From NCBI GenBank assembly GCA_002721545.1, contig PBKR01000032.1, positions 157,585-221,584 of the forward strand: a stretch of DNA of 64,000 nt, in the 5' to 3' direction. Each line of letters begins with the position of its first letter. Positions within the stretch are counted from its first letter, which is position 1. The position numbers were made by a program, and so were the translations under genes. Shown in pieces: positions 1 to 64,000 of the stretch. The notes beneath the pieces are model-generated. The model was not told the origin of the DNA. It made no database searches and worked only from the letters and a program-made list of their open reading frames with translations. The stretch is from Nitrosomonadaceae bacterium (GTDB taxonomy: Bacteria; Pseudomonadota; Gammaproteobacteria; Burkholderiales; Nitrosomonadaceae).

Positions 1-428
1 ACACCAGAAGGTGCCATATTTGGTATCAATTCCACACTCTTCTCTTCATTAATGCGGCTCTTAGCTGAATCTATATGTTTTGGCGAAACGGAGGCAAGAG
101 GGCTTATAAAATCACCGGTTGTTCTAATCAACTTGTCATTTTCAAAGAACACTGTTAATTTATATTCATCAATTAGATTGCCATGTTGCTCAAGACGATA
201 AACATAGTCCCATCTATTATCATGGAATATATCATCAATTAATGCTGAACAAAGCACAAAACGAACTTGAGATCTTGTCATACCAGGCTTTAATTTATCA
301 ACCATTTCCTGGGTTATAACATTTCCTTGCTGTATATCAATCTTGTAGAGTACAGACGGCACTGATGGAAAAAATGAGCACCCAGTTATAAGCAATAAAA
401 CAAGCAGTATAAGTTTTTTTACATGCAT
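1..428 (-). CDS. bamE: BamE/OmlA/SmpA outer-membrane assembly lipoprotein, partial (C-terminus outside window)
   Basis: Own minus-strand reading from ATG at 428: MHVKKLILLVLLLITGCSFFPSVPSVLYKIDIQQGNVITQEMVDKLKPGMTRSQVRFVLC...RWDYVYRLE; lipobox; divergent from fur as is common. Confidence 0.85.
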   Translation of the reverse strand, partial: MHVKKLILLVLLLITGCSFFPSVPSVLYKIDIQQGNVITQEMVDKLKPGMTRSQVRFVLCSALIDDIFHDNRWDYVYRLEQHGNLIDEYKLTVFFENDKLIRTTGDFISPLASVSPKHIDSAKSRINEEKSVELIPNMAPSG

Positions 429-502
429 TACGGTATCATATGTTTTCAAAGCAGATGTACCATTATATGATACAGTAATTATTTTGCTGGACGGATATAA
501 CT

Positions 503-931
503 ATGAGTAATCAAAACGATCTTAAAACTATGGGCCTGAAGGCTACCTTACCAAGATTAAGAATACTTAGTTTATTTGAGAAAAGTGAGGTTCAGCACCT
601 ATCAGCCGAAGATGTATATCGTTCTTTGATAAATGATGGTGAAGATATCGGCCTTGCTACTGTTTATCGAGTTTTAACCCAATTTGAACAAGCCGGAGTT
701 TTAAAGCGTCACCACTTTGAGAGTGGGAAGGCTGTTTTTGAACTTAATCGGAGCGATCATCATGATCATCTTGTATGCATAAAATGTGGCCATGTTGGTG
801 AATTTTATGATGAGGAAATTGAAAAGCGTCAAATTAAAATTGCTAAAGAAAGAGGCTTTATCATTCGGGATCATGCACTAACCCTTTATGTAGAATGTGT
901 AGATCCTCCATGTAAAGACCGTAAACAATAA
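503..931 (+). CDS. fur: Ferric uptake regulator Fur
   Basis: ORF 142 aa with [26 protein letters not shown] motifs. Confidence 0.95.
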
Positions 932-1030
932 AAATTTAGTAATAATTCTTTTATTAACCCAATACTTTGTTAACTATAAACAAAATATCTGAAATTTTAA
1001 ATTCATTTCTTATACTTAGGTGTATTATCT

Positions 1031-2281
1031 GTGCCTTCTTCCTATGAATTATTTATTGGCCTCCGCTATACTCGTGCTGAACGACGCAATCACTATATTT
1101 CGTTTATATCATTAATCTCTCTTCTAGGAATCACACTTGGCATGACAGCCTTGATCACAGTGATGTCAGTTATGAATGGGTTTCAAGAGGAAATAAGAAC
1201 ACGTATCTTAGGCGTTGCATCACATATTGAAATTAGTGGGATGAATGAGAAGCTAGCTAACTGGCAAGAAATAGCAAATACAGCCGCTAAGCACCCACAA
1301 GTAGAGGCCACAGCCCCATATGTTAACGCACAAGGCATGGTTTCTTTCAATCAGATTGTACGTGGTGTGTTAATTCGAGGTATCCAACCAAAGATGGAAG
1401 ATAAAGTTGCTAATTTCTCCCAAATGATGATTAGTGGAGATTTAAATAATCTTAAACCTAAAGAGTTTGGTATTGTTATTGGTGCAGAATTGGCGCAATC
1501 CTTAGGTGCGTCTAAAGGAGACAAAATCGTTTTAATATCCCCACAAGGACAAATTACACCAGTAGGAATATTGCCGCGCCTTAAGCAATTCACTATCACA
1601 GGAATTTTTAAAGTAGGCCACTTTGAATATGACTCAACATTAGCATTAGTCCATATAGAAGATGCACAAAAGCTATATCAAATGGATAGTGCCGAGGTAT
1701 CAGGCATCAGACTTAAATTACAAGATCTGTTTCAATCAAAACTTATAGCTCAAGATCTAGTGCCAATGATGCCTGCTATCACATTTATTAATGATTGGAC
1801 AGAACAACATGCAAACTATTTCCGCGCACTTCAAATTGAAAAAAGAATGCTTTCACTAATTCTTGCACTACTAATTTTAGTAGCTGCCTTTAACATTGTG
1901 TCAACTCTAGTAATGGCGGTAACTGATAAACAGCCTGATATTGCAATTCTACGCACTCTTGGTGCCAACCCAAAAAATATTATGTATATTTTTATGATTC
2001 AGGGAACATTAATTGGGGCCATTGGTACGGCACTGGGTATATTAGGGGGGGTTTTGCTAGCATATAATATAGACTCGGTTATAGCGTTCATTGAACATTT
2101 ATTTACTGTCCAATTCTTATCCCGTGAAGTTTATTATATAAATGAAGTTCCTTCAGACCCCCATTTTATAGATATCGCAACGGTTGCTATTTTATCATTT
2201 GGATTAACCATTTTAGCAACTATCTATCCTAGCTATCGCGCATCTAAAGTTAATCCTGCAGAAGCACTAAGATATGAATAA
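1031..2281 (+). CDS. lolC: Lipoprotein-releasing ABC transporter permease LolC/E
   Basis: 416 aa; N-terminal ELFIGLRYTRAERRNHYISFISLIS and C-terminal FtsX-like domain; GTG start; overlaps lolD. Confidence 0.93.
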   Translation: MPSSYELFIGLRYTRAERRNHYISFISLISLLGITLGMTALITVMSVMNGFQEEIRTRILGVASHIEISGMNEKLANWQEIANTAAKHPQVEATAPYVNAQGMVSFNQIVRGVLIRGIQPKMEDKVANFSQMMISGDLNNLKPKEFGIVIGAELAQSLGASKGDKIVLISPQGQITPVGILPRLKQFTITGIFKVGHFEYDSTLALVHIEDAQKLYQMDSAEVSGIRLKLQDLFQSKLIAQDLVPMMPAITFINDWTEQHANYFRALQIEKRMLSLILALLILVAAFNIVSTLVMAVTDKQPDIAILRTLGANPKNIMYIFMIQGTLIGAIGTALGILGGVLLAYNIDSVIAFIEHLFTVQFLSREVYYINEVPSDPHFIDIATVAILSFGLTILATIYPSYRASKVNPAEALRYE

Positions 2282-2951
2282 AGAAATTATTTCCTGCAAA
2301 AATTTATATAAGAGTTATTTTCAAGCAGAATTAGAGGTTCCTGTATTAATGGGCATTAATTTACATGTTGGGGAAGGCGAGTCACTCTCCATTATTGGCA
2401 TATCCGGCTCTGGGAAAAGTACATTATTACATCTTCTTGGTGGCTTAGATACACCTACTAGCGGAGATATTAAGATTATTGGCCAGAATATTACTGCTAT
2501 AAACGAAGAAGAAAAATGCCAAATTAGAAATAAAGAACTTGGCTTTATTTATCAATTTCACCATTTATTACCTGAATTTAGCGCACTTGAAAATGTTGCT
2601 ATGCCATTATTAATTAGAAAAATAAACAAAAAAGAATCCTATGATCAAGCAAAAGATATGCTAAACAGAGTTGGCCTAGGCCACCGCATCTCACATACGC
2701 CAGGAGAATTGTCAGGTGGAGAACGTCAACGTGCAGCAATTGCTCGCGCATTAGTTACTAAACCTTCATGCATACTTGCTGATGAGCCCACTGGCAATCT
2801 TGATCGACATACTGCTGAAGAGGTTTTCCAATTAATGCTAGACCTTAACCATAATGCCGGTGCAAGCCTTATTATTGTTACTCATGATTCACTACTATCT
2901 AAACAAACTGGACGTATATTAAAATTAGTTGATGGCGTACTCTTAGAGTAA
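2274..2951 (+). CDS. lolD: Lipoprotein-releasing ABC transporter ATP-binding protein LolD
   Basis: Walker A GISGSGKST, LSGGERQR signature, ADEPTGNLD. Confidence 0.95.
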   Translation: MNKEIISCKNLYKSYFQAELEVPVLMGINLHVGEGESLSIIGISGSGKSTLLHLLGGLDTPTSGDIKIIGQNITAINEEEKCQIRNKELGFIYQFHHLLPEFSALENVAMPLLIRKINKKESYDQAKDMLNRVGLGHRISHTPGELSGGERQRAAIARALVTKPSCILADEPTGNLDRHTAEEVFQLMLDLNHNAGASLIIVTHDSLLSKQTGRILKLVDGVLLE

Positions 2952-2998
2952 AAAAAACTTCTAAATAAAATAACCATACTATAGTTAGTTTATTCTAA

Positions 2999-3601
2999 TC
3001 ATGAATTTATACTCTGCCACAAATACCATGTTGCTACAGAACGCCATGGCCTCCATTTATCAGAAATTTTATATATATCATTTCTATTTACGAGCTTATT
3101 CTCATTATAATGCATACTTAATGCTCGCTTTAAACCGTAGTCATTTTCTGGCAAAACATTTGGTCTGAGCATATAAAAAATCAAAAACATTTCGGCAGTC
3201 CAGCGCCCAATCCCCTTTACTTTTGTTAATTCTAAGATAATAGCCTCATCATTCATTTTAGACCAAGCTGCTTCATTAAAATTATTTTCCATAAAATATA
3301 ATGAAAGATCTTGTAGATAACCTATTTTTCTCTGCGAAATACCACAATTTCTTAATATACTATTCTCTAAACTAAAAATATGATCTGGCATCATTATTGG
3401 TACATTAATGATTAATTTATTCCAGATATTTTCTGCCGCCTTTACAGAGATCTGTTGACTAACAATAGAACGAACTAATGTGGTGAATGCATCATCATTA
3501 GAACTCAGTATAAGCCCCTTAGATCCTGATATGAGATTACTCATTATTCGGTCTTTTTTAGCAAGCTCTTCAGTAGCCTGCCTCCAATAATTAGGAATCA
3601 C
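2999..3601 (-). CDS. DNA-3-methyladenine glycosylase II family (HhH-GPD)
   Basis: SIVSQQISVKAAENIW, VKGIGRWTAEMFLIFYMLRPNVLPENDYGL motifs. Confidence 0.88.
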   Translation of the reverse strand: MIPNYWRQATEELAKKDRIMSNLISGSKGLILSSNDDAFTTLVRSIVSQQISVKAAENIWNKLIINVPIMMPDHIFSLENSILRNCGISQRKIGYLQDLSLYFMENNFNEAAWSKMNDEAIILELTKVKGIGRWTAEMFLIFYMLRPNVLPENDYGLKRALSMHYNENKLVNRNDIYKISDKWRPWRSVATWYLWQSINS

Positions 3602-3833
3602 GATGTTGATAATATTTCAAGTAAAAAATCACTAGTAAATTTATTACGAAAAGAAACATCTTTAAGTCTATATTTAATATTAAACTAAAAATTAATTAAT
3701 ATAATAATTAATGAAAAATAACTACAGAATAGTCACATATAAAATATACTAAACCAATAAAATGAAACAAATATAAATTGCTATTAATTATTCCTACATT
3801 AAATACTCTGATAGTATTTAGCTCTTATCTAGG

Positions 3834-5291
3834 CTACGTAAGTATTACATCATACTGTTCCTGACCATAAGTCGTTTCAACTTGTAAGCTAATAGGCTTC
3901 TCAATAAAATTCCCTAATTGTGCTAGCCTTTCAGACTCTTCATCAAGAAATAAATCAATTACCTGCTGCGATGCAAGAATACGAAATTCCTGGGCATCAA
4001 ATTGACGAGACTCTATTAATAATTCACGTAAAATCTCATAACATATTGTTTGTGCTGTTCTCACTTCTCCGCGTCCCTGACAAGTTGAGCAGGGCTCACA
4101 TAGAATATGTGCAAGACTTTCTCTGGTTCTTTTTCGTGTCATCTCTAAAAGACCCAAAGCTGTAAAACCATCAACAGTGATTCTAGTCCGGTCCTTTAAT
4201 AGTGCTTTCTTAAATTCTACAAGAACAGAGTTTCTATGCACTTCATTTCCCATATCAATAAAATCTATAATAATGATCCCACCTAGGTTTCGTAGGCGTA
4301 ACTGACGTGCTATTATTTTTGCTGCCTCTAGATTAGCCTTAAAAATAGTATCATCAAAATTTCTTATCCCAACAAACCCACCTGTATTTACATCAATAGT
4401 AGTTAATGCTTCAGTCTGATCAAATATGAGATATCCTCCAGACTTTAGATTCACTCTTCTTGCCAAAGATCTCTGAATTTCATCTTCTACTCCATGCAAA
4501 TCAAATAATGGCCTCTCGCCAGCATAATATTCCAATCTTCCTTTTACATTCACCATATATTCATCAGAAAATATATCCATTTTCTGAAATGTTTCACGGG
4601 AATCTACTAAAATACGAGCTGTATCATCAGTGACAAAATCACGTAACGCTCTAAAGCTTAAATTCAAATCCTGATAAAGAAGCGTTGCTGAGGTAGCAAT
4701 AAGAAATTTCTCATGTATATTTAGCCATTGCTTACCAAGATATTGTATATCTGCCCGTAAGTCTTGCTCGCTTGCTGTCTCTGCCATTGTGCGCAATATA
4801 TATCCACCTGTTTCATCAGATGAAAGTATTTGTTGCAATTTCTCCTTAAGCAATTTACGCTCAGATTCATCTTCAATACGCTGGGAAATACTAATATTTG
4901 ATTCTTGTGGAAGATATACCAACATGCTTCCAGCAATACTAATCTGAGTAGATAATCTAGCGCCTTTAGTACTAATTGGGTCCTTAATAACTTGGACTAA
5001 AACACTTTCACCCTCATGTAAAAATTTCTCGATAGGCTTATCGATAGGCACTCCATTCTGTCGTTCCCTCCAAATATCGGCAACATGCAAAAAAGCTGCA
5101 CGTTCAAGACCTATATCAATAAAAGCAGACTGCATCCCAGGTAACAAACGAATGACACGCCCTTTATAGATATTTCCAACTTTTCCAAGACTACTAGTAC
5201 GCTCAATATGTAATTCTTGAACTAACCCCTGCTCTATCACAGCAACACGAGTCTCTTGTGGGGTTATACTTACAAGAATCTCTTTATTCAT
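3834..5291 (-). CDS. rng: Ribonuclease G
   Basis: 485 aa; S1 domain GNIYKGRVIRLLPGMQSAFIDIGLERAAFLH, DVNTGGFVG, IIIIDFIDM, CxxC zinc link. Confidence 0.95.
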   Translation of the reverse strand: MNKEILVSITPQETRVAVIEQGLVQELHIERTSSLGKVGNIYKGRVIRLLPGMQSAFIDIGLERAAFLHVADIWRERQNGVPIDKPIEKFLHEGESVLVQVIKDPISTKGARLSTQISIAGSMLVYLPQESNISISQRIEDESERKLLKEKLQQILSSDETGGYILRTMAETASEQDLRADIQYLGKQWLNIHEKFLIATSATLLYQDLNLSFRALRDFVTDDTARILVDSRETFQKMDIFSDEYMVNVKGRLEYYAGERPLFDLHGVEDEIQRSLARRVNLKSGGYLIFDQTEALTTIDVNTGGFVGIRNFDDTIFKANLEAAKIIARQLRLRNLGGIIIIDFIDMGNEVHRNSVLVEFKKALLKDRTRITVDGFTALGLLEMTRKRTRESLAHILCEPCSTCQGRGEVRTAQTICYEILRELLIESRQFDAQEFRILASQQVIDLFLDEESERLAQLGNFIEKPISLQVETTYGQEQYDVILT

Positions 5292-5353
5292 GAGAATGAA
5301 ATACTAAAAGCTAGTATTCTTTAGATATTGGACCATTAAGATCAAGCTTACTA

Positions 5354-5824
5354 TTATTTACGATGATATGGGTGCTGCTTAATAAGTGATATTGCACGAT
5401 ATAACTGTTCTGAAAGCATTACACGTACTAAACCATGTGGCAAAGTCAATGTAGATAATGCTAGAGCTTCATCTGCAGAATCTTTGATTCTAGAGTCTAA
5501 CCCATCAGCTCCACCAATGATAAAAGCAGTATCTCCTCCACTTGTCATCCATCTAGAAATAGACTCAGCTAATTTCTCTGTACTCCATTGCCTGCCACGC
5601 TCATCTAAGACAACTGTACGACACTTAGGTGGGATCGCTGCGAAAATACGGTTGGCTTCAGAACAAAGTAATTGACTAATTTTTTTATTTTTACTACGTT
5701 TCTCTGGCTTAATATTTATTAATTCTATTGCAACATCTTTAGGCATGCGTATTGCATAATTTGCAAAGCCATTATTTACCCATTCTGGCATTTTGTTACC
5801 TACTGCCAAAATAAAAAATTTCAT
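5354..5824 (-). CDS. rlmH: 23S rRNA pseudouridine1915 N3-methyltransferase RlmH
   Basis: [39 protein letters not shown]. Confidence 0.95.
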
Positions 5825-5841
5825 AGTATAAACACTTAAAA

Positions 5842-6243
5842 TTACTTAAATCTATTTGACCTGGAAGTAGACTTATCCTTGGTTTTATTTGCAACCACTA
5901 CTTGCTCTATTAATCCTGTCTCTAATTGACCCCATAGCCCTTCAAGATTGTAATACGTACGTGCTATTGGCAACATTATGTGCACTACTATATCACCTAA
6001 GTCTACTAACACCCATTCTCCAGAACCTTCACCTTCTATACCGTAAACCACCCCCCCAGAAAATTTTACCTTATCATGTACATTACTTGCTATTGCTTTT
6101 GCCTGACGAGTAGAAACTGCACTTGCAATTATCAATCGATCAAAAATAGTGGACATCTTTGCCACATCTAGTACTACTATATCATTTGCTTTAACATCCT
6201 CTAACGCAGAAATGACAACTTTTACTAGCTGATTAAGATTCAT
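5842..6243 (-). CDS. rsfS: Ribosome silencing factor RsfS
   Basis: [21 protein letters not shown] motif; position beside nadD and rlmH. Confidence 0.94.
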
Positions 6244-6246
6244 ATT

Positions 6247-6912
6247 TTATAAATACAATTTACTCTCTAAAATATAATTTATGGCCACATCGGGAACTAA
6301 GTAACGCACACTTTTTCCAGCAGCAATATTTTTACGGATACTAGTTGCTGAAATATCTAGCATAGTTGCCGAAGAAATAAAGATCAACCCATTAGTCTCG
6401 TTTCTCATGTCATCGGCATTAATCACCCATCGCTTGGAACACTCATCTTTCAGCTCTTTTGGCAATAAATCATTAATTGAGGTATGCGTATATCCTGGTC
6501 GAGTCGAAATTATAAAATGACACAAATTAAAGAACTCTTTCCAAGAATCCCACTCAGAAAACTTTATAAAAGCATCAGCCCCTAATATAAAACATAACCC
6601 AATTTCCTCTCCAAATTCCTGCTTAAACTCATAAATAGAATCTATGCTAAAACTTATACCATCACGATAAATTTCACGTTTATCAAGAACAAAATTAGGA
6701 TTATCCTGAATTGCTAAACGCACAGCTTCTGTTCTCTGTTTTGGTGACGCTATAGGAGCGTTTCGTAATCTTGGTATACCTGCAGGCACAAAATATATCT
6801 TTTGTAAGCCAATAGTCCTAACAACCTCTTCGGCTACTCTTAAATGGCCATAGTGTATGGGATCAAAAGTTCCTCCAAAAATACCGATAAGAATAGGTTT
6901 AGACTTAAGCAT
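6247..6912 (-). CDS. nadD: Nicotinate-nucleotide adenylyltransferase
   Basis: GIFGGTFDPIHYGHLRVAEE, ISATSIRKNI. Confidence 0.95.
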   Translation of the reverse strand: MLKSKPILIGIFGGTFDPIHYGHLRVAEEVVRTIGLQKIYFVPAGIPRLRNAPIASPKQRTEAVRLAIQDNPNFVLDKREIYRDGISFSIDSIYEFKQEFGEEIGLCFILGADAFIKFSEWDSWKEFFNLCHFIISTRPGYTHTSINDLLPKELKDECSKRWVINADDMRNETNGLIFISSATMLDISATSIRKNIAAGKSVRYLVPDVAINYILESKLYL

Positions 6913-7000
6913 TACCTTTTAAATTAAAATAAATAAAAATGAGGGGATAACATTATCTAAAATATAATCTTTATTAAGCTCCTAAACACTAAACCTACTC

Positions 7001-8299
7001 TCAAATAAGTACCTGGGACATATTAGCAAGCTCCTTAATAATATATTTAGTAAAGCGTGCAGCTGATGCGCCATCAATTACTCTATGATCATATGACAGT
7101 GACAATGGCAACATTAACCTTGGAACAAATTGATCATCGCAATACACTGGCTTAATATTTGCACGGGAAGCGCCAAGAATAGCAACTTCTGGTGCATTAA
7201 TAATAGGCGTAAAAGCTGTCCCACCAATACCTCCAAGACTGGAGATAGTAAAACTGCCCCCCTGCATTTCATCAAACTTCAATTTCCCTAAACGTGCGCG
7301 TTCCGCAAGATATCCCATTTCTTCAGCAATAATAACTATATTTTTCTGATCTGCATCTCGGATTACAGGAACCATCAACCCATGTGGAGTATCAACTGCA
7401 AAACCTATATGGTAGTATTTCTTAATTATCAGATTTATGTTATCTCTCTCCCCTTCAAGTGAAGAATTGAAATCAGGGAATTCCTTTAATGCAGCTACCA
7501 CAGCTTCCATCAAGTAAGCCAATATTGTTAATTTGACTCTACTTTTTTGCTTAAGCTTATTGAATTTTTTTCTCCCAGCTTCAATTTCAGTAATATCGGC
7601 CTCGTCAAACTGAGTAACGTGCGGGATCATTACCCAGTTACGATGTAAATATTCACCAGATATTCTTTGAACACGTAATAATGATTTTGATTCAATCGGC
7701 CCAAATGTAGAGAAATCAATCTTAGGCCATGGCAATAGATTTAACCCTAAATTACTATTACTAGGTGATTTTGATATTTCAGCCTTCACATAGGCCTTTA
7801 CATCATCTTTAAGTATACGGTTCTTTTTACCACAACCACTTACCAAATTAAGATTCACGCCCAACTCTCTTGCAAAACGTCGAACAGATGGGCTGGCATG
7901 TGCCATAATAGAAATAGTCTCACTTGATTGCATAAGAGCGGCAGAATTAGTTTCAGAACCTGCAATAATAGCCTGATCTGAATTAATATTAACCTCTATA
8001 GCATCATGAGAACTAACTTGTTTAGATGGAGAAGACACCCGAACCAAGCTATCGGTTTGATTAATTTCAATTTCTAAAATGGTCGTTCCTTCAGAAACCC
8101 TATCACCTTCTCTAACGTTTATTTCTTTAACTATCCCTGCAAAAGGAGAGGGTATTTCTATTGTCGCTTTGTCAGATTCTAATGAAAGCAGAGCGTCCTC
8201 CTTTTTAATCTCGTCTCCTGGCTTCACCAGTAACTCGACTATAGGAATATTCTTAAAATCACCGATATCAGGAACTAATACCTGTTTAACTTCTGCCAC
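7001..8299 (-). CDS. aceF: Pyruvate dehydrogenase E2, dihydrolipoamide acetyltransferase
   Basis: Single lipoyl domain (LESDKATIEIPSP), peripheral-subunit-binding domain, catalytic SYDHRVIDGA. Confidence 0.95.
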   Translation of the reverse strand: MAEVKQVLVPDIGDFKNIPIVELLVKPGDEIKKEDALLSLESDKATIEIPSPFAGIVKEINVREGDRVSEGTTILEIEINQTDSLVRVSSPSKQVSSHDAIEVNINSDQAIIAGSETNSAALMQSSETISIMAHASPSVRRFARELGVNLNLVSGCGKKNRILKDDVKAYVKAEISKSPSNSNLGLNLLPWPKIDFSTFGPIESKSLLRVQRISGEYLHRNWVMIPHVTQFDEADITEIEAGRKKFNKLKQKSRVKLTILAYLMEAVVAALKEFPDFNSSLEGERDNINLIIKKYYHIGFAVDTPHGLMVPVIRDADQKNIVIIAEEMGYLAERARLGKLKFDEMQGGSFTISSLGGIGGTAFTPIINAPEVAILGASRANIKPVYCDDQFVPRLMLPLSLSYDHRVIDGASAARFTKYIIKELANMSQVLI

Positions 8300-8363
8300 A
8301 CTTTTTCCTTCAATTATGCTTCAATATTGAGAGATCCAATAACTATTCTACATACTAAAATCT

Positions 8364-11036
8364 TTATACCTTGATCGGATTTGGTTTTTCTGGATCAATG
8401 TTGTATTTATTTATCGCCTCCACTACTTTTTTCGACGATATCTTGCCATCCTCTTCTAAAGATTTAAGTGCAGCTAAAGTAATATAGTAACGGTCTACTT
8501 CGAAAAATTGTCGTAATTTCTCACGCGTATCGGAACGCCCAAAACCATCGGTCCCCAACACTCTGTATTTTCCTGGTACAAACTCACGTATCTGATCTGC
8601 AAAAATTTTCATATAATCTGATGCTGCTATTATTGGCCCTTCACGCTTCTCTAGACATAATCTTACATAAGATTTCTTTGGCTTCTCTGCAGGATGTAAC
8701 ATATTCCAACGTGTTACATCTAGCGCCTCTCTTCGTAATTCATTAAAACTAGTAACACTCCATATATCAGAGATAATTCCATATTCTTCTTTTAAGATAT
8801 CTGCTGCTGCAATAACTTCCCGTAAAATAGTTCCTGAGCCAAGGAGCTGTATTCTTAAATTTAAACCTTTCTCTCTCTTCTCACTACCTTCACTAAATAA
8901 ATACATACCTTTTAATATGCCTTCCTCTGAACCTTTAGGCATTTCGGGGTGAGAATAATTTTCATTCATTACGGTTATGTAGTAAAACACATCTTCTTGC
9001 TCTTGATACATTCGACGCATGCCATCTTGGATAATAACTACAAGCTCATAAGAAAATGTGGGGTCGTAAGATATACAATTAGGAATGGTTGAAGAAACTA
9101 AATGACTATGCCCATCCTCATGCTGCAAGCCCTCTCCATTCAAGGTAGTACGCCCGGCCGTTCCCCCCATCAAAAAACCACGGCAACGCATATCACCTGC
9201 TGCCCAGACAAGATCTCCAATACGCTGAAATCCAAACATTGAATAAAATATAAAGAAAGGAATCATCTGTACGCCATGAGTGCTATAAGCAGTTGCTGCT
9301 GCTATCCATGAAGACATAGCTCCAGCTTCATTAATCCCCTCCTGAAGAATCTGTCCATCTTTATCCTCTTTGTAATACATCAGCTTATCTGCATCCTCCG
9401 GCGTATAAAGCTGACCTTTTGAAGACCAGATGCCCAATTGCCGGAACATCCCTTCCATCCCAAACGTACGTGATTCATCTGCAACAATCGGTACTATTCT
9501 TTTTCGAATAATTTTATCTTTTACCAAAATATTTAGTATGCGAACAAATACCATAGTAGTAGATGACTCCCGTCCTTCACCACTAGCCTTAAGCAATATA
9601 TCAAATGCGGATAAGGCTGGTATTTGCAGTGCCTCTGTATTCTGCCTCTGATTTTTATGAAGAAGCCCTCCCAGTGCATTACGCTTCTCTCGCATATACG
9701 TTAACTCTGGAGAGCCTTCTTCAAACATAAGATATGGTAAGTCTTCTATTTCATTGTCTGGAACAGGCAAGTGAAAGCGGTCGCGAAATGATTTTAGAGA
9801 AGTAGTACCCATTTTCTTTTGTTGATGAGTAATATTCTGGGCCTCACCTGCTTCACCCATACCATAACCCTTGATTGTCTTAGCAAGTATCACTGTTGGT
9901 TGCCCAGTATGCTTTACTGCTGAAGCATATGCAGCATATACTTTATGAGGATCATGGCCGCCACGATTTAATCTCCAAATATCATCATCAGACATATTGG
10001 CCACCATTTCTAATAATTCTGGATATTTCCCAAAGAAATGCTTCCGAACATATGAACCATCTCTTGATTTGAATGTTTGGTACTCACCATCAACACATTC
10101 CATCATTCTTTTTTGTAGTAAGCCTTTTGTATCTTTTGCTAACAAAGGATCCCAATAAGAACCCCAAATTACTTTTATAACATTCCAACCAGCCCCACGA
10201 AAACTACCTTCCAGCTCTTGAATAATCTTACCATTACCACGAACAGGCCCATCTAAACGCTGAAGATTACAGTTAACAATAAATATTAAATTATCAAGGC
10301 TTTCTCGTGATGCCAACGAAATTGCACCTAATGACTCAGGCTCATCCATTTCTCCATCACCCATAAAAGCCCAGACTTTACGGCCTTCAATCTTTGCTAA
10401 GCCACGACTACCAAGATATTTCATGAAACGAGCCTGATAGATAGCCATTAATGGCCCTAGCCCCATTGATACCGTTGGAAATCTCCAAAAATCAGGCATT
10501 AACCAAGGATGTGGATAGGAAGACAGACCTTTACCTCCTACCTCCTGACGGAAATTATCTAATTTCTTTTTAGTTAACTCTCCTAGCATAAAGGCGCGCG
10601 CATAAATTCCAGGAGAAGAGTGCCCCTGTACAAGGACTAAATCACCCCCATGATCCTTGCTGGTAGATTGCCAAAAATGGTTGTAGCCCACATCATAAAG
10701 TGTTGCTGCAGATGCAAAAGTTGAGATATGACCCCCCACATTTGTCTTTTTATTTGCGCGTAATACCATTACCATAGCATTCCATCGAACGTAAGAACGA
10801 ATGCGGGATTCAAGCTCATGATCCCCAGGCGATTTTTCTTCTTTACCAGGGGGGATAGAATTTATATATGCAGTAGTAGCACTATAAGGAAGATAAGCTC
10901 CAGATCTACGGGCTTTTTCTACTAGTTTCTCCAATAAATAATGCGCCCTCTCTGTTCCCTCAAGAGCCATTACAGAATCAAGAGCATCAAGCCATTCCTG
11001 AGTTTCCTGTGGGTCAATATCTGGCATATGTTCCAT
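8364..11036 (-). CDS. aceE: Pyruvate dehydrogenase E1 (homodimeric type)
   Basis: 890 aa; GHISTFASAATLYDVGYNHFW, GDGEMDEPES, VPIVADESRTFGMEG. Confidence 0.97.
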   Translation of the reverse strand: MEHMPDIDPQETQEWLDALDSVMALEGTERAHYLLEKLVEKARRSGAYLPYSATTAYINSIPPGKEEKSPGDHELESRIRSYVRWNAMVMVLRANKKTNVGGHISTFASAATLYDVGYNHFWQSTSKDHGGDLVLVQGHSSPGIYARAFMLGELTKKKLDNFRQEVGGKGLSSYPHPWLMPDFWRFPTVSMGLGPLMAIYQARFMKYLGSRGLAKIEGRKVWAFMGDGEMDEPESLGAISLASRESLDNLIFIVNCNLQRLDGPVRGNGKIIQELEGSFRGAGWNVIKVIWGSYWDPLLAKDTKGLLQKRMMECVDGEYQTFKSRDGSYVRKHFFGKYPELLEMVANMSDDDIWRLNRGGHDPHKVYAAYASAVKHTGQPTVILAKTIKGYGMGEAGEAQNITHQQKKMGTTSLKSFRDRFHLPVPDNEIEDLPYLMFEEGSPELTYMREKRNALGGLLHKNQRQNTEALQIPALSAFDILLKASGEGRESSTTMVFVRILNILVKDKIIRKRIVPIVADESRTFGMEGMFRQLGIWSSKGQLYTPEDADKLMYYKEDKDGQILQEGINEAGAMSSWIAAATAYSTHGVQMIPFFIFYSMFGFQRIGDLVWAAGDMRCRGFLMGGTAGRTTLNGEGLQHEDGHSHLVSSTIPNCISYDPTFSYELVVIIQDGMRRMYQEQEDVFYYITVMNENYSHPEMPKGSEEGILKGMYLFSEGSEKREKGLNLRIQLLGSGTILREVIAAADILKEEYGIISDIWSVTSFNELRREALDVTRWNMLHPAEKPKKSYVRLCLEKREGPIIAASDYMKIFADQIREFVPGKYRVLGTDGFGRSDTREKLRQFFEVDRYYITLAALKSLEEDGKISSKKVVEAINKYNIDPEKPNPIKV

Positions 11037-11061
11037 GTTTCTACCTTATAGTTATTACGTA

Positions 11062-11943
11062 CTATTTATCCGTATTATTTTTTGACATAATTTCGGACTG
11101 AATACGTCTTGCTGCCTCAATGGTATTACAAAGTAACATAGCAATTGTCATCGGCCCTACTCCACCTGGCACGGGAGTGATATATCCTGCTTTCTCCCTA
11201 ACAGCATCAAAATCTACATCACCTGCTAATTTACCGTCTGGCATACGATTTATACCCACATCTATAACCGTTACACCAAGCTTAACCATTTTAGCTGTAA
11301 TCATTCTAGGCTTACCAGTAGCAACTACTAAAATATCTGCGCGTTTTGTGTGCTCTTCGAGATTAATTGTTTTCGATGTGCAAATAGTAACGGTCGCACC
11401 TTTCTCCAACAACATCAGCGCCATCGGTTTCCCAACAATATTACTTCGCCCCACTATTACTGCATGCTGCCCCTCAATCTGAATATTATTCTTCTCCAAC
11501 ATTTTCATCACACCATAAGGTGTGCAAGGTGGGTATACAGCATAACCGGTAACGAGCGCGCCTATATTATTTAAATGAAAGCCATCCACATCTTTTTCAA
11601 CCCCAATAGAACCAATTATTTTTTTGTCTTCAAAGTGCCGTGGTAGTGGTAATTGCACTAAAATGCCATGTATTCTAGAATTTGTATTCAGCTCATGAAT
11701 ACAACTTAAAACCTTATCCTGATCAGCACTATCAGGAAATTCATGCACCTCCGAATAAATACCGGCTTCATTACAGGCTCTCACCTTATTACGTACATAA
11801 ATACCAGAAGCCTGATTATCCCCAACAATAATCACAGCTAACCCCGGTTGCATACCTTTACATTTTAATTGCTCAGCACGAACCCTACATTCTACTCGCA
11901 ATGCTTTAGCAATTATCTTGCCATCTATAATCACAGCGCTCAT
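11062..11943 (-). CDS. folD: Methylenetetrahydrofolate dehydrogenase/cyclohydrolase
   Basis: GILVQLPLP, VIVGRSNIVGKPMA, TPVPGGVGPMTIAML. Confidence 0.96.
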   Translation of the reverse strand: MSAVIIDGKIIAKALRVECRVRAEQLKCKGMQPGLAVIIVGDNQASGIYVRNKVRACNEAGIYSEVHEFPDSADQDKVLSCIHELNTNSRIHGILVQLPLPRHFEDKKIIGSIGVEKDVDGFHLNNIGALVTGYAVYPPCTPYGVMKMLEKNNIQIEGQHAVIVGRSNIVGKPMALMLLEKGATVTICTSKTINLEEHTKRADILVVATGKPRMITAKMVKLGVTVIDVGINRMPDGKLAGDVDFDAVREKAGYITPVPGGVGPMTIAMLLCNTIEAARRIQSEIMSKNNTDK

Positions 11944-12127
11944 AATTTTCTCAAGATTGTCAGGTTTCTAAGTATTTTACTAACATATTTGTATTTTTTA
12001 ATTACAATGCCCACCTATGGCAAAAATCTATGCCATAAACAAGCTCTAGAGTTTAATATTTAGAAAAAGAAAACCACAAGCAGGTCAACATTAAGATCAC
12101 TAGTAAGCATCCTAACTTAAACTAAGT

Positions 12128-12763
12128 TTAATTTTTTTTCTTAAACTTTATCCGATATATCAAAACTCCAATGATAAATGTTGGCATTACAACTAATGCT
12201 GCAGCAAATAGCCCCGATGCTAATATAGTGATACCACTACTTGTTGGCGCATATAACGTAACAAAAAATATTGCCATAATTGCTGCAGCGCTCCCACCTA
12301 AGAGCATAAACCTCTTCCCTCTACTATAAAACCGCCAGAGAGCCCCAGAAACACGCACTTCATCACGGTGTTCGTCAAAAATCATATCTAGACTATTATC
12401 ATCCTGGTTAGCCTGATAACCTACAGTTACAGCATATGCCTCGTTACTTCCTTCTTCTTGAGAAAGATCTTTTAAAAGCGCAATTCGCTTTGCAGCAATC
12501 TTATTACTCATGCCGCCTTTTACTAGTATCTTATTTAATGATTCAAACGCATGCTCACGCGGATTGGTTATTACATCCAATCTTTCGCCATGACGCCACA
12601 TCACGCCAATTAAATAAAGATGAATGGTCATTTCCTGAAATGGAGGCGCAAAATCATATCCCTTATTTTCAACAATAGATAACTGTGCGGCTAATAATTT
12701 CTCACCATTCATAATACAAATATCATGCGTTGAATCGGTATTTTTATGTTTTATATCATTCAA
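12128..12763 (-). CDS. Hypothetical protein with two C-terminal transmembrane segments
   Basis: 211 aa ORF; two hydrophobic helices near the C-terminus and a basic tail (RIKFKKKN); no family recognised. Confidence 0.6.
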   Translation of the reverse strand: MNDIKHKNTDSTHDICIMNGEKLLAAQLSIVENKGYDFAPPFQEMTIHLYLIGVMWRHGERLDVITNPREHAFESLNKILVKGGMSNKIAAKRIALLKDLSQEEGSNEAYAVTVGYQANQDDNSLDMIFDEHRDEVRVSGALWRFYSRGKRFMLLGGSAAAIMAIFFVTLYAPTSSGITILASGLFAAALVVMPTFIIGVLIYRIKFKKKN

Positions 12764-13136
12764 TATTGTAATTAAGAGCTATGGCTAGGCCCTGCTTATT
12801 ATTTATTAAAACATCTATTATATACTGACAAACAGATTCTTAAAAAAAGACTGATTAATAAGACTAAATAATCTTAGCCCTTCACGAATAAAAATACTAT
12901 GCCACATACCTTTAAATTAAATTTTTTCCTTAAAATATTTAGAAAAAACCTAAAAAATCTGTATTTTATATTTACTAAAATATTGCACTTTCTTATTAGT
13001 TATCTGGCCTTTACTATATTTCATTTTTATAAGCGACTCCCATTCTTGATTTAATTGAGATACAATCCTTCGATTACGCTTTTCAACAATACCACTGGGT
13101 AATTGATTGGTCAGAATATAAAATTATGGAGATATT

Positions 13137-13742
13137 ATGAATAAAGCAAGTTGGGCTTTGCACCTAAAATGGATTGCTGTGTTGGTATCAATGATGGTGC
13201 TGCCAGCTTATGGTCAACTAATGATTGGTCATATGGGCCATTCTGGAGGCGATGACTGCAATATAAAATCAGGCCCTATTCCTCTTAATTATAGCGTCTA
13301 TGAAAAACCAAAGGGGGCTCTTCCACCTACAATGGGCCATTGCAAGCATGTGCCAAACATAGGTGAGCACCTTGTAACTATCGACCTTCAGGGCTCTAAA
13401 TCCCGAGAAATACCAATTGGTATTCGTCTTGTCTTAGTAGAAGGGGGGCAGAATAAAACAATTATGTCTAAATCCCCAGAGCTATATTCATCTGGAACTA
13501 TTAATTTTGGACTAAACTTCAAAGAATTAGGCCAATATCATATACTATTAGAAACTAAACAGAATGAGAAAATAATTACAGCAGCTACCCTTCCTTTACA
13601 TGTTGGTGAAGGTGGTGGACATGGAAGCCACTCTGGCGGCATTGGCATGCTCGAGATTGCCCTATTGTTAGGTGTAGGCGGTATTGCAAGCTTCTTCTGG
13701 GTACGTCGTAAATCGAATAAAAATGAAGAAAATACTTCCTGA
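13137..13742 (+). CDS. AmoD/AmoE (PmoD)-like periplasmic copper-associated protein, stand-alone copy
   Basis: Signal peptide, D-x-C...C-x-x-[IV]-P-x-x-G spacing and C-terminal TM plus basic tail shared with the ORFs at 62517 and 63197; N-terminal His/Met motif MIGHMGHSGGDDC. Confidence 0.7.
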   Translation: MNKASWALHLKWIAVLVSMMVLPAYGQLMIGHMGHSGGDDCNIKSGPIPLNYSVYEKPKGALPPTMGHCKHVPNIGEHLVTIDLQGSKSREIPIGIRLVLVEGGQNKTIMSKSPELYSSGTINFGLNFKELGQYHILLETKQNEKIITAATLPLHVGEGGGHGSHSGGIGMLEIALLLGVGGIASFFWVRRKSNKNEENTS

Positions 13743-13944
13743 ATGACGAAGCGTAAAGCAAAATAAAAACTAAAACAGAGATAGAAACCAAAAAGAAAAT
13801 AACATATTTATTAAGCTTTACATTTTAGTATACTGTGGTAGTAATTAGCTTTTGATAAAATACCTACTATAGCGCTATTTTAAAGAGTCATTCTGTATTT
13901 CTTTAACATTTTTATAGAAAACAGATAGTTGAGTCATGGCATAT

Positions 13945-16035
13945 TTATTTATTTACCATGCCACAATGTTGCAATAATGCGTCTATTTTTGGCTCCCGAC
14001 CTCGTAATGCAATAAATGATTCTAATGCCTTACGACTGCCACCAACAGCAAGAATCTCATCACGAAATCTAGCCCCTATTTTTTCACTTTTTGTCCCTTC
14101 TGCGCTTTCCTCAAACATACTATAAGCATCGGCAGATAATACTTCTGCCCACTTATAACTATAATAACCAGCCGCGTATCCGCCAGCAAATATATGTGCA
14201 AAACTATTAGGAAAGCGATTGAATTTTGGTGGGATGATAACTGCAACTTCCTTACGGACACTATCCAACAAATCTAATACTGTCCCTCCCTCTTCTAGAT
14301 TAAAATCAAAGTGCAGATGCATATCAAACAATGAAAACTCAATTTGTCGCAATGTCTGTAGACCACTCTGATAATTTTTTGCAGCAATCATTTTATCAAA
14401 TACTTCTCGAGGCAGTGATTCCCCACTCTCTATATGCTGTGTCATCCCAGATAGCACATCCCATTCCCAGCAAAAATTTTCCATATATTGACTAGGAAAT
14501 TCAACTGCATCCCATTCAACCCCATTGATTCCAGAAACACCTAATTCTTCTACCTGAGTAAGCAAATGATGCAAACCATGACCAAATTCATGGAATAAAG
14601 TTATAACTTCATTATGAGTAAAAAGTGCCGGCCGTATTTCACCATCCATGCTTACTGGCTTTGCAAAATTACAATTAAGATATGCCACCGGAGTTTGAAT
14701 CTTATTTTCAATTCTCCTCCGTGTAATCGCATCATCCATCCACGCACCACCTTGTTTACCGGATCGCGCATACAGATCAATATAAAATTGCCCTACCAGC
14801 TGTTCATTTATATTTTTTATACTAAATAGTTTTACATCAGGGTGCCAAAATTGAAACTCGAAACTATCTTCTGAAGGCGTAATAGTGATCTGATAAAGAT
14901 TCTCTACTAGCTTGAACATACCTTCTAATACCTTAGATTCAGGAAAATATTGCTTAATTTCATCATCAGAAAATGCATAACGAGCAACCCGTAATTTTTC
15001 ACTTATATATGCTAAATCCCATGATTCAAGGCTCTTTAGTCCAAATTGTTCAAAAGCAAATTGCTGCAGCTCCTTTAGATCACGCTTAGCATATGGCTTA
15101 GCTTTAACCGCCAAATCTGTTAGAAATCCTAGAACTTGCTTTGGTGTTGAGGCCATTTTTGACGCTAATGATACTTCAGCATAATTATTAAATCCAAGTA
15201 ACAATGCCTCTTCTTTACGTAATTTAAGTATTTTTTTTATTAATGGAGTATTGTCCCAATCAGTCCCGTGATTTGAGCAAGTATCAATACTGATTTCTAT
15301 CTCACTAGCACGCGTAGAATAAGCTTTATACATTTTTCTACGTAATTCTCTATTATCAGCATACTGCATAATTGGCTGATAAGAAGGTGCGTGCAACGTA
15401 AATTTCCAGCCAGTAACATTATCTTTTTTTGCAATTTCTTTTGCTACTTGCAAAACATCTTCTGGAATACCAGATACCTCTTCTACACTTTCTATATGCA
15501 GCCTAAAATTATTAGTTGCATCTAATAGATTGTCACTAAATCTAGAAGCAAGTGAAGATAATTCTTCCTGAATATTAAGAAAACGCTTCTTTTTTGCAGG
15601 CGGTAGCTCAGCACCACCCAACCGGAAATCTCGTAGCTCATTTTTAATTATTATTTTTTGGGCAGGATTTAGATTCTTAAATTCGCTACTAGCGCAAAGT
15701 TTTTTAAATTTCTCATATAACGTCTGATTTTGTGCAAGTCCAGCATAATATTTTGTAACTATTGGTAACGTAGTGTTATATACCTCTCGTAATTCCAAGC
15801 TATTCATTACCGAATTTAAATGCGACACCTGACCCCATGCACGAGATAATTGTTCATGTACATCTGTCATTGGCTGTACAAAATTATGCCAAGTTGGATC
15901 AGCAGGATCACTAAGAATTTTTTTAACAGTTAAAGAACTATGCTTTAATAACTCTTCTACAGCTGGAACAATATGCTTAGTTTTAATTTCAGCAAACTTT
16001 GGTAAACCAGAAAAATTAAGCAAAGGATTAGTCAT
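13945..16035 (-). CDS. prlC: Oligopeptidase A (M3 metallopeptidase)
   Basis: 696 aa; zinc motif LFHEFGHGLHHLL. Confidence 0.95.
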   Translation of the reverse strand: MTNPLLNFSGLPKFAEIKTKHIVPAVEELLKHSSLTVKKILSDPADPTWHNFVQPMTDVHEQLSRAWGQVSHLNSVMNSLELREVYNTTLPIVTKYYAGLAQNQTLYEKFKKLCASSEFKNLNPAQKIIIKNELRDFRLGGAELPPAKKKRFLNIQEELSSLASRFSDNLLDATNNFRLHIESVEEVSGIPEDVLQVAKEIAKKDNVTGWKFTLHAPSYQPIMQYADNRELRRKMYKAYSTRASEIEISIDTCSNHGTDWDNTPLIKKILKLRKEEALLLGFNNYAEVSLASKMASTPKQVLGFLTDLAVKAKPYAKRDLKELQQFAFEQFGLKSLESWDLAYISEKLRVARYAFSDDEIKQYFPESKVLEGMFKLVENLYQITITPSEDSFEFQFWHPDVKLFSIKNINEQLVGQFYIDLYARSGKQGGAWMDDAITRRRIENKIQTPVAYLNCNFAKPVSMDGEIRPALFTHNEVITLFHEFGHGLHHLLTQVEELGVSGINGVEWDAVEFPSQYMENFCWEWDVLSGMTQHIESGESLPREVFDKMIAAKNYQSGLQTLRQIEFSLFDMHLHFDFNLEEGGTVLDLLDSVRKEVAVIIPPKFNRFPNSFAHIFAGGYAAGYYSYKWAEVLSADAYSMFEESAEGTKSEKIGARFRDEILAVGGSRKALESFIALRGREPKIDALLQHCGMVNK

Positions 16036-16086
16036 ATTAATCTATAAATAATTACTATACTCTACACTTAAGCATATATCTTAAAT

Positions 16087-17361
16087 TTATCCTTCGTATA
16101 CGATAATGCCATTTGCTAAAGTGTATTTTACCTTTCCTTGAAGCTCCAAACCGAGAAATGGCGTATTCTTACCTTGACTTTTAAGTGCTGAAGCCTCAAC
16201 TCTCCAATGTTCATCTGGATCAAAAATACACAAATCAGCAGTCGCCCCTATAGACAAATCACCAATCTCTACCCCTAGTATTCTTGCTGGCTCCGAGGTA
16301 ATTTTAGCTACAGCCGCAGACAATGGAAAGTCTACTTCTTTAGCCCATTTTAATGTAAGTGGAAGTAATAATTCTATAGAAGTAGCACCAGCCTCAGATT
16401 CACCAAAAGGCAGTAGCTTTGCATCATCATCAACCGGCGCATGATCTGAACATACTGCATCTATAGTCCCATCAATTAGACCAGCACGTAATGCATCCCG
16501 ATCACTTATTCCTCTTAGTGGCGGAATAAGATGGCAATTGGCATCAAAAAAGCTAATATCCATTTCTGAGAGGTGTATATGATTAGCTGTCACGTCACAA
16601 GTAATTAACAAATCTTGCTGCTTCGCAGCCCTAACCATTGCAACTCCTTCTGCACTGGAAATACGACAAAGATGAACTTTGGCACCAGTTTCTTTTGCAA
16701 TTAAAATAATTTTAGATAGCGCTATTGTTTCAGCACATATAGGAATCGATGGCAAACCTAAACGAGTTGCTACTTCACCATCATGGGCCACTCCACTATC
16801 AGCAATACTATCATCCTCTGGACGTAGCCAAACACTAAAACCAAAAGTAGATGCATACTGCATTGCTTGCATCATCACACGTGTATCGAGTAACAATTTA
16901 TCAGATTGGCTAAAAGCAACACAACCAGCATCATGTAATTCGGCCATTTCCGTCAATCGCTCCCCCTTCAATTCTCTTGTAAGAGCACCAATAGGGTAAA
17001 CATGTGCCTGATTTAAACCTTTAGCACGATACTTTAACATATCAACTAAACCTGGCTCATCAAGTGGTGGGTTAGTATCAGGAGGACAGGCTAGACTTGT
17101 GACTCCTCCTGCAACAGCTGCCCCCATCTCAGATTCAAGTGTAGCCATATACTCAAGCCCTGGCTCACGTAACCGTACTGATAAATCCACAAGACCTGGG
17201 CATACTATTAACCCCCTAGCATTTATAACGTAATTAGGCTGAAAGGACTTAGGTTCATCTCCTATGGCAACAATTTTTCCGGCAACAATATATACATTAT
17301 TTATAGCATCGATATTGTTCTTAGGGTCGATTACTCGACCATCTTTGATAAGGATTCTCAT
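16087..17361 (-). CDS. pyrC: Dihydroorotase (PyrC/PyrX-type, next to pyrB)
   Basis: 424 aa; IKDGRVIDPKNNID, CSDHAPV; N-terminal HxH replaced by VDLSVRLREPG, so possibly a non-catalytic dihydroorotase-like subunit. Confidence 0.85.
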   Translation of the reverse strand: MRILIKDGRVIDPKNNIDAINNVYIVAGKIVAIGDEPKSFQPNYVINARGLIVCPGLVDLSVRLREPGLEYMATLESEMGAAVAGGVTSLACPPDTNPPLDEPGLVDMLKYRAKGLNQAHVYPIGALTRELKGERLTEMAELHDAGCVAFSQSDKLLLDTRVMMQAMQYASTFGFSVWLRPEDDSIADSGVAHDGEVATRLGLPSIPICAETIALSKIILIAKETGAKVHLCRISSAEGVAMVRAAKQQDLLITCDVTANHIHLSEMDISFFDANCHLIPPLRGISDRDALRAGLIDGTIDAVCSDHAPVDDDAKLLPFGESEAGATSIELLLPLTLKWAKEVDFPLSAAVAKITSEPARILGVEIGDLSIGATADLCIFDPDEHWRVEASALKSQGKNTPFLGLELQGKVKYTLANGIIVYEG

Positions 17362-17439
17362 AATATTCTATTTTGATCGCAATTATGAAACATAAATCAC
17401 TTTACATATTATGTGCAAAATTTCCTCTTATTAAAAAAC

Positions 17440-18387
17440 TCAATTCCCCGCCAAAATTGTCATTACCGCCATCCGTACCGCAATACCATAAGTTACTTGA
17501 GGAAGAATAACCGACTGCATCCCATCAGCTACAGCTGATTCAATCTCAATACCGCGATTCATTGGGCCAGGGTGCATGACAATAGCGTCATGTTTTGCTA
17601 AGGCCAATTTCTCCTGCGTAAGCCCATAATATTTAAAGTATTCTTCAGCACTAGGAAGACGAGCGCTCAACATGCGCTCATTCTGTAAACGCAGCATTAA
17701 TACAACATCTACGCCTTTAAGCCCTTCCTCCATATTGTGATATACGTGTACACCAAGATGCATAACCTTACTTGGTAACAATGTTTTAGGTGAGATTACC
17801 CGTACTTCAGGTACACCTAAGGTAGTTAAAGCATGAATCTGTGAGCGTGCAACTCTTGAATGCAAAATATCGCCAACAATAGCTACACGTAAATTATGAA
17901 AATCACATTTATAACGGCGAATAGTAAACATATCCAATAACGCCTGCGTCGGGTGTGCATGGCGCCCATCACCAGCATTTATAACATGAATTTCAGGGCG
18001 CACATGGCGTGCTATCAAATGAGCAGCTCCACTTTGCGAATGCCGCACAATAAACATATCAGCATGCATTGCAGAAAGATTATTCACAGTATCTAACATT
18101 GTTTCACCTTTAGACTGAGAAGAAGAAGCAATATTAAGGTTAACAATATCTGCCGACAATCGCTTAGCAGCTATCTCAAATGTGGTACGAGTACGAGTAC
18201 TAGGCTCAAAGAAAAGATTAAATATAGCTTTCCCTCTGAGCAATGGTACTTTTTTAATATCACGCTCAGTAACGCCGACAAATGATTCTGCTGTATCAAG
18301 TATTTTTAATAAAATAGGAGCAGGAAGCCCCTCAGTAGTTAAGAGGTGCTGTAATTTTCTATTCTTATTTAACTGAGGATTATTCAT
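17440..18387 (-). CDS. pyrB: Aspartate carbamoyltransferase catalytic subunit
   Basis: [35 protein letters not shown]. Confidence 0.96.
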
Positions 18388-18893
18388 TATTCGGGAAGTG
18401 CTTTATCATATAAACTTAGACTAAGCTTTCCATTATCCCCCTGTTCTAAAGCCAGCATTTTATCTTCCGGCAAAATAATATCTGTCCCAATATAATTAGC
18501 TGCAATTGGCATCTCTCTTTCCCCACGATCTACCAAAGTGGCAAGACGGATACTAGCCGGCCTACCATAGTCAAATAATTCATTAATTGCAGCACGAATA
18601 GTTCGCCCAGTGTAGAGAACATCATCTATTAATATAATATGTCGCCCCTCTACTTCAAAAGGAATATTTGAAGGCTTGACCTGTGGATGCAGTCCAATTT
18701 CATGAAAATCATCTCTATAAAATGACACATCTAGTGTCCCAATAGGAAGTGTACATGCCAAATCTTTATGTAACCGCTCTGCTAGCCAAACACCACCTGT
18801 GTAAATACCAACTAGTACAGTATTTTTAGTTACATCTGGACGCATCTTTTTCGCTAACCTAGTTAATAATTGTTCAGCATTTGGTAAATTCAT
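18387..18893 (-). CDS. pyrR: Bifunctional pyr regulator / uracil phosphoribosyltransferase
   Basis: [30 protein letters not shown]; the track ORF starts at 19028 but the ATG at 18893 ([10 protein letters not shown]) avoids overlap with ruvX. Confidence 0.92.
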
Positions 18894-18894
18894 T

Positions 18895-19359
18895 TTATCT
18901 ATCGAAATATGATTGTAATATTTGTTGAGCTGCCACTTGATCAATAATGAATCTTTGTTTCTTACAATTAATTCCTGCTTCACTGAGCCCCATGCTTGCA
19001 GTAATAGAAGTATAACGCTCATCAACAAGCTTAACGTTAATCCCGAAGCGGCCCTCTAAACGACGTGCAAAACGTTTACTTAAATGTGTTAACTTATGGC
19101 CAGTACCATCAACATGAATAGGTAACCCCACTACTAGTTGAACCGGCTCCCACTCTTCAATTAATTTAGCAATCACATTAAATCTATTCTTTGTGGCCCC
19201 TTCTTTTATTGTAACAAGAGGATGGGCTAAGCCTAGCTCTAAGTCACCAACCGCCACACCAATACGTTTCTCACCAAAATCAAAGGCCAATACGGTTCCA
19301 ACCGATGGCTCTTTAAATACTGGGCTATCTATATTTGTATGAGTAATATTATTAATCAT
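18895..19359 (-). CDS. ruvX: Holliday junction resolvase-like protein RuvX/YqgF
   Basis: LAFDFGEKRIGVAVGD, VVGLPIHVDGT, VDERYTS. Confidence 0.94.
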   Translation of the reverse strand: MINNITHTNIDSPVFKEPSVGTVLAFDFGEKRIGVAVGDLELGLAHPLVTIKEGATKNRFNVIAKLIEEWEPVQLVVGLPIHVDGTGHKLTHLSKRFARRLEGRFGINVKLVDERYTSITASMGLSEAGINCKKQRFIIDQVAAQQILQSYFDR

Positions 19360-19681
19360 TAAATAGACTTTCTAAAATTAGACCTATAGCGCCATTTACC
19401 ACTAGCCCTTGCGCACACTTCTCCTTATGCCCACAGGTATAAGCAAGTATTTTGGAAAAACAGGTATTTGCCATGACCAGCACGGCGATCAAAAAATGAC
19501 AGATTAGATTAATACTTTGCATGGATAAACTATTACCATATCCTCTATTGTAAACTTGTTCTCGCTTCTCTACAATTCTTCTATTATAAAAATTTACATT
19601 ATTCTAAATAGAGAGCACGTAAGAAATTTTTATGATTCATGTAAAAGGTAGAAACATAAGAAACAACCCTTACCTAATTAG

Positions 19682-20026
19682 TCAATCATCCCACTCACCT
19701 TCCATCACTCCATTCTTATAGTTTCCTTTTTGCCTTACCTGGCCATTTGAGTAATAAATAACCCACTCACCTTCCTCTTTTCCATTCTTAAAATTTACTT
19801 TGCTCATTAGCTGTCCATTACTCCAATACCTCACCCACTCACCCTCTTTCTTACCGCCCTTTATCCAGCCTTGCTCTTTACCAGTTACGCCTCCTGTAAA
19901 AAGAATTTTGCTGTCTTTCCCATAATAAAGGCCATCTCTTTTCACCAATTCATCCATAGTCTCACTTAAACAATGAGTTGAGATAAAAGATAGGAAAAAT
20001 ATAGGAAATAGGAATAAAGTTTTCAA
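19682..20026 (-). CDS. Secreted MORN-repeat-variant protein (short paralog)
   Basis: Signal peptide then repeats such as YWSNGQLMSKVNFKNGKEEGEWVIYYSNGQVRQKGNYKNG. Confidence 0.75.
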   Translation of the reverse strand: MKTLFLFPIFFLSFISTHCLSETMDELVKRDGLYYGKDSKILFTGGVTGKEQGWIKGGKKEGEWVRYWSNGQLMSKVNFKNGKEEGEWVIYYSNGQVRQKGNYKNGVMEGEWDD

Positions 20027-20148
20027 TTTATAGTTTGCCTAATATAGTTATAATCAAACACACAACCCTACCGTAAGGTTAATAAACATCTATGCTAAAA
20101 AATATTTAACCATTAATACTTTTGAAAGATTCTGGGGTCATTTATTAT

Positions 20149-20625
20149 TTAATCTCCAACCTTCTCTCCATCCTTATAATTTCCTTTGCTACTTACCTGC
20201 CCAGTATCATAATAATAAACCCACTCACCATCCCCTTTTCCGTTCTTGTAATTTCCTTTGCTACTTACCTGCCCAGTATCATAATAATAAACCCAATCAC
20301 CTTCCATCACTCCGTTCTTGTAATTTCCTTTATATTTTAACTGTCCATTGTCATAATAATAAATCCACTCACCCTCCTCTTTTCCATTCTTATATCTTCC
20401 TCTATATCTCAAATCCCCATTATCATGATACCCAACCCACTGACCTATTTTCTTTCCGTCCTGCACTTTTCCTTTCTCTTTACCAGTTACCTCCCCAGTA
20501 AATGGTAATCCATTGAAGCCAGATTCTGCATAATAAAGACCGTTTCTTTCAACCACAGAATCTGTTTCAATCGAACAAGAGACAAGCGCTAGAAAAATTA
20601 TCGGAATTAAAAATATAGTTTTCAT
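20149..20625 (-). CDS. MORN-repeat-variant lipoprotein
   Basis: Lipobox LALVSC; 24-aa repeats GNYKNGKGDGEWVYYYDTGQVSSK. Confidence 0.8.
   Translation of the reverse strand: MKTIFLIPIIFLALVSCSIETDSVVERNGLYYAESGFNGLPFTGEVTGKEKGKVQDGKKIGQWVGYHDNGDLRYRGRYKNGKEEGEWIYYYDNGQLKYKGNYKNGVMEGDWVYYYDTGQVSSKGNYKNGKGDGEWVYYYDTGQVSSKGNYKDGEKVGD
20179..20420 (-). repeat. 72-bp tandem coding repeat in the MORN lipoprotein gene
   Basis: atttcctttgctacttacctgcccagtatcataataataaaccca at 20179 recurs identically (45 nt) at 20251; diverged copies follow at 72-bp spacing. Confidence 0.85.
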
Positions 20626-20785
20626 TTAATAAATGCAGCAAAGAATGGCCATCCAATCTTTCATGCAAAAATAATGCCACAATTAAGGAAGTCAGGAAAC
20701 ATCTTTAGAAACAAACATCTTCATTCTATTGCCAAGAGAAAAAAGAAGATTAGAGATAATTTATACCGCAGCAATACTTTATATA

Positions 20786-21169
20786 TCAAGCATTGAAATT
20801 AATTATTTTAAATAATTTTAATAAGTTAAATTTGTTTAATCTAACTCTGACTCCTCTAATAAAATATTTAAAATTAATTTTAATCAAAACTGTATAGATC
20901 TTATTATCTAGACTAACGGAATTTTGGCAGACTATTGAATTTGTATTTACGTTGTCACTTTTAAGCATGACACTAGATTCTTTTCTATATGCAACTCTTT
21001 TAATTATATATGAGTGATAATTGTCATAGAATACAATTAAACTATTTTTTTTTATAAAACTTTTAAAAAAATGAGTTGCTAATATAAGATCTCCTGAAAC
21101 TAGTGTTGGCTGCATACTTGTCCCAGATACCTTGAATATTTTAAACACTTTTAAGAACCGGACAAACAA
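20786..21169 (-). CDS. sodX: Ni-superoxide dismutase maturation protease (S26 signal-peptidase-like, SodX)
   Basis: KVSGTSMQPTLVSGDLIL (Ser) and YIIKRVAYR (Lys) motifs; directly downstream of and overlapping sodN. Confidence 0.8.
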   Translation of the reverse strand: MFVRFLKVFKIFKVSGTSMQPTLVSGDLILATHFFKSFIKKNSLIVFYDNYHSYIIKRVAYRKESSVMLKSDNVNTNSIVCQNSVSLDNKIYTVLIKINFKYFIRGVRVRLNKFNLLKLFKIINFNA

Positions 21170-21614
21170 TTACCAATTCTGGAGGATAGGGCGCATAACA
21201 TTTTTCAGTTTTTATATTCTTAGTTTCCCAAAATATTTCTGTGAATTTATTTACTTTTTCTAAAAGCTCAACTCCATTATCTCTATTTATATCCTGTTTG
21301 CACTTTGAAGCAAGTTGCATTATAGAATGAGTTAATTCGTGTATCTCAGGATATTTAGATATTTGCGGCTCCTTAAAATAATCCCCCCAAATAGTTGACA
21401 CCTCACTTTTAACTTCTTTTGCATGCTGTTCTTTCACAGCTGTCAATCTTGCTAACTGAGATATTTTTGATGCGTTCATATCTGAGTCTTTTATTTCATC
21501 TGCTATTAGATCCATAAACCTAATAATACTTAGAGCGGAGTATTGAATAACTGCAGGATCGTAGACTTTACACGGAATATCACAATGCGCATGTGCTGTA
21601 TCAATAGTTAACAT
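21141..21614 (-). CDS. sodN: Nickel superoxide dismutase precursor
   Basis: Nickel-hook HCDIPCKVYDPA after short propeptide MLTIDTAHA; VKEQHAKEVK, IWGDYFKEPQISKYPEIHEL, IFWETK family motifs. Confidence 0.93.
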   Translation of the reverse strand: MLTIDTAHAHCDIPCKVYDPAVIQYSALSIIRFMDLIADEIKDSDMNASKISQLARLTAVKEQHAKEVKSEVSTIWGDYFKEPQISKYPEIHELTHSIMQLASKCKQDINRDNGVELLEKVNKFTEIFWETKNIKTEKCYAPYPPELVIVCPVLKSV

Positions 21615-21799
21615 ATTTCTTCCTTTACTTAATTAGATAATAAATACAAGGATAAATTAATTTTAAGAATAATTCTATATTAGAGATGAGGTAATTAAAT
21701 GGAAGGTGTTCTTCATACGAGAATAATGACGGGTTGTGGAGAGTTAGGGAATACTACTAAATCCGCTTTATCAAACTCACCCCATAACAAAAACGTTAA

Positions 21800-21949
<150 letters not shown>

Positions 21950-21989
21950 TAATTCAACTTGTCTCAGAATGTGACTGAAAAAAATTAAA

Positions 21990-24085
21990 CTATGCAATCG
22001 TGGCAACATCTCTTATTAAATGCATTATAACGGGCGCCAATTTTTTAGTATATTCTTTAACGAAACTTGCCAAACCAACTTCTTGTTCTTTGTTTCCCGT
22101 GTCGTTCTTATAGTTATCTATTAATACTAAACCAATAATCGCCATTGACAATTTATACTGTTCTTTTGCTAGATCTGCCTCTGTTCCTTTAATATTTTTC
22201 AAGTAATTGAGCACATACAGGTTATCCATGTTTAGAAAAAAATTTATTGTATTGTCCTGATTTTCCTCAATTATGAGCATATCCTTCTGATCTATTTTAT
22301 ATTCTTCAAACTTATCTTTACGGATTTCAATAATATTAGGTAAATCTTTTTGACTAGAGGAAGGAGGTTTAGGGGGACTGCGAGGGTGCTCCTTAGGCTC
22401 AACTAGTTGTAGGTAGAACTCACATTCGAATGGGTCCACGGAAGAGATATCTTCAACCTGAATTCTATAATGTTGTATTTTTTCTTTACTGGCAGGCAGT
22501 CTTAAATGCCATTTTCCATTCCAACCAGAGAGTTTTACCCCATCGTATGAGGTGATTTCGCCTTCTTCAGAGAAAACTCTGAAATCTCCAGGGTTCTCTG
22601 CACGAGACAAGTAATCATTGGGTGCATCGGTCGCGAACAAAATCCTCGGGTTTCGACCAACTTCCACAGATCGAGGATTATTTTTTGGATGGGGATTTTT
22701 TAACTCAAAGAACGTAGGGAAGTTCTTGGCAATGTATTCAGGTTCCTGATGTTTACCAAAATCGAAGGGATTATTTATTCGTATTCCCTGTAGTAGATGC
22801 CTGGTGAGTTGTGGGTTTGCCTTAAAAAGTTTCTCAAAAAGTTCTTTAAAGTTTCTTGTATCACTAATTTTTTCTATCTCATTTCTTCGCCAATTATTTT
22901 GAAATGTTTTAAGACCTTCATGTTGTGCTAGTTCGTCTCGGATTTCTTCTTTGATGTTGTCCGTAAAGGTGCTGTTAAAGATTCTTTCCCTATCGTTTTG
23001 AAAAAGTTCTTCAACATATTTGGGTGTGACTTCAGAGCAATCAATCAGAACCAGTAAATGACTTCTTATATTTTCATACCTTAATTTCTTTGTATTAAAA
23101 AATGTTGAGGGTAAACTTCCATTTGTTTGACCATTGATAACAAACATAACACCGTTGCCATAGTTTTTTACGTCAACTTCTTTTGTTTTATCCTGATCTG
23201 AGTATTTGTTAAACGCGTAGATTGTGCCCTTAAACCGTTGTTGGTTTACGTTAAATAAAAAATCAGATGGAAACCCTTTCGCCAGTACGCCACTTCTATC
23301 TCTCTCTAATCTTGTTTCTAAACCATCTAAGGTGGGCTCGTATGAATTAGCGTTAAACTTTCGTCTTTCGTGGAACCTCACGGGGACAACGGGATTAACC
23401 AACAAGGTGTTAATTTTATTGTAGAGATCAAGGAGGATATTTGTTCGGAGAGTCGGACCGATATCATAGTTATATAACTTTATAAAAGAACCAAACTCAA
23501 AATTAGTCCCATATGGTTTTGGATATGGTCCTGGAAGTAAATCAAGGAATTTTCTATCAAATGATGGAATTTTATTATTGATGGTAAGGTAAACCCACCT
23601 GCTTGATTTATAGTTACCTTCCGGCGCAATTTTTCGAACTACCGTAAATCCCCATAAGTTTGTGTCACCAGATTTTAATAATATAGGGTTCCGTTTTGAC
23701 AAAATAAATTGAAGACCATCGACGGTGCAAAAATTCACTGCACCATAACTACCCATTCCAAACTTACCCTGAACGAATCTGACACCGGCTTTATTTTTTA
23801 AGGTTAATGATAAAAATGTTTCCTCAAAGGCATCGGGTTGTTGACCCTCTGCGGAATCGATGATTGTAAAGGTTGGATTTGCTTTTCGACCAATGCATTC
23901 GAAGGATTTGATTGCTGATTGCCGATAGTGGCGTGATTATTTAAGTCAAATTTTTCGCCAATTTTAGAACCTACAGGCACCCAATATTCTTCATCTTCCC
24001 ATAAATCATAACTTTTCAGAATGTCTATTACTTGAGTACCATCTTCAACCTTTGCTATTTCTAAACATAGTTTTTCAACGTTCAT
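21990..24085 (-). pseudogene. GHKL (HATPase) ATP-binding protein gene disrupted by an internal deletion/frameshift
   Basis: ORF 23804-24085 ends its conserved part at TIGNQQSNPSNALVEK then goes out of frame; the other frame resumes at about 23885 as NPTFTIIDSAEGQQPDAFEETFLSLTLKNKAGVRFVQGKFGMGSYGAVNFC and stays open to 21990. Confidence 0.75.
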
Positions 24086-24087
24086 AT

Positions 24088-24315
24088 CTAAACCTCTAAC
24101 CGAAATTCCTTTTCTTTATGGTTTTTATTATGTTGAAATTTTGCCCTAACAGAATTTAGTTCTTTCGTTAAAGCATCAATGATTTTCTTAACATCTGCAT
24201 CTGAATACTGATAATAGCGGTTATCTGATAAATTGCCTATAAGTCTCATCTTATCGATCGCACTTACGACCCGCTTATTTGCTAGTTCTATAAATTTTTC
24301 ACGTTTATCTCTCAT
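24088..24315 (-). CDS. Small hypothetical protein, upstream partner of the GHKL ATPase gene
   Basis: 75 aa, charged helical; adjacent to the ATPase start in the same direction. Confidence 0.6.
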   Translation of the reverse strand: MRDKREKFIELANKRVVSAIDKMRLIGNLSDNRYYQYSDADVKKIIDALTKELNSVRAKFQHNKNHKEKEFRLEV

Positions 24316-24397
24316 TATATTCTCTATTGTTATATATCATTTTGTATATAGTTATATAACAATTTGCATAAAATGTCAAGAGTAAATTAAAAAATTA

Positions 24398-24787
24398 TCA
24401 AAGATTTTTTAACTTTGTTAAACATCGTTGATCAAGTTCCGCTCGATATACTTGATCCTTAAAGGAATAGTAATTTTGGACCGATCCTTTTGGTATTACG
24501 ATACGAAAATCTCTCAGTTTATTCTTGATGATTGAAAACACATGGGGCGCGTAGAATCTTTTCCCCCTGACCGTCTCATAACCATTATTTTGAAACCATT
24601 TTGCGGTCCGTTTGAACGTCCAACCCTTCTCACGAAATCCGACAATCTTATCGTGAAGGAACTCTTGGTATTCGGAGTATTTATTAGAATTAGAGAGTCG
24701 AGAGGACGTTAGAGTTGCGGTAAAACAGAGGTAATAATCAACATTAGAACACGTACGTTGGAAACTACTCCACGGTAACGGACTTGG
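24398..24787 (-). pseudogene. Truncated ORF remnant, HTH-like (recombinase-associated type)
   Basis: Minus-strand frame open from 24787 (just after an in-frame TAG at 24788-24790) to TGA at 24398: ...SNSNKYSEYQEFLHDKIVGFREKGWTFKRTAKWFQNNGYETVRGKRFYAPHVFSIIKNKLRD...; no good start codon; overlaps the glmS 3' end. Confidence 0.5.
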
Positions 24788-26612
24788 CTAAATTTCTTGG
24801 CTTATCAACATCAGTTCCTTTTTGTAGTGCAACATGATAAGCAAGTAGCTGGAGTGGAATAGCATGAAGAATAGGGCTAAGCAGTCCTGCATGTTCTGCC
24901 ATACGAATAACATGCAGTCCTTCGCTATCCTGAATTACAGATTCTGCATCTGCAAAAATATAGAGCTCTCCTCCTCGCGCACGTACTTCCTGCAGATTCG
25001 ATTTAAGTTTCTCTAATAATGTATCATTAGGAGCAATTGCAACTACGGGCATGTCCCTATCAATTAAAGCAAGGGGGCCGTGTTTCAGTTCGCCTGCAGC
25101 ATATGCTTCTGCATGAACATAAGAAATTTCTTTTAGCTTAAGTGCTCCTTCCATGGCAATAGGATAATGCATCCCACGTCCAAGAAACAGGGCATGATGC
25201 TTATGGAAAAACTTCTCAGACCATAATTTGACAGGCCCCTCCACTTTAAGTGCATGCTGCAATGCAACAGGTAAATGCCTTAACTCAGCAATCATCTCAA
25301 GTTCACGCTCTCCTGACAATTTTCCATTTAACTTTGCTAATGTCATAGTAAATAGCATCAATGATGCCAACTGCGTAGTAAATGCTTTAGTAGAAGCCAC
25401 CCCAATTTCTGGCCCTGCTCGTGTGAGAAAACATAAATCTGTTTGTCTCACAAGCGTACTTTCTGCAACATTACAAATTGCAAGACTATGAGTGCCTCCT
25501 AATGACTTAGCATAATTAAGTGCAGCAATAGTATCTGCTGTCTCTCCTGACTGTGAGATCCCTATTACCAATGTATTAGGATGAGAAACTGGATCACGAT
25601 AACGGTATTCACTTGCAATCTCTACGTTGCAAGTAACCCCAGCTACAGACTCAAGCCAGTAACGAGCAACTAGTCCAGCATGATAACTAGTACCGCAGGC
25701 CAGTATCAGAATTCCATTGATATTCTTAAAAATTCCCTCTGCATTATTTCCAAATAATTTTGGGGAGATTGAATGAGCATTGAGCACCATTTCTAATGTA
25801 TTAGCTACTGCGCTTGGTTGTTCAAATATTTCTTTTTGCATGAAATGATTGTAAGGGCCCACTTCTACTGCTGAGTTTTTGAGTCTACTTTTATGTATCT
25901 CACGTATAACTTTTACATAAGGCCTAGTGCCTAAGCAATTTACAATGCGATAGCTATCTTTATATAACTCTGCAACATCTCCTTCTTCAAGATAAATCAT
26001 ACTATTGGTCACTTGTAATAATGCCGAGGCATCTGAGGCAGCATAGTTGCCATTCTTTCCTAAACCAAGTATTAATGGGGCTCCATTACGAGAAACAATA
26101 ATACGCTCTGGATGTGACTCTTCAATTACAGCAATCGCATAAGCACCTTGTAATTCAGAAACAGAGAGACAAACCGCTTCAAATAAATCATGTTTTTTCT
26201 TTAAATTAAATGTAATAAGGTGAGCTATAACTTCTGTATCTGTATCAGAATTAAAATCAAATCCTTCATTTTTTAGTCGTTGATATAGAGCCTCATGATT
26301 CTCAATAATGCCGTTATGCACTACTGCAACCTTTGTCGCATCACCAGAGAAATGTGGGTGTGCATTACGCTCAGAAGGGGCCCCATGAGTGGCCCATCGG
26401 GTATGAGCAATACCAATTTTACCTTGATATTTCTGTTCACTTACAAGATTACTAAGTTCAGTTACTCGCCCAGTAGTACGCACCCGATTCAATTGACCAT
26501 TTAGTAATGCTAACCCAGATGAATCGTAACCGCGGTATTCAAGACGACGCAACCCTTCTAACAATACGGGGACAATATTGTCCCAGACTACTCCGCCAAC
26601 TATTCCACACAT
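24765..26612 (-). CDS. glmS: Glucosamine-fructose-6-phosphate aminotransferase
   Basis: [20 protein letters not shown]-terminal [13 protein letters not shown]. Confidence 0.97.
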
Positions 26613-26679
26613 GGAAGTTTTCCCTTATTAATTTGAACTATGAATAGCTATAAGACATTTAAAATTTATAACACTAACC

Positions 26680-28047
26680 TCATTTTTTAGTTGGGCGCTT
26701 CCACCCTGAAACACTTCTTTGTCTAGAGCGTGACAAAGTTAATTGCTCTGGAGGAGTATTCATCGTAATAGTTGACCCTGCTCCTATAGTGGTGCCAGTA
26801 GTTATTTTTACAGGGGCAATTAATTGTGTATCTGAACCAATAAACACATTGTCTTCAATAATTGTCTGAAGCTTATTCACCCCATCGTAATTACAAGTTA
26901 TCGTCCCCGCACCCACATTAACTTTTTTCCCAATTTTTGCCTCGCCCATGTAACTCAAATGATTTACCTTGCTACCAGTATTAATATTACTATTCTTAAT
27001 TTCAACAAAATTACCAATATGGACCTCATCAGCAAGGATAGTTCCTGGGCGTATACGGGAGAATGGACCAATTCTACAATTTTTCCCTATATCAGCATCC
27101 TCAATAAAGCTAAATGGAAGAATAATGGTACCAGCCTCTATTTTTACATTCTTTAGTATGCTATTAGCGCCAATCTTCACTCCATCACCGATCTTCACTA
27201 TACCCTCAAAAATACAATTAATATCTATTTCTACATCTTTCCCAAAATCCAATTGTCCACGTATATCAATGCGTGAAGGGTCACTGATTGTTACGCCTTG
27301 TTCTAATAATTTTTTTGCAGAATTTTTTTGATAAGTTCTTTCAAGCATGGCCAATTGTATTTTGCTATTTACACCAAAAATTTCCCAAGTAAAAAGTGGA
27401 TGTGTCGCCTCTATTCTTTTTCCAGACTTAGCTGCCATTGCTACAATATCAGTCAGATAATATTCTTTTTGTGCATTGTTATTTTCTAGCTTAGGTAACC
27501 ATTCATGTAAATTAATATTCGAAACTGCCATAATACCTGTGTTAATTTCACATATTTCTAGTTGATCTTTATTTGTATCTTTTTCTTCAACAATCTCAAT
27601 AATTTTTTTAGTTGTAATATCTCGTATTATTCTACCGTAACCCAATGGATCATCTAACTCCACCGTAAGTAAGGCCAAAGAATCTTCTGATACACCTGAT
27701 ATTAATTTTCGAAGTGTCTCAGCCTTAATCAGGGGCACATCCCCATATAAAACCAGTGTTATCCCTTTTTTGTCTAGATGTGGCAAGGCCTGTAACAATG
27801 CATGACCAGTACCTAGCTGTGGTTCTTGCTTTACCCAAATAACCTGTTTATCTCTTATCAAATTTGGAACAGTTTCATTTCCATGACCATATACCACGCA
27901 AATTTTTTGTGGCGATAATACATGTGCCGTACTGAGCACATGCTCTAATAAAGGCTTTCCTGCTAGCAAATGTAAGACTTTTGGGGTAGTCGAATACATA
28001 CGCTTACCAAGTCCTGCGGCTAGAATGATGATATTAAGATTTTCCAC
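26680..28047 (-). CDS. glmU: Bifunctional UDP-GlcNAc pyrophosphorylase / GlcN-1-P acetyltransferase
   Basis: IILAAGLGKRMYSTTPKVLH, hexapeptide repeats, NYDGVNK. Confidence 0.96.
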   Translation of the reverse strand: MENLNIIILAAGLGKRMYSTTPKVLHLLAGKPLLEHVLSTAHVLSPQKICVVYGHGNETVPNLIRDKQVIWVKQEPQLGTGHALLQALPHLDKKGITLVLYGDVPLIKAETLRKLISGVSEDSLALLTVELDDPLGYGRIIRDITTKKIIEIVEEKDTNKDQLEICEINTGIMAVSNINLHEWLPKLENNNAQKEYYLTDIVAMAAKSGKRIEATHPLFTWEIFGVNSKIQLAMLERTYQKNSAKKLLEQGVTISDPSRIDIRGQLDFGKDVEIDINCIFEGIVKIGDGVKIGANSILKNVKIEAGTIILPFSFIEDADIGKNCRIGPFSRIRPGTILADEVHIGNFVEIKNSNINTGSKVNHLSYMGEAKIGKKVNVGAGTITCNYDGVNKLQTIIEDNVFIGSDTQLIAPVKITTGTTIGAGSTITMNTPPEQLTLSRSRQRSVSGWKRPTKK

Positions 28048-28136
28048 TTATTAATTCATATTTAAGTTATCTAGATAGAATCTAAGAGAAAGTTTAACTT
28101 TTATTTCTAGTTTATGCATGCTTATATTCAGAAAAT

Positions 28137-28164
28137 AAAAAAGGCGACCTAAGTCGCCTTTTTT
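28137..28164 (-). terminator. Rho-independent terminator (bidirectional form) after the atp operon
   Basis: AAAAAAGGCGAC-CTAA-GTCGCCTTTTTT perfect hairpin with flanking A/T tracts. Confidence 0.9.
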
Positions 28165-28180
28165 ACAATTTACTAATTTA

Positions 28181-28606
28181 CTAACGTGACCGCTTTCTGA
28201 ACTTCTCAATTGCTGCTATTTGAGCTATAGACTCTGCTAATTCTGCCTGAGCTCTAGCATAATCAATTTTAGAGGATTTATCTTTCATCGCTGCTTCTGC
28301 ACGCCCTTTAGCTTCAAGAGCTTTCGCTTCATCTAGATCGCCACCTCTAATAGCTGTATCAGCAAGAATAGTCACAACACTGGGCTGGACTTCTAACATC
28401 CCACCAGAGACATAAATTAATTCATCCTCTGCTTGTTCAGGAATTTTAATTCTTACCGACCCAGGTTTTATTTCTGTAATCATTGGTGCATGACGTGGAT
28501 AAATACCAACCTCACCCATTAATGCCGGCACAATAACCGCTTCAGCAACCCCGGAAAAGATTTCCTGCTCAGCACTTACCACATCTACATGTATTGTCGT
28601 TGCCAT
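28181..28606 (-). CDS. atpC: ATP synthase epsilon subunit
   Basis: [27 protein letters not shown]. Confidence 0.95.
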
Positions 28607-28619
28607 AAATTAATTCTTA

Positions 28620-30005
<1,386 letters not shown>

Positions 30006-30027
30006 TTAATTACTAAATCAAAAATTA

Positions 30028-30927
30028 TTAAACTGCTGCAGCACCAGCCACTATTTCAGAAAGTTCTTTCGTTATAGCCGCTTGACGGGTCTTGTTATAA
30101 ACCAATGTAAGCTCGTTAATTACATCGCCCGCGTTATCTGATGCAGCCTTCATTGCTACCATTCGAGCAGATTGCTCAGAAGCTATATTCTCTGTCAACG
30201 ACTGATAAATAAGCGCTTCAATATACCTTACCATGATGCTATCTATTACATTTTTAGCATCAGGTTCGTATATATAATCCCATGTTCCAGCCGGTCCATC
30301 ATGATGCTTACCCTTACCTTCTTCACTATCGCCTTGTAGCCTTTCATCAGATAATGGAAGCAATTGCTCCACCATTGGCTCCTGTTTCATAGCATTAATA
30401 AAACGAGTATAAAAAAGATAGACTCGATCAAAACGATCTTCGTTGTACCCATCAAGTATTACTTTCACAGCACCAATAAGGCTTTCTAGTTTCGGTGTGT
30501 CCCCTAATCCCACAGCATTAGATACAACATTTGCACCAACACGAGTCATAAAGCCTAAACTTTTATTACCAATACAACAAATCTCGATCTGCTCTCCTTG
30601 ACCCTCCCACTCCTTAATCTTTCCTGTAGCCAAGCGCAGAATATTAGTATTTAACCCTCCACACAAACCTTTATCAGATGTAACTATAATTACACCAATA
30701 CGCTTTACCGTATCCCTTTGAATAAGAAATGGATGCTTATATTCGCTACTAGCCCGGCTCATATGTGCAGCAACATTACGAATTTTATCTCCATATGGGC
30801 GTGCTTTTTTCATTCGCTCTTGTGCTTTACGCATCTTAGAAGCAGCCACCATTTCCATAGCACGTGTGATCTTTTGCGTGTTCTTTACGCTACTGATTTT
30901 CGTCCGTATTTCTCTACTTCCTGCCAT
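30028..30927 (-). CDS. atpG: ATP synthase gamma subunit
   Basis: [36 protein letters not shown]. Confidence 0.97.
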
Positions 30928-30930
30928 AAT

Positions 30931-32472
30931 TTAATAAGATCCGCTAGATTTAAAGTCTTGAACAGCTGCATCAAGATTTTTTTCTGTTTCAGCGTCAAGT
31001 TCTCCGCTTGTTTGAATTTTATCCATGATATCGCTGTAATTACTTTGTATATGGCCTTTTAATGCAGCTTCAAATGCTAGAGCACGACTTACTTCTACAT
31101 CATCTAAGTATCCCTTATTAACAGCAAACAATGTAAGCGCCATTTCAGATATACTTAAAGTTGCATATTGTGCTTGCTTCATTAATTCCGTGACCATTTT
31201 TCCACGTTCAAGCTGTTTTCTAGTAGCCTCATCAAGGTCAGAAGCAAATTGAGCAAAAGCAGCAAGTTCACGGTACTGTGCTAGTGCTAGACGCACACCA
31301 CCACCAAGTTTTTTGATGACTTTAGTTTGTGCTGCGCCACCCACCCTTGATACTGAAACACCCGCATTAATTGCTGGACGAATACCTGCATTAAATAAAT
31401 CTGTTTCCAGAAAAATCTGGCCATCAGTAATTGAAATTACGTTAGTTGGTACAAATGCTGTAACATCACCTGCCTGCGTTTCAATTACTGGCAGTGCAGT
31501 TAGTGAGCCTGTTTTGCCTTGAACCTTACCTTCAGTAGCCTTTTCTACATAATCTGCACTAACACGAGCAGCACGCTCTAATAATCTAGAATGTAGATAG
31601 AATACATCACCAGGATAAGCCTCTCGTCCTGGCGGACGACGTAGTAGCAATGATATTTGCCGATATGCCCAAGCTTGCTTAGTTAAATCATCATAAATAA
31701 TAAGAGCATCTTCTCCCCTATCACGGAAGTATTCTCCCATCGTACAGCCAGAATAAGGCGCAATAAATTGCATTGCTGCAGATTCCGATGCAGTTGCGGC
31801 AACAACAATTGTGTATTCCATAGCGCCATGTTCTTCTAATTTACGCACCACATTGGCAACTGACGATGCCTTCTGGCCAACTGCAACATAAATACAGGTC
31901 ATATTCTGACCTTTTTGATTAATAATGGCATCAATTGCAACTGCTGTTTTGCCTGTTTGGCGATCACCAATTATCAATTCACGTTGTCCTCGACCTATAG
32001 GAACCATCGCATCAATTGATTTCAAACCAGTTTGCACTGGTTGGTCCACAGACTGCCTCCAGATTACTCCAGGCGCTATCTTTTCAATTGGCTCAGACTC
32101 TGCCGCAGTTACTGGACCTTTACCATCAACAGGCTGCCCCAACGAATTAACAACCCTACCTTTTAATTCATCACCTACTGGGACCTCCAAAATACGCCCG
32201 GTACATTTTACAATGTCGCCTTCAGTAATATGCTCATATTCTCCTAAAATCACGGCCCCTACAGAATCTCGCTCTAGATTGAGCGCTAACCCAAATGTGT
32301 TGCCTGGAAACTCCAGCATTTCTCCTTGCATCACATCAGATAAGCCGTGAACGCGTACAATTCCATCAGTGACCGAAACTACGGTACCCTGAGTTTTAAT
32401 TTCTGAAGCGGCATCAAGCCCTTCTATTTTGTTTCTAATTAATTCGCTAATTTCAGATGGATTTAACTGCAT
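30931..32472 (-). CDS. atpA: ATP synthase alpha subunit
   Basis: [43 protein letters not shown]. Confidence 0.98.
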
Positions 32473-32484
32473 TTCTTTTAACTC

Positions 32485-33045
32485 CTAGCTTTTAAGCGCT
32501 ACAGACATGGCTTCAAGTTTTGCACGTACAGAGGCATCAAATACCTCGTCGCCAATTTCAACTTTTACCCCACCTATTAATTCTGGTTTAACATCTACTG
32601 TGGCCTCTATTTTGCATTTAAACTTAGATTCGAGACCTGTTACTAAGTCATTAATTTGTTGACTACTCATAGCAAATGCTGAACTAATCTTAGCTTCCAG
32701 CATCCCATCATGGCGCGTTTTCAATTGCTCAAATAATACGCTTACTTCTGGCAACACCCCAATTCTCTTATTTTCAACTAACAATAATATAAAGGTATGG
32801 CTGTCTTTACTGAGCTTCTTCCCACATATGTCAAAATGGATAATGCCGCAAATATCCAGCAACAATTCACCCAAATACTTTGCAGATATCTTTGGGTTAT
32901 CGAGAAGGGCTCTAATACGCTCATTATCTGCCACAAAGGCAGTAATTTTTAACATATTAGACCAATCAGGTAAATTATTACCTGATTTAGCTAGTTTAAA
33001 TGCTGCTTCTGCATAAGGCCTTGCAATTGTTAGCGCTTCAGCCAT
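32485..33045 (-). CDS. atpH: ATP synthase delta subunit
   Basis: ARPYAEAAFKLA; GGVKVEIGDEVFDASVRAKLEAM; operon position. Confidence 0.95.
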   Translation of the reverse strand: MAEALTIARPYAEAAFKLAKSGNNLPDWSNMLKITAFVADNERIRALLDNPKISAKYLGELLLDICGIIHFDICGKKLSKDSHTFILLLVENKRIGVLPEVSVLFEQLKTRHDGMLEAKISSAFAMSSQQINDLVTGLESKFKCKIEATVDVKPELIGGVKVEIGDEVFDASVRAKLEAMSVALKS

Positions 33046-33048
33046 TGA

Positions 33049-33519
33049 TTATAGCTCTGCCTTAATTGTTTTAAGTAATTCAGCGTGGGCTTTAGCGTCA
33101 ACTTCCCGATCAAGAATCTTTGCTGCCCCAGCTACTGCTAAATCAGCAACATTTTGCCGCAAAACTTCCCTAGCACGGAAAATTTCTTGTTCAACTTCTG
33201 CCTTTGCACTAGCTACTATACGATCTCCCTCTTCTTTAGCAAGACCCTTTGCTTCCTCAACTACTTGAGATGAACGTTTCTCAGCTTGAGCAATTATTTC
33301 CGCAGCCTTCTGTTTTGCTTTCTCTAAATCCTCAGAGGCAGCTTTAGAGGCTAACTCCAACTCACGCTTACCTTGCTCTCCCGCTGCCAATCCATCGGCA
33401 ATTTGTTTCTTACGATCACTTAACGCCTGCATTATAGGCGGCCATACATATTTCATACAAAACCATACAAACAAAACGAACATGATTGTTTGTGCGATTA
33501 AGGTAGCATTGATATTCAT
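33049..33519 (-). CDS. atpF: ATP synthase b subunit
   Basis: [33 protein letters not shown]; coiled coil. Confidence 0.96.
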
Positions 33520-33555
33520 GTGCGAACCTTTTTAATAAAAAACGATGTTGCGGCC

Positions 33556-33801
<246 letters not shown>

Positions 33802-33824
33802 CTATAAATAAAATAATGCAAAAA

Positions 33825-34733
<909 letters not shown>

Positions 34734-35111
34734 TTAATTACCTTTATTCCTGCCTTGTAGCGGAGCGATTATCCACGCCAACTGATTCACTACAAAACCA
34801 ATTAAGACTGCTAAAGGAACAAGCTTTAATACACCCATCCCTATAGCTAAAAGTGCACTTAGCACCAAAAAACGCTCCACTCCGGAGCGATAAAATATCC
34901 ACAAATAATGCTTCGCATCTCTCAGAATTTTATGTTTAACGCTTTCCATACGCCAAAGCAGTAACAAAGTATTAATTAAAGCAACTGCTCCACCATATAT
35001 CACCGCCCATGCTTCTTCTTCACCTTCTAGGGTATATGCAATAATCCCTATTATTATGGAAATTACGATTTGCAATACTGCTGTACGGTGAACGCTGGAT
35101 TTCATTACCAC
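34734..35111 (-). CDS. atpI: ATP synthase protein I
   Basis: 125 aa multi-TM protein at the head of the atp operon. Confidence 0.85.
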   Translation of the reverse strand: MVMKSSVHRTAVLQIVISIIIGIIAYTLEGEEEAWAVIYGGAVALINTLLLLWRMESVKHKILRDAKHYLWIFYRSGVERFLVLSALLAIGMGVLKLVPLAVLIGFVVNQLAWIIAPLQGRNKGN

Positions 35112-35478
35112 ATCTCAACGCATGATTTCCGAAGTCCAACTCTAGGAAAAGCGAAATTTTAATGTTTCATTTAAAGACTGTCAAGGGACAACTCTTGGGG
35201 ATTCTAAGCCACACATCTTGATAAAGATTAATTGACTTAAAATCAAAGGAATTAATATAACAAAACTTTAATAGATTTATATAAATATTTTTTAGTCTTA
35301 TTAAATTTATTTATCCCTAAATATTAATCAATAAAAATACCCAATCATATAAATTCTGGTTCTTGACCATAAAGAAGAGTAGCTCTACTATGGCAATAAT
35401 CTAATAGTATCCATTTTTTAATTTATAAAAATTAGTCATAAATAAATTTAAGCGATACTTTGTATTTAAAGTTGAGTC

Positions 35479-37538
<2,060 letters not shown>

Positions 37539-37570
37539 AGATAATAAATTTATAAGAATACGTGTACAAA

Positions 37571-38911
37571 TTAATTATTTTTTTCTTTTTTTATAGCCCC
37601 TACTACAACAGCCACCATCTCTTCTGGAGGAATACGTCTCTGGAACGCATCTTTAATCTGCGCCACTGTAACACTATCAACAGCATTCACGTAATCATCT
37701 AGAAAAGTAAGGGGCAGCTTATAAAATCCTATTACCGCAAGATACCCCATGATTTTCTTATTACTGTCTAGACGCAAAGGAAAACCTCCAATAATATTCC
37801 CCTTTGCAGCAATCAACTCTTTCTCGGTTGGCCCTTTAGCAACAAAATTAGCTAAAACTTTTTGTGTAATCATTAAAGCTTTTTCAGATTGATCTTTTTT
37901 GGTCTGCAAACCAATTTGAAACGGTCCCGACTGCTTTAATGGGAAAAAACCACTGTGAACACTGTAAGCTAGCCCACGTTTCTGTCGAATCTCTTCCATT
38001 AAGCGAGACGCAAATCCACCGCCACCAAGAATATAATTTCCTACTAATAATGGATAGTAATCTGGGTCATCTCGCTTTAGCCCTAGATAACCTAACAAAA
38101 TATGGCTTTGTGATGCAGGATGCATAATTCTTTTAATATTAGAAACAGGTTTAGACGCCGATGGTATTATTTTAACAGTCTTACCCCGCGGCAAATCCTT
38201 TGATAATGTCTCGGCGATCATAGCCGCTTCAACACGACTTATATCACCCATAATTGAAATTACAGAATTTTCAGCCAAATAATGAGACTGATAAAAATCA
38301 ATTAAATCTTTACGCTTTAATCTACTTAATGTATCTATTTCACCAGAACCTCTCAACCCATAAGGATGCGACCCATATAACATTTTTGTTAGCGTATGAT
38401 TTGCAATGTAGCTAGGCTTAGTCTCTGCTTCTTTTAGCCATGAAATTACTCTCGCTCGTTCTCTTTCTAATACTTTTTCAGGAAACTCTGGGCGCTGTAT
38501 CACTTTAAAAAAAATATCTAACGCTTGGCTACGTTCATTTTTATTACTTAAGGTTCGAAGTAAAACACCAGCACGATCTGGATCAAATCGAATACTTAGC
38601 TCTGCACCAACATCAGCTAGCGACTTAGATATTTTATCTTCAGATAAACCGCCCGCCCCAAGGTCAAGAAGCTTTAAAGTCAAATTTGCACAACCCGATT
38701 TTTCGGGGATATCAGCACCACTACCCGCACTAAAATCTATTCCTATATCAAGTATTGGCAAACCATGATTCTCTATAAAAAATACCCGCGCACCAGAAGA
38801 GGTTTGCCAATGCTGAATAGGAAGGGTAGCTAGGGTCCACTGTGGATAAACCCCCAAAAGTAAAATAATAAAAAAGAAAATTGATTTTAATGAAGCCATT
38901 TTCCTAAGCAA
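37571..38911 (-). CDS. M16-family peptidase-like protein, apparently lacking the HxxEH zinc site
   Basis: M16 fold motifs (GGFASRLMEEIRQKRGLAYSVHSGF); position of HxxEH reads CANLTLKLLDLG. Confidence 0.9.
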   Translation of the reverse strand: MLRKMASLKSIFFFIILLLGVYPQWTLATLPIQHWQTSSGARVFFIENHGLPILDIGIDFSAGSGADIPEKSGCANLTLKLLDLGAGGLSEDKISKSLADVGAELSIRFDPDRAGVLLRTLSNKNERSQALDIFFKVIQRPEFPEKVLERERARVISWLKEAETKPSYIANHTLTKMLYGSHPYGLRGSGEIDTLSRLKRKDLIDFYQSHYLAENSVISIMGDISRVEAAMIAETLSKDLPRGKTVKIIPSASKPVSNIKRIMHPASQSHILLGYLGLKRDDPDYYPLLVGNYILGGGGFASRLMEEIRQKRGLAYSVHSGFFPLKQSGPFQIGLQTKKDQSEKALMITQKVLANFVAKGPTEKELIAAKGNIIGGFPLRLDSNKKIMGYLAVIGFYKLPLTFLDDYVNAVDSVTVAQIKDAFQRRIPPEEMVAVVVGAIKKEKNN

Positions 38912-38943
38912 TCTTTATATAAGCCTACTTTAAATTAATATAT

Positions 38944-40398
38944 TTAATGACGTAATTTTGAAGATGGATAAATAGTATCTCTTTCCTCTATTAGCTGAGG
39001 GTTAAGTACTGCCACTGTCAAGCTGTCATCTATTAGATATTTTATTACTACATCACGAACCTGCTTAGCAGTAACAGCCTTCAGCTTATTTATAATCGTA
39101 TCTAAATTATGATATGACAACCCGACAGATTCTAATTGACCAATCTGCATCGCTTGATAAAACATTGAATCAAGTCGAAATACGTGACTAGATAACACCT
39201 GTGCTTTAGCCCGAGAGAGCTCCTTCTCAGTTACGCCAACACTGGCTATTCTTGCAATTTCATTACGCAAAGCTGCCTCTAACTCATCTGCTGACCTCCC
39301 TTCACTTGGCGTGCCATTCAAAAAAAACATACTGGGGCCACGCCCTACTGAATCGTAATCAGCATTTATCGAAATAGCAATTTGTTGATCACGAACCAAT
39401 TCTTTATTTAATCTTGCTGACTCATTACCATCTAATATTCCTACTAACATCTCCAATGCATAAGGCTCCCAGTCATTATCTACATCACGTAAAATCGGCG
39501 CATGATACCCCATAATAAGATAAGGCATCTTAGCCGGGGCTTTTACTTCTATCCGTTTAATTCCCGTTTGCACCACTTCTTGCTGCGGCTTACGTAAAGC
39601 TAAAGATAATATAGGACGAGATTCAATATTTCCATAATATTTTTGTGCTAAAAAATATACTTCTTTTGGATCTACATCCCCCACTATTACTAATACGGCA
39701 TTGTTAGGAGCATACCAGCGGTCATACCATTCCTGGGTATCAGCAACACTCATATTCTCCAAGTCACTCATCCAACCAACAATTGGGCGCCTGTATGGAT
39801 GCGACTGATATGCAACAGACATTATTTTTTCATATAAAAGAGCATGTGGCTGGTCATCCGTACGTAACCGACGCTCCTCCATTACAACTTTAATTTCTTT
39901 GGCAAACTCTTCTTTTGTCAGAACCAAATTACGCATTCGATCAGCTTCTAATTTCATAGCCAGCGCTAAATTAGATTTGTGTAGCTGTTGGAAATAACCC
40001 GTATAATCACGACTAGTAAATGCATTATCACGCCCACCTACTGCTGCTATTTTTTTAGAAAAATCGCCTTTACTAACATTTCTAGTTCCCTTAAACATCA
40101 TATGCTCCAATACGTGAGCAACACCAGTAGTACCATTCAGTTCATCAATACTTCCTGCCTTATACCATATTTGAGATACAACTACTGGAGAACGATGATC
40201 TTCCTTAATAATTATTTTTAGACCATTAGCAAGAATGTACTCATGAGGATTAGCAAAAGCTTCAGAAGTAACAAATATAGCTAATATGAAAATAAAACCT
40301 GCTAACCTACAAAGTTGAAAATACAAACTGGAATTTAATTTCATTTTTAACAACCTAATATTAATATAATAGAATAAAATTTCACTTATTACGCCCAA
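38944..40398 (-). CDS. M16-family zinc peptidase
   Basis: HVLEHMMFKGT zinc motif; signal peptide after the internal start MKLNSSLYF. Confidence 0.93.
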   Translation of the reverse strand: MGVISEILFYYINIRLLKMKLNSSLYFQLCRLAGFIFILAIFVTSEAFANPHEYILANGLKIIIKEDHRSPVVVSQIWYKAGSIDELNGTTGVAHVLEHMMFKGTRNVSKGDFSKKIAAVGGRDNAFTSRDYTGYFQQLHKSNLALAMKLEADRMRNLVLTKEEFAKEIKVVMEERRLRTDDQPHALLYEKIMSVAYQSHPYRRPIVGWMSDLENMSVADTQEWYDRWYAPNNAVLVIVGDVDPKEVYFLAQKYYGNIESRPILSLALRKPQQEVVQTGIKRIEVKAPAKMPYLIMGYHAPILRDVDNDWEPYALEMLVGILDGNESARLNKELVRDQQIAISINADYDSVGRGPSMFFLNGTPSEGRSADELEAALRNEIARIASVGVTEKELSRAKAQVLSSHVFRLDSMFYQAMQIGQLESVGLSYHNLDTIINKLKAVTAKQVRDVVIKYLIDDSLTVAVLNPQLIEERDTIYPSSKLRH

Positions 40399-40520
40399 CG
40401 ATAAACCAATTTAATTTGACAGCCTATCAAAATGAAAAGTTTCACTAAATATAAGAACAGTCTAATCCAAACCAAATTTTTATTTCCTTACCAAATGACC
40501 ATCACCAGTCGAGGCTTATC

Positions 40521-41414
40521 ATGACCTGGGGAAACCTAGGGAGGCGCTTATCAAGCTTACTAAGCAACGGCAAAATAGATGAGAATCTCTATGAAGAGTT
40601 AGAAACGATATTACTTACCGCCGATGTAGGTATACATGCTACCACCTGGCTACTTAACGCATTACGCAAACAAGTAAAGCAAGAGGGTTTAACTAATGCA
40701 ACAGAATTAAAAAAAGCACTAAAAGAAACTTTATCTGCTTTACTTTCCCCGCTCGAGCACACCTTTGATTCTAGCACAGAGAAACCATTTGTTATTATGA
40801 TTACAGGTGTAAATGGTGTAGGAAAAACCACATCTGTTGGTAAGCTTGCAAATTATTTTCAATCCCAAAAGAAATCCGTATTACTTGCCGCCGGCGACAC
40901 GTTTCGAGCAGCTGCTCGCGAACAACTAATTATTTGGGGAGAACGCAATCATATATCTGTCATTTCACAAGACACCAATAAAAAACAAAGTGGCGACCCT
41001 GCTGCAATTATTTTTGATGCAATTAATGCCGCCAATGCACGTAATATAGATATTGTATTGGCAGATACCGCCGGCCGCCTAACAACACAATTACATCTTA
41101 TGGAAGAAATCAAAAAAATAAAAAGAGTTATCTCAAAAGCGAATAAAAGTGCACCTCATGAAGTGTTATTAGTCCTTGATGCCAATACTGGCCAAAATGC
41201 TACCAGTCAATTGCAAGCATTTGATGAGGCATTAAACATTACAGGTATTATACTTACTAAACTTGATGGCACTGCCAAAGGCGGGGTAATTGCAGCTATT
41301 GCTATGCAGCGAAAACAAAACCCAATTCCTTTATATTTTATTGGGACAGGTGAGGATATTAAGGATTTGCAACCTTTTGATGCAAAAAAATTTATAGAGG
41401 CTTTATTCGATTAA
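40521..41414 (+). CDS. ftsY: Signal recognition particle receptor FtsY
   Basis: GVNGVGKTTSVGKLA, AAGDTFRAAAREQL, DTAGRL, TKLDGTAKGG. Confidence 0.96.
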   Translation: MTWGNLGRRLSSLLSNGKIDENLYEELETILLTADVGIHATTWLLNALRKQVKQEGLTNATELKKALKETLSALLSPLEHTFDSSTEKPFVIMITGVNGVGKTTSVGKLANYFQSQKKSVLLAAGDTFRAAAREQLIIWGERNHISVISQDTNKKQSGDPAAIIFDAINAANARNIDIVLADTAGRLTTQLHLMEEIKKIKRVISKANKSAPHEVLLVLDANTGQNATSQLQAFDEALNITGIILTKLDGTAKGGVIAAIAMQRKQNPIPLYFIGTGEDIKDLQPFDAKKFIEALFD

Positions 41415-41460
41415 TTTTTCTACACTTAATGAAATATCTCTGTAATCTAAAAATTTTTAT

Positions 41461-42114
41461 ATGATTATCTTCAGCAATATCTATAAACGCTATCCAAATG
41501 GATTTGAGGCTGTAAAAAATATTGCCTTCACTATTAATCAAGGAGAAATGGTTTTTATAACCGGGCCCTCTGGTGCCGGCAAAAGTACGATTTTAAAATT
41601 AATTGGGGCTATCGAACGCCCTACAGCTGGTGATATTATTGTCAATCATCATAATGTTAGTAAATTAAAAAGCCGTACAATTCCATTTTTAAGACGTAAC
41701 ATTGGCATGGTTTTCCAAGATCAAAAAATTTTATTTGATCGTTCAGTATTTGAAAATATTATCCTACCTTTACAAATATGTGGCCTTGATCGTCAATCAG
41801 CAATTCAGCGAGTCCATGCAGCCCTAGATAAAGTAGGGTTATTAGGCAAAGAAAAAAACCTTCCTATTACACTATCAGGTGGTGAGCGACAAAGATTATG
41901 TATAGCTCGTGCTGTAGTCAATCGACCCTCTATTCTTGTTGCCGATGAGCCAACTGCCTATCTCGATAAGAGCGATACAAAGGACATTATGAATATGTTT
42001 GAATCATTTCATAATGTAGGCGTAACGGTACTGATTACCACCCCTAATACAGATGTTTCTACATATTCCCAGCACCGTATTTTAACTTTAAATCAAGGAG
42101 AGCTAATAGCATGA
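41461..42114 (+). CDS. ftsE: Cell division ATP-binding protein FtsE
   Basis: GPSGAGKST, LSGGERQRLCIARA, ADEPTAYLD; next to ftsX. Confidence 0.95.
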   Translation: MIIFSNIYKRYPNGFEAVKNIAFTINQGEMVFITGPSGAGKSTILKLIGAIERPTAGDIIVNHHNVSKLKSRTIPFLRRNIGMVFQDQKILFDRSVFENIILPLQICGLDRQSAIQRVHAALDKVGLLGKEKNLPITLSGGERQRLCIARAVVNRPSILVADEPTAYLDKSDTKDIMNMFESFHNVGVTVLITTPNTDVSTYSQHRILTLNQGELIA

Positions 42115-43001
42115 GCACTTGGCTTTCTTATCACTGGCATGCATTTTTTCTATCTCTTAGAAGATTATTTGAAGCACCATTTACAAGCTTATTAAATATT
42201 ATTGTAATAGGTATTGCTTTCAGCTTCCCTACTGGCATGTATATGCTACTAGATAACATTCAGAATTTGTCTGGTCAGTTGTCAGGAGCGCCACAATTAA
42301 GTATATTTTTAAAGTCTGATACAAACAAAGCTGCCATAGAAAGATTAAAATCACATTTAAAACAGCATCCAGAGATTGCAAATTTCCAGTTCATTTCTAA
42401 AGAAGATGCTCTAAAACAATTAGAAAAAGAAGGCGGGCTAGCTGATGTATTAAATAGCCTAACAAGAAACCCATTACCTGATGCATTCATAATTGATGCC
42501 AAAGATACTTCTCCTGAAACACTAAAAAGATTACGAGCAGAAATGCTAGACTGGCCCAATTCTGAGCATGTTCAACTTGATTCTACTTGGATGGAAAAAT
42601 TAAATGCATTAATAAAACTTGGGGCATTAGTGGTTCTGATACTTACAATCTTATTAAGCTCTGCTTTAATAATAATAACTTTCAACACTATTCGCTTACA
42701 AATTCTTACAAAACGCGATGAAATTGAAGTGTCAAAACTGATTGGAGCGACTAGTAATTTTATACGGCGGCCTTTTCTATATTTTGGCGCAATTCAGAGC
42801 ATGGCAGGAGGAGCTATAGCATGGCTTATTGTAGCCATAATAATAACTTTAATAAATGATGAGTTATTAAATATGATACAAATATACACCATTAATTTTC
42901 AATTAACCCATATTTCTTATGAAGACAGCATCTTTCTATTATTATTTTCATTTTGGCTAGGTTGGCTAGGATCGTGGCTATCGGTTACAAGCCACCTATA
43001 A
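42111..43001 (+). CDS. ftsX: Cell division protein FtsX
   Basis: Multi-TM permease overlapping ftsE by 4 nt; EVSKLIGATSNFIRRPFLYFG. Confidence 0.94.
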   Translation: MSTWLSYHWHAFFLSLRRLFEAPFTSLLNIIVIGIAFSFPTGMYMLLDNIQNLSGQLSGAPQLSIFLKSDTNKAAIERLKSHLKQHPEIANFQFISKEDALKQLEKEGGLADVLNSLTRNPLPDAFIIDAKDTSPETLKRLRAEMLDWPNSEHVQLDSTWMEKLNALIKLGALVVLILTILLSSALIIITFNTIRLQILTKRDEIEVSKLIGATSNFIRRPFLYFGAIQSMAGGAIAWLIVAIIITLINDELLNMIQIYTINFQLTHISYEDSIFLLLFSFWLGWLGSWLSVTSHL

Positions 43002-43120
43002 CAAATAGAATCCTAAATAACTATAAAAAACGCCATCTTATCTACAGAAACTTTTAAGACAATTAGCACTCAAAGCCATAAAGATGTTAAAATTAATAGT
43101 TATAATATAAGGAGCAAGCA

Positions 43121-43969
43121 ATGACTTTTGATTTAGCAATGCCTACAGCTAGTGGTAGCATTGAAGGTTATATCAGATCTGCTAATAGTTTTCCAATGCT
43201 TTCTCAGGAAGAGGAAATTAGACTAGCACGCCGTCTTAGAGACAAAGAAGATATAAATTCTGCGCGCCAATTAGTACTCTCCCATTTACGTGTCGTAGTT
43301 GCTGTTGCAAGAGGCTATAAAGGTTATGGTCTACCACAGGCTGACCTAATTCAAGAGGGAAATGTTGGTCTTATGAAAGCGGTCAAGAGATTTGATCCAG
43401 AACGTGGCATCCGACTTGTGTCATTTGCCATACACTGGATTAAAGCGGAGATCAATGAATTTATATTGCGAAATTGGCGCCTTGTGAAAATTGCAGCTAC
43501 AAAAGCGCAGCGTAAATTATTCTTTAATCTTCGTAGCTTGAAACAGAATCTTGATACTATGGGCCCAAACGAGGCTGATGCTATTGCAAAAAAATTGAGC
43601 GTTAAGACTGAAGAAGTAATAGAAATGGAAACGCGTTTTAATGGACGCGATATTTCAGTTGAACCAATTTCTCAAGATAGTGATGAAGCTTGCTACAATC
43701 CTATTGCCTACCTTACAGATGGCAGTGAGCCGTCACAAATATTAGAGGCACAAGAAAATAATCATCTAAATAATAAAAAGCTTAAACAAGCATTAGCTAA
43801 TTTAGATCCACGTAGTTGCCGAATTATAAAAGCCCGCTGGTTACGTGGGGAAAAAGCTGTGACACTTCAGAAGCTTGCTGAAGAATTAGGGGTATCTGCT
43901 GAACGCATCCGACAAATAGAAGTTAAAGCACTTCAAAAGATGCGCGTGATGATGGAGCCCAACTTATAA
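43121..43969 (+). CDS. rpoH: RNA polymerase sigma-32 factor RpoH
   Basis: LSQEEEIRLARRL, DLIQEGNVGLMKAVKRFDPERGIRLVSFAIHWIKAEINEFILRNWRLVK. Confidence 0.96.
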   Translation: MTFDLAMPTASGSIEGYIRSANSFPMLSQEEEIRLARRLRDKEDINSARQLVLSHLRVVVAVARGYKGYGLPQADLIQEGNVGLMKAVKRFDPERGIRLVSFAIHWIKAEINEFILRNWRLVKIAATKAQRKLFFNLRSLKQNLDTMGPNEADAIAKKLSVKTEEVIEMETRFNGRDISVEPISQDSDEACYNPIAYLTDGSEPSQILEAQENNHLNNKKLKQALANLDPRSCRIIKARWLRGEKAVTLQKLAEELGVSAERIRQIEVKALQKMRVMMEPNL

Positions 43970-44034
43970 AAATATTACTTAAATTTACAGCTCTCTATAA
44001 AAAATTTAATAGCTAATGAACAGAATTTAAATAA

Positions 44035-44343
44035 TTAGCTCTGATTCTGTTTATTCTTTTCCCATTGTTCTGGCGTCAGTGTTTTTATAGATAATGCATG
44101 AATCTCATGCGCCATTTTTTCCCCTAGAGCACGATAAACTAGCTTATGCTGTTCTACCATGTTCTTATCTCGAAATTCAATACTGACAATAATTGCATTA
44201 AAATGCTGGCCATCATCACCTTCTACATGAATAAATTCACATTGTAAGGCATTCTCAATATGTATCTTTATGCTTTCTGATGTAACCATTCTGAACCTCT
44301 CTAATTTAGAAAAAATTTTATTTTTTGCCTTATCTTTATTCAA
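44035..44343 (-). CDS. BolA/IbaG-family protein
   Basis: CEFIHVEGDDGQHFNAIIVS...EQHKLVYRALGEKMAHEIHALSIKTLTPEQW; likely start at the internal MVTSES. Confidence 0.92.
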   Translation of the reverse strand: MNKDKAKNKIFSKLERFRMVTSESIKIHIENALQCEFIHVEGDDGQHFNAIIVSIEFRDKNMVEQHKLVYRALGEKMAHEIHALSIKTLTPEQWEKNKQNQS

Positions 44344-44354
44344 AAAATAATACT

Positions 44355-45110
44355 TTATTGACGAAGCTTGTACCCTACTCTAAGCATATGCAATGTTATC
44401 AATGATACTGCTAAAAAAGAGATTACTACAATCATAAGACTAAAATAGGGTGATATATCTGAAACACCAAAAAATCCGTAGCGAAAACCATCGATCACAT
44501 AGAAAAAAGGGTTAAAGCGTGAAACGTTTTCCCAAAAAGGTGGCAGCGAATGAATTGTATAAAATACTCCTGACAAAAAAGTCAGTGGCAAGATAACAAA
44601 ATTCTGAAATGCAGCAAGCTGATCAAATTTTTCTGCCCAAATAGCAGCAATAATACCTAAGGCCCCCAGAAACCCGTTACCTATTAAGGCAAAAACAAAA
44701 ACCCAAAGAAGCGATTGTAGCGATATATCAAAGAAAATTAAAATTACCAAATAAATACCAATTCCTACTAAAAACCCACGAATTATAGATGCTAATACAT
44801 AAGCCACAAATATTTCCATATAAGATAATGGAGACAATAGAACAAAAACAATACTTCCAGATATCTTTGATTGAATTAAGCTGGATGATGAATTTGCAAA
44901 AGAATTTTGTAACATGGCCATCATAATCAGGCCTGGAATCAAAAAGGTTGTATATGTAATACCAGGATATGCCTGAATACGATCCTCCAGCATATGAGAG
45001 AAAATTAGCAAATAAATTAAAGTTGCCATCATTGGTGCAAATATGGACTGAAGGCCTACTTTAAAAAATCGTGACAGCTCCTTATGAAGAAGAGTATAGA
45101 ATCCACTCAT
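44355..45110 (-). CDS. ABC-2 type transporter permease
   Basis: Six-TM; PGLIMMAMLQNSFANSSSSLIQSKISGSI; downstream partner of the ATPase. Confidence 0.92.
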   Translation of the reverse strand: MSGFYTLLHKELSRFFKVGLQSIFAPMMATLIYLLIFSHMLEDRIQAYPGITYTTFLIPGLIMMAMLQNSFANSSSSLIQSKISGSIVFVLLSPLSYMEIFVAYVLASIIRGFLVGIGIYLVILIFFDISLQSLLWVFVFALIGNGFLGALGIIAAIWAEKFDQLAAFQNFVILPLTFLSGVFYTIHSLPPFWENVSRFNPFFYVIDGFRYGFFGVSDISPYFSLMIVVISFLAVSLITLHMLRVGYKLRQ

Positions 45111-46024
45111 TCAAACCCCACATCATCTGCTTTATCCATAATTTGTACAAAAATGTTTTCAAGGTCTGGTTGTATTACCTCCATTTCTAATATCTTAATC
45201 TGCTCTACACGCAATGTCGCCAATACGCCCTCAATACTAGAATAACTATTTATTTTCAATATAAAGCAATTATCAGTATAATTTTCTACTAATGATTGCA
45301 GCTTAATTGGTAATATATCAGGAGATAAGCGTAGCCTTATCAAACAACCATTAGAAGTATTTATAAGATTTTTAGTACTATCAAGTGCTACAATTTTTCC
45401 TTGCTTTAGCATACCAATACGGCTACATAAAGCTTCCGCCTCATCTAGATAATGGGTAGTAAGTACAATGGTATGGCCATCATGGTTTAACTGTTTTATA
45501 AAATTCCACAGCGACTGACGTAATTCCACATCCACACCAGCAGTAGGCTCATCCAATATTATCACTGGTGGCTTATGTACTAATGCCTGTGCCACTAATA
45601 CACGACGCTTCATTCCGCCTGATAATGTGCGCATATTAGAGCTCTCTTTATCACTTAGGCCTAAATTATTAAGCACTTCATCTATCCAATTATCATTATT
45701 TCTTAAACCATAATAACCAGATTGAATAGAAAGCATTTCTCGTACAGTAAAAAATGGGTCAAAAACTAACTCTTGTGGTACTACCCCAACTATACGGCGA
45801 GCTTCACGATAATTTACTACTACATCATGGCCCAATATTCTTGCTATACCATTGCTAGGGAATATTAACCCTGCAAGCACATTGATTAACGTAGTCTTCC
45901 CAGCACCATTTGGACCTAATAAGGCAAAAAATTCCCCTTGTTCAATTTTAAGATTGATGTCTAATAGGGCATCTACTACCCCAAAGTGTTTGTATACCTT
46001 ATTTACTTCAATTGCTGGGGTCAT
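45107..46024 (-). CDS. ABC transporter ATP-binding protein
   Basis: GPNGAGKTTLINVLAG, LSGGMKRRVLVAQAL, LDEPTAGVD. Confidence 0.94.
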   Translation of the reverse strand: MTPAIEVNKVYKHFGVVDALLDINLKIEQGEFFALLGPNGAGKTTLINVLAGLIFPSNGIARILGHDVVVNYREARRIVGVVPQELVFDPFFTVREMLSIQSGYYGLRNNDNWIDEVLNNLGLSDKESSNMRTLSGGMKRRVLVAQALVHKPPVIILDEPTAGVDVELRQSLWNFIKQLNHDGHTIVLTTHYLDEAEALCSRIGMLKQGKIVALDSTKNLINTSNGCLIRLRLSPDILPIKLQSLVENYTDNCFILKINSYSSIEGVLATLRVEQIKILEMEVIQPDLENIFVQIMDKADDVGFE

Positions 46025-46146
46025 TGAGAAATTAAATTTTAAGAAATATTTACTATAGATTTAGCCATCAATTCTTACTATAGTAAAGGCAAGAATTTAG
46101 ATAAATAGAGGCACTATAAATATTTATTAATGGTGCCCATTAAGTA

Positions 46147-46434
46147 TTAATGTTGTACCAACGGAATTAATTCAGCAACACCATACAACTGGGAAAGATT
46201 TTTTAGGTTTTCTGGTATATTTGAAAAATATACCTGCTGATTATTTTTCTGCGCTCTTCTCTTCCACTCAAATAACATACTAACTGCAGATGAATCAATA
46301 TCTGTCACTTGAGCAAGATCAATAATTAAGTCATTTCGATCAAATAAACTAATTCCTTGCTCTAATATTTCTACTACGTTAATAATAGTTATAGGCCCTT
46401 GAACAATTATTTTGTCGTTATCACGTATAACCAT
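46147..46434 (-). CDS. mlaB: MlaB STAS-domain protein
   Basis: IIDLAQVTDIDSSAVSMLFEWKRRA; operon position. Confidence 0.9.
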   Translation of the reverse strand: MVIRDNDKIIVQGPITIINVVEILEQGISLFDRNDLIIDLAQVTDIDSSAVSMLFEWKRRAQKNNQQVYFSNIPENLKNLSQLYGVAELIPLVQH

Positions 46435-46435
46435 C

Positions 46436-47095
46436 TCACGCTTTCATGAACCGTATAACTAATGCTGCATTACTTTCTTTTAGTATAAGCTTACGATTTT
46501 TCTTATTAAGCGCTTTTATCAGCCCTTGCACTCCACCCGAACGAATTTTAGAATTAAATGAACCCCTGTAATTAATAACCAAGCTTATCCCTGCAACTGT
46601 TATATCATATACCTTCCAAGTATTATTATTTTTTTCCATACTGTAATCGATAGATATAGGCTGTCCATGCGATTGTATTACCTTGGTTTTTACCTTAACA
46701 CTATTTTTTCCAACCAAATCTGTAACCGGAGATACCTTTATAATATGATCACTATAAACAGCTAGCGCTTTATAGTAAGTTCGCACAAGTAACGTACGGA
46801 ATTCTTTTTCCAGCTCCTTTCTCTGCTGTGGGGAAGCTTTACGCCAATTCTTACCCATAGCAAGCCTCGTCATACGGGTAAAATTAAAATGTGGCAAAAT
46901 TTTTGATTTTACTAAATTAAGAATTTTTACTTTATCACCAGACTGGATATCCTTATCTTTCCTGATAATTTCAAGAACCTCTTGAGCTGTTTCTTCTACC
47001 AAAGTATCTGGCCTATTTTCAGCAGCCCCTACGACCGGTACTAATAACAACACAGATAACAACACTACAATAATACTAAAATTCTCTTTTCTCAT
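46436..47095 (-). CDS. mlaC: Phospholipid-binding protein MlaC
   Basis: Signal peptide; ILPHFNFTRMTRLAMGKNWRKASPQQRKEL. Confidence 0.95.
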   Translation of the reverse strand: MRKENFSIIVVLLSVLLLVPVVGAAENRPDTLVEETAQEVLEIIRKDKDIQSGDKVKILNLVKSKILPHFNFTRMTRLAMGKNWRKASPQQRKELEKEFRTLLVRTYYKALAVYSDHIIKVSPVTDLVGKNSVKVKTKVIQSHGQPISIDYSMEKNNNTWKVYDITVAGISLVINYRGSFNSKIRSGGVQGLIKALNKKNRKLILKESNAALVIRFMKA

Positions 47096-47158
47096 GATTT
47101 TTCTCTTTATTATTCTAAATAATTTAGGGCTTAATCTGGTACATTAAGATAACTAAAC

Positions 47159-47641
47159 TTAAAACTCACTACTACCTACTTTATCCTCTTCTGAGGCCTT
47201 ATCAAATAAAAATTGGCCAATCATTTCTTCCAGTACAAGAGCTGAGTTAGTTTTCATAATTTTATCACCATTTTGAAGCATATTTTCATCTCCCCCTGCA
47301 GCCAAACCTACATATTGCGCTCCAAGTAAGCCAGATGTAAGAATGCTAGCAAAAGTATCCTTGGGAAATTGATATCGGTCATCTATATTCATAGTTACTG
47401 CAGCATCAAATGTTTCGACACTAAATTGAATATCCATTACACGCCCAACTACTACACCAGCACTTTTTACAGGTGCCCTAATTTTCAAACCACCAATATT
47501 CTCAAAATTTCCAGTTATGGTATAGCTCTTATCCTCACTATAAGTGCCCAAATTTCCCACCTGTAAGGCTAATATTAATAATGCGCCAATCCCTGCAATA
47601 ACAAATAGACCTACCCATAAATCCATTTTTGCTCGCTGCAT
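47159..47641 (-). CDS. mlaD: MCE-domain protein MlaD
   Basis: DLWVGLFVIAGIGALLILALQVGN; GLLGAQYVGLAAGGDE. Confidence 0.95.
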   Translation of the reverse strand: MQRAKMDLWVGLFVIAGIGALLILALQVGNLGTYSEDKSYTITGNFENIGGLKIRAPVKSAGVVVGRVMDIQFSVETFDAAVTMNIDDRYQFPKDTFASILTSGLLGAQYVGLAAGGDENMLQNGDKIMKTNSALVLEEMIGQFLFDKASEEDKVGSSEF

Positions 47642-48438
47642 TAGCTGACTCCTCTAAACATAAATGAGGTCAAAACAAAATCTAAACCTAAAATTACAAG
47701 CGCCGAAGTTACTACAGTACGAGTAGTTGCACCAGAGACTCCTTCCGCTGTAGGTGGTGCATTATAGCCTTCAAAAACAGCAATTGCTGTAATAGCCACA
47801 CCAAATACGCAAGTTTTAATAATGCCGTTGACAATATCAAACCTAAAATCTACTACACTCTGCATTTGTGACCAGAAAGAACCTTCATCTACACCAATGA
47901 GTATTACTGCTACTAAATATCCACCAAATACTCCTATTGCAGAAAACATCGCGGCCAAAAGTGGCATCGAAATTACACCAGCCCAAAACCGTGGTGCCAC
48001 AACCCGAGAGATTGGATCTACAGCCATCATACCCATAGCCTCCAATTGCTCTGTTGCTTTCATTAAACCAATTTCAGCTGTAATAGCAGAACCAGCACGA
48101 CTAGCAAACAACAATCCAGCTACTACCGGCCCTAGCTCACGAACCAATGATAAAGCCACTAATGTCCCTACTGCAGTTTCTGCCCCAAATTTCTGTAAGG
48201 TCTCATATCCTTGTAAACCAAGAACCATCCCAACAAACAGCCCAGACACTAATATTATGACCATTGTTAGTACACCAGTGAAATATAATTCTCGGGCAAT
48301 CAAACCAAAACGCCGTATACTGGTACCCGATTTTAACAATATCAAACAAAAAAACCGGGCAGCATAACCTAGCTGCCATACACTATCGATCACTCGATGA
48401 CCAACATTTTGGATACCAATTACAATACGCCTAGGCAA
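47641..48438 (-). CDS. mlaE: Lipid asymmetry ABC permease MlaE
   Basis: LVRELGPVVAGLLFASRAGSAITAEIGLMKATEQLEAM. Confidence 0.96.
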   Translation of the reverse strand: MPRRIVIGIQNVGHRVIDSVWQLGYAARFFCLILLKSGTSIRRFGLIARELYFTGVLTMVIILVSGLFVGMVLGLQGYETLQKFGAETAVGTLVALSLVRELGPVVAGLLFASRAGSAITAEIGLMKATEQLEAMGMMAVDPISRVVAPRFWAGVISMPLLAAMFSAIGVFGGYLVAVILIGVDEGSFWSQMQSVVDFRFDIVNGIIKTCVFGVAITAIAVFEGYNAPPTAEGVSGATTRTVVTSALVILGLDFVLTSFMFRGVS

Positions 48439-49264
48439 GATTATTCTCCAAATTTAAATCTACCTCATATTTTTCTGAAGGATAATTAAATGGAACTGGG
48501 CCATCTACTGTACTATGAATAAATTGATGTACAAAAGGTGACGTCGCATCTTTAATTTCTTCCGGTGTGCCATGTGCAGCTATTACTCCCTCAGAAATAA
48601 AATAAACATAATCCACGATTTTTAATGATTCATGCACATCATGTGTTACCAAAATTGATGTCATTCCTAATGCATCTGTAAGACGCCTAATTAAATTACC
48701 AATAACACTTAAAGAAATAGGGTCCAATCCTGTGAATGGCTCATCATACATTACGAGCATTGGATCAAGTGCAATCGAACGAGCCAAAGCTACCCGTCTA
48801 GCCATACCCCCTGAAAGTTCTACCGGCATTAAATTATGCGCACCACGTAAGCCAACCGCATGTAGCTTCATAAGTACAAGATCGCGAATTACAGATTCAG
48901 GTAGATTTGTATGCTCTCTTATTTGGAATGCAACATTATCAAATACTGATAAATCAGTAAATAATGCGCCAAACTGAAATAACATACTCATTTTTCTACG
49001 AAGAGAAAATAAATTATCTCTACTTAATTCATGTACCTTTTGGTTATCAATTTTAATGTAGCCTGAAGAAGGAGCTACTACACCCCCAATCAAGCGCAAC
49101 AGAGTAGTCTTTCCACAACCACTGCCACCCATAATAGCTACAACCTTACCACGTGGCATGGTCATATTTATTCCTTTAAGAATAGCGCGTTCATCATAAG
49201 AAAAGCTTAAGTCTTTGATTTCTACTAAGGGTGTGGTTGTCATGATACTGTTAAGGGCAGTCAA
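48431..49264 (-). CDS. mlaF: Lipid asymmetry ABC ATPase MlaF
   Basis: GGSGCGKTTLLRLIGG, LSGGMARRVALARSIALDP, YDEPFTGLDPI. Confidence 0.95.
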   Translation of the reverse strand: MTALNSIMTTTPLVEIKDLSFSYDERAILKGINMTMPRGKVVAIMGGSGCGKTTLLRLIGGVVAPSSGYIKIDNQKVHELSRDNLFSLRRKMSMLFQFGALFTDLSVFDNVAFQIREHTNLPESVIRDLVLMKLHAVGLRGAHNLMPVELSGGMARRVALARSIALDPMLVMYDEPFTGLDPISLSVIGNLIRRLTDALGMTSILVTHDVHESLKIVDYVYFISEGVIAAHGTPEEIKDATSPFVHQFIHSTVDGPVPFNYPSEKYEVDLNLENNLA

Positions 49265-49404
49265 TACTTTACATAATAAGCTTTGTAACTAGTTCTACTA
49301 TCTATGAAAAATTGACTAATAAAATAATTAATAAATTTATTATATGTATTACTCTCAGATAAAATACTTGTATCTTAATACTGAATAAACATTGTACTAG
49401 GGGA

Positions 49405-50175
49405 CTACTGGTAAAGCAAAATCAAACGGTATCCAACTGCATTTAAATCTCCACTATCAATTACTAATGCCACTTTAATTTCTGTATTAGCCTCAATAAT
49501 ATAAGAAGAGTTGCTGTTTTCTTTAAAATATTCATCAGGAGTAAATACACGGCTAGCAAGGGCCCGATCTCGAATATCTGTGAGAGTAAGCTCAAGCGAA
49601 GGAAGCTGCTGAGGAAAAGCTGCTTGATTTCGAATTATTGCTACAAGTGTAGCATTGCCTTGTTGTTGTGTTTTCCCCTTCTGCATGTCAGTTGATTCAA
49701 TACTCAATAAATTTATTTGCTGTGGTATTGGTATTTTACAATTTAAAATCTTACAATATTGCGTTAGATAGGGTCGAATAGAAGGTATAGAAATAGAAAG
49801 TTCTGTACGAGACAAATAAGCTACCTGCCCAACCAAAATAAGTAAGAGAAATATATTAATAAATCCCCATATACGCGAAGGTCTTGGCGAATTAATAGCG
49901 TCAAAGGTATAAGGCCTAAATTCTTCTGTTTTAATTGAATCTGATGTATCTTCTGACAAGGTCTCTTTTTGAATAACTTCTTTTACTTCCTCACTACTAA
50001 TTGGCAAGTCTAAAAGTTTATTAACATCTTTTTCTTGTAGTGTGGCCAGGTCAGCATAGCCATTAAAAATTTGAAGACACTGCCCACAACGAACGATCCC
50101 CTCCTGCATTTGTAAATGCTGCGGGGTTACTTTAAAAACCAAGGTGCAATTAGGACAGCGAGTTACTAATGCCAT
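49405..50175 (-). CDS. Zinc-ribbon (MJ0042-type) and DUF3426-type membrane protein
   Basis: MALVTRCPNCTLVFKVTPQHLQMQEGIVRCGQC N-terminus; one TM. Confidence 0.85.
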   Translation of the reverse strand: MALVTRCPNCTLVFKVTPQHLQMQEGIVRCGQCLQIFNGYADLATLQEKDVNKLLDLPISSEEVKEVIQKETLSEDTSDSIKTEEFRPYTFDAINSPRPSRIWGFINIFLLLILVGQVAYLSRTELSISIPSIRPYLTQYCKILNCKIPIPQQINLLSIESTDMQKGKTQQQGNATLVAIIRNQAAFPQQLPSLELTLTDIRDRALASRVFTPDEYFKENSNSSYIIEANTEIKVALVIDSGDLNAVGYRLILLYQ

Positions 50176-50194
50176 TTTTTAATATTCCAATTTC

Positions 50195-51112
50195 TTATTT
50201 TCTTATCCCCACCAATAATGACCATCCATGCTGCTCCCATACAGGATATATTTTGAACCATTTCTTATATGTTTCTGCAACTTCGTTCACTTGTTCCGCC
50301 AGTATGCCAGAAAGTACAAGACGCCCATTATTATTACTTGCTTGTGCCAATAAAGGGGCAAGCATAATTAAAGGGTTAGCAAGTATATTTGCAACAATGA
50401 CATCTGCCCACCTATCCATTACCTGATCTGATTTAACCAAGTAATCAGCTAAATAAAATTTGACCTTATTATTGTCACATTGATTATTTACTGCATTCTC
50501 AGTACTGATCTCAACTGCTCTAGGGTCTATATCAACCCCTACCACACAACTTGCCCCCAGCTTTAATGCGGCAATAGATAGTATTCCGGAGCCACAGCCA
50601 TAATCTAAAACTTGTTCATCGCCTTGTAAATTTTTATCAAGCCATTCTAGGCATAATTTAGTGGTCGGATGACTACCAGTACCAAAAGCCAAGCCTGGAT
50701 CAAGTATAAGATTAATAGCTTTAGAATCAGGTATTTGATGCCAACTAGGCACAACCCACAAATTAGAGGATATTTTAATAGGGTCAAATTGTGACTGAGT
50801 AAGGTGGACCCAGTCTTGATTCTCAATTTTTTTAACTCTATAAACAGGTAAGCAAGTCAATTGAGCATTTTTTGCTAATTCTTGGACAATTCCCGTTACA
50901 TCTACAGCCCTCTCAAAAAGCGCAGTTATTTCTATATTAGACCAGATAGGTTTTGACCAATCACTAAATTGTCCGAATAATGATTCCTCGTACTGCGTTC
51001 CAGTAGCAGCATCGTGAGTATCAACTGACAGTGCGCCATACTCAATTAATAAATTATTAAATAATTCCGTATCGGCAGCGTTAATTTCAATGATAATTGC
51101 TTTCCAATACAT
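50195..51112 (-). CDS. prmA: Ribosomal protein L11 methyltransferase
   Basis: LDPGLAFGTGSHPTTKLCLEWLD, LDYGCGSGILSIAALKLGA. Confidence 0.96.
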   Translation of the reverse strand: MYWKAIIIEINAADTELFNNLLIEYGALSVDTHDAATGTQYEESLFGQFSDWSKPIWSNIEITALFERAVDVTGIVQELAKNAQLTCLPVYRVKKIENQDWVHLTQSQFDPIKISSNLWVVPSWHQIPDSKAINLILDPGLAFGTGSHPTTKLCLEWLDKNLQGDEQVLDYGCGSGILSIAALKLGASCVVGVDIDPRAVEISTENAVNNQCDNNKVKFYLADYLVKSDQVMDRWADVIVANILANPLIMLAPLLAQASNNNGRLVLSGILAEQVNEVAETYKKWFKIYPVWEQHGWSLLVGIRK

Positions 51113-51228
51113 ATTAAAATATAAGCAAACTTAGGTTAACCAAACCATACTTATTTAACATATGTATTAGTATATTTATTATGTATACGACCAAAACCTA
51201 GGAGGCTTATTATAACTACAATAAATTT

Positions 51229-52584
51229 TTACCCTTGCTTCTTATGTTGAGCTAGTAATTGTTCTAAATAATGAATAGTAGCACCGCCACGCAAAAATGC
51301 TCCATCATGCAATAAATCGAGATGTAATGGAATATTAGTATTTATCCCTTCAACTACCATTTCAGATAATGCAATACGCATACGCGCTATCGCTTTATCA
51401 CGATTATCACCAAATGCAATCACTTTACCTATTAAAGAATCATAGTGAGGTGGCACCGTATAATTATGATAAACATGAGAGTCAACCCTTATACCCGGTC
51501 CGCCTGGTGCATGATACCGAGTAATTCTACCTGCAGATGGAATAAGATTATAAGGGTCTTCAGCATTAATTCTACACTCTATCGCATGTCCTTTTGGTAC
51601 GACATCTTTCTGCCTGATACTTAATTTCTCGCCAGCTGCAACACGAATTTGTTGTTGTACTAAATCAATTCCAGTAACTGCTTCAGTAATAGGATGCTCT
51701 ACCTGAAGACGCGTATTCATTTCAATGAAATAATACTCCTTATTTTCATACAAGAATTCAAATGTGCCCACACCACGATACCCAATACGACGACAAGCAT
51801 CAGCACAGCGAGAACCTATTTTATCTCTAGTTCTTGGATGTAAGTCAGGAGCTGGCGCTTCTTCAATAATTTTCTGATTACGCCGCTGTACTGAACAATC
51901 CCTTTCTCCTAAATAGATAGCATTTTTATGCTCATCAACTAAAACTTGGAACTCAATATGCCTCGGATTCTCCATAAATTTCTCTGCATATAACATTGGA
52001 TTACCAAAAGCAGCTTGTGCTTCATTTCGAGTCATAATAACTGCATTAGATAATGCTGCCTCCGTATGTACCACTCTCATGCCTCGCCCGCCCCCTCCAC
52101 CAGATGCTTTAATAATTACGGGATAACCAATAGCTCGAACTATTTCTTTTATTTCCTCTGGAGATTCTGGCAACGCGCCATCGGAACCAGGAACACAAGG
52201 CACTTTGGCTTCTCGCATCGCATTTTTAGCATTTACCTTATCTCCCATAAGGCGAATAGTTTCTGGACGAGGCCCAATAAAAACAAATCCACTTTTTTCT
52301 ACCCTCTCAGCAAAATCAGCATTCTCTGCAAGAAACCCATATCCAGGATGAATTGCTGCAGAATCTGTTACCTCTGCTGCACTTATAATTGCTGGAATAT
52401 TAAGATAGCTTAGAGTTGACGGTGCTGGCCCAATACAAACTGATTCATCAGCTAATTTTACATATTTTGCTTCAGCATCTGCTTCAGAATGAACCGCAAC
52501 TGTTTTAATGCCCATTTCCCGGCATGCACGCTGAATTCGCAAAGCAATCTCACCCCGGTTGGCTATAAGTATTTTTTCAAACAT
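51229..52584 (-). CDS. accC: Biotin carboxylase
   Basis: [38 protein letters not shown]. Confidence 0.98.
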
Positions 52585-52668
52585 ATCATCTAGGTAAATC
52601 TTATTCTGAATGACAAGGGTATAAATTATCCTTCTATCTAATAACCCTCAAGAAGAGATCAAATAAAA

Positions 52669-53124
52669 TTATTCAATAACAAATAGTGCCTCTCCAAATT
52701 CAACTGGCTGGCCATTCTCAATTAAAATGGCTTTAATAACCCCCTCTTTATCAGCTTCAATTTCGTTAAGAAGCTTCATTGCTTCAATAATACATAATGT
52801 ATCTCCTACTTTAACTGTTTGCCCCACCTCTACAAATGGATCGCTTCCAGGCGCAGATGTACGATAAAAAGTTCCAACCATAGGAGACTTAATCATATGG
52901 CCAGCTGGCAGACCTCCTTCAGTTTTATCAACAGAACCATCAGCTTCTAGTGCGGCTGATGGGGCCACAGCTGATGTTACAACTGTTGGCGCGGCAACTT
53001 GGGTCGGTACTACAACTCCGGATTTACTAATGCGAACCTTTTCTTCACCTTCTGTAATTTCTAATTCAGAGAGACTTGACCCCTCAACTAAATCAATTAA
53101 TTTTTTAAGCTTCCTTAAATCCAT
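52669..53124 (-). CDS. accB: Biotin carboxyl carrier protein
   Basis: [15 protein letters not shown] biotinylation motif. Confidence 0.97.
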
Positions 53125-53290
53125 AATAGCCCTCCCAGGCCAGTATTTTATTTATGGTATTTGACTAAAATATGCCCTTATATTTTTAAGTGCTCTAAAA
53201 TTTGCAGTTTCTATAGCCTCTTCAAATTAGCCCTATTTTACTTTATGGATTCAATATTATTTAGCTTGCATAAAATATATAGAACCACAG

Positions 53291-53746
53291 TTAGCGAATA
53301 TTTACTGCATACTCTAAAGCCAGATAATAACCACGAGCACCCAGGCCACTAATAACACCTAATGCAATAGAAGAAAAATATGACTCTCGGCGAAATGCTT
53401 CACGTGCAAAAATATTCGTAAGATGCACTTCTATAAATGGTAATTGCGCTGTCGACAAAGCATCACGTAAAGCAATACTTGTATGCGTAAATGCGGCGGG
53501 GGTAATAATAATAAAGTCAGTTCCGTCTCCAATAGCCTGCTGGATACGACTAATCAAATCTGCCTCGCTGTTACTTTGAAAACTAGCCAAGCCAACATTA
53601 ATTTCTTTAGCTAATTTACTTAAATTACTGTTAATTTCTTCTAATGTTACCGTACCATATACGTCTGGCTCACGACCACCTAAAAGATTCAGATTAGGCC
53701 CATGTAAAACTAAAATATTTTTTGCTGCTGAAATTCCTAATGTCAT
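53291..53746 (-). CDS. aroQ: 3-dehydroquinate dehydratase type II
   Basis: [38 protein letters not shown]. Confidence 0.96.
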
Positions 53747-54148
53747 TAAGTAATTTTGCCGTATTTTTATAAGAATGTCTACACGTTTGCCGATTTTAGG
53801 CGAAATTAAGAAGAATTATCTCAAATATATCAAAGCAAAAAAATTATATTTAAAAATACAGTAATAACTCTGTGATAAATCTCATATTATGCGAAAATGC
53901 CTACATTTTTATTGATTTTAAGCGATCTTAACTGAATTTAAATGGGCTTAAGGAAATTATATGAATCATCCTTGCATTGTGAAATTTATATGTAGAAACT
54001 TGCCGCCTTACATAACAAACGCTTTATAAGACACATTTGATTGGCGTACAATTTATACTCATAATAAACAAATTTTTCTTCATGATTTCTTAGCTTCAAT
54101 TTGCCCGGCATATTCCAAACCTCTATAATCTTTGGACACTAAAATTTT

Positions 54149-54224
<76 letters not shown>

Positions 54225-54673
54225 GTTCTGCATCATAGGCCGATAAATTTATACTTCAACACCCCTACCAGTTCCTATGTAAGCTTGTAATGTACTTTAA
54301 ATGCCCACCATAAAATTATATAAAAAGAATAAATAAAAGGCACAAGCCCACAATCTAGGCTTGCTTCCACGTGAATGCTTGCATTACAATTTTAGAAGCA
54401 TATAATTAAGAATTATTATCATTTGTAATAATTACAGTACTACTAAATTAAGCTTTACTATAGTATAAGCGCCAGCCAACCCTCTTCTGAGTAAGCCAGC
54501 AGAAAGTAATAAAAATACGTCTACATTACACCGGTTTCAATGCTCTTGGCGCATACAAATCAAATATATAGAAACTTATATGAGTAGTTTTAAAAGCAAT
54601 ATACTTCCTTATTTACTAATAAATAAGGAAGTGGTTAATTAATTTCATTAATTAGAATAACTTAGGAGGAACC

Positions 54674-55279
54674 ATGACTGTTCTTGTTGGAAGAAATGCC
54701 CCAAATTTTACAGCCCCAGCAGTGCTTGATAATGGCACAATTGTAGATGAATTAACTCTTTCTGAAATAACAAAGGACAAATATTCCATACTCTTTTTTT
54801 ATCCGTTAGATTTCACCTTTGTTTGCCCTTCCGAATTACTGTCTCTTGATCATCGCATATCAAAATTTAAAGAGCGGAATGTAGAAGTTCTTGGCGTATC
54901 AGTTGACTCACAATTTACCCATAATGCCTGGAGAAATACAGAAATTATGAATGGCGGTATTGGGGCAATTAATTTCTCTTTAGTGGCAGATACAAATCAT
55001 AAAATATGCAGGGACTATGGGGTTGAAACTCTTGATGGCAATGTTGCTTATCGCGCGTCATTCTTAATTGACAAAAATGGAATAGTACGCCATCAAGTTG
55101 TTAATGATTTGCCACTTGGAAGAAATATTGATGAAATGCTAAGGATGGTAGATGCTTTACTGTTTCATGAAAAATATGGCGAAGTTTGCCCTGCTGGCTG
55201 GAATAAAGGTGATAGCGGGATGAAGGCCACTCCAGATGGTGTAGCCGAATATCTAAAGGAGAATGCAAATGAGCTGTAA
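54674..55279 (+). CDS. 2-Cys peroxiredoxin (AhpC/TSA family)
   Basis: FFYPLDFTFVCPSELLSLDHR; C-terminal VCPAGWNKGDSGMKAT; RBS AGGAGG upstream. Confidence 0.95.
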   Translation: MTVLVGRNAPNFTAPAVLDNGTIVDELTLSEITKDKYSILFFYPLDFTFVCPSELLSLDHRISKFKERNVEVLGVSVDSQFTHNAWRNTEIMNGGIGAINFSLVADTNHKICRDYGVETLDGNVAYRASFLIDKNGIVRHQVVNDLPLGRNIDEMLRMVDALLFHEKYGEVCPAGWNKGDSGMKATPDGVAEYLKENANEL

Positions 55280-55544
55280 CTGTAAACCCGAGCTTGCTAA
55301 AAATATTGAAGTAGAAGTATTAGTGGCAACTGTTTTTCTACTAATGACCCGATATGCAAGCCATCAGGAAAAACAGCTAGTTCAGCCAATTGTAGAGCAT
55401 TTTGACTGGATAAATAATCACCCTGACCTTGTAAACCCAGAACTTAAAAATACTTGCTCACGATTAGCTAAGTGCTGGAAATTTATGGAATTCGGGGGGG
55501 CGTTAGAAGCACAAGAAGATATTGACAAAAGATGCATTCACTAA
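55263..55544 (+). CDS. Small Cys-containing hypothetical protein coupled to the peroxiredoxin gene
   Basis: Overlaps the peroxiredoxin stop; likely starts at MSCNCKPELAKNIEVE (55269). Confidence 0.75.
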   Translation: MQMSCNCKPELAKNIEVEVLVATVFLLMTRYASHQEKQLVQPIVEHFDWINNHPDLVNPELKNTCSRLAKCWKFMEFGGALEAQEDIDKRCIH

Positions 55545-55612
55545 AAATGTCTATTTTTCTCCTTCAATTCCAATAGGTCCAATGAAATAGACATACAGAG
55601 ATTAATACAACT

Positions 55613-56584
55613 ATGAACACAGGAAATCTCATAAAATTAATGAGAAATTATCCGGGATTTATCTTTATTTTACTAATTGCCCTACTAAATACGGGGTGTG
55701 TCTATCATGAAAGTATTCCCTTTTCTGTACATTCCAACACAAAACAAAATGATTATGGCGTTTTAATAATGGCTCATGGCGGGTCATCCGAATGGAATGA
55801 ACAGGTATTAATGGCTATAAAGCCACTCCAGAATGAATACAAAATTGAGGTTGCTTTTGGAATGGCAGATGCTGCCAGCATCCAGAAGAGTGTTCAAAAA
55901 CTCGAAGCGCGCGGGGCAAAAAGAATAGGTGTTATACGTCTTTTTGTGAGCGCAGGAAGCTGGCATACTCGTACAGAACAGATCCTTGGCCTTCGCGCTG
56001 GAGCGCCAATAATGCAGCACGTATCAACAAGTAAGCCAAGTAAGAAAAAACATGATTCACACCATCATATGCAATTCTGGAGAATAAAAACCAACGCATC
56101 TTTTGCTCTCAGTAAAAAAGGGCTAAGTGAATCCAATCTAATGGGCGCTGTTCTTGTAGATCGAGCACAGGCACTAAAAAGGAATCCTAAAAAAGAAGAT
56201 GTACTTATACTTGCTCATGGCCTTAGGAATGATTTGAATAATAATGAACTGCTTGAATCACTTAATTTGTTAGCGAATCAGATAAGATCCTCCATACCCT
56301 TCAAACGAGTTAAAGTAGAAACCTTACGTGAAGACTGGCCAGAAAATAGCAAGAAAGCCAAACGCAGAATTCATATATTTTTGCAGCAAGCTAATAATGA
56401 AGATAGGACAGTAATTCTTATTCCATTCCGAGTATATGGGTCCGGTCCTTATGCAGAGGTTTTGAAAGGCTTTAAATATGTTTCTGATGGCAAAGGACTT
56501 CTTCCACACCCCAATGTAACGAAATGGATCTCTGATCAAATTCAGATACTTCAACAAGGATCTTTTAAATCTGCGCTTCATTAA
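55613..56584 (+). CDS. CbiX/sirohydrochlorin-chelatase-like protein with lipoprotein signal
   Basis: Lipobox LNTGC; repeated chelatase-like halves LIMAHGGSSEWNEQV and LILAHGLRNDLNNNEL. Confidence 0.7.
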   Translation: MNTGNLIKLMRNYPGFIFILLIALLNTGCVYHESIPFSVHSNTKQNDYGVLIMAHGGSSEWNEQVLMAIKPLQNEYKIEVAFGMADAASIQKSVQKLEARGAKRIGVIRLFVSAGSWHTRTEQILGLRAGAPIMQHVSTSKPSKKKHDSHHHMQFWRIKTNASFALSKKGLSESNLMGAVLVDRAQALKRNPKKEDVLILAHGLRNDLNNNELLESLNLLANQIRSSIPFKRVKVETLREDWPENSKKAKRRIHIFLQQANNEDRTVILIPFRVYGSGPYAEVLKGFKYVSDGKGLLPHPNVTKWISDQIQILQQGSFKSALH

Positions 56585-57026
56585 TAATAGGGTTTATGTA
56601 AATTTCGATATAAAAATTTCTTTTTTTATAAATAATTATTATATAGTTATAGTTAAACAATTGGGTTTTATTACCACATGCACACCAAAACTATCGCCAC
56701 ATGTAAATAAAAAATGAACTATATTAAAATGGTTATTTAGCCTGTTAAATTATAAGAATTAGCGATATCCTTTCCTAAACAGCCATTTATATTCCAAATT
56801 AAGCCATATTTAATTCCCACTTACCCCTGATAATTTACTAAAAATCACTATTATTCCCCACCATATAGCCCATTTTTAATTTAATATCAGAGAATATTCC
56901 CACCTTAGTTAATTTACTTTACCTAATGGCTATGATTGATTACACTATATCAATAATTGATTGAACCCATGAACATTTAATGCTGTGCTCTAATTATTCT
57001 ACTTAATTAAATCTGGGAGATTCTAA

Positions 57027-57716
57027 ATGCTAGACTTCATAAGCTCAATTGTCATATTTTTGGCTGCATTAACTTTTATCGCTGGTGCATCCTCATGGAG
57101 AAGAGAATTTATTGGAAAACGCCGAATAGAACTTGCAGAATCAGTATTAGCAAAATTTTATGAAGCAGAAGACGTCATTAAACAAATTCGCAGCCCTATT
57201 TCATGTCTTAGCGAAGGAAATACACGAAAACAGGAAGAAAAAGAACTAAAGGAAGAGTCCCTCTTGCTAGATCGCGCATATATAGTAATTGAAAGATATC
57301 AAAAAAAGATTACGCTATTTTCACAAATTAAATCTATGCGCTATCAGGTACAATCAGCATTTGGCACATCTGCTATAGAACCTTTTAATGAACTTGATGC
57401 CATAATTAGTGAAATTTTTAATGCGTCACATATGCTGGGTTCTAATTATTGGCCAAGGCAGGGGCGAGTTAAAATGAAGCCTGAAGACTTTAAAAAGCAC
57501 TTATATGAAATGCAAAAGAATGAGGAAATATTTTGGTTAACTGACAAAGATACAATTTCTCCTCGTGTTCAAAAAACAATATCAAAACTAGAAAACATAT
57601 TACAAGTTGCTTTCATACCACCAAATGACCTCTTAACTGGTGCTGTAGATGACATAAGAGGTTATATAGGGATATTTATTGGATTATTTAAAAAACAAGA
57701 CCCTAATAACAAATAA
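57027..57716 (+). CDS. Hypothetical protein with N-terminal TM anchor
   Basis: 229 aa; RBS-like ctgggagattc upstream; single N-terminal hydrophobic helix. Confidence 0.65.
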   Translation: MLDFISSIVIFLAALTFIAGASSWRREFIGKRRIELAESVLAKFYEAEDVIKQIRSPISCLSEGNTRKQEEKELKEESLLLDRAYIVIERYQKKITLFSQIKSMRYQVQSAFGTSAIEPFNELDAIISEIFNASHMLGSNYWPRQGRVKMKPEDFKKHLYEMQKNEEIFWLTDKDTISPRVQKTISKLENILQVAFIPPNDLLTGAVDDIRGYIGIFIGLFKKQDPNNK

Positions 57717-57730
57717 CATTGTTATTAGGG
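57701..57730 (+). terminator. Hairpin overlapping the stop codon of the 57027 ORF
   Basis: CCCTAATAACAA-ATAACA-TTGTTATTAGGG, 12-bp perfect stem; weak T run downstream. Confidence 0.6.
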
Positions 57731-58008
57731 CGATTTTATGGGCGCCATATCTAAGCCTTTTCTACTTATGTGGCACATATATTTACTGAATATTTATAAC
57801 TATTAAGCTATATTAATTATTTATGGCCTCAAACTTCAAAATCAATTAATACATATCGAGACTAAATTATTACTATGGCAAGCTCTCATATGCTTGGCTT
57901 TTGTTTTTTATCTGTTCTTATTATTGCCTATTCCAAGTAAATTATAAAAGATGTGTATTAATATAAATTTTTGTATTAAAAATTATAATTAAGTAACGTC
58001 ACTAGCTA

Positions 58009-59337
58009 GTGTCCATAGAAGATAAGCCTACAAATCTTACTAAAAATATAAGCCGACGAGAAATCTGGTCATGGGCTATGTTTGATTTTGCAAACTCTGG
58101 ATATACCACCGTTGTTATTACAACAATATTTAATACTTATTTTGTAAGCATAGTAGCCAATAATCAGGACTCGTCAGCTTTTGTCTGGACAGCTACCTTA
58201 GCGGTCTCATATGCCATCATTATTATAACCGCACCAATTATAGGCATATATGCAGATATTTATGCCGCCAAAAAACGCCTGTTACTACTTTCTGTTATAG
58301 GCTGCACATTTTTTACCTTGCTACTCTATTTTGTAGGTCCAGGGGATTTATGGCTCGCTATATTTCTTGTAATTCTTGCTAATTTCTTTTTTGGTACCGG
58401 TGAAAACCTAATTGCTGCCTTTCTACCAGAAATTGCAAAAAAAGATTCCCTAGGAAAAATATCTGGCTGGGGCTGGAGCCTTGGCTATATTGGCGGCCTA
58501 ATAAGTCTCGGCTGTTCATTCATTTACATAATTTGGGCCAAATCTCAAGGGCACCAGTCTGAGCAATTTGTACCTATAACCTTGCTAATAACTGCTTCAT
58601 TATTTGCTATTTCAAGTTTACCTACTTTTCTTTATCTAAGAGAGCGAGCACAACCACAAAAACTGCTATACCGCTATAACATAATCACTGAGATCTTTTC
58701 TAGGTTAATTATCACAATAAAAACATTACATAACTTCCATGATTTATCACGCTTTCTAATTTGCCTAATATTTTATCAAGCAGGCATCCAGACCATTGTT
58801 GTAATTGCAGCAATTTATGCACAACAAGTCATGGGGTTTGATCATAACGACACTATTTTACTAGTTATTTTAGTAAATATAACCGCAGCATTAGGAGCAT
58901 TTATCTTTGGCAATATTCAAGATAAAGTTGGTCATATTCCAACTATTACATTAACTCTTATTGGTTGGATAATAATGGTCTTACTTGCCTGGGGAGCGGA
59001 GGACCGCACAATGTTCTGGATAGCTGCCAACATAGCTGGCCTGTGCTTAGGTTCCTCCCAGTCTGCAGGTCGAGCATTAATTGGATATTTAAGTCCTGTA
59101 CTACGACGCGCAGAAATTTTTGGTCTTTGGGGGCTAGCAGTTAAGTTATCTTCTATTATAGGCCCATTAACATATGGCCTAATTAGCTGGATATCGCAAG
59201 GCGACCATCGCCTTGCGATATTAATTACTGGTAATTATTTTATTATAGGTCTATTTATATTAATGAGTGTAAATGTACAAAGGGGCCGACAAGCTGCACT
59301 AAGCAAGAATCAACCCTGTAATACAGTATCTCATTAA
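58009..59337 (+). CDS. MFS transporter, UMF1/Atg22-like family
   Basis: GTG start; RREIWSWAMFDFANSGYTTVVITTIFNTYF; GNIQDKVGH; about 12 TM. Confidence 0.9.
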   Translation: MSIEDKPTNLTKNISRREIWSWAMFDFANSGYTTVVITTIFNTYFVSIVANNQDSSAFVWTATLAVSYAIIIITAPIIGIYADIYAAKKRLLLLSVIGCTFFTLLLYFVGPGDLWLAIFLVILANFFFGTGENLIAAFLPEIAKKDSLGKISGWGWSLGYIGGLISLGCSFIYIIWAKSQGHQSEQFVPITLLITASLFAISSLPTFLYLRERAQPQKLLYRYNIITEIFSRLIITIKTLHNFHDLSRFLICLIFYQAGIQTIVVIAAIYAQQVMGFDHNDTILLVILVNITAALGAFIFGNIQDKVGHIPTITLTLIGWIIMVLLAWGAEDRTMFWIAANIAGLCLGSSQSAGRALIGYLSPVLRRAEIFGLWGLAVKLSSIIGPLTYGLISWISQGDHRLAILITGNYFIIGLFILMSVNVQRGRQAALSKNQPCNTVSH

Positions 59338-59420
59338 TACTTTTAAGCAAATTGTAGTATCTTAATTTTTTCTTAACTTAAAGCTTAATTTAATATGCAA
59401 TATGATGGCTTATTTTATAT

Positions 59421-59948
59421 TTAGTAGCCTCCGTGACTATCATTATGCTGGTCCATTTCATGATGATCACTATGCTGATCATGAGAATCAACATGGCTAT
59501 CCGAATTTTTTATTTGTTTGTTTTTTTCTATTGGCTTTAGTGGAGTAAAACGGGCGGCTTGTGCATCTTGATCAGGCAGCTTAACAAAAATCATAATTTT
59601 TGTTTCCTGGGTAACAACAAAATTGCCTTCCGCTCTAAATAAATTATTACCCTTAGGCTTCAATTTAACTGTAGTTTTTGTTTCTCCATTCTCAATAGTG
59701 GCCTTGCCTATTCCCCCGTCTACACTAACTTCAACATTTGCATGATCTGTTATATATAAAATTATCTCTTTATCCTTAGCTATTATTTCCATATGATAAG
59801 GGCCAGCCATGCGCATTTGCCCGCCATGGGGCGCCACAACTGAATCGAAATATTGATCAGTATGAGACCAGGCTATTGACGAAAAAGCCAACAAAATAAA
59901 CGATAGAATAAAAGCTCTTAATTTATTCATTTTTCTTCTCCTAAGCAA
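59421..59948 (-). CDS. Periplasmic protein with His-rich C-terminal tail, downstream of copD
   Basis: Signal peptide; VVAPHGGQMRMAGPYHMEII; C-terminus SHVDSHDQHSDHHEMDQHNDSHGGY. Confidence 0.8.
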   Translation of the reverse strand: MLRRRKMNKLRAFILSFILLAFSSIAWSHTDQYFDSVVAPHGGQMRMAGPYHMEIIAKDKEIILYITDHANVEVSVDGGIGKATIENGETKTTVKLKPKGNNLFRAEGNFVVTQETKIMIFVKLPDQDAQAARFTPLKPIEKNKQIKNSDSHVDSHDQHSDHHEMDQHNDSHGGY

Positions 59949-59977
59949 TTGAACCTAATATAAACCTACATGTTTGC

Positions 59978-62005
59978 CTAATGCACCATATCGTCTGGAG
60001 GCGGCAGAATTTCTTTTTCTTGTTTTAATTGGACAATTTGTTTCATTAATAACCTCATATTTGACCAACCACCGGCATCAGCCACAGGAATCCAGCGTGC
60101 TCGTAAATAGCCAAAACGATCTACCAAAAATTCTAAATGATTAGGGATAGCCCCTTCCCCTAACAGGTCAGGTCGCCCTAGCGTTCTACGGTATAAAATA
60201 TAGCTTTGTGTAATTTCTTTTGCTCCTTGAGTTACAACTGGGAATGGTATTTCTTCTGTAATTTCAGCCAAGCTCTCAGAATTAAGGCTATGCATGGGAA
60301 CGGCAAGAACCTCTGTACCGCCTTCTTCCACCTTATAATATTGGGCCCTCAACTGAGCAAGTCGTTCACGTGACTCTGGCCACGAAAATAATACTAATAA
60401 AACAGATTTGTTGTACCTAAAATCTTGAAGTATCCCATGTGAACCATCATGAGCAGTGTAAGAAAAATTAGGGGGGCCAGTAGAAGGATCGTCAGGAATA
60501 ACCTTTGGACTCATAAGGCGGGCTTGGTAACCACGAGACATGGCATGAATATAATTAACGACATCCCAACGGCCCTCCTCATCAAGTTTAGCCTCGAAAC
60601 CAGGCATACCTGTATCTGGTATGCCCTTGCTTAGCCAATTGAAAAAATCTCCCGCCGTATGCCTTTCAGTGTGCGGTTCTGTAAGCAAGTCTGCCGGGGG
60701 CTTAGTGAAGCTCTTTGCCAAAACGCCATTGCCTTTACCCTGAGGCCCGTGACAGACAACACAGTTTTCTGCAAAATAACCTGCTCCCTTAGCTATCGAA
60801 ATAGAATCAAATGGCACCGGTGTATTGCGATAAGTTTCAGGATATGCCTGAACTGCAATAGGTGGCAGCATTACTGCAAAAGAACTTAATATAACTACCC
60901 CTGATACCCCAATACTTCGAAGTAATGCCCATTTCTTTATTTTTCCAAATATAATTATACCAACAGCAAACAAAAATAAAGAAGCGCCTAATAATACCTG
61001 TGTTTGTACAGATGGATCTTCCCATGTTGCATCAATAGAAAAACGAAATGGATAGGGCCATTCCTCAATTAGAGAATGTTTTGCCGGAATTGTATTTGCT
61101 AGTATAGTTGCTAATAATATTATTACTCCTGCAATTACAAATTCAACACGAACCCATTTTCTTAAATTCTGTGTGCCCATTGCTATCAGATCTTGCCCCT
61201 GAGAAAGAGCTGGGAGCCAGATAGAACGTGCGCGTGAAGCAATTACCAAAATAAATATAAGCAGGATAACCTTAGTAATGAGAAGCCAGCCATATTCAGT
61301 TGCAACAAGAGCTCCATATAATGTATCTACTGCACGGTCTGCAACAATTACACCTGTTGCAATTATACCCAGCATTATAGGCAACGCTATAATTGAAAAT
61401 CGCTTTAATGTTTGTATACCAAGCTGATCAATTTTCTGGCTCACTTGACCCTTTTTCTTAGTAAATATAATTAAGAGAAAGGCCGGCAAAGCTCCGAACC
61501 ATGCTCCGGCTAAAACTATATGTAGTGTATATGGAAGAATTGAGGTAACTGACATTTCTTCTGCAGCAGCATGACTACCTAGAGAGCCCAATGACAAAGT
61601 TACAATAGCGAATATTGAACATAATATATATCGCCATTGAGCCCTGTTTAAATGTGAATTTCGAATTATAAAGGCTATGCCTAATGTCAAAATTGCAAAA
61701 CCCTCGCGCCACATCCAAATATGTCCAGTACGAGTTTTAATAAGAAATTCATACCATGCACTTGGTTGCCAAGCGTGTCCAATTACTCCTGTTGCTAAGG
61801 AAGAAGAAACCGCAAGTAGTGCTAATAAACCTATTACAAGAACCCCTGCTATCCATGGTAACAATCTCTCAAGCCTAATAAGCCATGGGGTAGAAACAAC
61901 CGCTTTGTTATAAATTGAAATTACAAGAAAAATACTACTACCTATCAAGATCATGTTAGCCGCTAACTGAACCCAGCGGACGATTACAGCTACAATCTCA
62001 ATCAT
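59978..62005 (-). CDS. copD: CopD-like membrane protein fused to cytochrome c and a redoxin-like domain
   Basis: N-terminal multi-TM CopD part, then CVVCHG haem motif, then C-terminal region resembling SCO/AhpC-TSA (FGYLRARWIPV). Confidence 0.88.
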   Translation of the reverse strand: MIEIVAVIVRWVQLAANMILIGSSIFLVISIYNKAVVSTPWLIRLERLLPWIAGVLVIGLLALLAVSSSLATGVIGHAWQPSAWYEFLIKTRTGHIWMWREGFAILTLGIAFIIRNSHLNRAQWRYILCSIFAIVTLSLGSLGSHAAAEEMSVTSILPYTLHIVLAGAWFGALPAFLLIIFTKKKGQVSQKIDQLGIQTLKRFSIIALPIMLGIIATGVIVADRAVDTLYGALVATEYGWLLITKVILLIFILVIASRARSIWLPALSQGQDLIAMGTQNLRKWVRVEFVIAGVIILLATILANTIPAKHSLIEEWPYPFRFSIDATWEDPSVQTQVLLGASLFLFAVGIIIFGKIKKWALLRSIGVSGVVILSSFAVMLPPIAVQAYPETYRNTPVPFDSISIAKGAGYFAENCVVCHGPQGKGNGVLAKSFTKPPADLLTEPHTERHTAGDFFNWLSKGIPDTGMPGFEAKLDEEGRWDVVNYIHAMSRGYQARLMSPKVIPDDPSTGPPNFSYTAHDGSHGILQDFRYNKSVLLVLFSWPESRERLAQLRAQYYKVEEGGTEVLAVPMHSLNSESLAEITEEIPFPVVTQGAKEITQSYILYRRTLGRPDLLGEGAIPNHLEFLVDRFGYLRARWIPVADAGGWSNMRLLMKQIVQLKQEKEILPPPDDMVH

Positions 62006-62406
62006 TTTTCTTCTACTTTATTTTTTACCGTGTAATTAAAAGTAGAATCAACAACATGACCATCTACTGATAGCACTCTGAATTTAACCGTATATTTTCC
62101 TGGCTTAGTCTCAGGTATTGGAAGAACAATTGACTTAGGATCATCTTTAACTACCCTTGGCTTTGCATTTGTTATTAATTTTTTATTTGACCCAAAGACT
62201 GTAAGCGTAGTATATGCTCCTTCAATTTCTTCATTAAACCAAAGCCTTATTTGCTCTGGGGCTCGGTCTAACGCTGCCCTTCGAGCTGGCTCTGCTTTGA
62301 TTAGCTGTGCGTGGGCCCATACTGGTGAAGTATGCAGCCACATTATAGCAACTATGGCAATACCTATCGTTACTCTTATATGCACCATTAATTGTGTTAT
62401 TCCCAT
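62002..62406 (-). CDS. copC: CopC-domain copper-binding protein
   Basis: HAQLIKAEPARRAALDRAPEQIRLWFNEEIEGAYTTLTV...GKYTVKFRVLSVDGHVVDSTFNYTV. Confidence 0.95.
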   Translation of the reverse strand: MGITQLMVHIRVTIGIAIVAIMWLHTSPVWAHAQLIKAEPARRAALDRAPEQIRLWFNEEIEGAYTTLTVFGSNKKLITNAKPRVVKDDPKSIVLPIPETKPGKYTVKFRVLSVDGHVVDSTFNYTVKNKVEEK

Positions 62407-62516
62407 CTTGACCTCTATTTCAGAGCTAAAGCCTCTTAGCCCATTAAATGTCTATATCTTATTGACAAAACATTGTTTAAATTGTTCGTTTAATTTTAGT
62501 AACAAATATTATTTTG

Positions 62517-63095
62517 TTATGCAGTAGAACTATCCGTTGATTTTTTACCTACTTTAAATAAAAAGAAAGCGCCTGCTCCTAATGCTGCCGCTATGGCAAA
62601 TACCAAACCTGATGGCATGCTACTAGAGCCTTCTCCTACTGAAAATGGAAACCGTGAGATATGTTCTTGATTTTTTCCAGACGTTACTAATCCAACAAAT
62701 TTTCCTGGTTCATTAAACGTATGTTCAAAATTAATTGAGCCATTTGAATATACTTTAGCTGGCAAATGAAGAATTGTAATGCTATCTAAATTTTCTTCTG
62801 ACCCCGTATCTTTAATTACTCGCACCTCTGTAGGTAGTGGCCTAAGCGCTTCTTCAATATAATCAAGCGCTACTACTGTACGTCCTGTCGCAGGAATATC
62901 CTCACAAAATTCTTTTTCTTTTGAGCTATTTGGCTGGTAACCAGTAAAATGCATCGTATATGGCCCAACTGTCAATTTACACATATCATCCGCAAGAGAA
63001 AGGCCACCATGAGCCTGTACCTGAGTCGTGAATGAAAGGCCTATTATTAATAGAAACGAAAGTAAAATTGGCCATATATATTTTATAAGCATCAT
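62517..63095 (-). CDS. amoD: AmoD (orf5)
   Basis: Signal peptide; DMCKLTVGPYTMHFTGYQPNSSKEKEFCEDIPATG; C-terminal TM; between amoE-like gene and copC. Confidence 0.85.
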   Translation of the reverse strand: MMLIKYIWPILLSFLLIIGLSFTTQVQAHGGLSLADDMCKLTVGPYTMHFTGYQPNSSKEKEFCEDIPATGRTVVALDYIEEALRPLPTEVRVIKDTGSEENLDSITILHLPAKVYSNGSINFEHTFNEPGKFVGLVTSGKNQEHISRFPFSVGEGSSSMPSGLVFAIAAALGAGAFFLFKVGKKSTDSSTA

Positions 63096-63196
63096 TAAAA
63101 TCCTTTTATGAATTTACAAATTTATCACTAGATTTAGTTTTATGACTTGTTTAATTGTCTCTTACACTTTTCTTTTCATGTGCCCCATATTTTTGA

Positions 63197-63772
63197 CTAA
63201 GAACGCTTGGAAGCCAACCATTTCTGCACTTTTTTAGTTTTTGTTATTTTATATCCAATAAATATAAGCACCAAAAAAGCTATTGTTGGTCCTATTGCTT
63301 TCTTAAATACTTCTGAATAGTTTATCATTTGCACTCGTAATGGATACTCGTACTCTACAGGAGGAACCCCATCTCCCTTTATCATTACCGTATACCGACC
63401 TTTTTCTAGAAAAACACTCTCTGCAACCACACCATCTGGATGATAAATAGGCTTTACTATTTTTATAGTTTCGCCATTTTCCTCATCAGTTCCTTTCACG
63501 ATACGCATACTTACAGGCATATCGCGTAATGCTGCGTCTACAAGATCTACCACTAGAAATGTTTCGCCTTCATGCGGTATATCCGTGCAATAATGCGCTT
63601 TTGGTTCAATTTTTGGTTGATACACACTAAGATGCACCATACTAGAACCAGCTCTTCGCATACAGCTATCCTGCTCTATTGCAACGTTACCATGTGCACC
63701 TGCCACATTCGCATAAAGTGCCGTAGCTATAATAAAAGCTGTTACGCTTGCCCTTATTGCTTGCTTTACCAC
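63197..63772 (-). CDS. amoE: AmoE (orf4)
   Basis: Signal peptide; DSCMRRAGSSMVHLSVYQPKIEPKAHYCTDIPHEG; C-terminal TM; first gene after the amoB-end terminator. Confidence 0.83.
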   Translation of the reverse strand: MVKQAIRASVTAFIIATALYANVAGAHGNVAIEQDSCMRRAGSSMVHLSVYQPKIEPKAHYCTDIPHEGETFLVVDLVDAALRDMPVSMRIVKGTDEENGETIKIVKPIYHPDGVVAESVFLEKGRYTVMIKGDGVPPVEYEYPLRVQMINYSEVFKKAIGPTIAFLVLIFIGYKITKTKKVQKWLASKRS

Positions 63773-63880
63773 GGACGAATCTCCTCTTTGATATTCAACG
63801 ATTTATTGATTCTTATTTGGCCAATTCCAGCACCTTGAATTAAGCGTACGAACAAGACTTACACCAAATTCTTTGTTCAT

Positions 63881-63930
63881 TAAAAAAAACCGACCCACCA
63901 TCCCGTCAGAAAGACGGGGGGGCGGATCGG
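63881..63930 (-). terminator. Rho-independent terminator between amoB and amoE
   Basis: Minus strand CCGATCCGCCCCCCCGTC-ttTct-GACGGGATGGTGGGTCGG (18-position stem with G-U pairs and a 2-nt mismatch) followed by a T8 run. Confidence 0.85.
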
Positions 63931-63948
63931 TGTCTTGCCTGTCTTACC

Positions 63949-64000
63949 TTATAGCTTGGTAAAGACTGGAATCACAGGACCATGTATGCTATTGATGTTG
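63949..64000 (-). CDS. amoB: AmoB (ammonia monooxygenase subunit B) C-terminus, partial
   Basis: Minus-strand frame ...NINSIHGPVIPVFTKL* with stop at 63949-63951, upstream of amoE-amoD-copCD. Confidence 0.7.
   Translation of the reverse strand, partial: NINSIHGPVIPVFTKL

Follow-up and report, generated by a model that had tools for sequence, protein, structure and literature searches.

The betaproteobacterial amo cluster amoCABED-copCD, as described for Nitrosomonas and Nitrosospira, places amoB, amoE, amoD, copC and copD one after another on a single strand (PMC6189053). Within this cluster the motif Cx7MxHxnC has been assigned to AmoE and Cx8MHxnC to AmoD, and CuA formation is confined to the former (PMC6189053). 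In metagenome-assembled genomes (MAGs) of freshwater Nitrosospira, the amo and hao operons were found on short unbinned contigs, with the near-identical copies as the cause (PMC9239080). The stretch of 64,000 nucleotides analysed here, hereafter the window, comprises bases 157585-221584 of contig C32 (221584 bases) and belongs to a member of the Nitrosomonadaceae, a family of betaproteobacterial ammonia oxidizers. It almost certainly ends in the 3′ portion of an amoCAB operon that is present twice in the genome of a low-GC ammonia oxidizer of this family. The genes found there keep the one-strand order of the described cluster and are accompanied by a predicted terminator hairpin, a flank of a two-copy repeat and an assembly break, since window and contig end at the same base. 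The genome is assembled into 2.01 Mb in 37 contigs, with an estimated completeness of 99% and an estimated contamination of 7.5%.

Table 1. Features at the end of the window, all on the minus strand.
Feature	Coordinates	Strand	Basis
amoB 3′ end, last 16 codons NINSIHGPVIPVFTKL and TAA	63949..64000	-	sequence; identity to G005 AmoB
amoB-amoE intrinsic terminator, long GC-rich hairpin and T-run	63883..63931	-	RNA fold
end of the repeated amoCAB unit, 119 bases	63882..64000	-	exact match to the start of contig C34
amoE, 191 aa, GTG start, PmoD/AmoD family	63197..63772	-	CuA-type motif; homology
amoD, 192 aa, PmoD/AmoD family	62517..63095	-	PmoD 6cpd match; motif
copC, 134 aa, periplasmic copper-binding protein	62002..62406	-	Pfam CopC E=5e-22
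copD fusion, 675 aa	59978..62005	-	CopD E=3e-17, Cytochrom_C E=7e-14
His-rich periplasmic protein, 169 aa, conserved partner after copD	59421..59930	-	found after copD in related loci

Read 5′ to 3′ along the minus strand, positions 59421-64000 carry the AmoB C-terminus, the terminator, amoE, amoD, copC, the copD fusion and the gene for the His-rich protein (Table 1), with amoE to copD downstream of the amoB end as in the betaproteobacterial amo operon. The sequence-only reading had given the genes from amoE onwards these names and this order, with which the motifs, the 6cpd matches and the Pfam hits agree. It had further described a 17-residue C-terminal fragment before amoE as belonging to AmoB; the identity holds, as NINSIHGPVIPVFTKL is identical in 16/16 positions to residues 406-421 of AmoB in G005, a same-genus genome in 8 contigs, although the fragment has 16 residues and not 17. 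The intact order in G005 is parA-parB-amoC-amoA-amoB-amoE-amoD-copC-copD-HisR, and the gene order in G001 and G004 is the same. Between G005 and the window, amoE, amoD, copC, the copD fusion and the His-rich protein show 69-84% identity; compared with the gene at the same position in all three genomes, AmoE is 71-72% and AmoD 81-83% identical. These features are not due to chance because of the 16/16 match of the AmoB end, the 6cpd matches of AmoD and AmoE and the gene order repeated in related genomes, and the sequence comparisons support reading the locus as the downstream part of an amoCAB-amoED-copCD cluster in an ammonia oxidizer of the Nitrosomonadaceae.

The two PmoD-type proteins resemble PmoD of Methylocystis (6cpd; PMC6189053) in their motifs, which are CMRRAGSSMVHLSVYQPKIEPKAHYC in AmoE, a CuA-type Cx7MxHxnC, and CKLTVGPYTMHFTGYQPNSSKEKEFC in AmoD, a Cx8MHxnC, and both end in a hydrophobic stretch resembling a membrane helix. 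Against the solved PmoD structure, AmoD scores E=3.2e-25 and AmoE E=6.4e-9. Both would thus be membrane-anchored periplasmic copper proteins of the PmoD type, and AmoE is predicted to form a dimeric CuA site.

CopC exceeds the Pfam gathering cut-off clearly (PF04234, 79.1 bits against 23.3), as does CopD (PF05425, 63.2 bits against 32.1), while the latter stays below the NCBIfam equivalog cut-off with 112 of 195 bits. The copD fusion is laid out as a CopD membrane domain, a cytochrome c domain with a CVVCH motif and a C-terminal, cysteine-free domain resembling a thioredoxin fold, the AhpC-TSA match of which sits below the cut-off; an AlphaFold model of the protein had a mean pLDDT of 50 and was left unused. 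Full-length relatives with 56-84% identity occur across the Nitrosomonadaceae and also in a comammox-like MAG of the Nitrospiraceae (L031), where the cluster reads amoE-amoD-amoD-copC-copD, and the fusion is accordingly not peculiar to this genome; a literature search on the CopD-cytochrome c-thioredoxin-like fusion found no paper. CopC and CopD would bind and move copper, and the cytochrome c part may pass electrons in copper reduction or import.

The gene for the His-rich protein ends at 59421, the His-rich portion being the tail of the protein, and the gene probably begins with the ATG at 59930, as the relatives do, rather than with the TTG at 59948. Pfam and NCBIfam searches with the protein gave no match. 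The best match of its predicted fold (a model from 7 sequences, mean pLDDT 74) is the Helicobacter pylori copper resistance determinant CrdA (9ll2), a moderate match with E=3.7e-4 and a TM of 0.61 by target; hits to Pizza proteins were discarded as short repeat artefacts. The likeness to CrdA thus concerns the predicted fold and the copper context, whereas the identity is 15%, the gene neighbourhood is another one and a sequence search gave no credible hit. A copper role appears likely from the model, and the protein probably stores copper or hands it over.

The region between amoB and amoE folds stably as RNA, with -33.1 kcal/mol for 63878-63936 (z = -6.6) and 0/200 shuffles equally stable, and a hairpin followed by a T-run is seen by eye at the same place in G005, G001, G004, G002, G010, G015 and G016. 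A simple promoter and terminator consensus scan returned no more than shuffles and missed this terminator owing to an internal loop, and an Rfam search of window positions 58000-64000 gave no match. By analogy with known families, the terminator would act as an attenuator, probably lowering transcription of amoED-copCD relative to amoCAB; the downstream genes would then be transcribed by read-through or from a promoter of their own. In amoCAB copies without amoED, identity to the other copy breaks off at the terminator's T-run or shortly after it in this genome, G005 and G010 and, barring a one-base indel, in G015 (window 63882-64000; L036/L037; L007/L016, L008/L017). The homogenised unit appears to be amoCAB plus the terminator.

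Pfam searches of the whole assembly for AmoA (AMO, PF02461) and AmoB (Monooxygenase_B, PF04744) gave zero matches, and an AmoC profile recovered a complete gene from C36 and, from the edge of C10, a 5′ fragment. The ends of the contigs account for this pattern. The terminal 119 bases of the window recur exactly at the start of C34, the common prefix being exactly 119 nt, beyond which C32 continues into amoE and C34 into a dinG-like helicase gene. The operon promoter, again as 119 exact bases, closes both C31, after parA-parB, and C29, after scpA-scpB, and also occurs in G005 and terminally on C36. In G005 there are exactly two operons, parB-amoCAB-amoED-copCD and scpB-amoCAB-dinG, which share a stretch of 3294 bp at 99.97% identity. 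Because of the 119-nt overlaps and the match to the two G005 operons, the ends of C31, C29, C32 and C34 are read from sequence as the four flanks of an amoCAB repeat present in two copies, and the contig stops at 64000 because the operon is duplicated. A k-mer graph would leave such a constant 119-base overlap at the cuts, and the repeat node itself is absent from the bin. The upstream part of the locus lies past the contig end; the promoter-bearing flanks C31 and C29 and the same-genus synteny agree with amoC-amoA there. Which upstream flank joins which downstream flank would follow from the synteny of G005, with no reads involved, and we infer the operon middle (AmoA, and AmoB beyond the 16 residues to which the genome's own sequence is limited). 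C10, with amoC codons 1-68, was also considered as an upstream flank and rejected, since comparison with contig C2 of G005 shows it to be the lone amoC locus described below, the true flanks being C31 and C29. The other edge of C29 (L065, G000:C29 1-137) carries another amoC 5′ end, which probably brings the number of amoC genes in the genome to four, the same as in G005.

Given the contamination estimate of 7.5%, the window contig could come from another organism in the same bin; such an origin is nevertheless very improbable, as all flanks match same-genus synteny and hence one lineage and the GC content is 34-40% across the six stretches of this genome that were checked, with 36.9% in the window, and the locus reads alike whichever organism owns the contig. 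It is less credible still that amoA and amoB were truly lost, leaving the accessory genes as a relic and ammonia oxidation gone. The lack of PF02461 and PF04744 matches in a genome estimated to be 99% complete would fit such a loss, but the break of the contig lies inside amoB, where 119 nt are shared with a second contig, the two upstream flanks each terminate in a piece of operon promoter of that same length, the accessory genes are intact, and HAO is present as two partial genes at the ends of C4 and C10 (PF13447, E<1e-112, multiple CxxCH). The family as a whole argues in the same direction: AmoB is found in 21/21 Nitrosomonadaceae genomes with at most 8 contigs versus 57/104 more fragmented ones (Fisher p = 2.7e-5). 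Altogether 47/125 genomes of the family are without an AmoB match, including 29/99 of good quality, and 44/47 of these AmoB-less genomes retain an AmoD/AmoE homologue. The missing amoA and amoB are an assembly gap caused by near-identical copies, rather than a loss. A 99%-complete genome can thus miss both genes purely by repeat collapse, and labelling a lineage a non-nitrifier on the basis of such an assembly would be wrong, a caution that has already been published (PMC9239080).

Finally, a pmo-type (methane or hydrocarbon) monooxygenase instead of amo, conceivable in that PmoD, CopC and CopD accompany methanotroph pmoCAB too (PMC6189053), has next to no probability, given that G005 AmoB, to the end of which the fragment is identical, matches the solved AmoB chains 9pxf, 9leg and 9cl6 with E down to 5e-215 versus 2e-108 or weaker for pMMO chains, that the betaproteobacterial amo layout has amoE as a gene of its own ahead of amoD (PMC6189053), that HAO is present and that the relatives are Nitrosomonadaceae. 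The earlier proposal of an amo-operon edge in an ammonia oxidizer is thus borne out by the AmoB C-terminus shared with G005, the four-flank synteny, amoC elsewhere in the assembly and HAO. By their likeness to known families, AmoCAB, encoded on the unassembled repeat, would oxidize ammonia to hydroxylamine, which HAO would oxidize further, with AmoE, AmoD, CopC and CopD serving AMO in copper supply or electron transfer. The two HAO pieces (L056 and L057) have 475 bp in common at 98.1% identity, an overlap that points to two copies of hao or to strain variants.

Apart from the operons, a lone amoC is followed by a gene for an AmoE paralogue and a gene for a sigma-70-type factor, with a divergent LysR gene upstream (L035, G000:C36 6292-8506; L051, G005:C2 5050-7288), and the locus is kept in two species of the genus. 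The two window proteins showed no difference from the PmoD/AmoD family, while the paralogue has Lys in place of the CuA Met ligand, giving Cx7KxHxnC (CVRGAKGSKVH on C36, CVRGEQGSKLH in G005). The locus might represent an AMO variant under its own regulation whose copper partner has changed, although we regard this as rather unlikely. Just upstream of the lone amoC, C10 (L034, 205-428) holds a degenerate tandem copy consisting of the promoter and the first 49 codons (MAITHSSIRTVAKASSSYVDIKCYDQWASPII...). On C36 (L035, 8507-8654) the operon promoter precedes the lone amoC, whereas G005 and C10 have a different, LysR-bearing region there; C36 was probably joined chimerically by the assembler across identical amoC copies.

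Among described systems, the NspGL freshwater Nitrosospira MAGs (PMC9239080) are similar in having a small genome and in the loss of amo and hao operons from the bins through near-identical copies. They differ in that NspGL1 has 1.42 Mb and 40.7% GC, against 2.0 Mb for the present genome and 36.9% for the window, and in that proteorhodopsin, known from lake Nitrosospira, gave no match in this genome. Nitrosomonas sp. Is79 (PMC3764937) likewise has several near-identical amoCAB copies, of which only some lead into amoED, and an extra lone amoC. From the betaproteobacterial amo clusters in general nothing essential differs, the present genome having two copies, one of which leads into dinG in place of amoED. 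The cluster is of the ordinary betaproteobacterial amo type, real but unremarkable, and with it a low-GC Nitrosomonadaceae species carrying a standard amo cluster joins the known ammonia oxidizers.
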